A stretch of DNA of 64,000 nt from Halomonas chromatireducens (GTDB lineage: Bacteria; Pseudomonadota; Gammaproteobacteria; Pseudomonadales; Halomonadaceae): assembly GCF_001545155.1 (NCBI RefSeq), contig NZ_CP014226.1, forward strand, positions 1,960,551 through 2,024,550, given 5' to 3'. Of the stretch, positions 1 through 64,000 are shown in pieces. Both the position numbers and the translations under genes were made by a program. The notes under the pieces were generated by a model. That model searched no databases, was not told the origin of the DNA, and saw only the letters and a list, made by a program, of their open reading frames with translations. The first letter of the stretch is position 1, and each line of letters opens with the position of its first letter.

Positions 1-138
1 CCCCCGGAAGCCCAACCCAACCTCTATCGCTGGCTGCGCTGGCTTCGTCGCGGGCTGATCGCCGCGGTAATCCTGGGTGGGTGGCTCTTCTACCGTACTG
101 TCGGGGTCAATCATGACCTGACCACCCTCGGGCTCGCC
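1..138 (+). pseudogene. Fragment resembling a sodium:solute symporter-type sensor protein
   Basis: The first frame of the plus strand is open from the window edge and reads like one transmembrane segment with flanks. It contains [18 protein letters not shown] followed by WLFYRTVG and then LTTLGLAF. This resembles the symporter (SSS) domain of CbrA-like hybrid histidine kinases, where a segment of the type LFYRLxG...LAxIGLxAF occurs. The resemblance stops at about base 138, exactly where the opposing potA reading frame starts to look like PotA. I infer a fragment of a different gene joined here. The identification is tentative because only 46 codons are visible. Confidence 0.35.
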
Positions 139-462
139 TTCACTGGGCTTCTCGAAGCCGGCCAGCATGCGCAGCAGGGTCGACTTGCCCGAGCCCGAGC
201 CACCCAGCAGGGCGAATATCTCCCCCCGTCGAATGGAGAGGGAGACGTCGTCCACCGCCAGGGCGCCATCGAAGCGCTTGCTGACCCGGCGGATCTCCAT
301 CAGCGCCTCCCCATGCGCCGACCGCGGCTTGCCAGAGACGGAAGGAGCCGGTGGCGGCTGTTCGGCGGGTCGTGCTTCAGCAATGCCGGAAGGCATCGAA
401 TCGGAAGACACAGGCTCGACACGTCGAGCCCGGCCCGTGGCGCGCGGCTGGGGTTGCGACAT
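1..462 (-). CDS. potA: Putrescine/spermidine ABC transporter ATP-binding protein, 5' part
   Basis: Cytoplasmic ATPase of a polyamine importer, powering uptake of the putrescine captured by the adjacent PotF. The start ATG at 462 has a GGAGACG ribosome site. About 54 residues of Pro/Ala-rich extension precede the true ABC core, which begins at Met55 ([10 protein letters not shown]). The Walker A motif GGSGSGKST lies at about residues 87-95, followed by [14 protein letters not shown]. After residue ~108 (base ~138) the sequence no longer resembles PotA: the expected IDG..PPY.RP.NMMFQ region is missing, although the frame stays open to base 1. The gene is therefore truncated by a seam before the window edge. 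It lies 60 bases downstream of potF, clearly the same operon. Confidence 0.8.
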
Positions 463-493
463 TGCAGCGTCTCCTGGCAGCCAATCGGAGGTA

Positions 494-513
494 GCCGGCC
501 CGGGCGGGCCGGC
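494..513 (-). promoter_or_regulatory. Intercistronic hairpin between potF and potA
   Basis: A perfect 8-bp GC stem (gccggccc / gggccggc) with a 4-base loop lies in the 60-base gap between potF and potA. It has no T-run, so it is not a good terminator. Stem-loops in this position commonly protect the upstream mRNA and raise the level of the binding protein over the membrane components; that role is inferred. Confidence 0.5.
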
Positions 514-522
514 GTATCGGCA

Positions 523-1629
523 TCAGATACCCGACTTCACTCTGTTCCAGGTACGGGTACGGACGCGCTGAACGGCCAGGGGCTTCTCTTCCGCCACATA
601 AAGATTATCCATCACCTCCTGGTCGGGATAGATGGAGGCATCGTTGAGAATATCCGGATCGAGGAATTCGTTGGCGGCCACGTTGGGGTTGGCATAGACG
701 ACGTACTCGGTGATCGCCGCCGCCACCTCGGGCTCGAGGATGAAATTGATGAAGGCGTGGGCGTTGTCGGGGTTCGGTGCGTCGGCGGGAATCGCCATCA
801 TGTCGAACCACAGCGCCGCGCCCTCCTTGGGGATCGAGTAGGCGATGGTGAAGTCCCGGCCGGCTTCCTCGGCGCGATCGGCGGCCTGGAAGATGTCGCC
901 GGAGTAGCCGGCCGCCACGCAGATATCGCCGTTGGCCAGGTCCGAGATATAGCGCGAGGAGTGGAAGTAGGTGATGTTGTCACGCACGGCGGCGATAAGA
1001 TCGCCCGCCGCCTCGAGGTCCGCGGTCTCCTCGGAGAGCGGGGAGAGCCCCAGGTAGGCCATGGCCGGTGAGAGCATCTCGTCCCCCGAGTCGAGCATGG
1101 AAATGCCGCAGCCCCCCTCCTTCAGCGCGGTGGTGACCTCCGGATCGAAGATCAGCGCCCAGGAATCCACCGGGGCGTCCTCGCCGAGAATCTCGGTAAC
1201 ACGTTCAACGTTGTAGCCGATGCCGTTGGTACCCCACATATAGGGTATGGAGTGTCGGCTGCCCGGGTCGATGAACTCCAGGTCGTCCATCAGCTCGGGG
1301 TTGAGGTTGGCCATGTTGGGCAGCTTGTCATGATCCAGCTCCTGGTAGACCCCGGCACTGACCTGGCGCGTCAGATAATGATTGGACGGCACCACCACGT
1401 CATAGCCGGAGCGACCCGAGAGCATGGCGGCATCGAGCACCTCGTTGCTGTCGTAGACATCGTAGATCACCCGAATGCCGGTCTGCTCGGTGAACTTCTC
1501 GAGGGTATCGGGGGCGATATAGTCCGACCAGTTGTAGACCCGCACCTCGTTGGCCAGGGCAGCACCGCTCAGCAGCGCCAGGGAGGCCGCCGCCACGGCC
1601 AGGGAAAGCTTGCTTTGTCGGGACATCAT
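523..1629 (-). CDS. potF: Periplasmic putrescine-binding protein PotF/SpuD
   Basis: Extracytoplasmic substrate-binding protein of a putrescine ABC importer. It has 368 residues, the normal family length. An N-terminal signal peptide (LSLAVAAASLALLSGAALA) is followed by the hallmark EVRVYNWSDYIAPDTLEKF opening of the polyamine-binding family. Later motifs include DVVVPSNHYL and MWGTNGIGYN, which line the ligand cleft in PotF/PotD proteins. Two consecutive ATGs occur at 1629 and 1626; the second is better spaced from GAGGTG. The glutamine synthetase-like fragment upstream and potA downstream match a putrescine uptake/gamma-glutamylation operon such as pseudomonad spuB-spuD. Putrescine rather than spermidine is inferred from that context. 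Confidence 0.9.
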   Translation of the reverse strand: MMSRQSKLSLAVAAASLALLSGAALANEVRVYNWSDYIAPDTLEKFTEQTGIRVIYDVYDSNEVLDAAMLSGRSGYDVVVPSNHYLTRQVSAGVYQELDHDKLPNMANLNPELMDDLEFIDPGSRHSIPYMWGTNGIGYNVERVTEILGEDAPVDSWALIFDPEVTTALKEGGCGISMLDSGDEMLSPAMAYLGLSPLSEETADLEAAGDLIAAVRDNITYFHSSRYISDLANGDICVAAGYSGDIFQAADRAEEAGRDFTIAYSIPKEGAALWFDMMAIPADAPNPDNAHAFINFILEPEVAAAITEYVVYANPNVAANEFLDPDILNDASIYPDQEVMDNLYVAEEKPLAVQRVRTRTWNRVKSGI

Positions 1630-1810
1630 GACACCTCTTTGCTGTTGTTATTCACATGGTTTCGTTGATAACCGGCATCCTTTCGCCGGGACCGTCCAGC
1701 ACGCCACTGCGCTTCCCTTGCGAGCCTGGCAACAGGCTGAGGGCAACCAGCCGGCGCGGTGACGTGCTCTTCCCCTCTCTCTTGCTGGTGGCCCTTGCGG
1801 CTCGGCAGCT

Positions 1811-1990
1811 TCAGACGCTGAGCAGCAGGAACTCTCTTTCCCAGGAACTGATTACCTGCTTGAAATTCTCGTTCTCGACTCGCTTTACCGCCACATAGCC
1901 GGTCACGAAGCGGTGGCCCATGTAGCGCTCCAGTTCTGCACAGTGCTCCATCCGCTCCAGCGCCTGCTCCAGGGTGAAAGGCAAGCGCAG
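1811..1990 (-). pseudogene. C-terminal fragment of a glutamine synthetase-family enzyme (PuuA/SpuB type)
   Basis: Sixty codons ending in TGA at 1813-1811 read LRLPFTLEQALERMEHC followed by ELERYMGHRFVTGYVAVKR and SSWEREFLLLSV. This is the C-terminal helix pattern of glutamine synthetases (LP.sl.eALe....s...r..lG..f...y...K..E...f...vs.wE...yl). Its position just before potF fits gamma-glutamylputrescine synthetase. The rest of the enzyme is absent: upstream sequence switches at about base 1990 into a D-2-hydroxyacid dehydrogenase. It lacks any start of its own and is a remnant. Confidence 0.6.
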
Positions 1991-2679
1991 TTGACCAGCA
2001 GCGTGCCCGGCTTGAGGGTGGCCAGCAGAGAGGCGTCGAACAGGTGTCGGGTGGCATCGTTCAGGGGGCAGTGCAGGGTGACCACGTCCGCCTCGGGTGC
2101 AAGGTTGGCCAGCGGGGTACGGCGGTCATTGGCTTCATTGCCAGGCCTGGCGGCGAAGCTGACGCGCATGCCGAAGGCCTCCGCCAGGTCGGCGACACGA
2201 CTGCCCAGCTCGCCCTGGCCAACGACAACCAGGTGCTTGCCCTCGAGCTGAAGCGTGGGGTGATCCATGAGGCAGAAGAAGGGACTGACATTCCAGCCTC
2301 CGGCTGCCACATCACGCTGATAGAGCGGCAGTCGATTGGCGAGGGCGAGGATCAGCATCAGCGTATGCTGCGCAACGCTGGCGGTGCCGTAGGCAGTGAC
2401 ATTGCGCACGTCGATACCCAGGCGCTCGGCGGGCGGCATGTCGATATTGTTCATGCCGGTGGCCAGCACGCAGATCGATCGCAGCGAGGGCAGGGCGTCG
2501 AGCGTAGCCCCATCCAGCACCACCTTGTTGACGATGGCCACCTCAGCGCCGTCGAGGCGCTCCCGAACTTGCTCGGGGGCGGTGTGTTCATGCACATCGA
2601 GCTCATCGACCCGTTCGCGGATCGGTGACAGGTCGATATCGGCGCCAAGGCTGGCAGCATCGAGTATCACGGCTTTCAT
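1990..2679 (-). pseudogene. D-2-hydroxyacid dehydrogenase, N-terminal two thirds (truncated)
   Basis: NAD-dependent D-2-hydroxyacid dehydrogenase (glycerate/hydroxypyruvate reductase-like). The start ATG at 2679 (MKAVILDAASLGADIDL) has an AAGGA site; an in-frame ATG at 2715 is less well supported. Visible parts are the substrate-domain segment VLATGMNNIDMP, the conserved TAYGTASVAQHTLMLILAL, a Rossmann motif (VVVGQGELGSRVADLAEAF, GxGxxG) and VVTLHCPLN. Homology stops after GTLLVN, just where the catalytic Arg/Glu/His half should follow; the frame then enters the glutamine synthetase tail out of frame. About 230 of an expected ~310-320 residues remain, so the product would be inactive. Confidence 0.8.
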
Positions 2680-2742
2680 GCGGGGTTCCTTATGTTGGTC
2701 CGCGTTGTGCTCCACCTTTTACGTACCCAGCGTGCCAGGGCT

Positions 2743-2771
2743 GGGACAGGCCAGGCCAGGCGCGCTATAAT
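2743..2771 (+). promoter_or_regulatory. Sigma-70-like promoter for fmdB-aspS
   Basis: A perfect TATAAT at 2766-2771 lies 17 bases after GGGACA (2743-2748, four of six matches to TTGACA). It sits 90 bases before the FmdB start and faces the fmdB-aspS pair. No terminator was seen between those two genes, so it could serve both. Confidence 0.55.
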
Positions 2772-2861
2772 GTCCGGCTTTCACGGCAGGCTTGGAAAGT
2801 CCCTCGCACGACCCAATATTGCCGGAGGTTGCGCGCTGTCGAATCAGGAGTGAATTGAACC

Positions 2862-3149
2862 ATGCCCATCTATGAATATCAGTGCAAGGCCTGCGGCCAT
2901 CGTCTGGAAAAACTGCAGAAGATCAGTGCAGCGCCCCTGACCGATTGTCCAGCATGCGAGGCTCCCGAACTCAATCGCCTGGTCTCCGCCGCAGGCTTCC
3001 GGCTGGCCGGCGGTGGCTGGTACGAAACCGACTTCAAGTCCGGCAGCAAGAAGAACATCGCCGGTGACACCGCCAGCACCGGCGGCGAGGCCAAGCCACC
3101 CGCCAAGGGCGGGGAGCCCAAGCCGGCCAAGGATGGTGCCGCGGCCTGA
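2862..3149 (+). CDS. FmdB-family zinc-ribbon protein
   Basis: A 95-residue protein beginning MPIYEYQCKACGHRLEKLQ, the signature of the FmdB/CxxC regulatory protein family. Cysteine pairs C8/C11 and C29/C32 form a zinc ribbon. The C-terminal third is a low-complexity Gly/Lys/Pro tail, usual for the family. Its molecular role is not established; the name comes from a putative regulator of formamidase. Placement 55 bases before aspS is common in gammaproteobacteria and suggests co-transcription from the TATAAT promoter at 2766. Confidence 0.85.
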   Translation: MPIYEYQCKACGHRLEKLQKISAAPLTDCPACEAPELNRLVSAAGFRLAGGGWYETDFKSGSKKNIAGDTASTGGEAKPPAKGGEPKPAKDGAAA

Positions 3150-3204
3150 GCCCGCGCCCATTGCGATCAACCCTTTTCGATAACGCTAGAGAACAGGATA
3201 CGAC

Positions 3205-4986
<1,782 letters not shown>

Positions 4987-5011
4987 CAGGCGACAGCGTT
5001 GCCACCCTGTT

Positions 5012-5035
5012 CACCGGCGCCTGATGGCGCCGGTG
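5012..5035 (+). terminator. Hairpin after aspS
   Basis: A perfect 10-bp stem (caccggcgcc / ggcgccggtg) with loop tgat, 25 bases after the aspS stop. There is no T-run, so it would be a weak or Rho-assisted terminator, or an mRNA-protecting structure. Confidence 0.5.
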
Positions 5036-5041
5036 TCATAT

Positions 5042-5104
5042 TAGGAGCCTGTCGGACTTAACGCTGATCTACTGCGACGATCGGTCAAATCCGACAGGCT
5101 CCTA
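5042..5104. repeat. 63-base inverted repeat with 15-bp arms between aspS and ruvC
   Basis: The arms taggagcctgtcgga (5042-5056) and its exact reverse complement (5090-5104) flank a 33-base centre. The pairing extends by two further bases after one mismatch. The size and shape fit a REP-type or small palindromic intergenic repeat. I see no second copy in this window, so its repetitiveness is an inference. Confidence 0.6.
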
Positions 5105-5197
5105 GGCATCTCGACAGCGAGAGCATGCGAGGAGAGACGGCATGGCCGGGTACAGCAATAGGGCCAGCAGCAGCCAGACGGCTCCGGGACGTTGCAC

Positions 5198-5737
5198 ATG
5201 ATGATCCTGGGTATCGATCCCGGCTCGCGGATTACCGGCTACGGGGTGCTCGACCTCAGCGGCCCGACACCACGCTATGTCGCCAGCGGCTGTATCCGCC
5301 TGCAGGGCGACGACCTGGCCCAGCGTCTCGCCCAGGCCTATGCCGGCATCAGCGAGCTGATTGCGCTGCACAGGCCCGGGGAGTTCGCCATCGAGCAGGT
5401 GTTCATGTCGAAGAACGCCGACTCGGCACTCAAGCTAGGGCAGGCTAGGGGCACCGCGATCGTCTGCGCCGCCAACCATGGCCTGCCCGTCAGCGAATAT
5501 GGCCCGCGCCAGATCAAGCAGGCGGTCACCGGCACGGGAAGCGCCAGCAAATCCCAGGTGCAGCACATGGTGGTCGCCATCCTCGGACTCGGTGGCGCAC
5601 CTCAAGCCGACGCTGCCGATGCGCTGGCCATTGCCCTGACCCACGCTCATGCTCGTTCTGGATTGCTGACAACGGGCAGTTTTGGCGGTCATCGCACCCG
5701 TCGCCGGGGAGGGTCGTGGCGTGACTACCAGCCCTGA
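5198..5737 (+). CDS. ruvC: Holliday junction resolvase RuvC
   Basis: Crossover junction endodeoxyribonuclease that cuts Holliday junctions with RuvAB. The start is ATG 5198 ([16 protein letters not shown]); a TTG six bases earlier is less likely. The four acidic catalytic residues are recognisable: Asp in LGIDPG, Glu in FAIEQVFM, and the two Asp of [15 protein letters not shown]. The length of 179 residues is normal. ruvA follows after 140 bases, ruvB after that. Confidence 0.96.
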
Positions 5738-5877
5738 ACGTCGACTCCCTCCGAGGTTCAGAATAATTCTCGAACGCTGTTTGATACTGGGCTGGTCAGT
5801 CGCTTGAGCGAACAGTATAGTGGCGCCATGGTGGCCCTAAATGCCTTGTTACTTACAGGATTGGAATAGCGAAGCCC

Positions 5878-6486
5878 ATGATCGGACGCCTGCGTGGCAA
5901 CCTGCTCGACAAGCAACCGCCCTGGCTGGTAGTGGATGTAGCCGGAGTCGGCTACGAACTGGAGGCCTCCATGACCACGCTGGTGGCACTGCCAGGCATT
6001 GGGGAATCCGTTTCTTTGTTCACGCACCTTACCGTGCGCGAAGATGCCCACCTGCTCTACGGCTTCGCCCGTGAGCAGGAAAGAGCCCTGTTCCGCGCCC
6101 TGATCAAGGTCAATGGCATCGGCCCCAAGCTGGCCCTGGCGATCCTCTCAGGCATGGACGAATCGGCATTCATTCGCTGCGTCATGGACGATGACATTAA
6201 GTCGTTGACGCGACTGCCGGGCGTGGGCAAGAAGACTGCCGAAAGACTGATCATCGAGATGCGTGACCGCTTCCCCCACTGGGAGCAGCCAGCCGGCATG
6301 GCCACGGCCGGGTCGGGTGGCGCCGAGACTCCGCGCCGGCAGGACCCTCTGGTCGATGCCGAAGCGGCCCTGGTCAGCCTGGGTTACAAGCCCACGGAGG
6401 CGGCAAAGATGCTTTCGGGCCTGGATGAAGGCCTCTCCACCGAGGCCATGATCAAGGCGGCGCTCACCCGTCGCCTGGCAGGATGA
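5878..6486 (+). CDS. ruvA: Holliday junction branch migration protein RuvA
   Basis: DNA-binding tetramer that targets the RuvB motor to Holliday junctions. It has 202 residues: an OB-fold N-terminus (MIGRLRGNLLDKQPPWLVVD), two helix-hairpin-helix motifs (KVNGIGPKLALAIL and RLPGVGKKTAERLIIEM) and a C-terminal domain III that contacts RuvB (DAEAALVSLGYKPTEAAKML). The 140-base gap upstream holds a TATAGT element near 5815; I see no convincing LexA box there. Confidence 0.96.
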   Translation: MIGRLRGNLLDKQPPWLVVDVAGVGYELEASMTTLVALPGIGESVSLFTHLTVREDAHLLYGFAREQERALFRALIKVNGIGPKLALAILSGMDESAFIRCVMDDDIKSLTRLPGVGKKTAERLIIEMRDRFPHWEQPAGMATAGSGGAETPRRQDPLVDAEAALVSLGYKPTEAAKMLSGLDEGLSTEAMIKAALTRRLAG

Positions 6487-6510
6487 ATCCCATGAGCGTG
6501 AGTGGCTGGC

Positions 6511-7548
6511 ATGATTGATAACGATCGACTGATCGCCGCCGACGAGCATGATGGGGAGGCTCGCGTCGACTACGCGATCCGCCCCAAGCGGCTGGCCGAG
6601 TACATTGGGCAGCCCAGGGTGCGCGAACAGCTTGAGATCTTCATCACCGCTGCCCGCGGGCGCGATGAAAGCCTAGACCATACCCTGGTATTCGGACCGC
6701 CGGGACTGGGCAAGACGACGCTGGCCAATATCATTGCGGCCGAAATGGGGGTGGGCATGAAGTCCACGTCCGGCCCGGTACTGGAACGAGCCGGCGATCT
6801 CGCCGCGATGCTCACCAACCTGCAGCCGGGTGACGTGCTTTTCATCGACGAGATACACCGCCTCTCACCGGTGGTGGAAGAGATACTCTATCCCGCCATG
6901 GAGGACTTCCAGCTTGACATCGTCATCGGCGAGGGACCGGCAGCACGTTCCATAAAGCTAGACCTGCCACGCTTTACCCTGGTGGGTGCGACCACCCGCG
7001 CCGGCCTTCTGACCTCACCACTACGAGATCGCTTCGGTATCGTCCAGCGCCTTGAATTCTACGATATCCATGAACTCACCGAGATCGTCACCCGTTCGGC
7101 GCGGCTGCTGGGGGTGGAGACCGACCATGATGGCGCCACCGAAGTGGCGCGCCGCTCCCGGGGCACACCACGTATCGCCAATCGCCTGCTGCGTCGCGTT
7201 CGCGACTTTGCCCAGGTCCGAGCAAGCGGCAGCGTCAATGCCGAGATTGCCGACCAGGCTCTGAACATGCTGCATGTGGATCATCATGGCCTCGACCACA
7301 TGGATCGCCGATTGCTGCTGGCAATGATAGAGAAGTTCGACGGCGGCCCGGTAGGGGTCGATTCGCTGGCGGCCGCCATCGGCGAAGAGCGCGACACTAT
7401 CGAGGACGTCATCGAGCCCTACTTGATTCAGCAGGGCCTGATGATGCGCACCGCCAGGGGCAGGGTAGTCACCCGCCAGGCATGGCAGCATTTTGGACTG
7501 TCGCCTCACGACCAGGCGCTGGATGCCACTGGAGAGGTAAGGCCGTGA
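6511..7548 (+). CDS. ruvB: Holliday junction branch migration ATPase RuvB
   Basis: AAA+ motor of the RuvABC resolvasome; 345 residues. ATG 6511 ([15 protein letters not shown]) matches the usual RuvB start better than the in-frame GTG at 6502. Walker A is GPPGLGKTT (residues 62-70), Walker B is LFIDEIHR, and sensor 1/Arg-finger segments are [21 protein letters not shown]-terminal winged helix ends the protein. Its TGA overlaps the GTG start of ybgC, so translation of the next gene is probably coupled. Confidence 0.96.
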
Positions 7549-7940
7549 GCCCGTTTCGACTTCCGATACGGGTTTATATCGAGGATACCGATGCCGGTGG
7601 TATCGTCTATTACGTCAATTATCTCAAATATATGGAGCGGGCTCGCAGTGAGTGGCTACGCCATCACGGCCTCACCCAGAGTGATCTGTTGGAAACCGGT
7701 ATTCAGCTGGTTGTTCATCGTCTCGAGTGCCGCTATGCCAAGCCAGCACTACTGGACGATGCCCTGGAAGCCACCGCCGCCATTCACTCGGCGGGCCATT
7801 GTCGTGCGAGCTTTCTGCAAAGGATAACCCGTGACGGGGAACCCTTGTGCGAAGCGAGGGTCGACATCGCTTGCCTGGATACCGCCCGCCTCAAGCCCAC
7901 GCCATGGCCGCCAGCAATTGCCGCGGTTCTCAACGGTTAA
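7545..7940 (+). CDS. ybgC: Tol-Pal system-associated acyl-CoA thioesterase YbgC
   Basis: Hotdog-fold acyl-CoA thioesterase encoded at the head of tol-pal operons. The start is GTG 7545, overlapping the ruvB stop by four bases (GTGA), with a strong GAGAGGTAAGG site upstream. The catalytic motif [24 protein letters not shown] is the 4-hydroxybenzoyl-CoA thioesterase signature with the active Asp. It has 131 residues, normal size. It joins the ruv cluster to tolQRAB-pal-cpoB with no gap for an obvious promoter. Confidence 0.93.
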
Positions 7941-7963
7941 CTGAAAGTTCAACGAGGATGCCT

Positions 7964-8653
7964 GTGAACGACTCGATGTCAATTCCACACCTGATCATGA
8001 GCGCCAGCACCGTGGTGCAGTTGGTCATGCTGATCCTGGTGATCGGCTCGATCCTCTCCTGGATCGTGATTTTCCAGCGCACTTTTGTCATGCGCCGCGC
8101 TCGCCACGCCCATCAGCTGTTCGAGGAGCGCTTCTGGTCCGGTGTCGATCTCAATGAACTGTACCGTGACACCCCCTCCGAGCAGGAAACTCAGGGCGCC
8201 GAACAGGTCTTTCGTGCCGGCTTCCGTGAGTTCAACCGGCTGATGCCGAAGACCAAGAGCCCTGACGCCATCCTCGACGGCGTGCAGCGCAGCATGCGGG
8301 TCGCCTGGTCACGGGAAGAGGAGCGGCTGTCTCTGCATCTGGTCTTCCTTGCCACCGTCGCCTCGGCCAGCCCCTATATCGGCCTCTTCGGCACGGTCTG
8401 GGGCATCATGGGGTCGTTTCAGGCGCTCTCGCTGACCCAGCAGGCCACGCTCACCACGGTGGCCCCCTGGATTGCCGAAGCCTTGATCGCGACGGCCATG
8501 GGTCTATTCGCTGCCATTCCTGCGGTTATTTTCTATAACCGCCTTTCTGCTGAATCGAGCAGATTGCTGGGCAAGTACGAGGACTTCGCCGAGGAGTTCC
8601 ACTCCATCCTGCATCGCAACCTGCAGGGACGCAGCGAAGCCGGCACTGCCTGA
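7964..8653 (+). CDS. tolQ: Tol-Pal system inner membrane protein TolQ
   Basis: Proton-channel subunit of the TolQR motor that energises TolA for outer-membrane constriction. Three transmembrane segments are visible: VVQLVMLILVIGSILSWIVIF near the N-terminus, then LHLVFLATVASASPYIGLFGTVWGIM, then IAEALIATAMGLFAAIPAVIFYN. GTG 7964 is preferred because AGGA lies five bases upstream and the resulting 229 residues equal the E. coli length; ATG 7958 is also in frame but sits on top of that site. Confidence 0.95.
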   Translation: MNDSMSIPHLIMSASTVVQLVMLILVIGSILSWIVIFQRTFVMRRARHAHQLFEERFWSGVDLNELYRDTPSEQETQGAEQVFRAGFREFNRLMPKTKSPDAILDGVQRSMRVAWSREEERLSLHLVFLATVASASPYIGLFGTVWGIMGSFQALSLTQQATLTTVAPWIAEALIATAMGLFAAIPAVIFYNRLSAESSRLLGKYEDFAEEFHSILHRNLQGRSEAGTA

Positions 8654-8665
8654 AGGAGCCGCACC

Positions 8666-9103
8666 ATGCAAGGACCTTTCAATCGTGATGGTCGGCGCAA
8701 GCCGATGGGCGAGATCAACGTGGTGCCGTTTATCGACGTCATGTTGGTGCTGCTGGTGATTTTCATGATCACCGCGCCGATGCTGACCCAGGGAGTGCAG
8801 ATAGAGCTGCCCCAGGTGACCTCGGAGCCTATCGACTCCGATGACGACAACGAGCCGATCGTGGTATCGGTGGATCGTGAGGGTGAGTATTTCCTGATGG
8901 TCGGCGGTGACGAGATCCAGGTCGGCCTGGATGAACTCTCCGACAGGGTGCTGATCCTGCTGGATCGTCGGCCGGGCTCCCCGGTCATGGTGCGTGGGGA
9001 CCGCCAGGTGCCCTACGGCCAGGTCGTGAACCTGATGAGTACCCTGCAAGTGGCCGGTGTGGCCAATGTCGGGCTGATCTCCGAACCACCGCCGCGTGAT
9101 TGA
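8666..9103 (+). CDS. tolR: Tol-Pal system protein TolR
   Basis: Partner of TolQ in the inner-membrane motor, ExbD/TolR family, 145 residues. A single transmembrane helix carries the essential proton-accepting Asp in NVVPFIDVMLVLLVIFMI. The periplasmic domain includes DRQVPYGQVVNLMSTLQVAGVANVGLI, typical of the TolR dimerisation fold. It lies 12 bases after tolQ and 16 bases before the tolA start. Confidence 0.96.
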   Translation: MQGPFNRDGRRKPMGEINVVPFIDVMLVLLVIFMITAPMLTQGVQIELPQVTSEPIDSDDDNEPIVVSVDREGEYFLMVGGDEIQVGLDELSDRVLILLDRRPGSPVMVRGDRQVPYGQVVNLMSTLQVAGVANVGLISEPPPRD

Positions 9104-9119
9104 GGAGAAAGATAACGCC

Positions 9120-10382
9120 ATGGCTCGACATGACCAGCGCGCGCCCACCCAGCCGGTTCGACCCGTTGGCTATGGGCTGCCAACGGTTCTCGCTGTTGGC
9201 CTGCACGTTCTGGTAGTGGTGCTCAGCGTGATCACCCTGCCGCAGCGTCAGCCGGAAGATCCCCTGACCAGCTCCATCGTACAGGCAACGCTGGTCAGCA
9301 CCGAGACCACCACGGACCAGGCCCAGCGTGCCGAGGAAGCGCGCTCTCGGGCACAGGCTCGCCAGGCAGAGGAAGAAGCCCAGCAGGCAGAGGCCGAAGC
9401 ACTCGAACGCGCTGCGGAAGAGCAGGCTGCCGAGGAAGCCGCACGCCAGGCCGAGCAGGAGGCGGCTGAGCGTGAGGCTGCACGTGAAGCCGAGGCACGC
9501 CAACGCGAAGAGGCGCGGGAAACGGCAGAAGCAGAGGCCCAGCGACGTGCTGAAGAGGCCGAGCGCCAGGCACAGCTGAGAGAAGAGCAGGAAGCCCAGC
9601 GCCAGCGCCAGCAGGAGGAAGCCGCCGAGGCGCAGCGTCAGGCCGAGGAAGAGGCTCGCCGCCAGGAAGCCGAGGCCCAGCGCCGGGCCGAAGAGGAAGC
9701 TCGTCGCCAGCAGGAGGCCGAGGAGCAGCGCCGCCGCGAGGAGGAAGAGGCCCGTCGCCAGCAGGAGGCCGAGGAGCAGCGCCGCCGCGAGGAGGAAGCG
9801 GCCCGTCGCCAGCAGGAGGCCGAGGAGCAGCGCCGCCGCGAGGAGGAAGATGCCCGTCGCCAGCAGGAGGCCGAGGAGCAGCGCCGTCGCGAGGAGGAAG
9901 CCCGTCGCCAGCAGGAAGCCGAGGAGCAGCGCCGTCGCGAGGAGGAAGAAGCCCGTCGCCAGCAGGAGGCCGAGGAGCAGCGCCGCCGCGAGGAGGAGGC
10001 ACGCCGAGCCGCGGAACAGGCCAGCCAGGGCCTCGATCGCGCCATAGAGGGTGAGAGCGAATCCGTGGCCAATGCACGCCAGGCGCAGGAGGCAGCCAAC
10101 AGCTTCATCAATCTGGTGCGAAGGGCGGTGGAACAGGCCTGGGTAATTCCCCCGGGTGCATCAGGAAACCTGGAGGCCACTGTTCAGGTCCAACTGGGAC
10201 CCTCTGGCGAGCTGTTTGGCGCTACTATTATGCAGACCAGTGGTGATAGCAGCTTCGACCGCTCTGCCATTCAGGCGGTGGAGGCCGCCGCACCGTTCGG
10301 TGAACTGCGCCAACTGCCCGCTTTGGCGCAGCGTGACTTTCGACAATTCAATCTGCGGTTTCGACCGGGAGATGTACGCTGA
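9120..10382 (+). CDS. tolA: Cell envelope integrity protein TolA
   Basis: Trans-periplasmic link between TolQR and the TolB-Pal complex; 420 residues. ATG 9120 is preferred, downstream of GAGGAGAAA; an in-frame GTG at 9096 overlaps that site. Domain I is one membrane helix ([18 protein letters not shown]). Domain II is an unusually regular Arg/Glu/Gln/Ala helix containing six near-identical repeats (9699-9998). Domain III (from about [17 protein letters not shown]) is the conserved TonB-like C-terminal domain. The stop overlaps tolB by one base (TGATG), so translation is coupled. Confidence 0.94.
9699..9998 (+). repeat. Six in-frame tandem repeats inside tolA
   Basis: Exactly 300 bases encode six units based on [16 protein letters not shown], with unit lengths of 17, 17, 17, 16, 17 and 16 residues. 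The bases are also nearly identical between units, so this is a DNA-level tandem array of 48-51 bases and not only a protein-level pattern. Gain or loss of a unit would keep the frame and only change the length of the periplasmic rod. Confidence 0.9.
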
Positions 10383-11671
10383 TGAAAGCCCTGATGATGA
10401 CCTGGCTGAGCGCTTTACTCTTGTTGTTCAGCACGCTGGCACAGGCCAACCTGACCATTGAGATTACACGCGGTAGCGACCGTGCAACCCCCATCGCGGT
10501 GGTTCCTTTCGCCGCCGACGGTGAAAGCCTGCCCGAGGATGTCGCCCAGATTATCAGCGACAATCTCCAGCGCAGCGGTTACTTCGAACCCCTTGACCGT
10601 CGAGCCATGTACGACAGGCCCAGCAGTGGTGACGAAGTGCAGTTCGGCCAGTGGCGCGGACTGGATGTTCGCTACCTGGTCGTAGGGCGCGTCAGTCGCG
10701 AAGGCGACGGCTATCGTATTCGCTATGAGCTGATGGATGTCAGTGGCTCCCGCCGCATGCTGGGTGAAAGTGTGACAGCCAGCAGCAACGAACTGCGGGG
10801 CGGGGCGCACTACATCAGCGATCAGATCTTCGAGTCCATTACCGGCATTCGTGGCGCGTTCGCCACGCGTATCGCCTATGTCACTGCCCGGGGTGCCGGC
10901 GATGACATGCAGTTCGCCCTCTATGTTGCCGACGCCGACGGCCACAATAGCCAAGAGGTCCTGAGTTCGCGGGAGCCGATCCTTTCCCCCGCCTGGTCCC
11001 CGGATGGACGCAAGCTCGCGTATGTCTCCTTCGAGACGGAGCGGCCGGCTATCTATATACAGGAACTGGCAACCGGCCAGCGGGTCAGGGCGACCTCCTT
11101 CGAAGGGATCAACGGTGCTCCAGCCTGGTCGCCCGACGGGCGTAGGCTGGCCATGGCGCTGTCCAAGGACGGCCAGCCGGAAATCTATATCATGGACGTG
11201 GCATCGCGGAACTTCGAGCGCATCACCAATAACAATAATATCGACACCGAGCCAAGCTGGTCGCCGGACGGACGTAGCCTCCTGTTCACGTCCGATCGTA
11301 GCGGTGGGCCTCAGCTCTATCGCTATACGATTGGCAGCGGGGATATCGAACGGCTTACGTTTACCGGCAACTATAACGCCCGCGGGCGCTTTGCTCCCGA
11401 TGGTGAATCCATTTTTCTGGTCCACCGCAGCAACAATGGCTACCAGATCGCCAGGCAGGACCTGGGGTCGGGTCGGCTGGTCGTAATCAGTGAATCGCGT
11501 TGGGATGAATCACCCAGTGTTGCACCCAACGGGACCATGGTAATCTTCGCCACCCAGCAAGGTAACAGCGGGGTGTTGGGAGCGGTGTCGGCCGATGGAC
11601 GTGCGTCCTACCGGTTGCCATCGGCGCAGGGTGACGTACGCGAACCCGCGTGGTCGCCGTTTCTGAATTAA
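10382..11671 (+). CDS. tolB: Tol-Pal system beta-propeller protein TolB
   Basis: Periplasmic propeller protein that binds Pal and the TolA C-terminus. A signal peptide ends at about STLAQA, followed by the TolB N-terminal domain ([13 protein letters not shown]). The second half has repeated blades of the form [25 protein letters not shown] and [12 protein letters not shown]. It has 429 residues, the usual length. ATG overlaps the tolA stop, and pal follows after 44 bases. Confidence 0.96.
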
Positions 11672-11715
11672 TGCTCAATGATCCGTCTCATTCGAATCCT
11701 TCAAGGAGTTTGACG

Positions 11716-12255
11716 ATGCAATTCAAGTCGCATGCCAGGAGCCTGGCAATCGCCCTTTCTCTGGCGCTCGTGGCCGGCTGTTCCAGCACCGGTGGGACTC
11801 AGGACGGGTCTATGGAGGGCACCCGCAATGGTGCAGCCGGTACCGGCGTAGCGGGTACCGGTCAGGTCAGCGGCACTGGAGTCGGTGCTGATGGCGATCG
11901 TGCCGGTCAGCAGGCCGATGGCCGCATCCCAGAAGTCCGTACGATCTACTTCGACTTCGATCGCGACAACATTCGCTCCGAATTCGAGTCAGTGCTGGTC
12001 GCCCATGCCCGCTACCTGCGCTCCAATGGCAACGCTCGCGTCGTACTGCAGGGCCATACCGACGAGCGTGGCACCCGTGAATACAACATGGCCCTCGGTG
12101 AGCGTCGCGCGAATTCCGTGAAGCGCTTCCTCGAAGTCCAGGGTGTCTCTCCCTCCCAGCTGGAGATCGTCAGCTATGGTGAAGAGCGCCCGGCAGTGCG
12201 TGGCAACAATGACGAAGCATACGCCCAGAATCGTCGTGTGGTCTTCGCCTACTGA
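11716..12255 (+). CDS. pal: Peptidoglycan-associated lipoprotein Pal
   Basis: Outer-membrane lipoprotein that anchors the envelope to peptidoglycan and binds TolB. ATG 11716 lies after AAGGAG. The lipobox is LVAGC, so mature Pal starts at that Cys. A Gly/Thr-rich linker (TGGTQDG...GTGVAGTGQVSGTG) leads into the OmpA-C domain: TIYFDFDRDNIRSEF, LQGHTDERGTREYNMALGERR and NRRVVFAY, including the Asp and Arg that hold meso-diaminopimelate. It has 179 residues. Confidence 0.96.
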   Translation: MQFKSHARSLAIALSLALVAGCSSTGGTQDGSMEGTRNGAAGTGVAGTGQVSGTGVGADGDRAGQQADGRIPEVRTIYFDFDRDNIRSEFESVLVAHARYLRSNGNARVVLQGHTDERGTREYNMALGERRANSVKRFLEVQGVSPSQLEIVSYGEERPAVRGNNDEAYAQNRRVVFAY

Positions 12256-12291
12256 TCGAGCCGGCGCGATGGTGCGCCAATGGAGTCCAAC

Positions 12292-13065
12292 ATGAGACAC
12301 AGTCTGAAAAGGCTGTGCGGCGCGGGAGCCCTGGTGCTCCCGCTGTCCGTGATGAGCCTTGCCGTTGCACAGCAGCGCCCCGTGGTCGAGGATCTGACCG
12401 CTTCTCCGTCGCGCTCCTTCATGGATCAGGCAGAAGTGCGGGAAGAGTCCCGGGGCAGCCTGGTCATTTTCAATCAGGTGGAGGAGCACCAGCGGGAAAT
12501 TCAGCAGCTACGCGGCCAGATCGAAGAGCTGCGCCATCAGCTCGAACAGCTGCGTAACCAGACGCGCCAGCAGTATCTCGATCTTGACGAGCGGCTGATG
12601 GCAGGCAGTGCCGGTATTGAAGCACGCCCGGAAGTCGATGAAGAGGCCGCCCGCCAGGTCGCCGAAACGCCCTCGCCGAGCGGCATCAGCGCCGACGCCC
12701 AGGCCGCCTATCAGGCTGCCTTCGCCAAGGTGCAGGCACGCGAATTCCAGGATGCCATCAGGGCCTTCGAAGTCTTTGTGGTCGAGCACCCTGACAACAG
12801 CCTGACGGCCAACGGGCATTACTGGCTGGGCGAGCTGCACTCCGCGGAGGGCAATCTGGCCGAAGCCGAAGCCGCCTTCCAGCGGGTCATCGAGAACCAC
12901 TCACAGAGCAGCAAGCTGCCCGATGCCCTCTACAAGCTTGGCCTGATCAAGGCCCGCCAGGGAGAGCCCGGTGAGAGCCGAGCATTGCTAGAACGGGTGC
13001 GAGATGACTATCCCGACAGCAGTGCTGCCGGACTTGCCAACGACTTTCTACGCCAGTCCTTGTGA
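12292..13065 (+). CDS. cpoB: Cell division coordinator CpoB (YbgF)
   Basis: Periplasmic protein that coordinates peptidoglycan synthesis with Tol-driven constriction. ATG 12292 has a GGAG site six bases upstream. A signal peptide (LCGAGALVLPLSVMSLAVA) precedes a short coiled coil (about residues 60-100, QQLRGQIEELRHQLEQLRNQ) that trimerises and contacts TolA. A C-terminal TPR domain follows (AYQAAFAKVQAREFQDAIRAF, ALYKLGLIKARQGEPGESRA). It has 257 residues. It completes the standard ybgC-tolQRAB-pal-cpoB order. Confidence 0.94.
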   Translation: MRHSLKRLCGAGALVLPLSVMSLAVAQQRPVVEDLTASPSRSFMDQAEVREESRGSLVIFNQVEEHQREIQQLRGQIEELRHQLEQLRNQTRQQYLDLDERLMAGSAGIEARPEVDEEAARQVAETPSPSGISADAQAAYQAAFAKVQAREFQDAIRAFEVFVVEHPDNSLTANGHYWLGELHSAEGNLAEAEAAFQRVIENHSQSSKLPDALYKLGLIKARQGEPGESRALLERVRDDYPDSSAAGLANDFLRQSL

Positions 13066-13097
13066 GGACTGGTTCCGCCCCAGGACGAGGAGCCGCG

Positions 13098-13862
13098 ATG
13101 AGTTGCAGGATCGACTACCAGGCGCCAGCCGATCTACTTGAAGGACGTGTCATTCTGGTCACCGGAGCCGGTGATGGTATCGGTCGTGTGGCCGCTCTGG
13201 AATTCGCCCGCCATGGAGCCACGGTCATACTGCTGGGCCGCACGCTTGCCAAGCTGGAAAAGGTGTACGACGAGATCGAAGCGGCAGGCTGTCCTCAGCC
13301 CGCGATCGTACCGCTGAACTTCGAAGGCGCCACGCTCAAGGACTATCACGACCTGGCGGAAATGCTCGACAAGGAGTTCGGCCGCCTAGACGGTCTCCTG
13401 CACAATGCCAGCCTGCTGGGACGCATAACCCCCTTCGAGCAGTACAATCCCGAGCTCTGGGAGCAGGTCATGCAGGTCAATTTCAACGGACCGGTATGGA
13501 TGACCCAGGCGCTCTTGCCGCTTTTGCAGGTATCGAAGGACGCCTCGGTAGTCTTCACTTCGTCCAGCGTGGGACGCAAGGGACGCGCTTATTGGGGGGC
13601 CTATTCGGTTTCCAAATTCGCAACCGAGGGCTTCATGGAAGTGCTCGCTGACGAGGTAGAACACCTCGGCACCCTTCGGGTAAATAGCCTGAATCCCGGT
13701 GCGACGCGCACGACCATGCGGGCCAATGCCTACCCGGGTGAAGACCCCGGGACGCTGCCTACGCCGGAAACCATCATGCCCACCTACCTGTGGCTGATGG
13801 GACCCGACAGTCAAGGCCATAACGGCGAGCGCTTCGACGCGCAGCCGCCGAAGTCGGCATAA
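13098..13862 (+). CDS. yciK: YciK-family short-chain dehydrogenase
   Basis: NAD(P)-dependent oxidoreductase of unknown physiological substrate; 254 residues. The nucleotide-binding motif is VTGAGDGIG, the active-site Ser lies in FTSSSVGRKGRA and the catalytic pair is YSVSK. The C-terminus TPETIMPTYLWLMGPDS...FDAQP matches E. coli YciK closely. ATG 13098 follows GAGGAG. It points toward mupP, and a shared hairpin lies between the two stops. In pseudomonads yciK is downstream of ubiG-mupP in the same direction, so the orientation differs here. Confidence 0.9.
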   Translation: MSCRIDYQAPADLLEGRVILVTGAGDGIGRVAALEFARHGATVILLGRTLAKLEKVYDEIEAAGCPQPAIVPLNFEGATLKDYHDLAEMLDKEFGRLDGLLHNASLLGRITPFEQYNPELWEQVMQVNFNGPVWMTQALLPLLQVSKDASVVFTSSSVGRKGRAYWGAYSVSKFATEGFMEVLADEVEHLGTLRVNSLNPGATRTTMRANAYPGEDPGTLPTPETIMPTYLWLMGPDSQGHNGERFDAQPPKSA

Positions 13863-13867
13863 CCCCG

Positions 13868-13891
13868 GCATCATGGCCTGGCCTGATGCCC
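13868..13891. terminator. Hairpin between convergent yciK and mupP
   Basis: A 7-bp stem ggcatca / tgatgcc with a 10-base loop lies in the 46-base gap between the two converging genes. It could act in both directions. There is no strong T-run on either strand. Confidence 0.4.
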
Positions 13892-13908
13892 CGCGCCCTG
13901 TGCCTGGA

Positions 13909-14574
13909 TCAGAGTGCGGGAGCGGGCATCAGAGTCTCTGCCAGGGACGCGCTGGTCTCGAACCATAGGTCGGCCGGCCAGTCGCGATAGTCGTCTCCTT
14001 CCTCGATGTAGCCGTAGCCCACGGCTATGGCCGGCATGCCGGCGGCTCGCGCCGCCTGCATGTCGCGCAGATGATCGCCGATATACCAGCACCGCTCTGG
14101 CGCGACGCCCAACGCCTCCGCAGCGGCCCACAGCGGTTCGGGAGACGGCTTCTTGACGGGCAGGTCGTCGGCGCAGAGGAGGGCGCCTGGCATCAGGCCT
14201 AGGGCGTCGATCAAGGGCGCCGCATAGACTCGAGGCTTGTTGGTGACGATGCCCCAGGGCCGGCGCATGGACTCCCAGCTCGCCAGCAGACGATCTAGCG
14301 GGGGGAATACCCGGCTCTCTTCAGCCACGGCCTGGCCATAGGCTTCGAGCAGGAAGCTCCGAGCCTCATCATGGCCGTCGTGGGCCTTTTCAAGTCCCAG
14401 CGCCAGCATGACCAGGGCGCTGCCCCCATTGGAGACCTGGGCGCGGATCACCGGGTAGGGCAGTGGCACCAGCCCATGATGGGCACGCAGGGCATTGGTG
14501 GCTCGTGCCAGGTCGGGTGCGGTATCGACCAGGGTCCCGTCCAGGTCGAACAGCAGCGCGTCCGGCAACTGCAT
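13909..14574 (-). CDS. mupP: HAD phosphatase, MupP/Gph-type
   Basis: HAD-superfamily phosphatase of 221 residues. Motif I is LLFDLDGTLVDTAPDL with the nucleophile Asp and acid/base Asp; motif II is GIVTNKP; the Lys is in DDLPVKKPSPEP; motif III is CWYIGDHLRDMQAA. Sequence alone cannot separate phosphoglycolate phosphatase from MupP (N-acetylmuramate-6-phosphate phosphatase of cell-wall recycling). The location immediately after ubiG, with overlapping TGATG, and beside yciK is the pseudomonad mupP context, so I favour MupP. ATG 14574 is chosen because of this overlap. Confidence 0.75.
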   Translation of the reverse strand: MQLPDALLFDLDGTLVDTAPDLARATNALRAHHGLVPLPYPVIRAQVSNGGSALVMLALGLEKAHDGHDEARSFLLEAYGQAVAEESRVFPPLDRLLASWESMRRPWGIVTNKPRVYAAPLIDALGLMPGALLCADDLPVKKPSPEPLWAAAEALGVAPERCWYIGDHLRDMQAARAAGMPAIAVGYGYIEEGDDYRDWPADLWFETSASLAETLMPAPAL

Positions 14575-15296
14575 CAGCTTGTCTCCCGGCGACAGTGCAT
14601 CAGGTAATTGACCGAAACATCCTGTGCCGAGAGCCGGTAGCGGCGGGTCAGCGGATTGTAGACCAGGCCGCTTTGTTCGCGCACCTCGAGGTCCGCATCC
14701 CGACACCAGCCGGCGAGTTCGGAGGGGCGGATGAACTTGCGGTAGTCATGAGTGCCGCGGGGGAGCATCCTGAGCAGGTATTCAGCGCCGATGATCGCCA
14801 GGGTGTAGGCCTTAGGGTTCCGGTTGAGCGTCGAGAAAAAGACGTGACCACCAGGCTTGACGAGGGTGGAACAGGCGCGAATGACGGAGCCGGGATCGGG
14901 CACATGCTCCAGCATTTCCATGCAGGTCACCACGTCAAACTCGCCTGCATGCTCGGCGGCCATCTCCTCCGCGCTGGCTTGGCGATAGGTCACCTCTACA
15001 CCGCTTTCCTGTGCATGCAGGCGCGCCACGCCGAGGGGAGCCTCGCCCATGTCCACCCCGGTTACACGGGCGCCGCGATGAGCCATGGCTTCGGCAAGAA
15101 TGCCGCCACCACAGCCCACATCCAGGACCTGGCGACCTGCCAGACCACAGCGTGCATCAATGAAATCAAGACGCAGCGGATTGATGTCGTGCAGCGGTTT
15201 GAATTCGCTCTGCGGATCCCACCACCGACTGGCCAGTGCCTCGAACTTGGCAATCTCGGCCTGGTCCACATTGTGGTGATGGAGGCTAGCGTTCAT
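14574..15296 (-). CDS. ubiG: Ubiquinone biosynthesis O-methyltransferase UbiG
   Basis: SAM-dependent enzyme performing both O-methylation steps of ubiquinone synthesis. It has 240 residues. The opening [20 protein letters not shown] is the UbiG signature, and the SAM-binding loop is [16 protein letters not shown]. The membrane-interaction region [20 protein letters not shown] and the C-terminal [14 protein letters not shown] are also typical. The ribosome site is GGAGATATACC. It is divergent from galU with a 161-base shared promoter region and is translationally coupled to mupP. Confidence 0.95.
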
Positions 15297-15457
15297 GGTA
15301 TATCTCCGTGTGAATTGGTCCGCACCCTGGCAACATTCAGTACCTTAGGTATCATGCACTATTGTACCCGTAGCGACCCGGGCTTTCCCATGACGGAATC
15401 ATCGGTGGCCCGGGGGGATGATTTTCATCAACCGACTCAAGCGACAAGGAAGGCACA

Positions 15458-16348
15458 ATGATTCGCAAGGCTGTTCTCCCCGTGGCCGGTTTCGGAACAC
15501 GCTGCCTGCCGGCTTCCAAGGCGATTCCCAAGGAGATGATCACCATCGTCGACCGTCCCGTGATCCAATACGTGGTCAATGAAGCGGTCGCCGCCGGGAT
15601 CCGTGATATCGTCCTGGTAACCCATGCCAGCAAGAGTGCCATCGAGAATCACTTTGACAAGCACTTCGAGCTCGAAGCGAGCCTTGAGGCCAAAGGCAAG
15701 CAGGAGCTTCTCGACGAGCTGAGAGCCATCGTTCCCGACGGCGTCAATATCATCAGCGTTCGCCAGCCCGAGCCTCTGGGCCTGGGCCATGCGGTACTCT
15801 GCGCTCGGCCCGTGATCGGAGATGATGAGCCCTTTGCCGTACTTCTCCCCGACGTCCTGGTGGATGGTGATGGACTCGAGCGCAACGACCTCGCCGGCAT
15901 GATCGATGCCTTCGAGGCCAGTGGACGCTCCCAGCTGATGGTGGAGGAGGTGCCATGGGAGAATGTTCATCAATACGGCATCGTGGACCCCCAAGGTGGG
16001 GCGCCGTCGCCCGGCAAGTCCTGCCAACTGAATGGGGTGGTGGAGAAACCGTCACGTGATGAAGCGCCTTCCAACCTGGCCGTCATCGGCCGTTATATCC
16101 TGCCGGGCAAGATCTTCGCCCTGCTGGCAGAAACACCGCCCGGTGCCGGTAATGAGATTCAATTGACTGATGCCATCGAGACGCTGCGCCAGACCGATGG
16201 AGTCGATGCCTGGCGAATGAGGGGCAAGACCTACGACTGTGGCCACCAGCTCGGTTATCTCGAGGCCACCCTTGTCTATGGCCGTCGTCATCCGCGCTTC
16301 GGCGAGGGCTTTCGCGAATTGCTCTCCCGCTATAGCCAGCCGGAGTAA
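15458..16348 (+). CDS. galU: UTP-glucose-1-phosphate uridylyltransferase
   Basis: Makes UDP-glucose from UTP and glucose-1-phosphate for envelope polysaccharides. It has 296 residues, full length. The nucleotide-binding loop is AGFGTRCLPASKAIPKEM, followed by VDRPVIQYVVNEAVAAGI. Later motifs are QPEPLGLGHAVLCA, LLPDVLVDG and VEKPSRDEAPS. The common GTRFLPATKA has Cys and Ser substitutions here, both seen as conservative. It is followed after five bases by the ugd-like gene, probably one transcript. Confidence 0.95.
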   Translation: MIRKAVLPVAGFGTRCLPASKAIPKEMITIVDRPVIQYVVNEAVAAGIRDIVLVTHASKSAIENHFDKHFELEASLEAKGKQELLDELRAIVPDGVNIISVRQPEPLGLGHAVLCARPVIGDDEPFAVLLPDVLVDGDGLERNDLAGMIDAFEASGRSQLMVEEVPWENVHQYGIVDPQGGAPSPGKSCQLNGVVEKPSRDEAPSNLAVIGRYILPGKIFALLAETPPGAGNEIQLTDAIETLRQTDGVDAWRMRGKTYDCGHQLGYLEATLVYGRRHPRFGEGFRELLSRYSQPE

Positions 16349-16353
16349 CCGCC

Positions 16354-17262
16354 ATGCGACTCGAAATTCATGGAAGTGAACTTGCGGCCGCCACGGCCGC
16401 CGCCGCCCTCTCGTGGGTAGGGCACCAGGTCCATTGGGTGCCCCACGACTCGCTGCCCTGGCCCCGCCTGCTGGAAGCCGACTGGCTGAAGCGCGAGCCC
16501 GACCTCATGGCCGGTATCCGGGAGGGGCGCGAGCTCGGCACCCTCACGGTGGAGGGCATTGACAGCCCAAAGCCGGGTGACATCAATATTCTCTGGCTCG
16601 CACTCTCCCCCGAGCAGCGCGACGAGGCCGGCGAACTGGTCGAGCAAGCCGCCGCACGTCACGCCAACGATATGATGCTGGTCAACAACTCCACCTTCCC
16701 TGTGGGCGAGACCGAGCGACTTGAGACACGACTGGGATCGCCCAAGGGACGCTCCGTGGCCCTGGTCGACATGCTGGAGGAGGGGCGCGCCTGGGCAAGT
16801 TTTACACGCCCAGGCCGCTGGTTGCTGGGCTGCGATGACGATCACGCCGAAGCCCAGGTGCGCGAACTGCTCCGCGCCTTCAATCGCCGTCGCGATGTGG
16901 TGCAGCGCATGCCGCGCCGTGCCGCCGAGCTGACCAAGCTGGCCACCATCGGCATGCTGGCAACGCGTATCAGCTACATGAACGAGATTGCGGGGTTGGC
17001 CGATAGCCTCGGGGTGGACGTGGAGCATGTCCGCCAGGGCATGGGTGCCGACTCACGGATCGGCTATGAGTACCTTTATCCAGGCTGCGGTTTCGGCGGA
17101 CCCAACTTCTCCCGCGACTTGATGCGGCTGGCCAATGTTCAGGAGGCCAGCGGTCGTCATTCCGCACTGCTCGAGCAGGTCCTGGATATCAACGAACAGG
17201 TCAAGGAGACGCTGTTTCGCAAGCTCTGGACCCATTTCCACGGCCGCCTGTCGGGCCGGGTC
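16354..17262 (+). pseudogene. UDP-glucose dehydrogenase-like protein, divergent and truncated
   Basis: The overall pattern is that of nucleotide-sugar dehydrogenases (NNSTFPVGETERLE, ELTKLATIGMLATRISYMNEIA, LYPGCGFGG..F.RD, LFRKLW). Key residues are missing: the glycine-rich Rossmann loop reads IHGSELAAATAA instead of GxGxxG, and the catalytic Cys of GGSCFPKD is Asn251 in GGPNFSRD. The Lys (K205) remains. The expected NAD/UDP C-terminal half after LSGRV (residue 303) is absent, replaced by unrelated sequence. It starts five bases after galU, a normal ugd location. The missing tail marks a seam; the missing active-site residues lie well before it and look like genuine divergence. Confidence 0.7.
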
Positions 17263-17331
17263 TGGGGTGTTGAAGTCAACCCGGTCCTCACTCTTGCGCC
17301 GCCCCTCCAGGGCGGTGATCCAGTCGCTCAT
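17263..17331 (-). pseudogene. Start of an unidentified gene, cut off by the ugd-like seam
   Basis: An ATG at 17331 with GGAG nine bases upstream opens a frame reading MSDWITALEGRRKSEDRV, which looks like a genuine protein N-terminus. The frame then runs antisense into the ugd-like gene and loses protein-like character. I do not recognise the family. The 160 bases between it and the HMA-like gene at 17494 would be a divergent promoter region. Confidence 0.35.
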
Positions 17332-17493
17332 TACCGGTGGCTCCAGGTGCGTCATGTCAGGAAGAGTTTGGTTGTCATTCCTAGGGTATGCGGGCGAAGA
17401 GAGGGAATTGCAACCGGCTGTCGGTCGGTAGGTAGCGTGCTAAACTCGTCAATTCACTATCTGCCATCTCATCCGCCGGGTCAGGAGTCATCT

Positions 17494-17691
17494 ATGGCAC
17501 AGCAATCGCTGAGCTTTCATGGCGTGGAGAACGCCGATCAGGTCAACCGTATTACCACGGCGCTGATGATGCTGGACGGCGTCGAGTCGGCCGAGGTTGG
17601 CCGACATGGAGCCGATGTGGAGGGCAGGGTGTCTCGTGAGGCGCTGATCAAGGCCGTCCAGTCGCTAAAGCTTCCCATTGAAGTCCAGTAA
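17494..17691 (+). CDS. HMA-like small protein lacking the CxxC metal site
   Basis: A 65-residue protein starting at ATG 17494 after CAGGAG. The pattern TTALMMLDGVESAEVGRHGAD followed by VSREALIKAVQSL is that of heavy-metal-associated (HMA) domains such as CopZ. The metal loop MxCxxC is replaced by GVENADQV, and the protein contains no Cys at all. It therefore cannot bind Cu(I) in the usual way. It is 18 bases upstream of an OsmC-like gene and probably co-transcribed with it. Function is unknown. Confidence 0.6.
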   Translation: MAQQSLSFHGVENADQVNRITTALMMLDGVESAEVGRHGADVEGRVSREALIKAVQSLKLPIEVQ

Positions 17692-17709
17692 TCCAGCCGA
17701 GGTCATTTC

Positions 17710-18132
17710 ATGAAGAAGACCATTGAAATCGTCAGTGAACGTAACAGTCTCTTGCGCCAAAGGGTTGAGCTTGATGGTTTCGAAGACATCTTCGTCGACG
17801 TACCCAAGGCCTTCGGTGGCGAGGGCAACGCACCCGATCCCCATGACTACTTCGACCTCTCGCTCGGTGCCTGCAAGGCGATCACCGCCCAGATGTATGC
17901 CAAGCGAAAGAAGTGGCCGCTGGAGGGCGTCAGTGTCACCGTCAATCGGGACGATAGCGAGGAACCGAAGGGGACCTATCGACTCGAAGTGGTGATGACA
18001 TTCCATGGTATCGACGATCCGGAACAGCGGGCACGGTTGGAAGAGATCAGCCACAAGTGCCCGATCCATCGCCTGATGACCAGTTCAACGGTGGACGTCA
18101 TCACGCGTACAGCCGATACCAGCGAAGTGTGA
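17710..18132 (+). CDS. OsmC/Ohr-family protein
   Basis: Thiol peroxidase fold of the OsmC/Ohr superfamily, 140 residues. The two catalytic-type cysteines are present in LGACKAITAQMYAKR and SHKCPIHRLMTSS, at the usual spacing. Related proteins reduce organic hydroperoxides using lipoyl or small-thiol partners; the closest subfamily seems to be the YhfA/YeaW-like group rather than Ohr, so the substrate is open. It follows the HMA-like gene after 18 bases and is followed by a GC hairpin. Confidence 0.85.
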   Translation: MKKTIEIVSERNSLLRQRVELDGFEDIFVDVPKAFGGEGNAPDPHDYFDLSLGACKAITAQMYAKRKKWPLEGVSVTVNRDDSEEPKGTYRLEVVMTFHGIDDPEQRARLEEISHKCPIHRLMTSSTVDVITRTADTSEV

Positions 18133-18161
18133 GCCTCTGGCAAATTGACATTGTCCCACCC

Positions 18162-18180
18162 AGGCGCCGATTTGGCGCCT
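18162..18180 (+). terminator. Hairpin between osmC-like gene and uvrB
   Basis: A perfect 7-bp stem aggcgcc / ggcgcct with loop gattt sits 29 bases after the OsmC stop and 20 bases before the uvrB start. No T-run follows, so termination strength is doubtful. Confidence 0.4.
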
Positions 18181-18199
18181 GATGCAATCCGGAGCCGGC

Positions 18200-19672
<1,473 letters not shown>

Positions 19673-19681
<9 letters not shown>

Positions 19682-19795
19682 GACCGGCATGTAGCCGCGA
19701 ATACCGAGGTGTACACGGTGCCGCCAGTAGGCGAAGTTGGGGAAGGTAATGATGCACTCGTCGGCGACCCGCAGCATTTCGTCGAGCATCCGGTC
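19673..19795 (-). pseudogene. metW: Internal fragment of metW
   Basis: Forty-one antisense codons read [18 protein letters not shown] then [16 protein letters not shown] and YMPVSKT. This is the diagnostic central block of MetW, a methyltransferase-fold protein that works with MetX in homoserine acylation. Both ends are missing: the N-terminal SAM-like domain upstream and the LPYEWYDTPN segment that follows SKT. It is an orphan slice, inverted relative to the uvrB and amidase pieces that flank it. Confidence 0.75.
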
Positions 19796-19896
19796 GACGG
19801 CGAGCCCACCGCGCTGGCCCCGGACGAGATCGACATGACGCCGCTGGAAACCCGCCGCGTGGCGGGGCGCGACGGGCCGACCCACTGGCGCCTGGC

Positions 19897-20703
19897 AATC
19901 CCCCGTCGGAGGAACCAACCCTGTCGCACATCGGTCCCCTGACCCGTAATGTCACCGATGCGGTGAAGATGCTCAACGTCATCGGGCGCTACGACTATCG
20001 TGACCCTTATGCGACGCGGGGCCAGCCAGAGGATTGGGGCGAAGAGCTTGGTCAGGGGCTTCAGGGGCTGCGAATCGCCTATTCGCCGGATCTCGGCTAT
20101 GCCAGGGTCGACCGCGACGTGGCAGAGCGCGTGCGCGCGGCTGCCCATAAGCTGGAGGCGCTTGGTGCCACCGTTGAAGAGGTCGACCCCGGGTTCGAAT
20201 CGCCGCTGGATATCTTCAACAAGCTCTGGTTTACGGCATCGCTGGCTGTCTACGATGGAATGGATGAGCGCAATCGGCAATTGCTCGATCCGGGCATGGT
20301 TGCGGATGCCAGGCGAGCCGAGCAGTGGAGTGCGCTGGATCTGTTTTGCGCCCTGCGTGGCCGGGCCCGCTTGACCCAGCAGCTGGAGTACTTCAATCAG
20401 CAGTATCATCTGGTGATGACACCCTCGGTGGCGATCTCGCCATTCGAGCTTTTGCACAATGTGCCACCTGAACGGGACATGCGAGACTGGGAGGAGTGGG
20501 CGCCGTTTTCCTACCCTTTCAACCTCAGCCAGCAGCCTGCGGCATCGGTGCCCTGTGGCTTTACCGACGCCGGCTTACCCGTCGGTTTTCAACTGGCGGG
20601 GGGGAAGCATGATGACGCGCGTGTTTTGCGTGTCGCCCATGCTTTCATGGAGGCCTATCCGGCACGCTATCCTGCTGTGCCTAACCCGTATCAGAGCGGA
20701 TAG
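19897..20703 (+). pseudogene. Amidase, C-terminal fragment
   Basis: Amidase-signature family protein missing its catalytic half. The fragment opens with [22 protein letters not shown], the conserved segment that follows the Ser-Gly-Gly-Ser region, and ends with FNLSQQPAASVPCGFTDAGLPVGFQLAG, the classic C-terminal motif. About 268 residues remain of an expected ~460-500. The catalytic Lys-Ser-Ser triad lies in the missing part. The next ATG at 19963 could start a shortened product but would still lack the active site. About 100 bases between the metW slice and this fragment (19796-19896) are unassigned. Confidence 0.75.
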
Positions 20704-20716
20704 AACGCAGCCCAGG

Positions 20717-22465
20717 CTAGCGGCGGGCTGACGTACGTTCGGATAGCCACTGCTCCAGCTCCTCTGCGGATATGGCGGGGCAGTAGTAATCGCCCTGTGC
20801 ATGTTTGCAGGATAGGCGGCTCACGGTGGTGGCTATAGCCTGATCATCGATGCCAATGACTACCGGCTCGATATGGAGGGCCTGAAGTAGACGGCACAGC
20901 GCTTCCATCAGGTTGCGCTCATTCTGATGGGGCGCTCTGGTCAGGCCGGCATTGATCTTGGCTCTGTCGAAGGGTAGGCGAGAGAGCCATGCGAGGTCGA
21001 AAGAATGGGTGCCCAGTCCATCGATGGTGAGGCGAACGCCCAGCCTCTCCAGCCGCTTGAGCATATGGGACGTGCCGTCCAGGTTGCTGGATAACCCCTG
21101 GCTAGGTATCTGCAGCACCATCCAGGCCAGTGAGTCGAGCTGCTGTTGACGAAGAAAATGGTCGAGAGGTCTTCTATCGAAGGTATCGTGTACCAAATGT
21201 GACTCGCAGAGACGAATCGATACGGGCAACTGGGCAAGCGATGAAGCGCTTTCCAGCCAACCCAGATGATGGCCGATGACGCTCTGTATCACCCAGCGAT
21301 CAAGGCGAATACCCAAGCCCAAGCGGGATATGGTGTCGACGAAGGCTTCAGGGGGAAGTTTCCATTCCTTGGGATGTTGCCAGCGCAGTACGGCCTCCAG
21401 GCCGGTGCAGCAGCCGGTATCGACATCGATTTCGGGCTGGAAGAGAAGGCGAAAATGGCGCTCGGGTAGATGAATGGCTTCGCTTAGCCGGCTCTCGAGA
21501 CGATGTTTTTCCTTCAGCTTGGCCGTCAGGCGATGATCGACGAAGGCCAGGCGCCCCGGTCCCTTCTTACGCGCCGTATACATGGCGCTGCGTGCCGCGG
21601 TGATCAGCGCTTCCTCATCCTGGGCGTCGCTCGGGTAAAGGGCGATACCGATGGAGGCCGTCAGCAGCAGATAGCGACTCCCGGAGAGAAAAGGCGGCTC
21701 CAGCGCCTCCTGCAGCCGCTCTGTCACCACCTGGGCGGCTTCCGCCGTGCCATCCTTTTCCAGCAAGACGATGAACTGGTCGCCACCCAGCCTGGCCAGG
21801 GTGTCCCGGCTGCGCAGGGCTTTCTGCAGTCGCTGGGCCAGCTCGCCCAGCAGTCGGTCCCCTTCCACGTGCCCGACGGCATCATTGATTGCCTTGAAGC
21901 GATCGATATCGATGAACAGTACGGCAAGCCCGTTATCGGCACGCTCCGCCTGGGCCAGGGCGTGATTGAGGCGGTCACGCAGCAGCAGCCAGTTGGGGAG
22001 TCCGGTCATCGGGTCGACATGGACCCAGTGTCTGTCACCTAGCTGCTTTCCACTGGGGGTGGCGAGGCTGACGAAGGTGCGCAGATAGTGATGCGGCCGC
22101 TGCTGTTCATCGAGTAGGGCATCGACGGTCATCAGGACAGGCATCGATTCACCGTCGTCACGGCGGCACAGGACTTCCTGTTGCCAGGAAGTGAGCTCAT
22201 CGGCATTCGCGCCTGGCTCGGCTCCAATCGGCGATGGTGTCCTCAAGGAAGCAAAGAAGTGTTCGACTGGCCAGCCTGCGACCTCGCTGCACTCACAGCC
22301 GGCAATGCGGCAGAAGGCCTCATTGGCCATGACGATTAGGCCGGCGGCATCTGTCAGGACCATGCCGGTCTGTCCCTGCTCGAACGCGCTCTGGATGAGC
22401 CGTGCGGGATGTTGGGCCAGTGAGCTGACCCTGTCGCCGGGTGGGCGTTTGCCGTGATGACTCAT
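20717..22465 (-). CDS. PAS-GGDEF-degenerate EAL protein
   Basis: A 582-residue cytoplasmic signalling protein. A PAS domain (about 25-140) is followed by a GGDEF domain (148-310) whose signature reads GGDQF at 227-231. An EAL domain (335-575) follows, with EAV instead of EAL at 357-359 (GLEAVLRW). Other phosphodiesterase metal ligands appear lost: VSIRLCESHL where an Asn is expected, VLQIPSQ in place of LEITES, and IDGLGTHS in place of DDFGTG. The Lys in DRAKINAG remains. I infer no phosphodiesterase activity and doubtful cyclase activity, so possibly a c-di-GMP receptor or scaffold. A near-consensus sigma-28 promoter lies 72 bases upstream, tying it to late flagellar expression. Confidence 0.9.
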   Translation of the reverse strand: MSHHGKRPPGDRVSSLAQHPARLIQSAFEQGQTGMVLTDAAGLIVMANEAFCRIAGCECSEVAGWPVEHFFASLRTPSPIGAEPGANADELTSWQQEVLCRRDDGESMPVLMTVDALLDEQQRPHHYLRTFVSLATPSGKQLGDRHWVHVDPMTGLPNWLLLRDRLNHALAQAERADNGLAVLFIDIDRFKAINDAVGHVEGDRLLGELAQRLQKALRSRDTLARLGGDQFIVLLEKDGTAEAAQVVTERLQEALEPPFLSGSRYLLLTASIGIALYPSDAQDEEALITAARSAMYTARKKGPGRLAFVDHRLTAKLKEKHRLESRLSEAIHLPERHFRLLFQPEIDVDTGCCTGLEAVLRWQHPKEWKLPPEAFVDTISRLGLGIRLDRWVIQSVIGHHLGWLESASSLAQLPVSIRLCESHLVHDTFDRRPLDHFLRQQQLDSLAWMVLQIPSQGLSSNLDGTSHMLKRLERLGVRLTIDGLGTHSFDLAWLSRLPFDRAKINAGLTRAPHQNERNLMEALCRLLQALHIEPVVIGIDDQAIATTVSRLSCKHAQGDYYCPAISAEELEQWLSERTSARR

Positions 22466-22780
22466 CGATTCGCCGAATTAGCCCCTGCTGTTTTCGGTTG
22501 AAACGTCGAGGTGAGATTCGACGCTGCCATGAGAGATTATCGTCATGAACGGTCCAGACTTTAGCGCTGCGCAAGGTTAAATTCGGATCTGCCCTCAAAA
22601 ACCAATCATCATTAGGTATTGACGCCTGAGCGGGTCTCAAGTTCGGAGACCGGACGCCGATACAAGAGTAAATATGTCGATCCTTGAGGCAGCTGGATCG
22701 CCAAGGGTGGTTTCAGGCTTAGCGTCGTTCTTAGTGAGTGGGTCGCTTGGCTCCCGATTTTATCGCCGAAGGGGACCGCG
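22466..22780. other. Divergent intergenic region between two GGDEF genes
   Basis: This 315-base gap separates the two divergently transcribed c-di-GMP-type genes. It contains the minus-strand sigma-28-like site at 22537-22563. On the plus side, AAGGGG at 22769-22774 serves the TTG start at 22781. I see no tRNA, no small ORF with a ribosome site and no obvious terminator. Several stretches are less GC-rich than the flanking genes, as expected for a promoter region. Confidence 0.6.
22537..22563 (-). promoter_or_regulatory. Sigma-28 (FliA)-type promoter for the PAS-GGDEF-EAL gene
   Basis: On the minus strand the -35 element is TAAAGTCT (22563-22556), the spacer is exactly 11 bases and the -10 element is GACGATAA (22544-22537). 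The consensus is TAAAGTTT-N11-GCCGATAA, so one mismatch per element. The -10 ends 71 bases before the start codon at 22465. The same spacing and nearly the same bases occur before flgM and flgK in this window. Confidence 0.75.
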
Positions 22781-24778
22781 TTGCGCATATCGGTTCGGAT
22801 GGAAGCAATGACTCGATTCCTCTGCTCTCTGCAGGGGCGACTGCTTGCCGGCCTTGCCGCGACGTGGCTGGTGATTGTGGGCATTCTCATGGTGCTGGCC
22901 TGGCAGTATGGCAAGGCACTGGTGGATGAGGTCAATCTCGATCACCTGCGTGACGAGTCGCGCCTGATTGCCGATGGCCTGACCGAGAAGGTTAATCGTC
23001 GCCTGAATGCCCTGGGGCGACTGGCGCCGAATCTGCAGGGAATGAGCCCGGATGAGCTGGGTACTGCCCTCGATCGTAACCAGGCCCTGCTGGAATGGTT
23101 CGAGGGCATCATGGTAACCGGTCCCGACGGCGTCGTGCTTGCCGACTGGCCAGTGGTGGAGGGGCGTGTCGGTCTTGATACATCGGAAACCGAATATTTT
23201 CGCTTGATGAGTCACTCCCCTTGGCCCTATGTCAGCAAGCCATTCGTGGGTCGGGCCAGCGGCGACAACCTGGTGCTGATGCTGGTGCCGCGGTTCGATG
23301 AGCAGGGGGCTTTCAGCGGAGTTGTCGGAGGGATGGTCAACCTGACAGGGGGTGGGTTGTTCCGTTGGCTCGAGCGAAGCTGGCTGGGCGAAGAGGGGCG
23401 TGTCTCTGTGTTGTCGGCATCGGGCGAGGTCTTGTTTCATCCTGGGCGGACGAGCAGGCAGGCGTTCAATGGTTTGCCGTCACTTGACCTGGCTCTGGAG
23501 GGCTGGGAGGGGGAAACCATTGCCCGCGGGATCGATGGCGAGTCGACGCTGATGTCCTATCGCCAGATCAGGCCGGCGAACTGGGTGGTCAAGGTATCGT
23601 TGCCCCGGTCACAGGTTCGTGCGCCGCTGGGGGACTATCTCGTTACCCTTTGGTGGGCTTGGCTGGTATTGGCGGTAGTATTGATGTTCAGCATGCGCTG
23701 GTTGGTCAGGCGCATGCTCAAGCCGCTGCACCGCCTCGAGCAGCAGATCGCTCAGGTAGGGGCGGGGGAGCGTCGCTACCTGGCGCTCTCCACCAGCATG
23801 GAGGAGTTGAGGCAGGTAGCCGGCAGTTTCAACCGTCTGGAGCATGAGCGCCTCTCGGCCCTGGAGCACCTTCGGGATCGGCAGGCCTTTCTCGATGCCG
23901 TGCTGGGATCAACGCCGATAGGCATGTTCGTGGCTGACCTCAAGGGTCACCTGAACTACATGAACCCGGCGCTGCTGGAGCTGCTGGGACTCGATGCGTC
24001 GTGTACTCCCGAGGAGTGGTGGGGCCGAATTCATCCGGATGACCGCCAGGGAACCCAGGATATGTGGCGTCACTCCCTGTCGACCGGCAATGACTTCATG
24101 CGTCAGCTCCGCTTTCATCATCAGGATGGTGTCACCCTGTGGGTGGAAGTGCATGCAAGCCAGGTGAAGGGCAGCGATCAGCCCCTCGGGTTCGTGGGTA
24201 TGGTGAAGGACATTACCGAGCGTCGCCAGCAGGAGGCGTTGCAGCGATGGGAGGCGGAGCATGACCCGCTGACGGGACTGCTCAACCGCCGGGGTTTCGA
24301 GCGGCGTCTGGAGGAGGCGCTGGCGGAATACGCCAAGACCGGTACCCCGTCGGTGCTGATACTCTTCGATCTGGACCATTTCAAGCCCATCAACGACGAA
24401 GGCGGGCATGCCCTGGGCGACGAAATGCTTCGTCGTATCGCCCAGGTGGTGGCTTGGGAGGTTCGCCGTAGCGACCACGTTGCTCGCCAGGGTGGAGACG
24501 AGTTCGCCGTGCTGCTGCCCAGCTGTACCCTCAAGCAGGCCCAGGAGATTGCGGAATCCCTGCGGCGAGTGGTTTCCGAGGTTACTGTGGTGAATGAGAG
24601 CAGGGTCTACAGCATTACACTTAGCATGGGGGTGACTGCGTTCCAGGAGGGGGATGATGCCGTCGAGACCGTGCTGGCCCGAGCCGATGCCGCCAGCTAC
24701 AAGGCCAAGGCCAATGGCCGCAACGCCGTGGTCATGGCGGATCCCGACGACGGCAGCCTTATCGACTCTCTATGGTAA
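22781..24778 (+). CDS. Membrane-bound diguanylate cyclase (Cache-HAMP-PAS-GGDEF)
   Basis: A 665-residue inner-membrane sensor predicted to make cyclic di-GMP. A first membrane helix (LLAGLAATWLVIVGILMVLA) is followed by a periplasmic double-Cache domain (about 45-290) and a second helix (LWWAWLVLAVVLMFSMRWLV). A HAMP-like linker (LKPLHRLEQQIAQVGAGERR), a PAS domain (DAVLGSTPIGMFVADLKG) and a GGDEF domain come next. The GGDEF motif at 571-575 (VARQGGDEFAVLLP) is intact. TTG 22781 is chosen for the AAGGGG site six bases upstream; ATG 22799 is the alternative. It faces away from the degenerate GGDEF-EAL gene. Confidence 0.9.
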   Translation: MRISVRMEAMTRFLCSLQGRLLAGLAATWLVIVGILMVLAWQYGKALVDEVNLDHLRDESRLIADGLTEKVNRRLNALGRLAPNLQGMSPDELGTALDRNQALLEWFEGIMVTGPDGVVLADWPVVEGRVGLDTSETEYFRLMSHSPWPYVSKPFVGRASGDNLVLMLVPRFDEQGAFSGVVGGMVNLTGGGLFRWLERSWLGEEGRVSVLSASGEVLFHPGRTSRQAFNGLPSLDLALEGWEGETIARGIDGESTLMSYRQIRPANWVVKVSLPRSQVRAPLGDYLVTLWWAWLVLAVVLMFSMRWLVRRMLKPLHRLEQQIAQVGAGERRYLALSTSMEELRQVAGSFNRLEHERLSALEHLRDRQAFLDAVLGSTPIGMFVADLKGHLNYMNPALLELLGLDASCTPEEWWGRIHPDDRQGTQDMWRHSLSTGNDFMRQLRFHHQDGVTLWVEVHASQVKGSDQPLGFVGMVKDITERRQQEALQRWEAEHDPLTGLLNRRGFERRLEEALAEYAKTGTPSVLILFDLDHFKPINDEGGHALGDEMLRRIAQVVAWEVRRSDHVARQGGDEFAVLLPSCTLKQAQEIAESLRRVVSEVTVVNESRVYSITLSMGVTAFQEGDDAVETVLARADAASYKAKANGRNAVVMADPDDGSLIDSLW

Positions 24779-24825
24779 GAGGGTAGGCCGACTTGCTGTG
24801 GTAAACGCTTGCGGGTGGTAATGGG

Positions 24826-25275
24826 TCATACCGACGTGTTGAAGCGTCCCGGCTGCGCCCTTACTCGACCGCTGGCGCCATAGGTCGTCTTCTCGGCGGC
24901 CTCGTGAATGAATTCGAGGAGGCGCTTGTTCTGGCCCATGCGCAGGCCAACAAGCTGGCCGTTCATCGTGTTGAGCCGATGGGCCTTCTGCGTTCGCTCC
25001 ATCGTGCTTTCCCATGCCTCCAGGCAGCCGGCATCTTCGGCGGCCTGTCGGGCACCAGCGGCGCCCTCGGCATAGCCCAGGCGCTGCTGAACGTTACGGC
25101 GCAAGGTCTCTGTGGCTTCCAGTTGCTGCAGTCGCTGCTGCTTGAGTTCGGCAACCTCGGCGAGCTGGCGCCCGTCGATATCGGCGGCGGCAAGCAGCTC
25201 GCGCTCCTGCTCAAGCAGTTCGATCACGCCATCAAGGCGCTGCTGCTGCTCGCGGAGAAGCTTGGTCAGGCTCAT
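24826..25275 (-). CDS. flgN: Flagellar export chaperone FlgN
   Basis: Export chaperone for the hook-filament junction proteins FlgK and FlgL. It has 149 residues, mostly helical and Gln/Glu/Leu-rich, opening MSLTKLLREQQQRLDGVIELLEQERELL as FlgN proteins do. The segment NTMNGQLVGLRMGQNKRLLEFI near the C-terminus is the substrate-binding amphipathic helix region. The ATG overlaps the flgM stop (ATGA). The flgM-flgN pair is read from the sigma-28 promoter at 25592-25618. Confidence 0.85.
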   Translation of the reverse strand: MSLTKLLREQQQRLDGVIELLEQERELLAAADIDGRQLAEVAELKQQRLQQLEATETLRRNVQQRLGYAEGAAGARQAAEDAGCLEAWESTMERTQKAHRLNTMNGQLVGLRMGQNKRLLEFIHEAAEKTTYGASGRVRAQPGRFNTSV

Positions 25276-25559
25276 TCGTCACCATTACCTGCAGTCGGTT
25301 GCAGCGACTCGATCAACCCGTCGGCGATCCGGTCGGCGCGAATTTCCAGGCGGCCTTCCCGAATGGCCTCGCGAATCTCCTCGACCCTGACGGTGTCGAT
25401 GTCGCGGGAGCTGTCGGCGGCATTCTGCCGCAGGTGCGTGGTGGCCGCGGGGCCGGCATCCTGCTGGCTGGACTGACTGGTACTCTTGACCGGCTGCGCT
25501 TCCTCGCGGGGCGTCGTCGGTGTCGGGCGAGTCAGGGGGTTCTGGCTGTTGATCTTCAC
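25272..25559 (-). CDS. flgM: Anti-sigma-28 factor FlgM
   Basis: Small inhibitor of FliA that is exported when the hook is complete. It has 95 residues with the usual MKIN...PLTR start, a disordered Pro/Gln/Ser N-terminal half and the conserved C-terminal sigma-binding helices (VRVEEIREAIREGRLEIRADRIADGLIESL). It is preceded by a near-perfect sigma-28 promoter, giving the classic feedback on its own target. It overlaps flgN by four bases. Confidence 0.92.
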   Translation of the reverse strand: MKINSQNPLTRPTPTTPREEAQPVKSTSQSSQQDAGPAATTHLRQNAADSSRDIDTVRVEEIREAIREGRLEIRADRIADGLIESLQPTAGNGDE

Positions 25560-25591
25560 TATATTGGCCTCGTGACCGGTGCTTTTACACG

Positions 25592-25618
25592 CTATCGGCT
25601 GCTCCGGAGAAAACTTTA
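25592..25618 (-). promoter_or_regulatory. Sigma-28 (FliA) promoter of flgM-flgN
   Basis: Minus strand: TAAAGTTT (25618-25611), an 11-base spacer, then GCCGATAG (25599-25592). This matches the FliA consensus at 15 of 16 element positions with the exact spacing. It ends 32 bases before the flgM start. Confidence 0.9.
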
Positions 25619-25711
25619 GGCAATGATATAGCGAACACGCGCGAGGCGCATCCGCAGGTTAGTGTAGCAAGCCAGCGTCGAGAGTGTCGGCATGGCATGC
25701 CGAGCCACCGT

Positions 25712-26410
25712 TCAGAAATCGACGATCACCATTCCTTCTCCTGCCACGCGTCCAGTGACGACCTCGCGAGAGTCGAAACGTATCCGGATGCGGTCACCCA
25801 GCCCTCCTGGCTCCAGTGCCTCTCCTTCACGTGAGACGCGAAACCCCGTGCCCCGGGCCTCGACCACGACGCGCTGATTGCGTTCCACCAGCGGCAGGGA
25901 GCGGAACTGGTGGGCCTGCAGCGGCTGCCCCGCACGCAGCGTGCGAGTCGCCAACTGGCCAATGATCTGCTCCGCATCGAGCAGGGCATTGTTGGGAAGC
26001 TCCGCCAGGTTGCCTTGTCGCTGTTCCAGGTGCTCCGGGCGAACTGTATCGCCAGCGTTGAGCGTGGCTGCCAGGACCGGGTATTCGCCGAGAACGCCGA
26101 TTTCAGCCTGCATGTAGCGCACCTGGCGCCCATCGCTGCCGCAGCGCACACCTACCGATACCCGCCCGAGAGGCAGTTCGCCTTCCCGGGTCAGGAAGGG
26201 CTGGGGTGAAACGCACTCCGGCATTCGGGCCGAAGGAGGCCGCAGCTCGATGATGATTTCCTCGCCCAGGGGCTGTGCCTCGCTGTACAGGAAGCCATGT
26301 ACGGCCTGGAGCAGGGCGTCGTCGTCGGCCTTGGCGATGCCGGGAAGCAGCGCCAGGCTGGCGAGTATCGGCCACAAAGTGAACAGGAGCTTGAAGGGGA
26401 GACGCTGCAT
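25712..26410 (-). CDS. flgA: Flagellar basal body P-ring formation chaperone FlgA
   Basis: Periplasmic chaperone for assembly of FlgI into the P ring. It has 232 residues starting at ATG 26410. A signal peptide (KLLFTLWPILASLALLPGIAKA) is followed by an N-terminal domain and a SAF-like C-terminal domain (AGDTVRPEHLEQRQGNLAEL, NQRVVVEARGTGFRVSREGEAL). It is divergent from flgB with a 186-base gap and lies upstream of flgM on the same strand, the usual flgAMN order. Confidence 0.92.
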   Translation of the reverse strand: MQRLPFKLLFTLWPILASLALLPGIAKADDDALLQAVHGFLYSEAQPLGEEIIIELRPPSARMPECVSPQPFLTREGELPLGRVSVGVRCGSDGRQVRYMQAEIGVLGEYPVLAATLNAGDTVRPEHLEQRQGNLAELPNNALLDAEQIIGQLATRTLRAGQPLQAHQFRSLPLVERNQRVVVEARGTGFRVSREGEALEPGGLGDRIRIRFDSREVVTGRVAGEGMVIVDF

Positions 26411-26596
26411 GGCATTTGGCCGAGGTTGGTGATGGTGCCAGTGAATTCTAGCGCCCGCCGATTTCATGAAACAGCGGAAATGAATGCGGAAAACCGGTCT
26501 GTTCTTGCCATTGATGTGACACCACTCTGGCTATTCTTCACTCTCAACAAGTTCCGCACACTGTTCATATTGAGTTTTGACCACGGGAGCGCCGGC

Positions 26597-27010
26597 ATGA
26601 TCGATAAGCTCGAGGCCGCCTTTAACTACCACCAGCAGGCGCTGGGCTTGCGCCAGGAGCGCCACAAGGTGCTGGCCAGCAATATCGCCAATGCCGATAC
26701 GCCGAATTACAAGGCGCGCGACATGGATTTTGCCGGCGAGCTCAAGAAGGCGGTCGAGCATGGTCGCTCATCCGGTGGCGGTTTGTCACTGGCAAGGACG
26801 TCTGCAGGGCATCTGGGCGGGCAGGGCTTCGCACCGACCAGCCAGAACTTGCTGTATCGCGTACCTGACCAGCCGAGCCTGGACGGGAACACGGTCGACA
26901 TGGATCGCGAGCGTACCCAGTTCGCCGACAATTCGGTGCGCTATCAGGCTGCGCTCACCATCCTCAATAGCCGGATCCAGGGCCTGAAGAACGCCATGCA
27001 GCCTGAGTAA
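26597..27010 (+). CDS. flgB: Flagellar basal body rod protein FlgB
   Basis: Proximal rod protein, 137 residues. ATG 26597 has GGGAG seven bases upstream (MIDKLEAAFNYHQQALGLRQ). The family motif LASNIANADTPNYKARDMDF is present, and the C-terminal coiled segment VRYQAALTILNSRIQGLKNAM completes the rod fold. It begins the plus-strand operon flgBCDEFGHIJ. I did not find a convincing sigma-28 or sigma-54 site in the 186-base gap upstream. Confidence 0.95.
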   Translation: MIDKLEAAFNYHQQALGLRQERHKVLASNIANADTPNYKARDMDFAGELKKAVEHGRSSGGGLSLARTSAGHLGGQGFAPTSQNLLYRVPDQPSLDGNTVDMDRERTQFADNSVRYQAALTILNSRIQGLKNAMQPE

Positions 27011-27038
27011 TCCGAGCCAGAGTCATCCGAGCCAGAGT
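27010..27038 (+). repeat. Two tandem copies of a 15-base unit between flgB and flgC
   Basis: The unit atccgagccagagt plus one variable base occurs twice (27010-27024 and 27025-27038). A degraded third start, aatcagagagag, follows and supplies the flgC ribosome site. It looks like a local slippage duplication in the spacer. Confidence 0.7.
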
Positions 27039-27058
27039 AATCAGAGAGAGACCGCACC

Positions 27059-27466
27059 ATGTCGATGTTTTCCGTTTTCGATATTGCAGGCTCGGCCATG
27101 AGCGCCCAGTCGCAACGCATGAATGTCACGGCCAGCAACCTGGCCAACGCCGACAGCGTGGCGGGGCCGGATGGCGAGGCCTATCGCGCCAAGCAGGTGC
27201 TCTTCGAGGCGCGCAATCAGGGCGCCCATGGCATCGGCGGGGTGGGTGTGCGCAGCGTGGTGGAAGATACCTCGCCCATGCGCATGGAGTACCGCCCCGA
27301 GCACCCGCTGGCCAATGACGATGGCTACGTGACCATGCCCAACGTCGAGCCGGTACACGAGATGGTCAACATGATCTCGGCTTCCCGCTCCTACCAGGCC
27401 AACGTCGAAGTCATGAATACGAGCAAGCAGATGATGCTCAAGACACTCACCTTGGGTGAAGGGTAA
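27059..27466 (+). CDS. flgC: Flagellar basal body rod protein FlgC
   Basis: Proximal rod protein, 135 residues. The N-terminal motif is [27 protein letters not shown], and the C-terminal rod motif is [35 protein letters not shown] precedes the start. It lies five bases before flgD and is part of the flgB operon. Confidence 0.96.
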
Positions 27467-27471
27467 CCGCC

Positions 27472-28164
27472 ATGTCCACGACCATTGATGCCAATGTCGT
27501 CACGCGTCTGAATCAGGGTGGCCCTTCCGGCCGCGATGCCAGTCAATCCGCCGAACTGCGCAACAATTTCATGACCCTGCTGATTGCCCAGATGCAGAAT
27601 CAGGACCCGCTCGATCCCATGGACAACCATGAGATGACCACGCAGCTGGCGCAGATCAACACCGTCAGCGGCATCGAGGATCTCAACAAGACCTTGAAGG
27701 GCATCACCAGCCAGATGGACGCCGGCCAGACCCTGCAGGCGACCGGGCTGATCGGCAAGGGCGTGCTGGTACCGGGCGACCGCGTGCTGATGGAGACTGA
27801 CGCGGACGGCAACACCCACACCACACCCTTCGGTATCGAGCTAGGCCAGGCGGCCGATAATGTGCGTGTGACGATCACCAACGCCAGTGGCCAGGTGGTC
27901 AACCGCTACAACATCGGCTCCGTCAAGGCCGGGGTCGAGTCCTTCACCTGGGATGGCCGAACCACCGAAGGTGAGGCGGCGGCTCCGGGTTCCTATCGCG
28001 TGCGTGTCGAAGCCACTAGCGGCGATAAGACACTGAATGCCTCAACGCTCAACTATGCCGTGGTTGGTGGGGTGACGCCGCCCGACGGCAATGGCGGTGT
28101 GAAACTCGACCTGGGCGCCATCTATGGCCAGGTCGGCCTGGGTGACATCAAGCAGATTCTTTGA
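27472..28164 (+). CDS. flgD: Flagellar hook assembly scaffolding protein FlgD
   Basis: Hook cap protein required for hook polymerisation; 230 residues. The conserved N-terminal region FMTLLIAQMQNQDPLDPMDNHEMTTQLAQIN is clear. The C-terminal half has the FlgD tudor/FnIII-like region with SFTWDGRTTEGEAAAPGSYRVRVEA. It is followed by a 101-base spacer before flgE that holds a small GNRA-type hairpin (ccgc-gaaa-gcgg, near 28230). Confidence 0.95.
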   Translation: MSTTIDANVVTRLNQGGPSGRDASQSAELRNNFMTLLIAQMQNQDPLDPMDNHEMTTQLAQINTVSGIEDLNKTLKGITSQMDAGQTLQATGLIGKGVLVPGDRVLMETDADGNTHTTPFGIELGQAADNVRVTITNASGQVVNRYNIGSVKAGVESFTWDGRTTEGEAAAPGSYRVRVEATSGDKTLNASTLNYAVVGGVTPPDGNGGVKLDLGAIYGQVGLGDIKQIL

Positions 28165-28265
28165 TTCGCAGCAGTGGTTTTCGCATAAAGGAAGCGCTGA
28201 ATATGGGTTTCCTGATCAGAACCGCGAAAGCGGCATAAAAAATTAGGCAGGCAGAGGAACGAAAC

Positions 28266-29531
28266 ATGAGCTTTTCCCAAGCACTGAGTGGCCTTAACTC
28301 CCAGGCACAGAAGCTGGGCACTATCGGCAACAACATCGCCAACTCCCAGACGGTGGGTTTCAAGGGATCCAACGTACAGTTCTCTGATGTCTTTGCCGGC
28401 TCGAAGGTCGGCCTGGGCACGCGGGTATCGTCCGTGCTGCAGAACTTCAATGAAGGTAACGTCGAGTCCACCAACCGTAACCTGGACCTGGCGATCGCCG
28501 GCGATGGCTTCTTCCGCTTCCAGGACCCCAGCGGCGAAGTGGTCTACTCCCGCAACGGTCAGCTCTCCATGACCTCCGAGGGCAACCTGATCAACGCCCA
28601 GGGCGCCCAGATCATGGGCTTCGGGCTCAATGCCGCCGGCCAGGTGCAGGCAGGCGGGCAGCCGGTGCCGCTGAATGTCTCCGCGGAAGAGTTGGACGCG
28701 AGTGCCACCACTCGCGTTAGTACCACGATCAACCTGGATGCCCGCAAAGTAGCAGGAGATGATCTCAGCACAGTGGAAAGTTCTAATGGTGTTGATATCA
28801 AATACCACTATTCAAATAACTTTACCGTTTTCGATTCGCTGGGCAATCCGCGAAATATCACTGTGTATTATGAGAAAGTGGATGAGGTGGATGGGGTAGC
28901 CGCCCAGAATACATGGCTTGCTCGTATGACCCTCGATGGTCAGGCGTTGATGGACGAGGATGACGACGACGTTGCCCGCGAATTCCCAGTTGTGTTCAAC
29001 GCCAATGGTCAACTGACACAGCCTGTTGGCGGTGTGTTCACCGATGTGACTTTCGATAGCGGTGACTTCTTCGCCGGGGAGCCAGAAGACCTGATTTTTG
29101 ATCTTAACCTTGCCGGCACCACTCAGTTCGGCAATACCTCCACGGTCAGCAGTCTTAACCAGGACGGCTACACCTCCGGCACCCTGGTGGGCATCACCAT
29201 CAACGATGACGGCACCATCATGCGCAACTACTCCAACGAGCAGTCGCGCCCGGCCGGCCAGGTCGCCCTGGTGAGTTTCCGCAATCCCGAAGGGCTGACG
29301 CCTGCCGGCGACAACGTCTGGACGGCCAGTGCCACCTCCGGTCAGGAACTTATCGGCGCACCGGGTACCGGTCTGCTGGGCAGCGTGGTCTCCGGTGCCA
29401 TCGAGACCTCCAACGTGGACATGGCCCGTGAGCTGGTGGACATGATCGTGGCGCAGCGGGCCTATCAGGCCAACTCCCAGACGATCAAGACCCAGGACGA
29501 ACTCCTGCAGACCGCCATCAACCTGCGCTAA
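28266..29531 (+). CDS. flgE: Flagellar hook protein FlgE
   Basis: Main hook subunit, 421 residues. The N-terminus MSFSQALSGLNSQAQKLGTIGNNIANSQTVGFK and the C-terminus VDMARELVDMIVAQRAYQANSQTIKTQDE are the D0/D1 rod-hook core. The central surface domain (about residues 155-290) is far less GC-rich than its surroundings, for example roughly 38% in 28801-28860. This hints at recombination of the exposed domain. AGGAACG precedes the ATG. Confidence 0.96.
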   Translation: MSFSQALSGLNSQAQKLGTIGNNIANSQTVGFKGSNVQFSDVFAGSKVGLGTRVSSVLQNFNEGNVESTNRNLDLAIAGDGFFRFQDPSGEVVYSRNGQLSMTSEGNLINAQGAQIMGFGLNAAGQVQAGGQPVPLNVSAEELDASATTRVSTTINLDARKVAGDDLSTVESSNGVDIKYHYSNNFTVFDSLGNPRNITVYYEKVDEVDGVAAQNTWLARMTLDGQALMDEDDDDVAREFPVVFNANGQLTQPVGGVFTDVTFDSGDFFAGEPEDLIFDLNLAGTTQFGNTSTVSSLNQDGYTSGTLVGITINDDGTIMRNYSNEQSRPAGQVALVSFRNPEGLTPAGDNVWTASATSGQELIGAPGTGLLGSVVSGAIETSNVDMARELVDMIVAQRAYQANSQTIKTQDELLQTAINLR

Positions 29532-29553
29532 GCCTGGAACGGGAGCCTGAGCC

Positions 29554-30309
29554 ATGGATCGCATCCTCTACACCGCCATGAGCGGGGCCAAGCAGAGCAT
29601 GGAGCAGCAGGCGGTGGTCAGCCACAACCTGTCGAACGTGTCGACTGCCGGGTTTCGCGCCCAGCTGCATGCCATGCGCGCCGTGCCGGTACAGGGCGAA
29701 GGCGCGCTGCCGACGCGCGTGTCGGTAGCGGCGACCACGCCGGGCAGCGACTTTTCGGCGGGTCCCATCAACCACACCGGCCGGCCCATGGACGTGGCGC
29801 TGGAAGGCGACGCCTGGATTGCCGTGCAAGCTGATGATGGCACCGAGGCCTATACCCGGCGCGGCGATCTTCAGGTCGACGGCGATGGCCTGGTTACCCT
29901 GGTGGGGCGGCCGGTGATTGGCGACGGTGGGCCCATCGTCGTGCAGTTGGGTGCCAGCCTGTCGGTTGGTGCCGACGGTACCCTCAGCGGTATTGGCGAA
30001 GGGGAGAATCCCGAAGCGCTGGTGGACATGGGGCGTATCAAGCTGGTCACCCCGGAACAGGCCCTGCAGCGTGGCGATGACGGCCTCTTCCGTCCGGCGC
30101 CCAATGCCGAAGGCGACGTGGTCGCGCTTCCCGCCGACGAGAATGCCAGGGTCGCCAGTGGCGCCCTTGAAGGTAGCAATGTCAGCGCCATCGAGGCGAT
30201 GGTCTCGATGATCGACGTGGCGCGGCGCTATGAAATGCAGATGAAGGTAATCAGCACTGCAGATGAAAATGCCCAGCGGGCCAACAACCTGCTTTCCATT
30301 CAAGGCTAA
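29554..30309 (+). CDS. flgF: Flagellar basal body rod protein FlgF
   Basis: Proximal/distal rod junction protein, 251 residues. It opens MDRILYTAMSGAKQSMEQQAVVSHNLSNVSTAGFRAQ and ends with SNVSAIEAMVSMIDVARRYEMQMKVISTADENAQRANNLL, both hallmark segments. It lies 22 bases after flgE and 25 bases before flgG in the same operon. Confidence 0.96.
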   Translation: MDRILYTAMSGAKQSMEQQAVVSHNLSNVSTAGFRAQLHAMRAVPVQGEGALPTRVSVAATTPGSDFSAGPINHTGRPMDVALEGDAWIAVQADDGTEAYTRRGDLQVDGDGLVTLVGRPVIGDGGPIVVQLGASLSVGADGTLSGIGEGENPEALVDMGRIKLVTPEQALQRGDDGLFRPAPNAEGDVVALPADENARVASGALEGSNVSAIEAMVSMIDVARRYEMQMKVISTADENAQRANNLLSIQG

Positions 30310-30334
30310 GGCCCGACGGGTTTAGGAAACGAAT

Positions 30335-31117
30335 ATGATCAAGTCACTTTGGACAGCCAAGACCGGCCTGGAATCCCAGCAGGTCAAGCTGGACGTCATC
30401 TCCAACAACCTGGCCAACGTCAGCACCAATGGCTTCAAGCGCTCGCGTGCTGTTTTCGAGGATCTGCTATACCAGAACCTGCGTCAGCCCGGTGCCCAGA
30501 ACGACGTACAGAACCGCCTGCCTTCCGGACTGCAGGTGGGCTCCGGCGTACGACCGGTTGCCACCGAGCGCCTGCACACCCAGGGTGGGCTCGAGCAGAC
30601 CGAGAACTCCCGCGACCTGGCGATCAACGGCAACGGTTTCTTTCAGGTGCTGATGCCGGATGGCGGCACCGCCTACACCCGGGACGGGAGCTTCCAGCTC
30701 AACGAGAACGGCCAGATGGTCAACGCCAACGGCTATCCGCTGGAGCCGGCCATCATCATTCCCGACAACGCTCTGTCGATTTCCATCGGTGAAGACGGCA
30801 TCGTTTCGGTGACCCAGCCCGGCGTGAACCAGGCGTTGGAAATCGGCCAGATCACCGTCTCGACTTTCGTCAACGCGACCGGTCTCGAGAGCATCGGTGG
30901 CAACCTCTACCGGGAAACCACCTCATCCGGTCCGCGCAACGAGACCATGCCGGGCATGAACGGTGCCGGCCGCTTGTTCCAGGGCTACGTGGAAACCTCC
31001 AACGTCAACGTGGTGGAGGAGATGGTCAGCATGATCCAGACCCAGCGCGCCTACGAGATCAATAGCCGCGCCGTTCAGACAAGCGATGAGATGCTGGCCC
31101 GTTTGAGCCAGCTCTGA
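30335..31117 (+). CDS. flgG: Flagellar distal rod protein FlgG
   Basis: Distal rod subunit, 260 residues, the usual length. The N-terminus [36 protein letters not shown] and the C-terminus [35 protein letters not shown] are near identical to the family consensus. The FlgG-specific insert region [24 protein letters not shown] is present. Confidence 0.97.
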
Positions 31118-31167
31118 TAGATGACGGCATGACGATTACCACTCCCTGCCATGGGAAGCGAGCAAGC

Positions 31168-31869
31168 ATGAACGGCGCGGTTTTTTCAACATCGAGGTTG
31201 CTCCTGGTTCTCCTCGCCCTGACGGTTCTGGCCCTGGGCGGTTGTGCACAGGTGCCCCGTGCCTCGGTGGTCGGGGAGCAGGAGCAGATCGCCATCATGG
31301 AGCCGCCGCCTCGCCTGGCCAATGGCTCGATCTACCAGGCGCATCGCGGCTCACAGCCGCTGTTCGAGGACCGGCGTCCGCGCATGATCGGCGACATCCT
31401 TACCATCGTGCTGGATGAGCAGGTGAGTGCCAACAAGAACTCACAGTCCAACGCGAATCGCAGCGGTTCAGCTGGGCTCGATATTTCCGCGCTCCCCGAT
31501 GTGCTCGAGCGCCTGGCCGAGCAAGGCATCGATCTGTCCGGCGACCTTTCCGGCAGCAGTGCCTTCAACGGCGGCGGCGGCTCCCAGGCCAGCAACAGCA
31601 TGACCGGTACCATCACCGTGTCGGTACTCGAGGTGATGCATAACGGCAACCTGCGAGTGCGTGGCGAGAAGCAGATCGCCATCAATCAGGGAGTGGAGTT
31701 CATCCGTTTCTCCGGCGTTGTGAATCCGCGCACCATCACCGGCCAGAATACCGTGCCCTCCACGGCGGTGGCCGATGCCCGTATCGAATACGTGGGTAGT
31801 GGCTATATCCATGAGGCGCAGCATATGGGCTGGTTGCAGCGGTTCTTCCTCAATGTATCGCCCTTCTAA
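31168..31869 (+). CDS. flgH: Flagellar L-ring lipoprotein FlgH
   Basis: Outer-membrane L-ring lipoprotein, about 233 residues from ATG 31168. The leader [16 protein letters not shown] carries the lipobox. Family segments include [54 protein letters not shown] and [26 protein letters not shown]. An in-frame ATG at 31129 is possible but lacks a good ribosome site. Confidence 0.95.
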
Positions 31870-31895
31870 CGATGACCGAATATCGAGGCGTAGCC

Positions 31896-33047
31896 ATGAC
31901 GCTGTTCAAGACGCTCACCGTGACGCTCCCCCGTGCGCAGGCGCGCCGCCTCGTGGCAAAGCTGGCGCTACTGCTGTTGGCCGGCCTGCTGGCACTACCG
32001 GTACAGGCCGAGCGAATTCGCGAGATCGCCAACTTCGCCGGCGTGCGTGACAACGTGCTGGTGGGCTATGGCCTGGTGGTCGGGCTGGACGGCACCGGCG
32101 ACCAGACCATGCAGGCTCCCTTCACTGGCCAGAGCCTGACCAATATGCTGTCCCAGCTCGGCATCACTGTTCCGCCGGGCACCAACATGCAGCTGCGCAA
32201 CGTGGCCGCGGTCATGATAACCGCCGACCTGCCGCCGTTTTCCCGCCCCGGCCAGCGGCTGGACATCAATGTCTCCTCCATCGGCAACGCGCGCAGCCTG
32301 CGAGGCGGCACCCTGCTGATGACCCCGCTCAAGGGTGCCGATGGCGATACCTACGCCATCGCCCAGGGCAACCTGCTGGTGGGCGGCATGGGTGCCGCCG
32401 CCGGCGGCGCCGCCGTGCAGGTCAACCAGTTGGCCGGTGGCCGCATCCCTGGGGGAGCCATGGTCGAGCGGGAGGTACCGCTGAACCTGGGCGCCGAGGC
32501 GGGGCTGCTGGAGCTGGAACTCAAGCAGGCCGACTTCGGCACCGCCCAGCGAGTGGTCAACGCCATCAACGGCGAGTTTGGCCGGCCGGTGGCCGCCGCC
32601 CGCAACTCCCGGGTCATCGCCCTGGATGGCCCCATGAACGAGAACTCCCGGGTCAACTTCATGGCCCAGGTCGAGAATATCCGGATCACGCCCATGGAGG
32701 CCCCGGCCAAGGTGGTCTTCAACGCCCGCACCGGGTCGGTAGTCATGAACAGTGCGGTGACCCTGCGCCGGGCCGCCGTAGCCCATGGCAACCTCTCCAT
32801 CGTCATCGATATGCGCTTTCTGGTCAGCCAGCCGCCGCCGTTTGGCGACGGCGAGACCGTGGTGGTGCCTGACACCGAGATCGAGGTCCAGGAGCAGGAT
32901 GCCTACCTGCGTGTGGTCGAGGGAGCGGACCTGGTGGACGTGGTCAATGCCCTGAATGCGCTGGGCGCCACGCCGAGTGACCTGATGTCGATTCTCGAAG
33001 CCCTCAAGGCTTCCGGCTCGCTGCGTGCCGATCTGGAGATCATCTGA
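31896..33047 (+). CDS. flgI: Flagellar P-ring protein FlgI
   Basis: Periplasmic P-ring subunit, about 383 residues. ATG 31896 is preferred because GAGG lies eight bases upstream; ATG 31872 is in frame. The signal peptide ends LLLLAGLLALPVQA, followed by ERIREIANFAGVRDNVLVGYGLVVGLDGTGD. Further family motifs are MLSQLGITVPPGTNMQLRNVAAVMITADLP and VEGADLVDVVNALNALGATPSDLMSILEALK. Its stop overlaps the flgJ start (TGATG). Confidence 0.96.
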   Translation: MTLFKTLTVTLPRAQARRLVAKLALLLLAGLLALPVQAERIREIANFAGVRDNVLVGYGLVVGLDGTGDQTMQAPFTGQSLTNMLSQLGITVPPGTNMQLRNVAAVMITADLPPFSRPGQRLDINVSSIGNARSLRGGTLLMTPLKGADGDTYAIAQGNLLVGGMGAAAGGAAVQVNQLAGGRIPGGAMVEREVPLNLGAEAGLLELELKQADFGTAQRVVNAINGEFGRPVAAARNSRVIALDGPMNENSRVNFMAQVENIRITPMEAPAKVVFNARTGSVVMNSAVTLRRAAVAHGNLSIVIDMRFLVSQPPPFGDGETVVVPDTEIEVQEQDAYLRVVEGADLVDVVNALNALGATPSDLMSILEALKASGSLRADLEII

Positions 33048-34174
33048 TGAGCATCCAGGATTACAGCAGCCAGTTCGCCCTCGACGTCCAGGGGCTCGAG
33101 CGGCTCAAGCATACGGCACGCAACGATGAAGCCGCCGGCCTGAAGGGCGCCGCCCAGCAGTTCGAGGCGCTTTTCCTGCAGATGATGCTCAAAAGCATGC
33201 GTGATGCCACCCCGACCACCGGCCTGCTCGACAGCGAGCAGACCGAGTTCTACCAGTCGATGCTCGATCAGCAGTGGGCACAGACCATGGCCGGCCGTGG
33301 CATTGGCCTGGCCGATCATCTCGTCGCCCAGTTGCAGAGCCAGGGGGTGGGGGCCGCTCGCCCGGCGCAGGAAGTCGATCGCGAACTCAACGAGCTGATT
33401 GCCGGGATTCCCCGCGGTACGCCGCGTGTGCTGAAAGACGCACTGCAGCCTGCCGAGGAGGATCGGGTCGAGGATGAGCAAGACAGCGAGGGCCGTGTGG
33501 AGAGCATGACCGAAGCACCGCCCGCCAGCTTCATGGAGGAGCTTGAAACCGCCCGCGGAGGCTTCATGAGCGCGGTTGACGCCTTGCCGGCGGCAGCGGC
33601 GGGAGCGGAGTCTGCGCGTAACGCCACGGTGCCTGCTGCCAGTGCAGCTGAACCACGCAGCCGTGGCCAGAGCGGTGAACATGTGGCGCGCTTCATGGAC
33701 AAGCTCACTGCACCCGCCCAGGCAGCCAGCCGGCGCACCGGCGTACCGGCGGAGTTGATCCTGGCCCAGGCGGCACTGGAAACCGGCTGGGGGCGTCATG
33801 AGATTGCCAGGGCCGACGGTGGCAACAGCCATAACCTCTTCGGCATCAAGGCCGGCAGCAGTTGGCGTGGACCCACCACGGATGTAACGACTCACGAATA
33901 CATCAACGGCAAGCGCACCCGAATCGTCGACTCCTTCCGTGTCTACGGCTCCTTCGAGGAGGCCTTCACCGACTATGCCAACCTGATCGGGAACAACCCG
34001 CGCTACGCGGCGGTGACCACGGCGGGCAGTGCCGAACAGGCCGCCAGGGCACTGCAGGCCGGGGGCTATGCCACCGACCCGGCCTACGCCGACAAGCTGA
34101 TTTCGATCATGAACACCATGGGGCCGCAGGTTGCCCAGCGCGGCAACGACTCGCTGGTCTTCCTGCGTTACTAG
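33047..34174 (+). CDS. flgJ: Flagellar rod cap / muramidase FlgJ
   Basis: Two-domain protein of 375 residues. The N-terminal rod-capping domain includes KGAAQQFEALFLQMMLKSMRDATP. A variable acidic linker follows. The C-terminal glucosaminidase domain opens peptidoglycan for the rod and carries the catalytic Glu region AQAALETGWGRHEIARADG followed by SHNLFGIKAG. The ending AGGYATDPAYADKLISIMNTM is typical. It overlaps flgI by one base and is the last complete flagellar gene here. Confidence 0.96.
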   Translation: MSIQDYSSQFALDVQGLERLKHTARNDEAAGLKGAAQQFEALFLQMMLKSMRDATPTTGLLDSEQTEFYQSMLDQQWAQTMAGRGIGLADHLVAQLQSQGVGAARPAQEVDRELNELIAGIPRGTPRVLKDALQPAEEDRVEDEQDSEGRVESMTEAPPASFMEELETARGGFMSAVDALPAAAAGAESARNATVPAASAAEPRSRGQSGEHVARFMDKLTAPAQAASRRTGVPAELILAQAALETGWGRHEIARADGGNSHNLFGIKAGSSWRGPTTDVTTHEYINGKRTRIVDSFRVYGSFEEAFTDYANLIGNNPRYAAVTTAGSAEQAARALQAGGYATDPAYADKLISIMNTMGPQVAQRGNDSLVFLRY

Positions 34175-34197
34175 GTTTTGATCAGCAACCAAGGCGC

Positions 34198-34224
34198 TAA
34201 AGTTTTTCTTCTAGAGGCCGATAT
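34198..34224 (+). promoter_or_regulatory. Sigma-28 (FliA) promoter of flgK
   Basis: TAAAGTTT (34198-34205), an 11-base spacer and GCCGATAT (34217-34224) match the FliA consensus at 15 of 16 positions. It lies 29 bases before the flgK start, placing flgK(L) in the late flagellar class and separating it from the flgB operon. Confidence 0.9.
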
Positions 34225-34253
34225 CTCGGACATTGGCGAAAGGAAACAACACC

Positions 34254-35033
34254 ATGAGCATGTTCTCTATCGGTCTCAGCGGCCTGAATGCCGCTCAGAA
34301 TGCGCTGAATACCACCAGCAACAACATCAGCAACGTCTATACGCCGGGCTACAATCGTGAACTGACGATTCTGGGCCAGCAGGGCGCTACCGCTGGCGGC
34401 GTGCAGGTCAACGACATCCAGCGCCAGTTCAACCAGTTCGTGGCCTCGCAGCTCAATGCCGCGACCAGCTCGTCGAGTGCGCTTGCGACCTACGAGAACC
34501 AGATCAGCCAGATCGACAACCTGCTGGCCGATAGGGAAGCGGGCCTGGCGCCGCTGATGCAGAACTTCTTCTCCTCAATGGAGGACCTGGCCGGCGCTCC
34601 GTCCGATCCCGCCGCGCGGCAGGGCGTATTGGGCACGACCAATACGCTGACCGCTCAGTTTCGGTCCTTTGACGGCTACCTGCAGGATATGCAGGAGGGC
34701 ATCAACGGTCAGATCAGTGACGAAGTCACCCAGATCAACAATACAACCGAGCAGTTGGCGACCCTCAATCGGGAGATCGCCTTGGCCCGTGCGCGCAGCG
34801 GCGAGGCGCCTAACAGCCTGCTCAACCAGCGCGACCAACTGGTTGCCGAGCTGAGCGAGCGCATGGATGTCCGGCTCAACATCCAGGACGGCAAGTCCTA
34901 CAACATCAGCCTGCCCAACGGGCAGCCGCTGGTGGCCGGCACCAATCACTATCGCCTGGAGGCCATGGATGCTCCGAACGATCCGCAGCGCACCGTGCTC
35001 GGTTATCGGGACTCCGGCGGCAGCCTGGTGGCC
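34254..35033 (+). pseudogene. flgK: Hook-filament junction protein FlgK, N-terminal part
   Basis: Hook-associated protein 1, client of FlgN. ATG 34254 follows AAAGGAAA; the opening MSMFSIGLSGLNAAQNALNTTSNNISNVYTPGYNRE is unmistakable. Coiled-coil helices follow, then RMDVRLNIQDGKSYNISLPNGQPLVAGTNHY and GYRDSGGSLVA. At residue 260 the sequence stops being FlgK and the antisense GlxA-type regulator begins. More than half of the protein, including the C-terminal D0 helix, is missing, and flgL is not present. Confidence 0.92.
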
Positions 35034-35830
35034 TTCCTGAAGCGACGGTGGAAGCTGCGCTCGCTAAGCCCTGAAACCTCAATCAAGGACGCCACGGGCG
35101 AAGGTTCGTCGTAGTGTTCGGCGATCCACGTCTGGCAGCGCGCGATGACGGCATCCTCTGCCTGGCGGGTGCGCGCCAGCATGGCGAAGGGAAGCTGGCC
35201 GGCCGCATGCCAATCGATCAGGAACAGCTTGGCGAGATGCATCGCCTCGTCGACACTCGCCAGGCGCGCGACGAGATAGAGCGCCAGGTCGCTCCAGGAG
35301 GTGCCGCCCCCCGCCATGACCAGGCGACTACCGGTGCCGCCGATCACCAGGGCTCGATGCGGATGCACCCGCACGTCCGGATAGCGACCCAGCACATCGC
35401 AGTAGGCCCAGTGCGTAGTGGCATCCTCGCCCCGCAGCAGGCCCGACTCGGCCAGCAACAGGGCGCCGGAACAGGCGGTCGCCAGGATGGTGCCGTTGAC
35501 ATGGCAGCGCTTGAGCCACTCGACCTCCTCGGCATAGCGGCCCTCGAGCACCGCCTCGGGAGGCAGCATGATCTCGGGGATGCACACCACGTCGGGCACC
35601 CAATCCAGGCCGGCGTCGGGAACGATGCGCACGCCATTGGCGATGGTCAAATCACGACTGCCGGTGCGAGCGACCACCTGCGGCACGAACAGCGGCTCAC
35701 CGGCCTTGCCCTCGATCAGGGCGGGCCAGTCGCGTCCCGCCGCGGCGAAGACATCGTAAACCCCGTACAGGGTGGAAGCCGCCACTTCAGGAATTGCCAG
35801 CAATGCGATGGTGGGTTTCTGCATCGACAT
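35030..35830 (-). pseudogene. GlxA-family AraC-type regulator, C-terminus cut off
   Basis: Regulator with an N-terminal class I glutamine amidotransferase/DJ-1-like domain and a C-terminal AraC helix-turn-helix. Visible features are TIALLAIPEVAASTLYGVYDVFAAAG, PDVVCIPEIMLPP, the elbow ATACSGALLLAESGLL and THWAYCDVLGRYPDV. The first HTH helix SPVASLIEVSGLSERSFHRRFRKAT is present. The second half of the AraC domain is missing at the seam with flgK. ATG 35830 or 35824 is the start. It is divergent from a methyltransferase gene that it may regulate. Confidence 0.82.
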
Positions 35831-35934
35831 GGCGGAAACCGCCGGTTTTTGTCCGTAGGGACTTCAGTGTAGCCCAGCCGGGAGCGCCAGAATGGACGCG
35901 CCAATGCACACAACAAGACCTGTGGAGAACCGCC

Positions 35935-37032
35935 ATGACTGCCCAAGCCAAACCTTCCGTTAACGACGCCTTCGACGCCTCCCGCGCCGCCAACTTCGAG
36001 TACCGCTTTGTTCGAGCCCTCAACGAGGGCGCCATGCTGCAGCTGATCTCATTGGCCCACCGCAGCGGCCTGCTCGGCCACCTGGCCGACGGCGAGCCAG
36101 TGACCAGCAGCGAACTTGCCGCCAAGGCCAAGCTCGATGAGCGCTACGTGCGCGAGTGGTTGGGCGGCGCGACGGTCGCCGCCCTAGTCGAGCACAACCC
36201 GCAGGCCATGACCTATCGCCTTCCCCCCGAACACACCACGCTGCTGACCGACGGCGGCGAGGCCAATCTCGCCGTGTTCTCCCAGTACCTGCCACTGATG
36301 GGCCAGGTGGAAGACGACGTGCTGGCCTGCTTCCGCCACGGTGGCGGCGTGCCGTACTCGCGCTATACCCGTTTCCATGAGGTCATGGCCCAGGACAGCG
36401 GCCAGACCGTGCTGCCCGTGCTGCTGGATGCCATCCTGCCCCTGGCACCGGAGCTGCCGGACAGGCTGGCGCAGGGCATCGACGTACTCGACCTGGGCTG
36501 CGGCCGCGGCCTGGCACTGATGAAGCTCGCCGAACGCTTCCCCAGCAGCCGCTTTACCGGCTATGACCTCTCCAAGGAGGCCATCGACTGGGCGGCGGAG
36601 CGTGCCGCTCGCCTGGGCCTGGACAACCTGCGCTTCGAGGAGCGCGACCTGAGCGATTTCGACCGCACGGCGCCGGCGCAGCGCTACGATCTGGTTACCA
36701 CCTTCGATGCCATCCATGACCAGGCCCACCCGCTGAACCTGCTCAAGGGTGTCCGCCGCACCCTGCGCAAGGATGGCGTCTACCTGGCCCAGGACATCCA
36801 CTCGTCAAGCCACCACCACGGCGACCGCGACCACCCCATGGGCACGTTGCTCTACACCCTGTCGATCATGCACTGCATGAGCGTCTCCCTCGCGCAGGGC
36901 GGCGAGGGGCTCGGAACGATGTGGGGCCGGGAGAAGGCACGGGAGTATTTCGGCAAGGCCGGCTTCGGCAACATCGAGGTGCACCAGTTGCCCCACGACA
37001 TCCAGAACGACTACTGGGTGCTCAGGCCTTGA
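35935..37032 (+). CDS. Class I SAM-dependent methyltransferase with N-terminal winged helix
   Basis: A 365-residue protein with a GGAG site eight bases before ATG 35935. Residues ~25-100 look like a winged-helix dimerisation domain (LAHRSGLLGHLADGEPVTSSELAAKAKLDERYVREWLGGATVAAL). The methyltransferase domain follows: VLDLGCGRGLALMKLAERFPSSRFTGYDLS and YDLVTTFDAIHDQAHPLNLLKGVRRTLRKDGVYL. A His-rich loop (SSSHHHGDRDHPMG) follows that core. The layout is that of the Rv2258c-like family; the substrate is unknown. Confidence 0.8.
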   Translation: MTAQAKPSVNDAFDASRAANFEYRFVRALNEGAMLQLISLAHRSGLLGHLADGEPVTSSELAAKAKLDERYVREWLGGATVAALVEHNPQAMTYRLPPEHTTLLTDGGEANLAVFSQYLPLMGQVEDDVLACFRHGGGVPYSRYTRFHEVMAQDSGQTVLPVLLDAILPLAPELPDRLAQGIDVLDLGCGRGLALMKLAERFPSSRFTGYDLSKEAIDWAAERAARLGLDNLRFEERDLSDFDRTAPAQRYDLVTTFDAIHDQAHPLNLLKGVRRTLRKDGVYLAQDIHSSSHHHGDRDHPMGTLLYTLSIMHCMSVSLAQGGEGLGTMWGREKAREYFGKAGFGNIEVHQLPHDIQNDYWVLRP

Positions 37033-37077
37033 GCCGTTCGCCGACAACAAGGCCCTGCTTGGCTCTGCGGCCCCGGC

Positions 37078-37917
37078 TCAATGCTCCAGGCCCACCGCCT
37101 GGCCGGTCACGACGATGCCGCCAGTAAGCGGGACATCCACCTGCAGGCGGCTGGGCCGACCCATGGCCTCGCCCTGCCGGATCGTCAGCTGGGCAGGCGC
37201 CTCTAGCAGGCCGGCATCGCGCAGGTAGCCACCCAGAGCCGCGGCGGCCGCACCGGTGGCAGGGTCTTCCACCACACCGCCCACCGGGAACGGGTTACGG
37301 GCGTGGAAATACCCTTCGCTCTCGCGCCATACCAGCTGCAGCGTGGTCAGCCCTTCACGCAGCATCAGCGCCTTGAGACGATCGAAATCGTACTCGAGCC
37401 GTTCGAGGCGTTGCTGCGTCTTGCATGCCAGCACCAGGTGCCAGGCCCCGGCGTAGGCTCGCGCCGGCGGAATCTCGAGATCGAGTTCGTCCGCCTGCCA
37501 GCCAAGCAGTTCGCACACCGACTCGACCAATTCAGGCTCGGCGGGGCGATACTCCGGAGCAACCGATACCAGCGAAGCCCGCCACTCCCCTTCCACCTGG
37601 TTGACGGTGACGCTCACCTCGCCCACCGCCGTATCGAGCAAGTAGCTGCCCGCCCCGCTCAGCCGGCCCATCTGCACGCCGCCGGCCACCGTGGCATGGC
37701 CGCAGAAGCTCACCTCCGCCTCGGGGCTGTAGTAGCGCACCGTCCGACGGGCACCTTTGGCCGGGGCAATGAAGCCGGTTTCGGAATAGCCCACCTCGGC
37801 GGCGATACGCTGCATCTCGAAGGTCTCGGGCAGCGTCTCACCCAGCCATACTCCGGCGGGGTTGCCACCATTCGGGTCATCGGTAAAAGCCGCCAGGCGA
37901 TAGAGAGTGCCACTCAT
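37078..37917 (-). CDS. PhzF-family isomerase/epimerase
   Basis: A 279-residue protein of the PhzF/DapF-like fold, named for the isomerase of phenazine synthesis. Diagnostic segments are YRLAAFTDDPNGGNPAGVWL, the catalytic Glu region AAEVGYSETGFIAPA, YYSPEAEVSFCGHATVAGG and the C-terminal FPVGGVVEDPATGAAAAALGGYL. There are no phenazine genes nearby and most family members have unknown substrates. It converges on the methyltransferase gene with a 45-base gap. Confidence 0.88.
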   Translation of the reverse strand: MSGTLYRLAAFTDDPNGGNPAGVWLGETLPETFEMQRIAAEVGYSETGFIAPAKGARRTVRYYSPEAEVSFCGHATVAGGVQMGRLSGAGSYLLDTAVGEVSVTVNQVEGEWRASLVSVAPEYRPAEPELVESVCELLGWQADELDLEIPPARAYAGAWHLVLACKTQQRLERLEYDFDRLKALMLREGLTTLQLVWRESEGYFHARNPFPVGGVVEDPATGAAAAALGGYLRDAGLLEAPAQLTIRQGEAMGRPSRLQVDVPLTGGIVVTGQAVGLEH

Positions 37918-38101
37918 GAAAGCTCCTTGGGTTCATGTCGCTGCCTGACATTGTGGTTTGAATTCAGGGTTGCAAGCCTTTTGCGACACCTACATAAGCC
38001 AAGTATTCAATGCGTGAGATCAAGCCATTTTTGGTCAGTTTGCGTAGCTAATATGAAACATCGGGTTTACGTTTGTAAGAAACAAGCAGGGAGGGAGCGA
38101 G

Positions 38102-39118
38102 ATGAAGCGCATCGTCGTCTGCGCCGATGGTACCTGGCAATGCCCCGAGAGCGATAACCCCACACACGTGCTGCGACTGGCACGCGGCGTAGCCCCTGGC
38201 TGCCAGGCCGGCACCAAACAGATCATCTACTACGATCAGGGCGTGGGCACCGAAGGCGACCGCATTCGCGGCGGCGCCACCGGCGCCGGTATCGACAAGA
38301 ACATCATGGATTGCTATCGCTTCATCATTCACAACTATGAACTTGGCGATCAGCTCTTCCTGTTCGGCTTCAGCCGCGGCGCCTACACCGTTCGCTCCCT
38401 GGCGGGGCTGATTCGCAACTGCGGTGTACTCCGGCGCGAGTGCGCCGAGAGAGTCAACGAGGCCTACGAGATCTATCGGCAGCGCCCCAAGAGCTCCGCG
38501 CCCGGCGAGCGCAAGGCCACGGACTTTCGCCGCAAGCATGCTGTAGCGGACAAGACCGAGATCGAATTCATCGGCGTGTGGGACACCGTCGGCTCGCTGG
38601 GCATACCCGCCCCGTTCCTCGGCACCTTGGGCACCTCCCGCTACCTGTTCCACGACACCGCACCCAGCAGCATCATTCGCCACGCCCGCCACGCCGTTTC
38701 CATCGACAAAAACCGCCAGGACTTCGAGCCCACCCTATGGACACCCAAGTCCGGCATCGACATGAAGCAGGTGTGGTTTGCCGGCGTGCATACCGATATC
38801 GGCGGCGGATACGCAAAACGGGAACTGGGCGACTTCGCCGGGCAGTGGATGACCAGTGAGGCCGAAAGCTGTGGGCTAGCCCTCGAAGCGCACTTTCACA
38901 GCGCCCTCAACCCACGCCATACCGGCATTCAGCACAACGAGTACAAAGGTTTCTACCGCGTTATGCGCCGCTCGCACCAACGCACCGTGGAACGCTGCGT
39001 ACATCAAAGCGTGCGCCAGCGCTGGGACGACCCGCACTTCACCTACAAGAGCCCAGCATTGCAGCAACTACTCGATTCGGTGGATGGGGATTGGAGCAAG
39101 GTAGAGTTGGTGGGTTGA
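38102..39118 (+). CDS. DUF2235 alpha/beta-hydrolase (Tle1-like)
   Basis: A 338-residue protein of the DUF2235 family, which includes T6SS phospholipase effectors (Tle1) and many stand-alone proteins. The start RIVVCADGTWQCPESDNPTHV and the nucleophile elbow LFGFSRGAYTVRSLAGLI (GxSxG) are clear. Further family segments are FIGVWDTVGSLGIPAP, RHARHAVSIDKNR and VWFAGVHTDIGGGY with the Asp and His of the triad region. The AGGGAGG ribosome site is strong. No vgrG, PAAR or immunity-like gene is adjacent, so an effector role is not supported. Confidence 0.85.
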   Translation: MKRIVVCADGTWQCPESDNPTHVLRLARGVAPGCQAGTKQIIYYDQGVGTEGDRIRGGATGAGIDKNIMDCYRFIIHNYELGDQLFLFGFSRGAYTVRSLAGLIRNCGVLRRECAERVNEAYEIYRQRPKSSAPGERKATDFRRKHAVADKTEIEFIGVWDTVGSLGIPAPFLGTLGTSRYLFHDTAPSSIIRHARHAVSIDKNRQDFEPTLWTPKSGIDMKQVWFAGVHTDIGGGYAKRELGDFAGQWMTSEAESCGLALEAHFHSALNPRHTGIQHNEYKGFYRVMRRSHQRTVERCVHQSVRQRWDDPHFTYKSPALQQLLDSVDGDWSKVELVG

Positions 39119-39183
39119 GGGTTGGTTGGATAAACAGCATGGCCATGCGAACAGCAAGGCGCAGGCGTGCATCGAATAACAGC

Positions 39184-39564
39184 TCACCACCCACCCTGTC
39201 GGATCGCCAAGCAGCCGACCACGTCGGGATTGTAGAGATAGAGCCAGGCGGGACCGAAGACGGTGGCGTGTATGGCCCGACGGTAGAGCCCGGCTTGCGG
39301 CTGGCGCGGGCGAAAATCCTCTAGCCTGTCCAGTTCGGCAAGCAGAGTGGCATCGACACGAAATACCTCCACCTCTACCCCACGGGAGGTTTCGGGCTTG
39401 GCGCCGGGAAAGGGTCCGAGATCGTAGAGGGTAGCGCTGGTCAGCCGGTCGCTGCCGAGGAAGTCGGCTCCCTCCAGCCAGTGATGATTGCGCAGCCCGC
39501 GTTTCAGGGTGCCGTACACGGCCACCAGCGGCGTGCGGGTAACGGAGAGCACGGGCGTGTGCAT
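39184..39564 (-). CDS. Gamma-glutamylcyclotransferase (AIG2-like) family protein
   Basis: A 126-residue single-domain protein. The family signature VAVYGTLKRGLRNHHWL lies near the N-terminus and the catalytic Glu is in LAELDRLEDFRP. The typical C-terminal AWLYLYNPD is present. Members cleave gamma-glutamyl amino acids or amines to 5-oxoproline; the actual substrate is not predictable here. It faces the 3' end of the DUF2235 gene. Confidence 0.82.
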   Translation of the reverse strand: MHTPVLSVTRTPLVAVYGTLKRGLRNHHWLEGADFLGSDRLTSATLYDLGPFPGAKPETSRGVEVEVFRVDATLLAELDRLEDFRPRQPQAGLYRRAIHATVFGPAWLYLYNPDVVGCLAIRQGGW

Positions 39565-39702
39565 GGTGGGCTTCCTCCTTGACGCGTCAGTGCCTGAATG
39601 AAGTCTAGCTCAGCGCCTAGTTCCGTCATGATGCCAACCGTCACTCTCCCAACGAAAAATGTCGTACGCTTACTGGAAAGCCAGGCGAGTGGGAGCGGGC
39701 CG

Positions 39703-40446
39703 ATGAAGCTGTGTGCCGTGCAGTATGCCTCGACAACGGGCGATATCGAAGGGAACGTGGCACGCCACACCGAGTTCGTCGAGCTGGCGGCATCGCACGA
39801 CACCGAGCTGATCTTCTTTCCCGAGCTCTCGCTGACCGGCTACGAGCCCGCGCTGGCCAAGGGCTTGGCCACACACGAAGAGGACCCGATCCTGGACGTA
39901 TTCCAGCGCCTGAGCGATACCCATGGAATCGTGATCGGCGTGGGGCTGCCGCTGGTCTCCTCGACGAAGCCACGGATCGGCATGGTGGTGTTTCAGCCCC
40001 ACACGGGGCGCCACGCCTATGCCAAGCAGCGGCTGCACGAGGATGAGCTGCCCTACTTCTCGGCCGGCGAGAAGCCGCTGTTGATCGAGACCCGCGAACA
40101 CCGCCTGGCCCTGGCGGTCTGCTACGAATCGCTGCAGCCCGATCATGTCGCCACGGCGGCAAGCCTGGGTGCGGACGTCTACCTGGCCAGCGTGGCCAAG
40201 TTGGCGCCGGGAATGGACGAGGCCCATGCCTGTTACGCCGCCTTCGCCCGCGAGCGCACCATGACGATCCTGATGGCCAACTGCGTAGGGCCTTGCGACG
40301 GAGAAACAGGCGGAGGCCGCTCAGCGGCCTGGATCGACCGCGGCAAGCGAACCGCCAGCCTGGATGATGAGCAGGAAGCCATGCTGATCCTCGACACGAC
40401 CACGCTGACAGCCCGGGTATTGACCCTGGCGGCGCGAATGGCCTAG
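39703..40446 (+). CDS. Carbon-nitrogen hydrolase (nitrilase superfamily)
   Basis: A 247-residue nitrilase-fold amidohydrolase starting at ATG 39703 after GGGAG. The Glu-Lys-Cys triad is visible: Glu in LIFFPELSLTGYEP, Lys in HAYAKQRLHEDELPYFSAG and Cys in LALAVCYESLQPDH. The conserved ARERTMTILMANCVGP follows. The substrate is unknown; the layout is that of small aliphatic-amidase-like members. The next gene, a glutathione S-transferase, ends on the adjacent base on the other strand. Confidence 0.85.
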   Translation: MKLCAVQYASTTGDIEGNVARHTEFVELAASHDTELIFFPELSLTGYEPALAKGLATHEEDPILDVFQRLSDTHGIVIGVGLPLVSSTKPRIGMVVFQPHTGRHAYAKQRLHEDELPYFSAGEKPLLIETREHRLALAVCYESLQPDHVATAASLGADVYLASVAKLAPGMDEAHACYAAFARERTMTILMANCVGPCDGETGGGRSAAWIDRGKRTASLDDEQEAMLILDTTTLTARVLTLAARMA

Positions 40447-41112
40447 CTAGCCCTCCTCCATTGATGCCTTGGGAGAAACGCCCTGGGCCAAGGCCGCCTC
40501 TCGCTCGGCAGACTTGGCTCGCGCAAAGGCCTCGCGCGCTTGCAGTCGCTGCCAGTAATCCGCCACGGCGGGCTTGAAACGCTCGTCCAGACCGATGTGG
40601 CTGGCCAGCAGTAATGCATAGCCCACAGACACGTCAGCCGCGGTGAAACGCCCGGCGCAGATGAAGGCGTCACGCTTCAGGCGCGGTTCCAGGGTGCGCA
40701 GGCGGGAGAGGAACCAGCGCGAGTAGTCTTCCACCACTTGGGGTGACTGGCGCTGCTCAGGCTCGAAGCGACCGTAGCGTAGCACCAGGGTCTGGGGAAA
40801 GGTCAGCGTCGCCTCGCCGAAATGCAGGAAGTTGAGGTAGTCGCCATAGGCGGGATCGTCCTGCCCCACCGCCAGGCCCGCTTCGGGATAGCGTCCCGCA
40901 AGGTACTGGCAGATGGCCGCCGACTCGGTCATGGCTACCTCTCCATCGAACAGCGCCGGTACTGTACCCAGCGGGTTGATCTTGAGAAAGGATTCGTCGC
41001 GAACCCGGGGTGGAAAAGCATGCATCACCAGTTCGTAGGGAGTTCCGAGCTCCTCGAGCAGCCACAGAGGGCGAAACGAGCGGGCGCTGACGCAGTGATG
41101 CAGGGTGATCAT
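40447..41112 (-). CDS. Glutathione S-transferase family protein
   Basis: A 221-residue GST. The thioredoxin-like N-terminal domain reads HHCVSARSFRPLWLLEELGTPYEL, with the glutathione-binding segments INPLGTVPALFDG and MTESAAICQYLAGRYPE. The helical C-terminal domain includes the N-capping box region AGRFTAADVSVGYALLLA. No specific substrate can be assigned. Its stop abuts the stop of the nitrilase-like gene. Confidence 0.88.
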   Translation of the reverse strand: MITLHHCVSARSFRPLWLLEELGTPYELVMHAFPPRVRDESFLKINPLGTVPALFDGEVAMTESAAICQYLAGRYPEAGLAVGQDDPAYGDYLNFLHFGEATLTFPQTLVLRYGRFEPEQRQSPQVVEDYSRWFLSRLRTLEPRLKRDAFICAGRFTAADVSVGYALLLASHIGLDERFKPAVADYWQRLQAREAFARAKSAEREAALAQGVSPKASMEEG

Positions 41113-41205
41113 GGCTGAGCTCCGGTTTTTCCTTGGTCACGTTGTCTTTACAGGCATGAAGCAACTGCGCAATGCTGAGTCGCCACTGCCAGGGAGCCCA
41201 TCAGA

Positions 41206-42168
41206 TTGACACGCCAGTCGCTCGAAAAGTATCAAGTGCTGGTCTACCTGACGGCCATCGCCATGGGCCTGGCCCTGGGCACGGTTCTCCCGGGACATGT
41301 TGGCATGCTGGAAGCGCTGCTGTGGCCGCTGTTGGGTGTACTGCTCTACGTCACCTTCACCCAGGTACCGCTGACGCAGCTGCGCGCCGCATGGCGTGAA
41401 ACACGCTTTCTTGCCGCAGCGGTGGTCGGCAATTTCGTTCTTCTGCCCCTCGTCGCCTGGGGGCTGGCGAGCCTGTTCGCCGCCGAGCCCGCGGTGCGTC
41501 TGGGCATGCTGCTGGTACTGCTGGTCCCATGCACGGACTGGTTCATCACCTTTTCCCACCTGGGCGGCGGCCGGGCACAGTATGCCATCGCCTTCTCGCC
41601 GATCAGCCTGCTGCTGCAGCTTGCGCTGTTACCCTTCTACCTATGGCTGTTCCTCGATCAGAGCCTGCTGGTCGCCGTGGTACAACGCGAGCTGCTGATG
41701 GCCTTTGCGGGGCTGATTCTGCTGCCTTTGCTGCTGGCATTCGCCACCCAGAAATGGACGCAGCACCACCGCGCCCGGACACGGCACATCGAGCGGCTAG
41801 CCTGGCTTCCGGTGCCCCTGCTGGCCCTGGTGGTATTCAGCATTGCTACCTCTCAGGTGAGCGTAGTTGCAGGCTCCTTGTCACTGCTTGGCGGCTTACT
41901 GCTGGCCTTTGTCGGTTTTCTGATCACCGCTGCACTGCTGGCTCGACTGTTGGCGCGAGTATTCGAACTCCCCAATGCCCAAGGGCGAGTGCTTGCCTTC
42001 AGCCTGGGGACGCGCAACTCCTTCGTCGTGCTGCCTCTGGCACTTTCCCTACCCGCCTCCTATGAGCTGGCGGTGGTGGCCGTCGTGTTCCAGTCACTGG
42101 TCGAGCTGATCGGTATGGCGTTCTTCCTGTGGTGGGTGCCACGCCGCCTCTTCCCCTCCGTAGGATAA
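41206..42168 (+). CDS. Bile acid:sodium symporter / arsenic resistance-like membrane protein
   Basis: A 320-residue membrane protein with about ten hydrophobic segments, of the BART superfamily (SBF/ACR3-like). Recognisable pieces are ALLWPLLGVLLYVTFTQVPL, LLVLLVPCTDWFITFSHLGGG and VLAFSLGTRNSFVVLPLALSLP. TTG 41206 with AGGGAG nine bases upstream is the likely start. The Cys in VPCTDW lies where ACR3-type arsenite pumps have a key Cys, but no other ars gene is nearby, so arsenite export is only one possibility. Confidence 0.75.
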   Translation: MTRQSLEKYQVLVYLTAIAMGLALGTVLPGHVGMLEALLWPLLGVLLYVTFTQVPLTQLRAAWRETRFLAAAVVGNFVLLPLVAWGLASLFAAEPAVRLGMLLVLLVPCTDWFITFSHLGGGRAQYAIAFSPISLLLQLALLPFYLWLFLDQSLLVAVVQRELLMAFAGLILLPLLLAFATQKWTQHHRARTRHIERLAWLPVPLLALVVFSIATSQVSVVAGSLSLLGGLLLAFVGFLITAALLARLLARVFELPNAQGRVLAFSLGTRNSFVVLPLALSLPASYELAVVAVVFQSLVELIGMAFFLWWVPRRLFPSVG

Positions 42169-42286
42169 AAACCATACGCCGTCGCGGTGGGCCAGGGCAG
42201 CCCGGGCACTATACTCGTTACCCGATCTTGGCGTTAAAGACGCTGGAGTGCCGGGTCCTGATGAAATAACGCACGAAGGTTAGACC

Positions 42287-43234
42287 ATGCGCCTACCCCT
42301 GCTGGCCGGCTGGCTTCTCATGATACTGCCCATCGAGGCAGCGCTGGCCGACCCCGTGGAGCAAGCCGAAGAAGCCGTACGCAAGGCCGAGGTACTGGAA
42401 CAGGTCGTGGCTCCCGATGTAGAGGTGAACGAGCCAGTCGAATCGATCAGTGAGCAGGAAGCGCAACTGGTGGATCCGGAGGGCAGCGACCTGCTGGAGG
42501 AGCCGCTGACCTGCCTAGCACGCTCCATCTACTGGGAGGCCAAGGGCGTGCCGGGTCGCGATATGGAATCGGTGGCCAATGTGGTGATGAACCGGCTCGC
42601 CGGCGAGGCCTTCCCCAACACCATCTGCGACGTGGTGAAACAGGGCTCCGAGCAGCCCCCCTGCCAGTTTTCCTGGTGGTGTGACGGCCGACCCGATGAA
42701 GTGGTGGAGGACGACGCCTACGAAGTGGCCAAGGAAGTGGCGCGCCTGGCTCTCAATCAGGAGCTACCCGACCACACGGACGGAGCGCTCTATTTCCATG
42801 ACCGCACGGTACAACCACATTGGGCCAACGAGTTCCTGCTGACCGCCGACTCCGCCCAGCGTACCGACGCGCAGCTCGCGGAATGGCAGGCGCGTTTCGA
42901 TGAGCTGGGCGACCTCCAGCAGAATATGAATGCCGCACTGACGGAAGAGCTTGCTGAACGAGATGGCCAGCTCCAAGCTCAGATAGAGCAGGAACTGGCC
43001 GCACTGAATGAGCACACCCAGAGCCAGGAAGCAGAGCTGATCAGTCAGCTCGAGAGCGTGAACGAACGTCTCGATGCCTTGCACGAGGAGCTGGATGACC
43101 TTGGGTCAGGCCAGCAGGAACAGCAGGAAACGGTTAGCGGACTGCAAAACAGACTCACCGCCATGGAAGCCGAATTGATCGAGTTGCGTCAGACCCAGCT
43201 CGCACTCAGTGCCGGGCTAGAAGCCCTGCAGTAA
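42287..43234 (+). CDS. SleB-type cell wall hydrolase with coiled-coil tail (possible fusion)
   Basis: A 315-residue secreted protein. A signal peptide (LAGWLLMILPIEAALA) and an acidic linker precede a Hydrolase_2/SleB domain with LARSIYWEAKGVPGRDMESVANVVMNR, where Glu84 is the likely catalytic acid, then QFSWWCDG and GALYFHDRTVQPHWAN. The domain normally ends a few residues later with ....IGxHxFYR; here it breaks at about residue 186. A ~130-residue Gln/Glu/Leu coiled coil follows (ELGDLQQNMNAALTEEL onward). The tail may be native or another in-frame seam near base 42845. Confidence 0.7.
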   Translation: MRLPLLAGWLLMILPIEAALADPVEQAEEAVRKAEVLEQVVAPDVEVNEPVESISEQEAQLVDPEGSDLLEEPLTCLARSIYWEAKGVPGRDMESVANVVMNRLAGEAFPNTICDVVKQGSEQPPCQFSWWCDGRPDEVVEDDAYEVAKEVARLALNQELPDHTDGALYFHDRTVQPHWANEFLLTADSAQRTDAQLAEWQARFDELGDLQQNMNAALTEELAERDGQLQAQIEQELAALNEHTQSQEAELISQLESVNERLDALHEELDDLGSGQQEQQETVSGLQNRLTAMEAELIELRQTQLALSAGLEALQ

Positions 43235-43292
43235 TGCCTCAGGTGGGCCTCCAGTCGCGGGGTGGGCTGGAGCCAGTCGGGAAACCGTTGAT

Positions 43293-45179
43293 ATGGGAAA
43301 GCGCGTAGCAGCATACCTGGGGGCGTTCGTACTATGCCTTGGCATCAGCCAGGATGCACAGGCCCTCGATGCCCGTATCGACGGGCTGGACGGCGATGTC
43401 GCCGATAATGTTCGTCACTACTTGAGCAGCCTCGATGCCGCTCAGTACGGACGAGTGCGACTGGAAGGCGAAGTCCTGCGTCGCACTCGGGAAGCCATGC
43501 GGGTCTATGGTTATTATGAGCCTCAGGTCCACCAGCGACTCGAGGCACGTGACCCGCCTCGTCATGTCGAGCTGGTGATCGAACCGGGCCCCCAGGTCAT
43601 CATTGAGGTATTGGATATTCGCCTGGATGGCGATGCCCGACGCGACGATCCTTTTCGCGATACGGTCGAGGCCTTCCCGCTGGAGGTCGGAGACCCGCTA
43701 TTGCATGCCCCCTGGGACCGGATGCGCAATCGCCTTGCCAACCTGTCCCTGGAGCGCGGCTACTTCGACTGGCGCTTCACTGACAGGCGCATGGAAGTCC
43801 GGCCCTTCGACGAGAGCGCACGTCTCTACCTGGCGCTCGACAGCGGCCCTCGCTACGCCTTTGGTGACGTGACCATACGGGGAAGTCATATCCTCGAAGA
43901 GCGAATTCGCCAGATGACTCCCTTCACTCCGGGAGAGCCCTATCTCGCCGGCGATGTAGCACTCTATGCCCAGCGCCTGGGTCAGGCAGGCTGGTTTAGC
44001 TCAGTCAGCGTACGCCCTCGGCTGGACAGCCGCCGTCAGTTGGCCCTTTCACCACCTGAACTGGGTTGGTGGAACGAGGTGGGCACCGAGGGTGAAGCGA
44101 CACTGCCCAGCGCTCCGGCAGCCCCCTCGCCGCAGCCTGCCGATGGACCACGGCTGTCCGCCGAGGCACTCGCCGCCGTGACCACGCTGCATCGACCCGA
44201 ACGCCCCGTCATGCCGATCGATGTCGTCCTGGCACCGGCAGACCGGCACCAGTTCGAGGTCGCTGTGGGCTACGCCACTGACGTAGGACCCCGGCTGGGT
44301 TTTGGCTGGGAACAGCCCTGGATCAACCGCTACGGCCATAGCCTCGACCACGACCTATTTATCTCTCAGCCTGAGCAGCGCCTGACCGGTACCTACCTGT
44401 TACCCCTGGACGATCCGCTGCGCGACCAGTTCCGCCTGCAGTACGGCCTGCGTCATCGGGACATGGACGATACCCGAACCCTCGAGAACACGATCGAACT
44501 GGCACGGCGCTGGGAGTTCGACAACCGCTGGGTACAGACAGCCTACCTCCGCGCCACCTACGAGGACTTCACCCAGGGCGGGGAAGCCGACAGCGTCCTT
44601 ATCTACTACCCCGGGGTGAGCTGGTCACGGACACGGACTCGCGACCCTCGGTTTCCCAGCTGGGGCGACCGCCAGAGAATTGCCTTCGAATACTCCGACA
44701 GCATGTGGGGCTCGGATGCCGATTTTCTGCGCATGACGGGCGATACCGAATGGATTCGCATGCTGGGCAGCAATCTGCGTTTCGTGAACCGCCTGGGCCT
44801 GGGTGCCATCGAAACCAGTGATTTTTCCAAGGTACCCCCATCACTGCGCTTCTTCACTGGCGGCGACCGCACGGTACGTGGCTATGGGTATGAAACACTG
44901 GCTCCCCGAAACGAGGAGGGCCGGCTGCGCGGCGGCCAACAGCTGTTGACTGCCAGTACCGAGGTTCAGCAACGCATCACCGGTAACTGGTGGGGCGCCG
45001 CCTTCATCGATACCGGTGACGCCTTCGATGACTGGGGACCTGACTCACTCAACACCGGGGCCGGCCTCGGGGTTCGCTGGATTTCACCCGTCGGCCCGGT
45101 ACGCTTCGATGTCGCCCACCCCTTTGACGACGAGGAGAATGCGTGGCGCCTTCATTTCGCCATCGGCCCGGAATTCTGA
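43293..45179 (+). CDS. tamA: Translocation and assembly module protein TamA
   Basis: Omp85-family outer-membrane protein, 628 residues, partner of TamB in autotransporter and lipid-linked envelope assembly. A signal peptide ends ISQDAQA. Three POTRA domains cover about residues 25-310, and the C-terminal 16-strand barrel carries the lock motif TVRGYGYE and a terminal Phe (IGPEF). POTRA3 contains an extra ~55-residue Pro/Ala-rich stretch (about 250-305) before VEVAVGYATDVG-like barrel entry. tamB starts 37 bases before the tamA stop. Confidence 0.93.
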   Translation: MGKRVAAYLGAFVLCLGISQDAQALDARIDGLDGDVADNVRHYLSSLDAAQYGRVRLEGEVLRRTREAMRVYGYYEPQVHQRLEARDPPRHVELVIEPGPQVIIEVLDIRLDGDARRDDPFRDTVEAFPLEVGDPLLHAPWDRMRNRLANLSLERGYFDWRFTDRRMEVRPFDESARLYLALDSGPRYAFGDVTIRGSHILEERIRQMTPFTPGEPYLAGDVALYAQRLGQAGWFSSVSVRPRLDSRRQLALSPPELGWWNEVGTEGEATLPSAPAAPSPQPADGPRLSAEALAAVTTLHRPERPVMPIDVVLAPADRHQFEVAVGYATDVGPRLGFGWEQPWINRYGHSLDHDLFISQPEQRLTGTYLLPLDDPLRDQFRLQYGLRHRDMDDTRTLENTIELARRWEFDNRWVQTAYLRATYEDFTQGGEADSVLIYYPGVSWSRTRTRDPRFPSWGDRQRIAFEYSDSMWGSDADFLRMTGDTEWIRMLGSNLRFVNRLGLGAIETSDFSKVPPSLRFFTGGDRTVRGYGYETLAPRNEEGRLRGGQQLLTASTEVQQRITGNWWGAAFIDTGDAFDDWGPDSLNTGAGLGVRWISPVGPVRFDVAHPFDDEENAWRLHFAIGPEF

Positions 45180-48100
45180 GGACTCGCCTGCTGCTCTGGT
45201 CTCTTTTACGCCTGTTTATCCTACTGCCGCTCTGGCTGCTGGGCTTGGTCCTCCTTGCGCTGGGCCTGGCGCTGTCCCCATGGGGGGCAGGCCTGCTGCT
45301 GGAGCAGGGGGCCGAACGGGGTTTCTACCAGTTGGAGGATGCTGAAGGCGCTCCCCTCGACCGGCTGGTCCTGCACGGGCTGGAACTGGAGGCCGGACCG
45401 GCGAGGGTGTCGCTACGGCGCCTTGATCTGGCCTGGGCCGATGACTGCCTGCTTCGTGGCAAACTCTGTATTGAACACCTGGCCGTCGAGGGCGCGCGAA
45501 TTCATCTCAAAGCCGGTGGACCAGCCGCTGAACGTGAGGCGGAGAGGGAGCCTGCAGGAGACATTCGTTTGCCATTTCCGGTGGAGATACGTGCGCTATC
45601 CCTGATCGACGTGGAGCTGGAGCTGGCGGACGGTACGCGTGTTGTTTTCGATGACTTCAGTTCGGCTGCCAGGGCCAGCGCCTCTGAGTTAGAACTGCTG
45701 AGCACCCGGCTGGAGGGGCTGCGCGTTTCACTTCCCGCGTCGCCGGGGACCGAGCTGGCTCCAGCCATTACCGAAGAGGGCAGACAGCGCCTATCGGCTC
45801 CAGCCATCGATGCCGCTATCGAACTGGCAGACACACCGCCGAGAACGTTGGAGGCCGGGGAGGAGGACACCGGAGCCACCAGGCAGCCGATTCACCTACC
45901 CCTGTCTGTCACGGCCCCCGACCTTCAGGTTGTCGATACGGCCGTGGAACTGGGAGATGGCACGCGAATCGAGCTTGATACGTTCACGTCCGGCATCGAG
46001 GCTGCCGAGTCACACCTGGACCTGTTGCCGACTCGGCTTGCCGGCCTGCGCATTCGCCTCCCACTCTCGCCGGGGGCTCAGCTGGCCCTGGAAGAAAACG
46101 ACACCGACGCCCAGCGCCTGTCCGCCGAAACCATCGATGCCACGCTTGCCCTGGCATCACCATTGCCGGCCGCTGTCGTTGCCGAGGTCGACGCGATTTT
46201 GGCACTGACCCAGCGTGAGCGCATCGGACTTCCGGAAATTCATCTCCCGCTGTCGGTTTCAATGCCCCACCTCCGGCTCGAGGAGGTCGAGTTCACCGGC
46301 CCTGTCGACTACGCGATCCGACATCTGACGCTCGGTCTCGAAGCCAGTGGGCAGGAGGTCGAAGTGACCTCGCTGGATCTCGCCACCCTGGATGCCGACG
46401 CCCACCTTTCCGCCAGGGTAACCCTGCGGGGCGACTATCCTCTCACAGCCCGACTACGGACCACCCTGTGGCTACCGGAAATCATGCCTGAGCTCGCCGG
46501 CCAGCGCCTCGAGCTACTGTTGAGCGGCAGTCTTGGCGACTTGGAGGCCGAGCTGGCTGCCACAGGCCCTGTCAAAGCTGAGCTGAGGGCTCGATTCGAC
46601 GCACTGGAGCCGACCCTGCCCTTTACCGCTTCGCTGGAGAGCGACCTGATTCAGTGGCCACTGCCGATGCGCCTGGCCACTGAGGTGCCTGAGGACGAGG
46701 AAGACGTGTTGGTCGACCCCTTTCTGATCGAGGATCTGTCTCTACGACTGTCGGGCAGCCTGCTCGATTACAGCGCCGCCCTTTCCATGCAGGTGGAAGG
46801 GCCCGAGATACCGCGTACCCGTGTCGCCCTCTCAGGCAGCGGTGATTTCGAACACTTTTCCTGGCTGCCCCTGTCATTGACTCTGGGGGATGCCTCGCTG
46901 ATCACCAGGGGCCGGGTCGACTGGACTGATGGCGTCGACGTCGGCGCTGTCATCCGCCTCGATAACATCGATCCCGGCACCTTTACTGACGCCACCGATG
47001 GCCGCCTGAGCGGCGATATCGAAGTGGCGTTTGCCCAGGGGCTCCATGGCTGGCAGCTGGACGTGCCTCGGCTCGATATCAGTGGCGAACTACAGTCGCT
47101 GCCGATGTCGCTTCAGGCGCGCCTCAGCGGTGACAGCGAAATGCGCTGGGAGATTGATCGCTTCGAATTTCGCCAGGCCGACAATCGTCTCTCCGCCAGC
47201 GGCGCGGTAACAGAGCAGAGCATGAGCCTTGACGGCGAGATCGACCTGCCCAACCTCTCCAACCTGCACGACGATCTTACCGGCAGCCTGGCCGGGCAAT
47301 TCACCACATCGGGAAGTCTCGAGGCGCCACAGATCGACATCGAGCTCCTTGGCGATAGCCTGGCGTTTTCCGACAATCGCCTGGAAAGCCTGGGGCTGTC
47401 GGGCAGCGTCAGGGGACTGGACGACCCCGCGCTCGACCTGAGGCTGGATATCGAGAACCTCAATGCCGGCGGACAGCGCTTCAGCGAGATCTCTCTCCTT
47501 CTCGACGGCCATCTGTCGGACCATGCACTAACGCTGGACGCCATTGCCGGGCGCGGCATGCCGCTGTCACAGGCCTCAATGGTGCTTGAGGGAGGGCTCT
47601 CCCAGGACCGCCAGCGCTACACTGGCAGCATCCATCCGCTGGAGGTATCAGCCGAGTACGGCGATATCCGCCTGGACGAACCACTGAGCTTCAGCGCCGA
47701 TCTCGAAACCGGCAGTGCGCGCGTGCAGCCGTTCTGCCTGAGCCGCGAGCAGGGCGGCAGCATCTGTCTCGACGAGACGCTGCAAGCCAGTGCGGAGAGC
47801 GGTGATGCCTCTCTCTCGGTTCGCGGGCTGCCCATGGAGCTGCTGGATGAGTGGCTGCCCGAAGAGTGGCGTGCGACGGGCCAGACCGACATGAACCTTC
47901 AGGCCCAGTGGCGCAGGGGAGGCGCTCAGTGGCGCCTGCAGAGTGATCTGGAAAGCGACCTTTCTCTCCACGGAATGGATATCTACGGCCAACCCTGGTC
48001 GCTGCCGGCCACGCAATTGAGGGTGAATGTGGATGCCAGCCAGCAGAGGGTCGATCTGGAACTTGACCTGAGCCTGGCCGATGCCGGCCGCGTTCAACTG

Positions 48101-49498
48101 CGCGTGGGGCAGGACGATCCGGCCGGGGACGGCGCCCTGGAGGGGACCCTGACCCTCGATACACTCGATCTTTCACGCTATCGTACCCTGGCCGCCGGGA
48201 TGGACACCCTGGAGGGCGTCATCGATGGGCGAGTTGACATATCGGGCACCGGCCAATCCCCGCAGCTGAATGGCGCTCTGGAATTGAGCGGCCTGGAGGC
48301 CAGCGGCATGGACATCCCGCTGATCATAGTGGATGGCCGCATCCGGGTGGAATTCGACGGCGAGACAGCCCGTATCATGGGCTATGTGGAGAGCGACGAA
48401 GGGCGGCTGGTGATCAATGGCGATGCGGCCTGGCCTTCGCCGGACGACTGGCGAATCGGGATCGACCTGGACGGCACGCGGCAACCACTGCTGGTGACAA
48501 TGCCCGAATTCGGTCGCTTGCGCATTGCGCCCGACCTGCGTGTACGCATCGATCCGACACAGCTCCAGGTACGTGGTGCCGTGCAAGTCCCCTGGGCACG
48601 GCTCGAGATAGGCGATACACCGCCCGCTGCCGTCTCGCCCAGCCCCGACGAAATCATCATCACCCGCCGAGATGATGCCCGGGCCAGGCGTACCGCCGAA
48701 CTCGAGGAAGAGGCCGGGGCGGATGAGGCGGCTACAGTGGCCTTGCAGCAAGCCGGCATGTCCCTGGACGTCCGCATCGACTTGAACCTGGGCCCCGACA
48801 TGCAGTTCGAAGCCCGCGGACTCGAGACGGGATTACGTGGCACGTTACAGGTTCGACAGCAGGATGGCCCGGTGCAGTTGTTCGGTGACGTGATTCTAAC
48901 CGACGGGCGCTTCCGTGCCTTCGGTCAGGACCTGATGATCAGACAGGGACAATTACTCTTCAGTGGACCACCGGATCAGCCACTGCTCGATTTTGAGGCC
49001 ATCCGTAATCCGGACCTGACCGACGACGGTGTCATCGCGGGGCTGCGGGTCAGCGGCTTTGCCGCCGAACCGGCCTTGGAGATATTCTCCGAGCCGGCCA
49101 TGGATGAAGCCAGTGCCCTATCCTATCTCCTGCGCGGTCGCGCCCCGCGAGACGGTGACGCCGATGGGGCTCTCACGGCCGCGCTGGTTGGCCTCACCCT
49201 GGGGCAGACCGGCGGTGCGGTGGGCGCTATCGGCCAGGCCTTCGGCATTGATGACCTGGCATTGGAAACGGCAGGCATGGGAGACGAGAGTCAGGTGGTG
49301 GTAACCGGCTATCTCACCGAGGACCTTCGTATCAGCTACGGCGTGGGTATCTTCTCGCCTATCGCCGAGCTTACCCTGCGCTATACCCTATGGAGGAATC
49401 TCTATGTGCAGGCCGTTTCGGGTGCGGCGCAAGCGGTCGATCTGGTCTATACCTTTTCCCGTCCGGGGCAACCACCGCAGCTCGATAGCGGTCCATAG
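45143..49498 (+). CDS. tamB: Translocation and assembly module protein TamB
   Basis: Large AsmA-like bridge protein anchored in the inner membrane, thought to guide lipids or outer-membrane proteins with TamA. GTG 45143 has GAGGAG six bases upstream and overlaps tamA. An N-terminal helix (LLRLFILLPLWLLGLVLLAL) precedes a very long beta-taco domain. The DUF490 C-terminus is present (DVILTDGRFRAFGQDLMIRQGQLLFSGPPDQP, then SYGVGIFSPIAELTLRYTLWRNLYVQA). At 1451 residues it is longer than E. coli TamB (~1259), partly because an N-terminal ~110-residue module is duplicated (141-249, 250-365, partial from 366). Confidence 0.93.
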   Translation: MAPSFRHRPGILRTRLLLWSLLRLFILLPLWLLGLVLLALGLALSPWGAGLLLEQGAERGFYQLEDAEGAPLDRLVLHGLELEAGPARVSLRRLDLAWADDCLLRGKLCIEHLAVEGARIHLKAGGPAAEREAEREPAGDIRLPFPVEIRALSLIDVELELADGTRVVFDDFSSAARASASELELLSTRLEGLRVSLPASPGTELAPAITEEGRQRLSAPAIDAAIELADTPPRTLEAGEEDTGATRQPIHLPLSVTAPDLQVVDTAVELGDGTRIELDTFTSGIEAAESHLDLLPTRLAGLRIRLPLSPGAQLALEENDTDAQRLSAETIDATLALASPLPAAVVAEVDAILALTQRERIGLPEIHLPLSVSMPHLRLEEVEFTGPVDYAIRHLTLGLEASGQEVEVTSLDLATLDADAHLSARVTLRGDYPLTARLRTTLWLPEIMPELAGQRLELLLSGSLGDLEAELAATGPVKAELRARFDALEPTLPFTASLESDLIQWPLPMRLATEVPEDEEDVLVDPFLIEDLSLRLSGSLLDYSAALSMQVEGPEIPRTRVALSGSGDFEHFSWLPLSLTLGDASLITRGRVDWTDGVDVGAVIRLDNIDPGTFTDATDGRLSGDIEVAFAQGLHGWQLDVPRLDISGELQSLPMSLQARLSGDSEMRWEIDRFEFRQADNRLSASGAVTEQSMSLDGEIDLPNLSNLHDDLTGSLAGQFTTSGSLEAPQIDIELLGDSLAFSDNRLESLGLSGSVRGLDDPALDLRLDIENLNAGGQRFSEISLLLDGHLSDHALTLDAIAGRGMPLSQASMVLEGGLSQDRQRYTGSIHPLEVSAEYGDIRLDEPLSFSADLETGSARVQPFCLSREQGGSICLDETLQASAESGDASLSVRGLPMELLDEWLPEEWRATGQTDMNLQAQWRRGGAQWRLQSDLESDLSLHGMDIYGQPWSLPATQLRVNVDASQQRVDLELDLSLADAGRVQLRVGQDDPAGDGALEGTLTLDTLDLSRYRTLAAGMDTLEGVIDGRVDISGTGQSPQLNGALELSGLEASGMDIPLIIVDGRIRVEFDGETARIMGYVESDEGRLVINGDAAWPSPDDWRIGIDLDGTRQPLLVTMPEFGRLRIAPDLRVRIDPTQLQVRGAVQVPWARLEIGDTPPAAVSPSPDEIIITRRDDARARRTAELEEEAGADEAATVALQQAGMSLDVRIDLNLGPDMQFEARGLETGLRGTLQVRQQDGPVQLFGDVILTDGRFRAFGQDLMIRQGQLLFSGPPDQPLLDFEAIRNPDLTDDGVIAGLRVSGFAAEPALEIFSEPAMDEASALSYLLRGRAPRDGDADGALTAALVGLTLGQTGGAVGAIGQAFGIDDLALETAGMGDESQVVVTGYLTEDLRISYGVGIFSPIAELTLRYTLWRNLYVQAVSGAAQAVDLVYTFSRPGQPPQLDSGP

Positions 49499-49564
49499 TC
49501 AAGGATCCGTGCGTGAGCCTGTCAACACAAGTCTGAAGCGCACCTAAGCGCAAGGAGAGAGTAA

Positions 49565-50179
49565 ATGATTATCGACCCTGCACGCGCCTTGCCCGGGCGC
49601 GATAGCCCACTTCACGTATCGGGTATACATGCGGTCAACGGCCACTCCATGCTGCCGCCATTTCCCGATGGGCATGAAGTCATTGTGCTGGGTCTGGGCT
49701 GTTTCTGGGGGGCAGAGCGGCTGTTCTGGCAGCTCCCAGGAGTTCATGTCACCGCCGTTGGCTATGCCGGTGGCGTCACCCCCAATCCCACCTATGAAGA
49801 GACCTGCAGTGGCTTGACCGGCCATGCGGAAGTGGTGAGGGTGGTCTTCCACCCCGACGAGCTCGATGTCGAGACGCTGTTGCGCACCTTCTGGGAGGCG
49901 CATGACCCGACCCAGGGCATGCGTCAGGGTAATGACATCGGCAGTCAGTATCGTTCGGCGATCTATACCACCAGTGGCACGCAGCAATCAGCGGCCCAGC
50001 GCAGCCGAGACGTCTACCAGTTTTCACTGTCCCAGGCCGGGCAGGGGAAAATCACCACCGAGATCGCTCCGCTCACCGATTTCTTTATGGCCGAGGAGTA
50101 TCACCAGCAGTACCTCCACAAGAACCCCGGCGGCTACTGTGGCCTGAAGGGCACCGGCATCAGCTGCCCGATCGGGTGA
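49565..50179 (+). CDS. msrA: Peptide methionine sulfoxide reductase MsrA
   Basis: Repairs methionine-S-sulfoxide in proteins. It has 204 residues with an AAGGAGA ribosome site. The catalytic motif is [14 protein letters not shown]. Other conserved pieces are [23 protein letters not shown] and [16 protein letters not shown]. The resolving cysteines are in [14 protein letters not shown] at the C-terminus. Its 3' end overlaps the convergent yheT by 20 bases. Confidence 0.95.
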
Positions 50180-51200
50180 GATGGGGCCCGGCGCGGCCAG
50201 GCCAGGGAATCGCCGGGCGGCTCCAGGACTTCAGCTCACGACTTATGCGCCTGGCAAGCCAGGGTTCCAGCCGCCGATTACGCCACTCCATGAAGCCGAC
50301 ATGCCCCCCGAACCGTGCGATTTCCAGATGCACGGCAGGAGAGGGGGCGGGCAGGCGATCATAGAGACTCGCCGGCATGAAGGGGTCGTCATCGGCGTGC
50401 AGGATCAGGGTCGGAAGCTCGACGTCTCCCAGCAGGGGGCCGGCGGAAGCCCGTTGATAGTAGTCTTCGGCCCCATCGAAGCCATGCAACGGTGCAGTCA
50501 CGACATCATCATAAGCACGCAGACTGTCCAGGTTGGCCAATCCGCGGGCATCGAGCGGCAGCGGCAGCGCGTCCCGGTCAAGCTTGTATTTTACCTTGCG
50601 CTTGAGCGCGCTCAGCAGGTGCCGCTCGTAGATTCGTGAAAACCCCTGATGGAGACGGTCAGCACTGGCTGCCAGATCCAAGGGGGCACTGATCACGATA
50701 GCACCGGCCAGATCCAGGCCGTCACCCCCCTGTTCGGCCACCAGTTTAAGCAGCATATTCCCACCCAGCGAGACACCGGCCGCCACCTTCAGTGCCTTGG
50801 GAAAGCGGTGTGCGAGGTGTCCGAATAGCCAGTAGGCGTCGGCGGTATCACCGCTATGATAGGCTCTGGGCAGCCTGTTGGGTTGGCTGCCGCAGCCACG
50901 GAAGTGCATCAGCACGGCACGCCAGCCCAGGTGGCTCGCCGCCGAGAGCAGCCACCGCGCATAGGGGGAGTCGAAGGAGCCTTCCAGTCCATGAAAGAGC
51001 ACGAAGACCGGCGCCTCGGGATCTGCGGGCTGGGGGCTGGCCCAGTTCAGCTCGACGAAGTCGCCGTCAGGCAATTCGAGCACCTCCACTTCGCGTGCCA
51101 GTGGCGGACGCGGCAGGAGGCGCGGCAGCAACGTCTGCACGTGGGCATTGTTCAGCCCGCGTGGTGGTGAGAAGTCGGCTTCGTGTCGCCGCTCGCGCAT
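50160..51200 (-). CDS. yheT: YheT-family alpha/beta hydrolase
   Basis: Hydrolase of 346 residues similar to E. coli YheT. It opens [20 protein letters not shown], the family hallmark. The oxyanion region is [19 protein letters not shown], the nucleophile elbow is [14 protein letters not shown] and the Asp-His pair is in [12 protein letters not shown] and [10 protein letters not shown]. Physiological substrate unknown, probably an ester. The final ~15 residues are encoded inside the end of msrA; the two genes converge. Confidence 0.9.
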
Positions 51201-51207
51201 GATGGTA

Positions 51208-52515
51208 TCACTCGGCTTCGGGCGTCAGGTTCTTGGCAGTGTCGCTGGTGACCAGGACGTTATCCTCGATGCGAATGCCGCCGTGAGGGGCCAGTCGCTC
51301 CACCCGTTCCCAATTCACCTCGCGTCCAACCGGCCCCTGACGCAGTGGGTCGAGCAGCATGGGTATGACATAGAGCCCCGGTTCAATGGTGACCACCATT
51401 CCCGCTTCCAGTTCACGTGTAAGGCGCAGGGCAGGGTGCTCGTCAGGCGGAGGCAGGGCCATACCGTTCGCGGCACGACGTCCGGCCACATCGTGTACCT
51501 GAATGCCCAGCAGGTGACCCAGTCCATGGGGGCAGAAAGCCCGTGTGATACCGTTTGCCACGGCAGACTCGGGGCTGCCAAGCACGATGCGATGCTCCAC
51601 AAGCAGTGCGGCCAGCAGTTCATGCATTTGCTCATGCAGGACTGCATAGTCGACACCGGGGCGTATGGCGGCAATCAGCTGCTGCTGGATATGTGCCACA
51701 CCCTTGATGAGCGGTGGGAACACCTCATCCGCCTGGCCCCCTGCCCAGGTGCGAGTGATGTCGGCGCAATAGCCATGGTAGCGATGCCCGGCATCGACCA
51801 GCAGGCTTCGTTGCTTCTTCGGGGGCAGGGTGTCGTAGTGCTGGTAATGGAGGACGCCGCCGTGGGCATTGATGCCGACGATATTGCCGTAAGGAACCTG
51901 GCTTTCGCGTTGACGCGATGCCTGGAGGTAGGCGAGCTGCACGTCCAGCTCTGCGGCACCTGACAGGAAGGCATCCCTGGCCGCTATATGGCCGGCCATG
52001 GCCTGTCGGTTGGCCCGGCCGATGCAGGCCACCTCGTACTCGCTCTTCCGCACCCGCCCCTCATCCAGCGCCATCAATAGGGCTTCGGGATTGGGATCGG
52101 CCCCCAGCGCCCCGGCAGTGGCAACGTCCACGTCACCGATAACGGCATACCTGCCACGAGGCAGCGCAGGAGGCACATCGAAGCGCCCCTTCACCACTTC
52201 GACGCGCTCGGTCCAGGCCTCCTGAGGCAGGCTGGCAGGCAGGTGCCAGAAATCATCAGGGGAATGCAAATAGAGAACAGGGAGATTGCCGGGACACACC
52301 AACAGCCAGCTGTGGGTGAGATAGGCCTGGCCGGTCCAGTGCTGGAAATGCCCGTAGGCTTGGAAACTCGCGTGCTGGTCGTCGCCGAAATGAAGTGCGG
52401 GCTGGCCGCTGAAGATCAAGACACCATCATACCCAAGGCGGGAGAGCGTCTCGGCATAACGTTGCTCGAGCCAGTCAAGATGGCCACGCTGTAGTTCAGC
52501 GAGCGGGTCGGTCAT
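51208..52515 (-). CDS. pepQ: Xaa-Pro dipeptidase PepQ
   Basis: Metallopeptidase cleaving dipeptides with C-terminal proline; 435 residues. The pita-bread domain ligands are visible: Asp pair in LLVDAGHRYHGYCADITRTW, His in CPHGLGHLLGIQVHDVAG, Glu in VVTIEPGLYVIPML and Glu in GGIRIEDNVLV. The N-terminal creatinase-like domain opens with LDWLEQRYAETLSRLGYDGVLI. It lies seven bases upstream of yheT on the same strand. Confidence 0.95.
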   Translation of the reverse strand: MTDPLAELQRGHLDWLEQRYAETLSRLGYDGVLIFSGQPALHFGDDQHASFQAYGHFQHWTGQAYLTHSWLLVCPGNLPVLYLHSPDDFWHLPASLPQEAWTERVEVVKGRFDVPPALPRGRYAVIGDVDVATAGALGADPNPEALLMALDEGRVRKSEYEVACIGRANRQAMAGHIAARDAFLSGAAELDVQLAYLQASRQRESQVPYGNIVGINAHGGVLHYQHYDTLPPKKQRSLLVDAGHRYHGYCADITRTWAGGQADEVFPPLIKGVAHIQQQLIAAIRPGVDYAVLHEQMHELLAALLVEHRIVLGSPESAVANGITRAFCPHGLGHLLGIQVHDVAGRRAANGMALPPPDEHPALRLTRELEAGMVVTIEPGLYVIPMLLDPLRQGPVGREVNWERVERLAPHGGIRIEDNVLVTSDTAKNLTPEAE

Positions 52516-52585
52516 GTCAGCCTTCCTGGCAGTCTGATTGAAGGCAGTTTAGCGTACTGCCCAGAGTGAACGATAGCTGGGTCCT

Positions 52586-53239
52586 CTACTGGCCCGGCGT
52601 CGGCTCCAACCGATCAATGCGGTAGAGGGTTTCCACCTGATCCAGGCCCTGCACCGTGCAGTCCAGATCGTTGATACGCCCATCGCCCAGGCCGTAGATC
52701 CAGCCGTGGACGGCCAATGCCTGACCACGTTGCCAGGCCAACTGGAGGATCTTGGTGCGACACAGATTGTTGACCTGGGCCCTGATGTTAAGCTCACACA
52801 GACGGTCCACCTGTGAATCCAGCGGCAGCGCTGCCAACGCCGAGCGATGGTGGCTGTAGAGTTCACGGACCGAGTGGAGCCAGTAGTCCACCATACCGCA
52901 CTCGCCGCCGACGACCGCCGCCCGAACACCGCCGCAGCCATAGTGGCCAACGATCATGATGTGCTTCACCTTCAGTACATCCACCGCATACTGCACGACG
53001 GAAAGGGCGTTCATGTCATTGTGATAGAGAAGGTTGGCGACGTTGCGATGGACGAATATCTCCCCGGGAGGAAGCGAGACGATCTGGTTCGCCGGCACGC
53101 GACTATCCGAGCAGCCGATCCAGAGGTAATGCGGTTGTTGCTGGCTTGAGAGGCGGGAGAAATAGTCCGGGTCTTCATCACGCATGCGCTCTGCCCAGGA
53201 GCGGTTATTCTCGAGCAGGGCGGCGATTTCCTTGTCCAT
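52586..53239 (-). CDS. can: Beta-class carbonic anhydrase
   Basis: Zinc enzyme interconverting CO2 and bicarbonate; 217 residues from ATG 53239 (MDKEIAALLENNRSWAERM). A second ATG at 53248 is possible. Zinc ligands Cys-Asp lie in LWIGCSDSRVPA and His-Cys in IVGHYGCGGVRAAV. The opening and the IHRNVANLLYHND-like segment (FVHRNVANLLYHNDMNAL) match E. coli Can. It is divergent from gor with a 167-base shared promoter region. Confidence 0.94.
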   Translation of the reverse strand: MDKEIAALLENNRSWAERMRDEDPDYFSRLSSQQQPHYLWIGCSDSRVPANQIVSLPPGEIFVHRNVANLLYHNDMNALSVVQYAVDVLKVKHIMIVGHYGCGGVRAAVVGGECGMVDYWLHSVRELYSHHRSALAALPLDSQVDRLCELNIRAQVNNLCRTKILQLAWQRGQALAVHGWIYGLGDGRINDLDCTVQGLDQVETLYRIDRLEPTPGQ

Positions 53240-53406
53240 GCAAAGCATACCCGGTGGTTGGATTGGCAAGCCCGTATCGGATGATCTTTTTACAGGCGGT
53301 CAGTACAGTGGTCAACCGCCGCACTCCCGGGCAAGGGTCTGCACTGGTATCATCGCACCATTCCAACGGGCCCTGTTCGAGAGCCCGGTTCGAGAAGGAG
53401 AACTTC

Positions 53407-54768
53407 GTGCCAGACTTCGATTATGACCTCTTCGTCATCGGTGCCGGTTCCGGCGGAGTACGTGCTGCACGCACCGCCGCCGCCACGGGCGCGCGCGTCG
53501 CCGTGGCCGAGGACCGCTATCTGGGTGGCACTTGCGTCAACGTGGGTTGCGTACCCAAGAAACTCTACTCCTATGCCGCCCACTTCCATGATGCCTTCGA
53601 GGATGCCGCCGGCTTCGGCTGGCAACTGCCAGGTGTGCCCACTTTTGACTGGGCCACACTGCGAGAAAACAAGACCGGTGAAATCAAGCGACTCAACGAT
53701 ATCTACGGCCGCCTGCTGGAGACGGCGGGAGTCAGGTTGATCAACGGTCGAGCCCAAGTGGTTGACACGCACCATGTCGACGTGGCCGGTGAGCGAATCA
53801 GTGCCGCCAAGATCCTGGTTGCGGTAGGTGGCTGGCCGTGGGTGCCAGACTTCCCCGGCAGTGAACATGCGGTAACATCCAACGAAGTCTTCGATCTTGA
53901 GCGCTTTCCCGAACGCTTCCTGGTACTAGGCGGTGGCTATATCGCAGTGGAGTTTGCGAGCATCTTCAACGGCCTGGGTAGTGAGGCCCATCTGGTCTAC
54001 CGGGGCGAACTGTTCCTCCGTGGCTTCGACCGCGAGGTGCGGGAATTCACCCGAGACCAAATGGCTATCAAGGGCGTGAAACTTCATTTCGAAACCAACA
54101 TCGAAGCGATCGAACAGGGCGAGAATGGTCTGCTGGTGACGCTCACCAACGGCAACACACTGGAGGTCGACGCGGTGCTCGCAGCTACCGGCCGCAAGCC
54201 GCATCTGGAAGGGCTGGGCCTCGGTGAGCTGGGTGTCGAGCGCAACTCGGACGGCACGCTCAAGGTCAATGAGCGGTTCGAGACATCGGTACCATCCATC
54301 CTGGCCCTGGGCGACGTCACCGGCGGCCCGGAGCTGACACCGGTGGCCCTCGCCGAGGCCATGCACCTGGTCAAGCATCACTTCTCCGACACCCCGCCGG
54401 CGCCTCTGGATTACCAGAATATTGCCACGGCGGTCTTCTGCCATCCGAACATCGGCACCGTCGGTATCTCGGAAGAGCAGGCTCGGGAGAAATATGGGGC
54501 GATCCGCGTCTACCGAACCGACTTCCGTCCCATGAAGCACACACTTTCCGGAAGCCAGGAGCGCTGCCTGATGAAGCTCATCGTCGATGATGCAAGCGAT
54601 GTGGTGGTGGGAGCCCACATGGTTGGCGAGGAAGCCGGGGAACTGATCCAGGGCATTGCCATTGCGGTGAAGGCTGGCCTGACCAAGGCCGATTTCGATG
54701 TCACCGTGGGCATTCACCCGACCGGTGCAGAGGAATTCGTCACCATGCGCTCCCTGTCGCGTACATAA
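53407..54768 (+). CDS. gor: Glutathione-disulfide reductase
   Basis: FAD-dependent NADPH enzyme that regenerates glutathione; 453 residues. GTG 53407 has GAAGGAG six bases upstream (MPDFDYDLFVIGAGSGGVRAAR). The redox-active disulfide is GGTCVNVGCVPKK, the NADPH-binding loop is VLGGGYIAVEFASIF and the active His-Glu pair is in VGIHPTGAEEFVTM. The open frame extends upstream to 53146, but that part overlaps can and is not coding. A GC hairpin follows the stop. Confidence 0.95.
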   Translation: MPDFDYDLFVIGAGSGGVRAARTAAATGARVAVAEDRYLGGTCVNVGCVPKKLYSYAAHFHDAFEDAAGFGWQLPGVPTFDWATLRENKTGEIKRLNDIYGRLLETAGVRLINGRAQVVDTHHVDVAGERISAAKILVAVGGWPWVPDFPGSEHAVTSNEVFDLERFPERFLVLGGGYIAVEFASIFNGLGSEAHLVYRGELFLRGFDREVREFTRDQMAIKGVKLHFETNIEAIEQGENGLLVTLTNGNTLEVDAVLAATGRKPHLEGLGLGELGVERNSDGTLKVNERFETSVPSILALGDVTGGPELTPVALAEAMHLVKHHFSDTPPAPLDYQNIATAVFCHPNIGTVGISEEQAREKYGAIRVYRTDFRPMKHTLSGSQERCLMKLIVDDASDVVVGAHMVGEEAGELIQGIAIAVKAGLTKADFDVTVGIHPTGAEEFVTMRSLSRT

Positions 54769-54793
54769 ACTCATAGGGACTATGGTCATCCCA

Positions 54794-54817
54794 GCGAGCC
54801 GCCTCCGTGCGGCTCGC
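54794..54817 (+). terminator. Hairpin terminator after gor
   Basis: An 8-bp stem gcgagccg / cggctcgc with an 8-base loop lies 25 bases after the gor stop, followed by ttgcc. It has a strong stem but only a short T-run. Confidence 0.55.
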
Positions 54818-54913
54818 TTGCCTAGGGTAAGCGAGCGAAACCTGGACTAGACTATCGGAGTGATGCGTAAAACTGCCATGATCGTCGAATGAATCGAGCC
54901 GCTGCATAAGCTG

Positions 54914-54942
54914 CTGTTATGGAAGAGGGCGCTGGGCATAAT
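54914..54942 (+). promoter_or_regulatory. ectA: Candidate ect promoter
   Basis: CATAAT at 54937-54942 with a weak CTGTTA 17 bases upstream lies 68 bases before the ectA start. The ~240 bases between gor and ectA hold no ORF with a ribosome site. In Halomonas the ectABC promoter region responds to osmolarity, with sigma-70 and sigma-S-type start sites reported; I cannot assign those elements here. Confidence 0.3.
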
Positions 54943-55009
54943 GTCGAGTTTAATTTCGCCAAAAGCCCTGTTATCATTATGCGCAACATCGCTACAGCGA
55001 AGTCTGAAC

Positions 55010-56939
<1,930 letters not shown>

Positions 56940-57028
56940 GGGAGCTTGAGAGAGCAGGGCGCTAGCGTCTGGTGTATCGGCCGGTTGCCCCACCGCCGGC
57001 CCGTCAATAGTTAATGGAGTGACACGTT

Positions 57029-57424
57029 ATGATCGTTCGCAATCTTGAGGAAGCGCGTCAAACCGACCGTCTGGTCAAGTCCGAGAGCGGGACCTGGGAC
57101 AGCACCCGTCTGGTACTGGCCGCCGATGGAGGTAATTTTTCCTTCCATATCACTCGCATCTATGAGGGCACCGAAACACACATCCACTACAAGCATCACT
57201 ATGAATCGGTGTACTGCATCGAGGGTGAAGGTGAAGTGGAAACCTTGGCGGATGGCAAGATCTGGCCGATCAAGCCCGGCGACATCTATATTCTCGACCA
57301 GCATGACGAGCACCTGCTGCGAGCCCACAAGACCATGCATCTGGCATGTGTCTTCACGCCGCCGATCACCGGTAATGAAGTGCATCGCGAAGACGGCTCC
57401 TACGCACCGGCAGACGACAATTGA
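57029..57424 (+). CDS. ectC: Ectoine synthase EctC
   Basis: Cupin-fold dehydratase closing the ectoine ring. It has 131 residues and opens [21 protein letters not shown]. The iron-binding residues described for EctC correspond here to Glu59, Tyr87 and His95 (in [13 protein letters not shown] and [12 protein letters not shown]). The C-terminus HREDGSYAP is family-typical. It ends the ectABC operon; no ectD hydroxylase or ectR lies next to it. A strong terminator follows at 57453. Confidence 0.97.
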
Positions 57425-57452
57425 TTGATTGATGTCATCACCGCGTAGGCAA

Positions 57453-57475
57453 CCCCGGCAACCATGTTGCCGGGG
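57453..57475 (+). terminator. Terminator of ectABC
   Basis: A perfect 10-bp stem ccccggcaac / gttgccgggg with loop cat, 29 bases after the ectC stop, followed by gg then ttattatt. This is the best Rho-independent terminator candidate in the window. Confidence 0.75.
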
Positions 57476-57507
57476 GGTTATTATTGGCTACCTTTTGCAC
57501 ATCTTAC

Positions 57508-57535
57508 GGTTCGCATAATGTATATTATGTTAAAT
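57508..57535 (+). other. dif site (XerC/XerD chromosome dimer resolution site)
   Basis: Twenty-eight bases match the E. coli dif site at 27 positions. The XerC arm is GGTTCGCATAA (one change, G to T at position 4), the central region is TGTATA (exact) and the XerD arm is TTATGTTAAAT (exact). It is non-coding, 84 bases after ectC. dif is normally a unique site at the replication terminus, where FtsK-activated XerCD resolves chromosome dimers. Similar sites can also be captured by elements that integrate through XerCD. Confidence 0.9.
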
Positions 57536-57696
57536 TGAGGGTGTCGCCACTCCCCAGCTTGTCATGGGGTTGGACAACCCGGCCACAGACTCCTTATCAT
57601 CTCTCGTCCCGCGCCGCGCGCGAAGACTACTCGCACTCCACTCTGCAGGTCTAACCCACCCCCCCGGGTGAAGCCCTATACGGAGGTTTTTGATTC

Positions 57697-57770
57697 ATGC
57701 GACCGAGACCACTGATCGCCGCTATGCCCTGGTTGCTGGCCTCCCTGCTGATTTCCGGTTGCGCGCTGCC
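57697..57770 (+). pseudogene. Lipoprotein signal peptide only, rest missing
   Basis: ATG 57697 has GGAGG eight bases upstream. The reading MRPRPLIAAMPWLLASLLIS followed by GC is a clear lipoprotein leader. After CALPP the plus frame becomes antisense to an Mrp antiporter subunit, so the mature protein is lost at about base 57770. The identity of the lipoprotein cannot be told. Confidence 0.55.
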
Positions 57771-58108
57771 ACCCAGGCGAGCCAGATCACCGCCAGGCCG
57801 GTACCTCCCATGGCCAGGTACTGGAGTGGACGTTGCCAGCGGCGGGGGTCGGCCCCGGCACTGGTGCCGGCTGGCAGTCGTCCCAGGGCCGTCAGCAGCA
57901 GGGCGCCGGTGACGCCGGCGCCGATGGCGGCCTCCGCCAGGGCGATATCCGGTGCGTCCAGGCGAACCCACACCAGTGCCATCAGCAGGTAGAAGGCCAT
58001 GAAATTGACCACGGCGGAAAAGCGGCGCGGGGTGAACAGGGCCTGCCAGGCCAGCCACAGCAAGCCTGCGGCAAGCAGCAAGTCGAACCCCCAGGCCAGC
58101 ACCCTCAC
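57771..58108 (-). pseudogene. Mrp/Mnh antiporter subunit B-like protein (MbhD/DUF4040), 3' end cut off
   Basis: Membrane subunit of a multisubunit cation/proton antiporter. The start MRVLAWGFDLLLAAGLLWLAW and the segment FMAFYLLMALVWVRLDAPDIALAEAAIGAGVTGALLLTAL are typical of the MbhD/DUF4040 part of MrpB. About 112 codons remain; the fragment ends in a membrane helix (LAVIWLAWV) at the seam with the lipoprotein leader. It follows mnhG with a four-base overlap. Confidence 0.75.
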
Positions 58109-58452
58109 TTCGGGGCGGGCCTTTCGCTTGTCGTCGTGTTTGACGGCATGTCAGCCTGTTGCGGGGCAAGGCCGCATGCTAGCGCCGTCGAGGCGATCAG
58201 GGTAGCCCCGATACCGGAGGCAACCAGCATCAACAACCAGATCAGCAGGTATTTCACGGCCTCGGCAAGGCCCGAGGCTTGAAAGGCAAGTCCCAGGCAG
58301 ATCAGGCCGAGGCCGAGGTTATCGGCTTTGGTCAGGGCGTGCAGACGGGTGAAGACATCCGGGAAGCGCAGCAGGCCAAGGCTGCCGGCCAGGAAGAACA
58401 GGATGCCGGCAGCAACGAACCCGTAGCCGAGCCAATGCAGTGCTTCAGTCAT
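58105..58452 (-). CDS. mnhG: Cation/proton antiporter subunit G (MnhG/MrpG)
   Basis: A 115-residue membrane protein with three hydrophobic segments. WLGYGFVAAGILFFLAGSLGLLRFPDVFTRLHALTKADNLGLG is the MnhG/PhaG signature. ATG 58452 overlaps the end of mnhF by eight bases. The subunit belongs to Mrp complexes that expel Na+ or K+ in exchange for protons, fitting a halophile. Confidence 0.9.
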   Translation of the reverse strand: MTEALHWLGYGFVAAGILFFLAGSLGLLRFPDVFTRLHALTKADNLGLGLICLGLAFQASGLAEAVKYLLIWLLMLVASGIGATLIASTALACGLAPQQADMPSNTTTSERPAPK

Positions 58453-58744
58453 GGCCTGCCTCTTCTCGGGTGTCCTTGTCATCGCGCAGCAGTGTCCAGG
58501 TGCGCGTGACGAAATTGGCCATGGCCACGGCGGCCAGCAGGGCGAAGAGCAGTGCCACGTCCACCAGTGCCGACTGGTCGGAGACGATGCTCAGCAGCAG
58601 CAGTACGGCGATGGCCGAGGTGGTGATCATCTCGGCAGCCAGCATGCGGTCGGCGCTGGTGGGACCGCGCAGGATCCGCCAGGCGCCGACGCCGGCATTG
58701 GCCAGCAGCAGTGCCGCACCGACGGCATACAGGTAGGTCGTCAT
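58445..58744 (-). CDS. mnhF: Cation/proton antiporter subunit F (MnhF/MrpF)
   Basis: A 99-residue membrane protein with three helices. The segment RILRGPTSADRMLAAEMITTSAIAVLLLLS and the following DVALLFALLAAVAMANF are diagnostic for MnhF. It sits between mnhE and mnhG with tiny spacers or overlaps, the canonical E-F-G order. Confidence 0.92.
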   Translation of the reverse strand: MTTYLYAVGAALLLANAGVGAWRILRGPTSADRMLAAEMITTSAIAVLLLLSIVSDQSALVDVALLFALLAAVAMANFVTRTWTLLRDDKDTREEAGHD

Positions 58745-58748
58745 GGAG

Positions 58749-59234
58749 CTAGGTCTCCTTCCGGTGGGTTACTCCGAAGAGAGCGGCAATACGTCGTTCG
58801 AGCCGTACCAGAGAGGCCGCGGTGCCGTTGTGCAGGTTCAGGACGTGGACCTGCAGGGTGCCGGAGGCGAGACGCAGTGCCAGGGTGCCGGGTATCAGGT
58901 TGATCAGGCTGGCCATGAACAGTTGGGCCGGGCCTTCGGGCAGATAATGCCAGCGGTGTTCGATCACTCTTGTGTTGAGCCGGAGCGAGGGGCGGCAGGC
59001 CAGCCAGGCCACCTCCAGTCCGCCGCGAAGGGCCAGCCAGAGGGCATGGGGCACGAACAGGAGAACCGCCAAGGGGCGCAGTTGCCAGTTGAAGACGGGC
59101 ATCAGCACCGCCGCGGCAAGTATGGCTGGCACTCCCCAGGCCCAGGAGGCGGGGTCGCCGCTGCTGATGGCCCACCACAGCAGCGACAGTATCGCCAGTC
59201 GCCATGCCCATGCCTGCCAACGTCGATAGTTCAT
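58749..59234 (-). CDS. mnhE: Cation/proton antiporter subunit E (MnhE/MrpE)
   Basis: A 161-residue protein with N-terminal membrane helices and the MnhE C-terminal domain: SLINLIPGTLALRLASGTLQVHVLNL. It is four bases upstream of mnhF. Its ATG overlaps the stop of the P-type ATPase fragment (ATGA), so the two were translated together in the source operon. Confidence 0.9.
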   Translation of the reverse strand: MNYRRWQAWAWRLAILSLLWWAISSGDPASWAWGVPAILAAAVLMPVFNWQLRPLAVLLFVPHALWLALRGGLEVAWLACRPSLRLNTRVIEHRWHYLPEGPAQLFMASLINLIPGTLALRLASGTLQVHVLNLHNGTAASLVRLERRIAALFGVTHRKET

Positions 59235-59554
59235 TGGGTTGAGGCGCTGGCCTTGTCATGCTGCCCCGCCGCCGGGGTGTCGGGCGACTTGCGCACGCGC
59301 AGCACCCACTTCTCCAGCTCCACGATGAGGAATATCGACACGCTGCCGGCCAGTATGACGAGCCAATGCAGCGGCGCCAGGCCGGCACTGCCGAAGACCG
59401 TCTGCATGAAGGGCAGGTAGGTCCAGCCAAGCTGCAGCAGGACGACGAGCCCGATGGCCATCCACACCGGTTGGCTGCCGAAGATGCCCTGCACGGAGAG
59501 TGCGCTGTGGACCAGGAAGCGGCTGTTGATCAGGTAGGCGGCGCTGCCCATGAC
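59231..59554 (-). pseudogene. C-terminal membrane part of a cation-transporting P-type ATPase
   Basis: About 107 codons reading VMGSAAYLINSRFL, then FGSQPVWMAIGLVVLLQLGW and YLPFMQTVFGSAGLAPLHW. This is the last membrane module of Ca2+/Na+-type (P2) ATPases, where N.LV.G...YL.N.R and ...Y.P..q.iF.t..L....W are conserved. The catalytic domains with the DKTG phosphorylation site are missing. The stop overlaps mnhE. A P-type ATPase followed by Mrp subunits is an arrangement I recall from other marine gammaproteobacteria. Confidence 0.7.
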
Positions 59555-59665
59555 CAGCGAACCTTCCGAGCCGCACAGCAGGCTGTTCATGTCGAGGCGA
59601 CCTTCCGCATCTCTCAAGTGCGCCAGATCATAGCCCGTCAGGCAGCGGTTGAGTGGCGGGAACTT
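59555..59665 (-). pseudogene. Internal fragment of a YdiJ-type FAD-binding oxidoreductase
   Basis: Thirty-seven codons read KFPPLNRCLTGYDLAHLRD, then EGRLDMNSLLCGSEGSL. This is the FAD-binding segment of YdiJ-family (D-lactate/2-hydroxyglutarate-type) dehydrogenases, which have PLNR.LTGYDL.h......f.mN.LLcGSEGTL. It is fused in frame to the P-type ATPase tail on one side and to an M16-like slice on the other. Both ends are lost. Confidence 0.65.
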
Positions 59666-59666
59666 G

Positions 59667-59769
59667 GCGCCGCCAGCTCGTCGTCCTCCAGCGCGCCCAG
59701 TCGCTCGCCAAAGGCGTCCAGGAAGGCGTCGATATGCGTCAGGATCTCGTCGCTGGGGGTATCCGGCGA
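59667..59769 (-). pseudogene. Short fragment, possibly of an M16 (pitrilysin-like) peptidase
   Basis: In another minus frame, about 33 codons read SPDTPSDEILTHIDAFLD then AFGERLGALEDDELAA. The pattern P..i...IdaFl..f...l..l...E resembles the non-catalytic half of insulinase-like peptidases. The piece is too short for certainty. It lies between the YdiJ slice and the integrase start. Confidence 0.35.
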
Positions 59770-59771
59770 CT

Positions 59772-59993
59772 GCCCTGTTCACCCAGCCAGAGCAGCAACC
59801 GCTCGGCCTCACGACGATAGGCACGCAGCGTCTGCGGGCTGGCGCGAAACTCGGCCAGCCACAGCGCCACGGCATGGTGGTCGTCGCCCGCGGCGATTCG
59901 AGCCGCCGCCCGGTCGGCCACCGGCACGACCGAAGCGTCCTGCCCCACGGTCAGCTGTGGCTGTGGTGTTTGCTCTTGCCCTGCCTCGCTCAC
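59772..59993 (-). pseudogene. N-terminal part of a tyrosine-type integrase/recombinase
   Basis: ATG 59993 opens a 74-codon fragment. The segment AVALWLAEFRASPQTLRAYRREAERLLLWLGEQ is the SAM-like core-binding domain found at the N-terminus of phage-type integrases and Xer-like recombinases. The catalytic domain (Arg...His-x-x-Arg...Tyr) is absent because the fragment ends at a seam. It is divergent from the kfrA-like gene, a pairing that may be functional in the intact locus. Confidence 0.7.
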
Positions 59994-60267
59994 GCTGCGC
60001 TCTCCCGCCCACGGCTGGGGTTCTACTGCTCATTTTCGCGTGGATAGCGTCAAATAATCAAGATAAGACGGGTAATCATGAATTTATTGTTATTTCATAA
60101 GGTATTTTACGTAACGGATATAATGTAATTATCTTCCCCTTCTGCTCGACTCGCACTAAACTATCTCCAACAGACGTCGAGCTGGGCAGATAGGACGACG
60201 AGGGAGCTAGGGCGCGTAGCTGCGCTTCTCAGCAGGGCATGAACATGGATGACGGCAGGAGAGCGGC
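59994..60267. other. AT-rich divergent promoter region between integrase and kfrA-like genes
   Basis: This 274-base gap contains the most AT-rich stretch in the window (about 28% GC in 60061-60120). A TATAAT lies at 60119-60124 on the plus strand with no good -35. No tRNA or small gene was seen. Such a region is where a KfrA-type protein would be expected to bind its own promoter; no clear operator repeat was identified. Confidence 0.5.
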
Positions 60268-61347
60268 ATGGCACGCAGCGGAGTGCAGTACGAAGATGTA
60301 AAGCAGGCAATCGATACCCTGATGGCCAAGGGAGAAGCCCCCAGCGTGCAAAAGATCAGGGACGTGCTGGGGACCGGTAGCTTCACGACCATCAGCGACC
60401 ACCTTCGCGAATGGCGCGCGCGGCGGGAAGTGCGCGCCGAAACCGTGACCACTCAAGGCATGCCAGAGCCGGTTCAGCAGCTGGCCGAAGGGCTTTGGGA
60501 GAAGGCGCAGGATGCTGCCGGAGCTGCCCTCGCCGAGTATCGTGAAGCAGCGGACCGCGAGGTCACAGCGGCCAGGGCTGCCGTTCAGGATGCCAGACGC
60601 GAGGCAGAGGATGCGGAGCAGCGCGAAGCGGCACTCTCCGCCCACCTGGCCAGCATCGAGCAGCGGCTGGAAGCACGCAGTGCTGCCCTGGCCACCGCGG
60701 AAGTCGAGCGCGATCAGGCCATTGAAACGGCCCGCCGGCTGGGTGAGCGACTCGCCCGAAGCCTACAGCAGCTTGAGCGACTGCAGGCAGAAAGCGAGCT
60801 GCAGCTTCAGACCCACCAGCAGGCCCTGGGGGAGCGGGAAGCACAGCACCAGGCACGCCAGCTTCAGGAAGAACAGCGCCACGAAGCCGCCGAAGCACGG
60901 CTAATGAGCCTGCTGGATGAGGCGCGCCAAGAGCGCCTGTCCGGCGAGAAGCGCTACGCGGCCAACCTGCGACAGCTGGAAAGCCGCCAGGAAGCGCTGA
61001 AGCAAGAGCTGCAGGAAATGCGCGCCATACTGGCCAAGGAAGAGAAACAGCACCGGGAAACCCAGTGGGCTCGCACCCGAGCAGAAGAGCGTGCCGAGAC
61101 CATGCGCCACGAACAGTCACTGCTGCAGGCGCGCATCGACGACCAGAAGCGCCACCTAGAAGAGCAGGCCAGTCGCTTGCGCCTGCTGGAGTCCGAGATC
61201 AGCCGTCGGCTCTGGCAGGGCGAAGCGCATCACCAGAGGGAAGTGCGAGGGGCTCCCGCGACGAAAAAAGGCCCCGCCAATACGGAGCCTGCAAAGGTAT
61301 CGATCGGCAAAAGCGAAATCGACAGGAGTGAGAGCGAGAGCCGCTAA
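60268..61347 (+). CDS. KfrA-like DNA-binding coiled-coil protein
   Basis: A 359-residue protein with an N-terminal KfrA DNA-binding domain (QYEDVKQAIDTLMAKGEAPSVQKIRDVLGTGSFTTISDHLREWRARR) and a long continuous coiled coil from about residue 90 to 320. Plasmid KfrA proteins autoregulate and form a matrix aiding partition. Chromosomal copies often neighbour integrases, and here the divergent neighbour is an integrase fragment. GGAGAG precedes the ATG. It is more likely a regulator or nucleoid-associated protein of a mobile or formerly mobile locus. Confidence 0.85.
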   Translation: MARSGVQYEDVKQAIDTLMAKGEAPSVQKIRDVLGTGSFTTISDHLREWRARREVRAETVTTQGMPEPVQQLAEGLWEKAQDAAGAALAEYREAADREVTAARAAVQDARREAEDAEQREAALSAHLASIEQRLEARSAALATAEVERDQAIETARRLGERLARSLQQLERLQAESELQLQTHQQALGEREAQHQARQLQEEQRHEAAEARLMSLLDEARQERLSGEKRYAANLRQLESRQEALKQELQEMRAILAKEEKQHRETQWARTRAEERAETMRHEQSLLQARIDDQKRHLEEQASRLRLLESEISRRLWQGEAHHQREVRGAPATKKGPANTEPAKVSIGKSEIDRSESESR

Positions 61348-61377
61348 CCTTCGCGGCACTCACCAGCCCCCTAGGTA

Positions 61378-61968
61378 TCAGCGATAATAGGCGTTCGTGG
61401 TGTCGGTATGGTCGGTGACGTCACGGATGCCCGTCAATTCGGGAATACGCTCCATCAGGGTCTTCTCGACCCCCTCTTTCAGAGTCAGGTCGACAGCAGC
61501 GCAGCCCTGGCAGCCGCCGCCGAACGCCAGCACCGCCACCTTGTCCTCGGTCAGCTCGGTCAGCTTAATCTCGCCGCCATGGGCAGCCAGGCCGGGGTTA
61601 ATCTCGCTGTAGAGAATGTAGTTGACCCGGTCCTCGAGGGGACTGTCGGCGTTGACCTTGGGCATCTTGGCATTGGGGGCCTTGATGGTCAGCTGCCCCC
61701 CCATACGGTCGGCATTGAAATCGACCACTGCCTCGTCGAGGAAGGGAAGGCTGTTCTTGTCCAGGAACACATTGATCTTCTCCAGCTCGACACGCTCGTC
61801 GGTGGGCTCCTCCTCACCCGGCCGGCAATAGGCCAGGCAGGTCTCGGCATAGGGCGTACCGGGCTGGGTAATGAAGATGCGCACGGCGATACCTTCGACG
61901 TTCTGCTTCTCCAGCAGTTCGGCAAGGTAATCCTGGGCACTGTCGGTAATCTGGATAGTCTCGCTCAT
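61378..61968 (-). CDS. nfuA: Fe-S biogenesis protein NfuA
   Basis: Fe-S carrier delivering clusters to targets under stress. It has 196 residues from ATG 61968 ([19 protein letters not shown]); the open frame back to 62139 lacks homology. The N-terminal degenerate A-type domain (residues 1-100) is followed by an Nfu domain with the cluster-binding pair in [23 protein letters not shown] possible IscR site lies 85 bases upstream. It is divergent from metH. Confidence 0.95.
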
Positions 61969-62052
61969 GGTGTTCTCGCTGCTCTGGTCGCTGCCCAGTC
62001 GGGCAGGCCGTATTGATATACCCTCATGGTAAGCAAAACCGGCCGGCGAGAC

Positions 62053-62077
62053 AATCCCGACTATTTTGGTCGGTTTT
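62053..62077. promoter_or_regulatory. Candidate type 1 IscR binding site between nfuA and metH
   Basis: These 25 bases match the recalled E. coli type 1 IscR consensus (core GACTR-WWW-YAGTC) at about 20 positions, including GACT-A-TTT-T-GGTC with flanking CCC and GG. E. coli nfuA is an IscR target. The same bases form a short stem ccgac / gtcgg followed by TTTTT on the plus strand, so a small terminator is an alternative reading. Confidence 0.4.
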
Positions 62078-62203
62078 TGATCAGCCCTGCCCTCGCGGCG
62101 CCGCTTTTGGTAACATACGGGCCGACTCGGCCCGCCCAAGAAGACGCCCAGAGGCGCCTGTGCGGCCGGCTACCCGTGACTTCGCTGGAGACCGACCCCA
62201 CCC

Positions 62204-64000
62204 ATGGCCGCCGTTCCCTCTGCCTTGACCACCACCCTCACCGAACAACTCGGTCAGCGTATCCTGATGCTCGATGGTGGCATGGGTACCATGCTGCAGA
62301 ATGCTGAACTCGATGAGGCCGACTTCCGCGGTGACCGTTTCCACGACTGGCCCTCGGACCTGAAGGGCAATAACGACCTGCTGGCCCTGACCTGCCCCGA
62401 CCTGGTAACGCGGATTCATCGCCAGTACCTGGAGGCAGGCGCCGACATCATCGAAACCAACACCTTCAACAGCACACGCCTCTCCCAGTCCGACTATGGC
62501 ATGGAGGAACTGGTCCCCGAGCTCAACCGGGAGTCGGCGCGGTTGGCCCGTGAGGTATGCGACGCCGTGGCCAGCGAAACCGGCGTGCCACGCTACGTGG
62601 CAGGCGTGCTGGGGCCAACCTCCCGCACCGCCTCGCTGTCGCCGGACGTCAATGACCCGGCCAAGCGCAACGTCACCTTCGACGCGCTGCGTGAAAATTA
62701 CTATCAAGCGGCCGAAGCGCTGATCGAAGGCGGCGCCGATCTGATCATGATCGAAACCATCTTCGACACCCTCAATGCCAAGGCGGCGATCTTCGCTCTG
62801 GAGGAACTGTTTGCCGATCGCGGCGAGCGCCTGCCGGTCATGATCTCGGGCACCATCACCGATGCCTCGGGGCGCACCCTTTCCGGCCAGACCACCGAGG
62901 CATTCTGGAATTCGGTGCGACATGCCGAGCCGCTCTCCATCGGGCTGAACTGCGCCCTGGGTGCCGCAGAGCTTCGCCCCTATCTGGAAGAACTCTCCAC
63001 CAAGGCCGATACCTTCGTCTCCGCGCACCCCAACGCCGGCCTGCCCAACGAGTTCGGTGAATACGACCAGACGCCCGAGGAGATGGCCGCCATCGTCGCC
63101 GAGTTCGCCGAAAGCGGCCTGGTCAATATCATCGGTGGCTGCTGTGGCTCCACGCCGGAGCACATTGCCGCCATCCACGCCGCGATCGAGGGCATGGCCC
63201 CGCGGCAGGTGCCCGAGCGCCCTCGAGCGTGCCGCCTGTCCGGCCTCGAGCCCTTCAACATCGAGAAGGATTCACTGTTCGTCAACGTCGGCGAGCGTAC
63301 CAATGTCACCGGCTCGGCCCGCTTCAAGCGCCTGATCGTCGACGAGGACTACAACACCGCCCTGGAGGTGGCACTGGAGCAGGTGGAGAACGGTGCCCAG
63401 GTCATCGACATCAACATGGACGAGGGCATGCTGGAGTCCGAGGAAGCCATGGTGCGCTTTCTCAACCTGATCGCCGGGGAGCCCGACATCGCCCGGGTGC
63501 CGATCATGATCGATTCCTCAAAGTGGGAGATCATCGAGGCCGGTCTCAAATGCGTCCAGGGCAAGGCGGTGGTCAATTCCATCTCCATGAAGGAGGGTGA
63601 GGACGCCTTTCGGGAGCAGGCTACCCTGTGTCGGCGCTACGGTGCCGCCGTTGTGGTCATGGCCTTCGACGAGCAGGGCCAGGCAGATACCTTCGCCCGC
63701 AAGACGGAGATCTGTCAGCGGGCCTACGAGATCCTGGTCGACGAGGTGGGGTTCCCGCCGGAAGACATCATCTTCGATCCCAACATTTTCGCCATCGCCA
63801 CCGGCATCGAAGAGCACAACAACTATGCGGTCGATTTCATCGAGGCCACCCGCTGGATACGCGAGCACCTGCCTCACGCCATGGTCTCGGGCGGCGTCTC
63901 CAACGTCTCGTTCTCGTTTCGCGGCAACAATCCGGTGCGCGAGGCGATCCATTCGGCCTTCCTCTATCACGCCATTCGCGCCGGCCTGAGCATGGGCATC
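62204..64000 (+). CDS. metH: Cobalamin-dependent methionine synthase MetH, 5' part
   Basis: Transfers a methyl group from methyltetrahydrofolate to homocysteine. The 599 codons present cover the homocysteine domain and most of the folate domain; the gene runs off the window. The first domain contains [35 protein letters not shown] and zinc ligands in IGLNCALG and [12 protein letters not shown]. The pterin domain starts near [19 protein letters not shown] with [11 protein letters not shown] and [18 protein letters not shown] 62204 is chosen ([16 protein letters not shown]). I saw no cobalamin riboswitch upstream. Confidence 0.95.

Follow-up and report, generated by a model that had tools for sequence, protein, structure and literature searches.

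The window analysed here, a 64,000-nucleotide stretch of the Halomonas chromatireducens genome, carries at 57508-57535 a sequence that we are highly confident is best explained as the chromosomal dif site of this Halomonas/Billgrantia chromosome. The only unusual part of the locus lies a few kilobases away, in the form of a tyrosine recombinase gene, a divergent gene for a KfrA_N-domain protein and a short core between them, which together would make up a putative second terminus-linked system. In Halomonadaceae the presence near dif of this unit, which resembles the TnpS/TnpT resolution modules, is a conserved sequence pattern, and its function would follow from that likeness. The fragmented genes immediately to the right of dif, in turn, seem to owe more to the assembly than to the cell.

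The dif site and the position of the terminus

The site is the following:

57508..57535, + strand: dif, GGTTCGCATAATGTATATTATGTTAAAT, 27 of 28 bases identical to E. coli dif

The one mismatch falls in the XerC arm, and the sequence has the 28-bp layout of the gammaproteobacterial type, with 11-bp arms and a 6-bp centre. With boundaries that we assume from E. coli dif, the XerC arm would span 57508-57518, the centre 57519-57524 and the XerD arm 57525-57535. No second match with up to three mismatches exists in the window, and 100 shuffled versions of it gave none at all, so the near-perfect identity announced by the sequence-only reading is borne out. The genome-wide search for further dif-like sites that it had proposed was also run: at up to three mismatches, the 26-base dif consensus has a single match in the whole genome, a contig of 3,973,651 bases of which the window is 1,960,551-2,024,550, and the same consensus read backwards has none, in agreement with the one copy per chromosome of a chromosomal dif. 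When the centre was left free, so that only the 15 arm bases counted, a 42% sample of the genome contained no other site with up to two mismatches and two sites with three. The genome encodes XerD (354 bits, against an NCBIfam cut-off of 330), as well as a second Xer protein that we count as XerC, its best family, with a score of 323 bits that falls 12 bits short of the cut-off of 335. A comparison of the whole window with Rfam at gathering scores gave no match.

The position of the site in the chromosome was considered by means of GC skew and of the FtsK-orienting KOPS octamers, over a sample of 1.644 Mb (41% of the genome). In this sample the GC skew is best split with an origin close to 3.97 Mb and a terminus at 1.92-1.94 Mb, and the 344 KOPS with a terminus at 2.02 Mb; dif is found at 2.018 Mb, about 0.08-0.1 Mb from the skew switch. 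Furthermore, the distance from dif to mnmG (the best match to the GIDA family), which lies at 3.970 Mb, amounts to 49% of the genome. A result that counts against the terminus placement is the position of dnaA at 1.15 Mb (1.152), flanked by ORFs that we take to be dnaN, recF and gyrB, which is only 22% of the genome from dif; and KOPS alone fit an origin at 0.2 Mb or at 1.2 Mb nearly alike (scores 90 and 88). Assembly disorder is an unproven reading of this offset. Altogether, the proposal that dif marks the chromosome terminus is supported by its single copy, by the KOPS and skew switches and by mnmG, with neither equally good dif-like sites elsewhere nor a far-off inversion of the skew having been found, and with dnaA as the discordant marker.

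As an observation apart, dnaA and mnmG are separated by 1.15 Mb, either because the assembly is disordered or because the origin region is split; the ORF that we take to be mnmE is followed by a presumptive rlmJ, not by mnmG.

The site thus shares with the E. coli dif/XerCD/FtsK system 27 of its 28 bases, its single copy, its terminus position, the polarity of KOPS and the presence of both recombinases in the genome, and differs from it in one base of the XerC arm and in adjoining ectC, a neighbourhood that is common to most of the relatives examined. Its sequence, copy number and position are observed; by analogy with the well-known E. coli system, XerC and XerD would bind the two arms, FtsK, guided by KOPS, would bring two copies of dif together, and XerCD would resolve chromosome dimers at cell division. 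It is very likely, then, an ordinary chromosomal XerCD/dif site.

The ectoine operon, dif and the right flank

On its left side, dif is adjoined by the genes of ectoine synthesis:

54941..55588, + strand: ORF for a GNAT acetyltransferase of the ectA type (Acetyltransf_1, 57 bits), left conserved flank; we assume the name from the gene order
55674..56939, + strand: ORF for an aminotransferase, presumably ectB, with the start read from the sequence; its order is kept in relatives
57029..57424, + strand: ectC, ectoine synthase (PF06339, 186 bits; NCBIfam ectoine synthase), 83 bases upstream of dif

A dif site with up to two mismatches was found in 84 of 90 genomes of the genus (its own included) and in 249 of 275 genomes of the family, exactly one in each, and the backwards controls gave none. 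The neighbourhood was surveyed in 40 dif-centred loci of 20 kb, a subset of the 83 dif-bearing relatives of the genus for which, among other requirements, there had to be room on the contig; tblastn matches below 45% identity were ignored. ectC is present in 35 of these loci and no more than 1.3 kb from dif in 30, in all of them on the same strand as dif. The usual order is can, gor, ectA, ectB, ectC, dif, lipoprotein/Zn-protease, inactive transglutaminase, ATP-grasp, Fur family, hisI, (DJ-1), sufE, tyrosine recombinase, kfrA, nfuA and metH, where the genes between dif and kfrA were named with Pfam support and can, gor, nfuA and metH are names that we assume from the sequence. The close relatives compared include Billgrantia montanilacus (G048) and Halomonas alkalisoli (G006). 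This comparison of the ectC-dif interval, also called for by the sequence-only reading, reveals an arrangement that is common in the genus and a right flank that is intact in the relatives. Among the open-licence PMC papers listed by literature searches, no title or displayed abstract dealt with a linkage of ect and dif, or with a chromosomal TnpS/TnpT-like module near dif.

In three loci (L149, L244 and L263) the orientation of dif is flipped with respect to the flanking genes, with the neighbours kept, which suggests local inversions around dif.

In the window, on the contrary, the right flank is broken:

57697..57773, + strand: 5′ piece of the lipoprotein/Zn_protease-family gene that comes next after dif in relatives (78% identity over 27 residues)
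57773..59558, - strand: displaced piece of the ATPase-mrpEFGB operon (89% identical to 6592-8380 of L187, from a relative)
59554..59773, no strand: probable contig mis-join, made of 115-bp and 106-bp exact copies of distant loci

The first of these pieces keeps only the initial 26-27 codons of a gene which in a relative encodes 282 amino acids (PF05618). The fragments of 57773..59558 are pieces of an Mrp-type antiporter operon and of a cation ATPase; the operon is intact in H. alkalisoli, and in the genome analysed here one has to go to 2.74 Mb for its downstream part and to 1.65 Mb for its upstream neighbours. The third consists of 115 bp copied exactly from 958954-959068, followed by 106 bp copied exactly, and inverted, from 3507601-3507706, and the recombinase gene is cut exactly where the latter copy begins, near codon 83. 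Some 46 kb farther to the right, the stretch 2.066-2.073 Mb contains the missing middle of the conserved block, together with the C-terminal part of the recombinase at 2.072 Mb, so that this gene is split in the assembly. The displaced block lies between a truncated LysR-family gene and a gene that matches DUF5801 weakly; on the latter side an N is found about 156 bases past the recombinase end of the block. The possibility that the recombinase block and the ATPase/mrp segment had simply changed places in one reciprocal swap was considered and rejected, because these neighbours are not the ATPase and because the downstream part of the operon lies elsewhere.

Two quite different origins can be conceived for the fragments, besides the faulty joining of contigs. 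On the first, the 28-mer would be the attachment site of an Xer-exploiting integrative element (IMEX), of which the fragments would be the remains; the fragments themselves, the front of an integrase gene and a plasmid-type KfrA gene, all within 4 kb of dif, agree with it. An element of this kind would be bounded by two dif-like sites, whereas a single one exists in the genome at up to three mismatches. Moreover, the ect-dif layout is a common one among genomes of the genus, 33 of the 40 dif-centred loci have the integrase and KfrA genes as conserved neighbours on the chromosome, kfrA stands beside the recombinase in all 39 named loci, and the other fragments match ordinary host operons. We therefore regard an IMEX as extremely improbable, and an insertion of the integrase and KfrA genes was rejected in view of their conservation beside dif in relatives. 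The sequence-only reading was right in seeing an integrase front and a KfrA-like gene beside dif; they are not an inserted element, and are what the assembly has left of a conserved pair of a recombinase and a DNA-binding protein.

On the second, the breaks would be real, a recent rearrangement having scattered the block from the zinc-protease to the recombinase and the ATPase-mrp operon. The deposited sequence is a single contig with a completeness of 99.99%, and at two junctions, 57773 and 1438 of L177, neither an N nor an exact copied flank was found; part of the rearrangement may be real for this reason, at least as concerns 57773. Against a real rearrangement stand the cut of the recombinase gene at an exact copy of a distant locus, with the other copy before it, and the N beyond the displaced block. 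Indeed, isolated single Ns are a feature of the deposited sequence, with 35 of them in the 1.664 Mb sampled (e.g., 3706158, 559707 and 1404655). Of the 35, 16 are flanked by sequence that recurs elsewhere at 98-100% identity (in one case only as a local copy 0.4 kb away), as against 10 of 1000 random positions; the other 19 have no copied flank within the sampled part, and 11 exact copies of 129-189 bp directly abut an N. Except that the N itself is missing, the cut in the recombinase gene is built like these single-N joins. Furthermore, the displaced C-terminal part of the recombinase has a dN/dS of 0.14 against H. alkalisoli, which fits an intact gene, as well as a gene broken recently. A real rearrangement thus appears rather unlikely to us.

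In our judgement the gene fragments to the right of dif are very probably contig mis-joins in a pseudo-chromosome and not the product of an insertion hot spot, and the deposited chromosome was probably strung together from contigs whose ends are faulty. Since it has this appearance, its large-scale order, such as the distance between dnaA and mnmG, is not to be trusted, nor should a biological meaning be given to its local rearrangements. The earlier description of the adjacent 2.5 kb as full of gene fragments is accurate for the deposited sequence and doubtful for the cell, and the idea of an insertion or rearrangement hot spot finds no support, as the relatives share a conserved flank and the cut in the recombinase gene carries the signature of a mis-join.

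Three further repeats were noted in the window: 19673-19796, whose 124 bp recur exactly, in inverted form, at 3618443-3618566, and which is possibly another contig join; 1-1574, all 1,574 bp of which are found exactly and inverted at 1210913-1212486, with additional exact pieces up to window position 1989 and an N at 1212513; and tandem-like direct repeats of 31-45 bp at 9704-9997.

The recombinase/KfrA pair and the core between its genes

Beyond the probable mis-join, the window resumes the order of its relatives within the recombinase gene:

59773..60005, - strand: N-terminal piece of a tyrosine recombinase of about 400 amino acids (85% identity over residues 4-83)
60056..60083, + strand: 11-6-11 core, AATCAAGATAA GACGGG TAATCATGAAT, conserved in 40 aligned sequences
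60268..61347, + strand: KfrA_N coiled-coil DNA-binding protein, a TnpT-like partner (PF11740, 99 bits), divergent from the recombinase

In 39 named relatives the recombinase is complete, with about 400 residues and no stop codons in the matched part, all six catalytic residues (R-K-H-R-H-Y) are present, and a divergent kfrA stands beside it. The fetched stretch includes a dif with up to two mismatches in 33 of these 39 loci, at a distance of 5.1-6.8 kb, with one at 8.6 kb; among the six loci lacking dif in their stretch, one (L257) is cut by the end of its contig. Seen from dif, both genes are present in 33 of the 40 loci. The conserved distance may be plain synteny, because the genes in between are equally conserved. 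When homologues of the recombinase were searched for, eight genomes of the family gave matches and at least one (G175) did not; in phages and viral contigs, the search for the recombinase family found one phage record (33% identity) and no viral contig. Purifying selection acts on the gene, with dN/dS of 0.14-0.17 for the C-terminal part in three pairs and of 0.21 for the full gene in one pair, which argues for a function and not for which function.

The consensus of the core is AATCAAGATAA-N6-TAATCTTGAAT, from which the copy in the window departs at two positions. Across the 40 sequences, the arms have a mean column conservation of 0.93, against 0.75 for the spacer and 0.53 for the flanks. 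A best core was found in all 40, located by best match to the consensus of the same alignment, and the most divergent (L228) has 10 mismatches of 33; the spacer GACGGG is common to 10 of them. The pairing of the outer arm positions, which co-vary, was reached by 12 of 5000 shuffles, a signal weakened by the kinship of the sequences. The case for the core rests on its conservation, since 71 of 300 shuffles do as well as the window copy when it is judged as a palindrome alone. The sampled genome sequence contains no other such site at up to three mismatches. TACGTAA-like repeats follow the core; a TnpS/TnpT/rst system would have a second inverted repeat pair, IRa/IRb.

Beyond the family, a homologue of the recombinase (43-46% identical) accompanied by a KfrA_N partner exists in two genomes, G459 and G383, whose partners score 50 and 41 bits. 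In G383 (L273 2644-2847) the core has 19 of the 22 halomonad arm bases and a 10/11 palindrome, neither reached in 300 shuffles, and the pair lies 94 kb from its dif. Given a core almost identical to that of the halomonads, the site may be older than the family.

A distant clade of recombinases is located close to dif-like sites: 39 bp away in G321 (L294 1930-1957), 20 bp in G354 (L295 2149-2174) and 5.3 kb in G314. A dif with up to three mismatches was detected in four of the 28 genomes of other families with a homologue, namely these three and G383. Among the 24 remaining genomes, 20 were searched for a canonical dif up to 1.15 kb downstream of the homologue, and none scored above the best of 20 shuffles; dif may be divergent there. 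The two dif-adjacent recombinases of G321 and G354, which come from two other families of the order, resemble the arrangement of single-module systems.

It could be argued from the position of the gene that the conserved recombinase is a third Xer with dif itself as its target, as no more than 10 kb separate it from dif in 33 of the 39 named loci and its distant relatives in G321 and G354 are a few tens of base pairs from a dif-like site. These relatives, though, form a separate clade, and the gene just upstream of them is not divergent; plasmid relatives (see below) have the same recombinase/KfrA_N pair; XerC and XerD are both present; and the halomonad gene has beside it a conserved core of its own, found also at the homologous pair of G383 in another family. 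A third Xer is hence a very improbable reading. To judge from the sequence pattern, the recombinase and KfrA would probably act at their own core, 60056-60083, and not at dif.

The locus may also be compared with the single-recombinase systems XerS/difSL, XerH/difH and XerL/dif. XerS and XerH are encoded near their sites (PMC5357621, PMC9765430), a feature shared with the halomonad recombinase; as a difference, XerC and XerD coexist here and the neighbouring recombinase has its own core.

Resemblance to transposon and plasmid modules

The closest parallel in layout is offered by TnpS and TnpT, which PMC7157771 describes as a two-part resolvase with the rst site between their genes; a paper on a Xanthomonas plasmid contains both TnpT/TnpS and KfrA (PMC4619425). 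In Tn4651 of pWW0, the KfrA_N protein and the site-specific integrase would correspond, from their position and description, to TnpT and TnpS. The halomonad unit shares with it a tyrosine recombinase and a divergent KfrA_N-domain partner, and in the published system a site lies between the two (PMC7157771). The halomonad unit has, as expected for a TnpS/TnpT/rst module, a tyrosine recombinase with the six catalytic residues, a divergent helper of the KfrA_N/TnpT type and a palindromic core between the genes. It has neither homology to TnpS nor, as judged from the neighbouring genes, a place in a Tn3-family transposon: its recombinase gave no BLASTP match to the pWW0 enzyme up to an E value of 10, and the tree places pWW0 TnpS outside the halomonad recombinases; no transposase was noted among the genes of the halomonad block, where the neighbours are by comparison of a housekeeping type; and the pair holds a stable chromosomal position near dif across genera. 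The KfrA of the window matches the pWW0 partner over 47 N-terminal residues only (45%, E 1e-7). A core sequence shared with Tn4651 was looked for and rejected, the pWW0 intergenic region being no better than its shuffles (156 of 300). The halomonad unit, therefore, would work like a TnpS/TnpT module and is not classified as a member, because the similarity of both proteins is low.

The pairs carried by plasmids of Caballeronia (pSBC2-3), Rhodanobacter and Mycetohabitans (pBRH02) have a recombinase 39-42% identical to that of the halomonads and a divergent KfrA_N partner. They differ in their plasmid context and in partners that give no significant BLASTP match to the KfrA of the window. Of the five plasmids inspected, those of Cupriavidus and Caballeronia encode a Tn3-family transposase nearby, and a divergent partner was not seen in the Cupriavidus and Vogesella stretches. 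In Caballeronia and Rhodanobacter an exact copy of the inner core, GATAA-N6-TAATC, lies between the two genes, and Cupriavidus pRK1-3 has one upstream of its recombinase (0-4 of 2000 shuffles for each of the three plasmids). Compared with the halomonad arms, these three reach 15 of 22 bases, as did 4-11 of 300 shuffles. Mycetohabitans has a perfect 11-6-11 palindrome of another sequence (0 of 300 shuffles), and neither it nor pWW0 stands out against shuffles in the match to the halomonad core arms. In the tree, the nodes that join the plasmid and the dif-adjacent groups have supports of 0.23 and 0.44.

These data allow a wider reading, which we advance tentatively and hold to be doubtful for now: Halomonadaceae may keep two systems of site-specific recombination in the replication terminus, separated by a few kilobases. 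One is XerCD/dif; the other would be a TnpS/TnpT-like module, domesticated and vertically inherited, which consists of the recombinase, the KfrA_N helper and their own 28-bp core, is free of a transposon and acts in the terminus region. This second system might, for example, resolve chromosome dimers, or cointegrates between plasmid and chromosome, either as a back-up or under regulation.

The dif site itself is a textbook feature, and it provides a firm mark of the terminus for a group used in biotechnology, in which the ectoine operon adjoins dif in most of the genomes examined. If the unit of recombinase, KfrA and core does work, it would exemplify a resolution module of a transposon or plasmid that has become a permanent component of the chromosome terminus.
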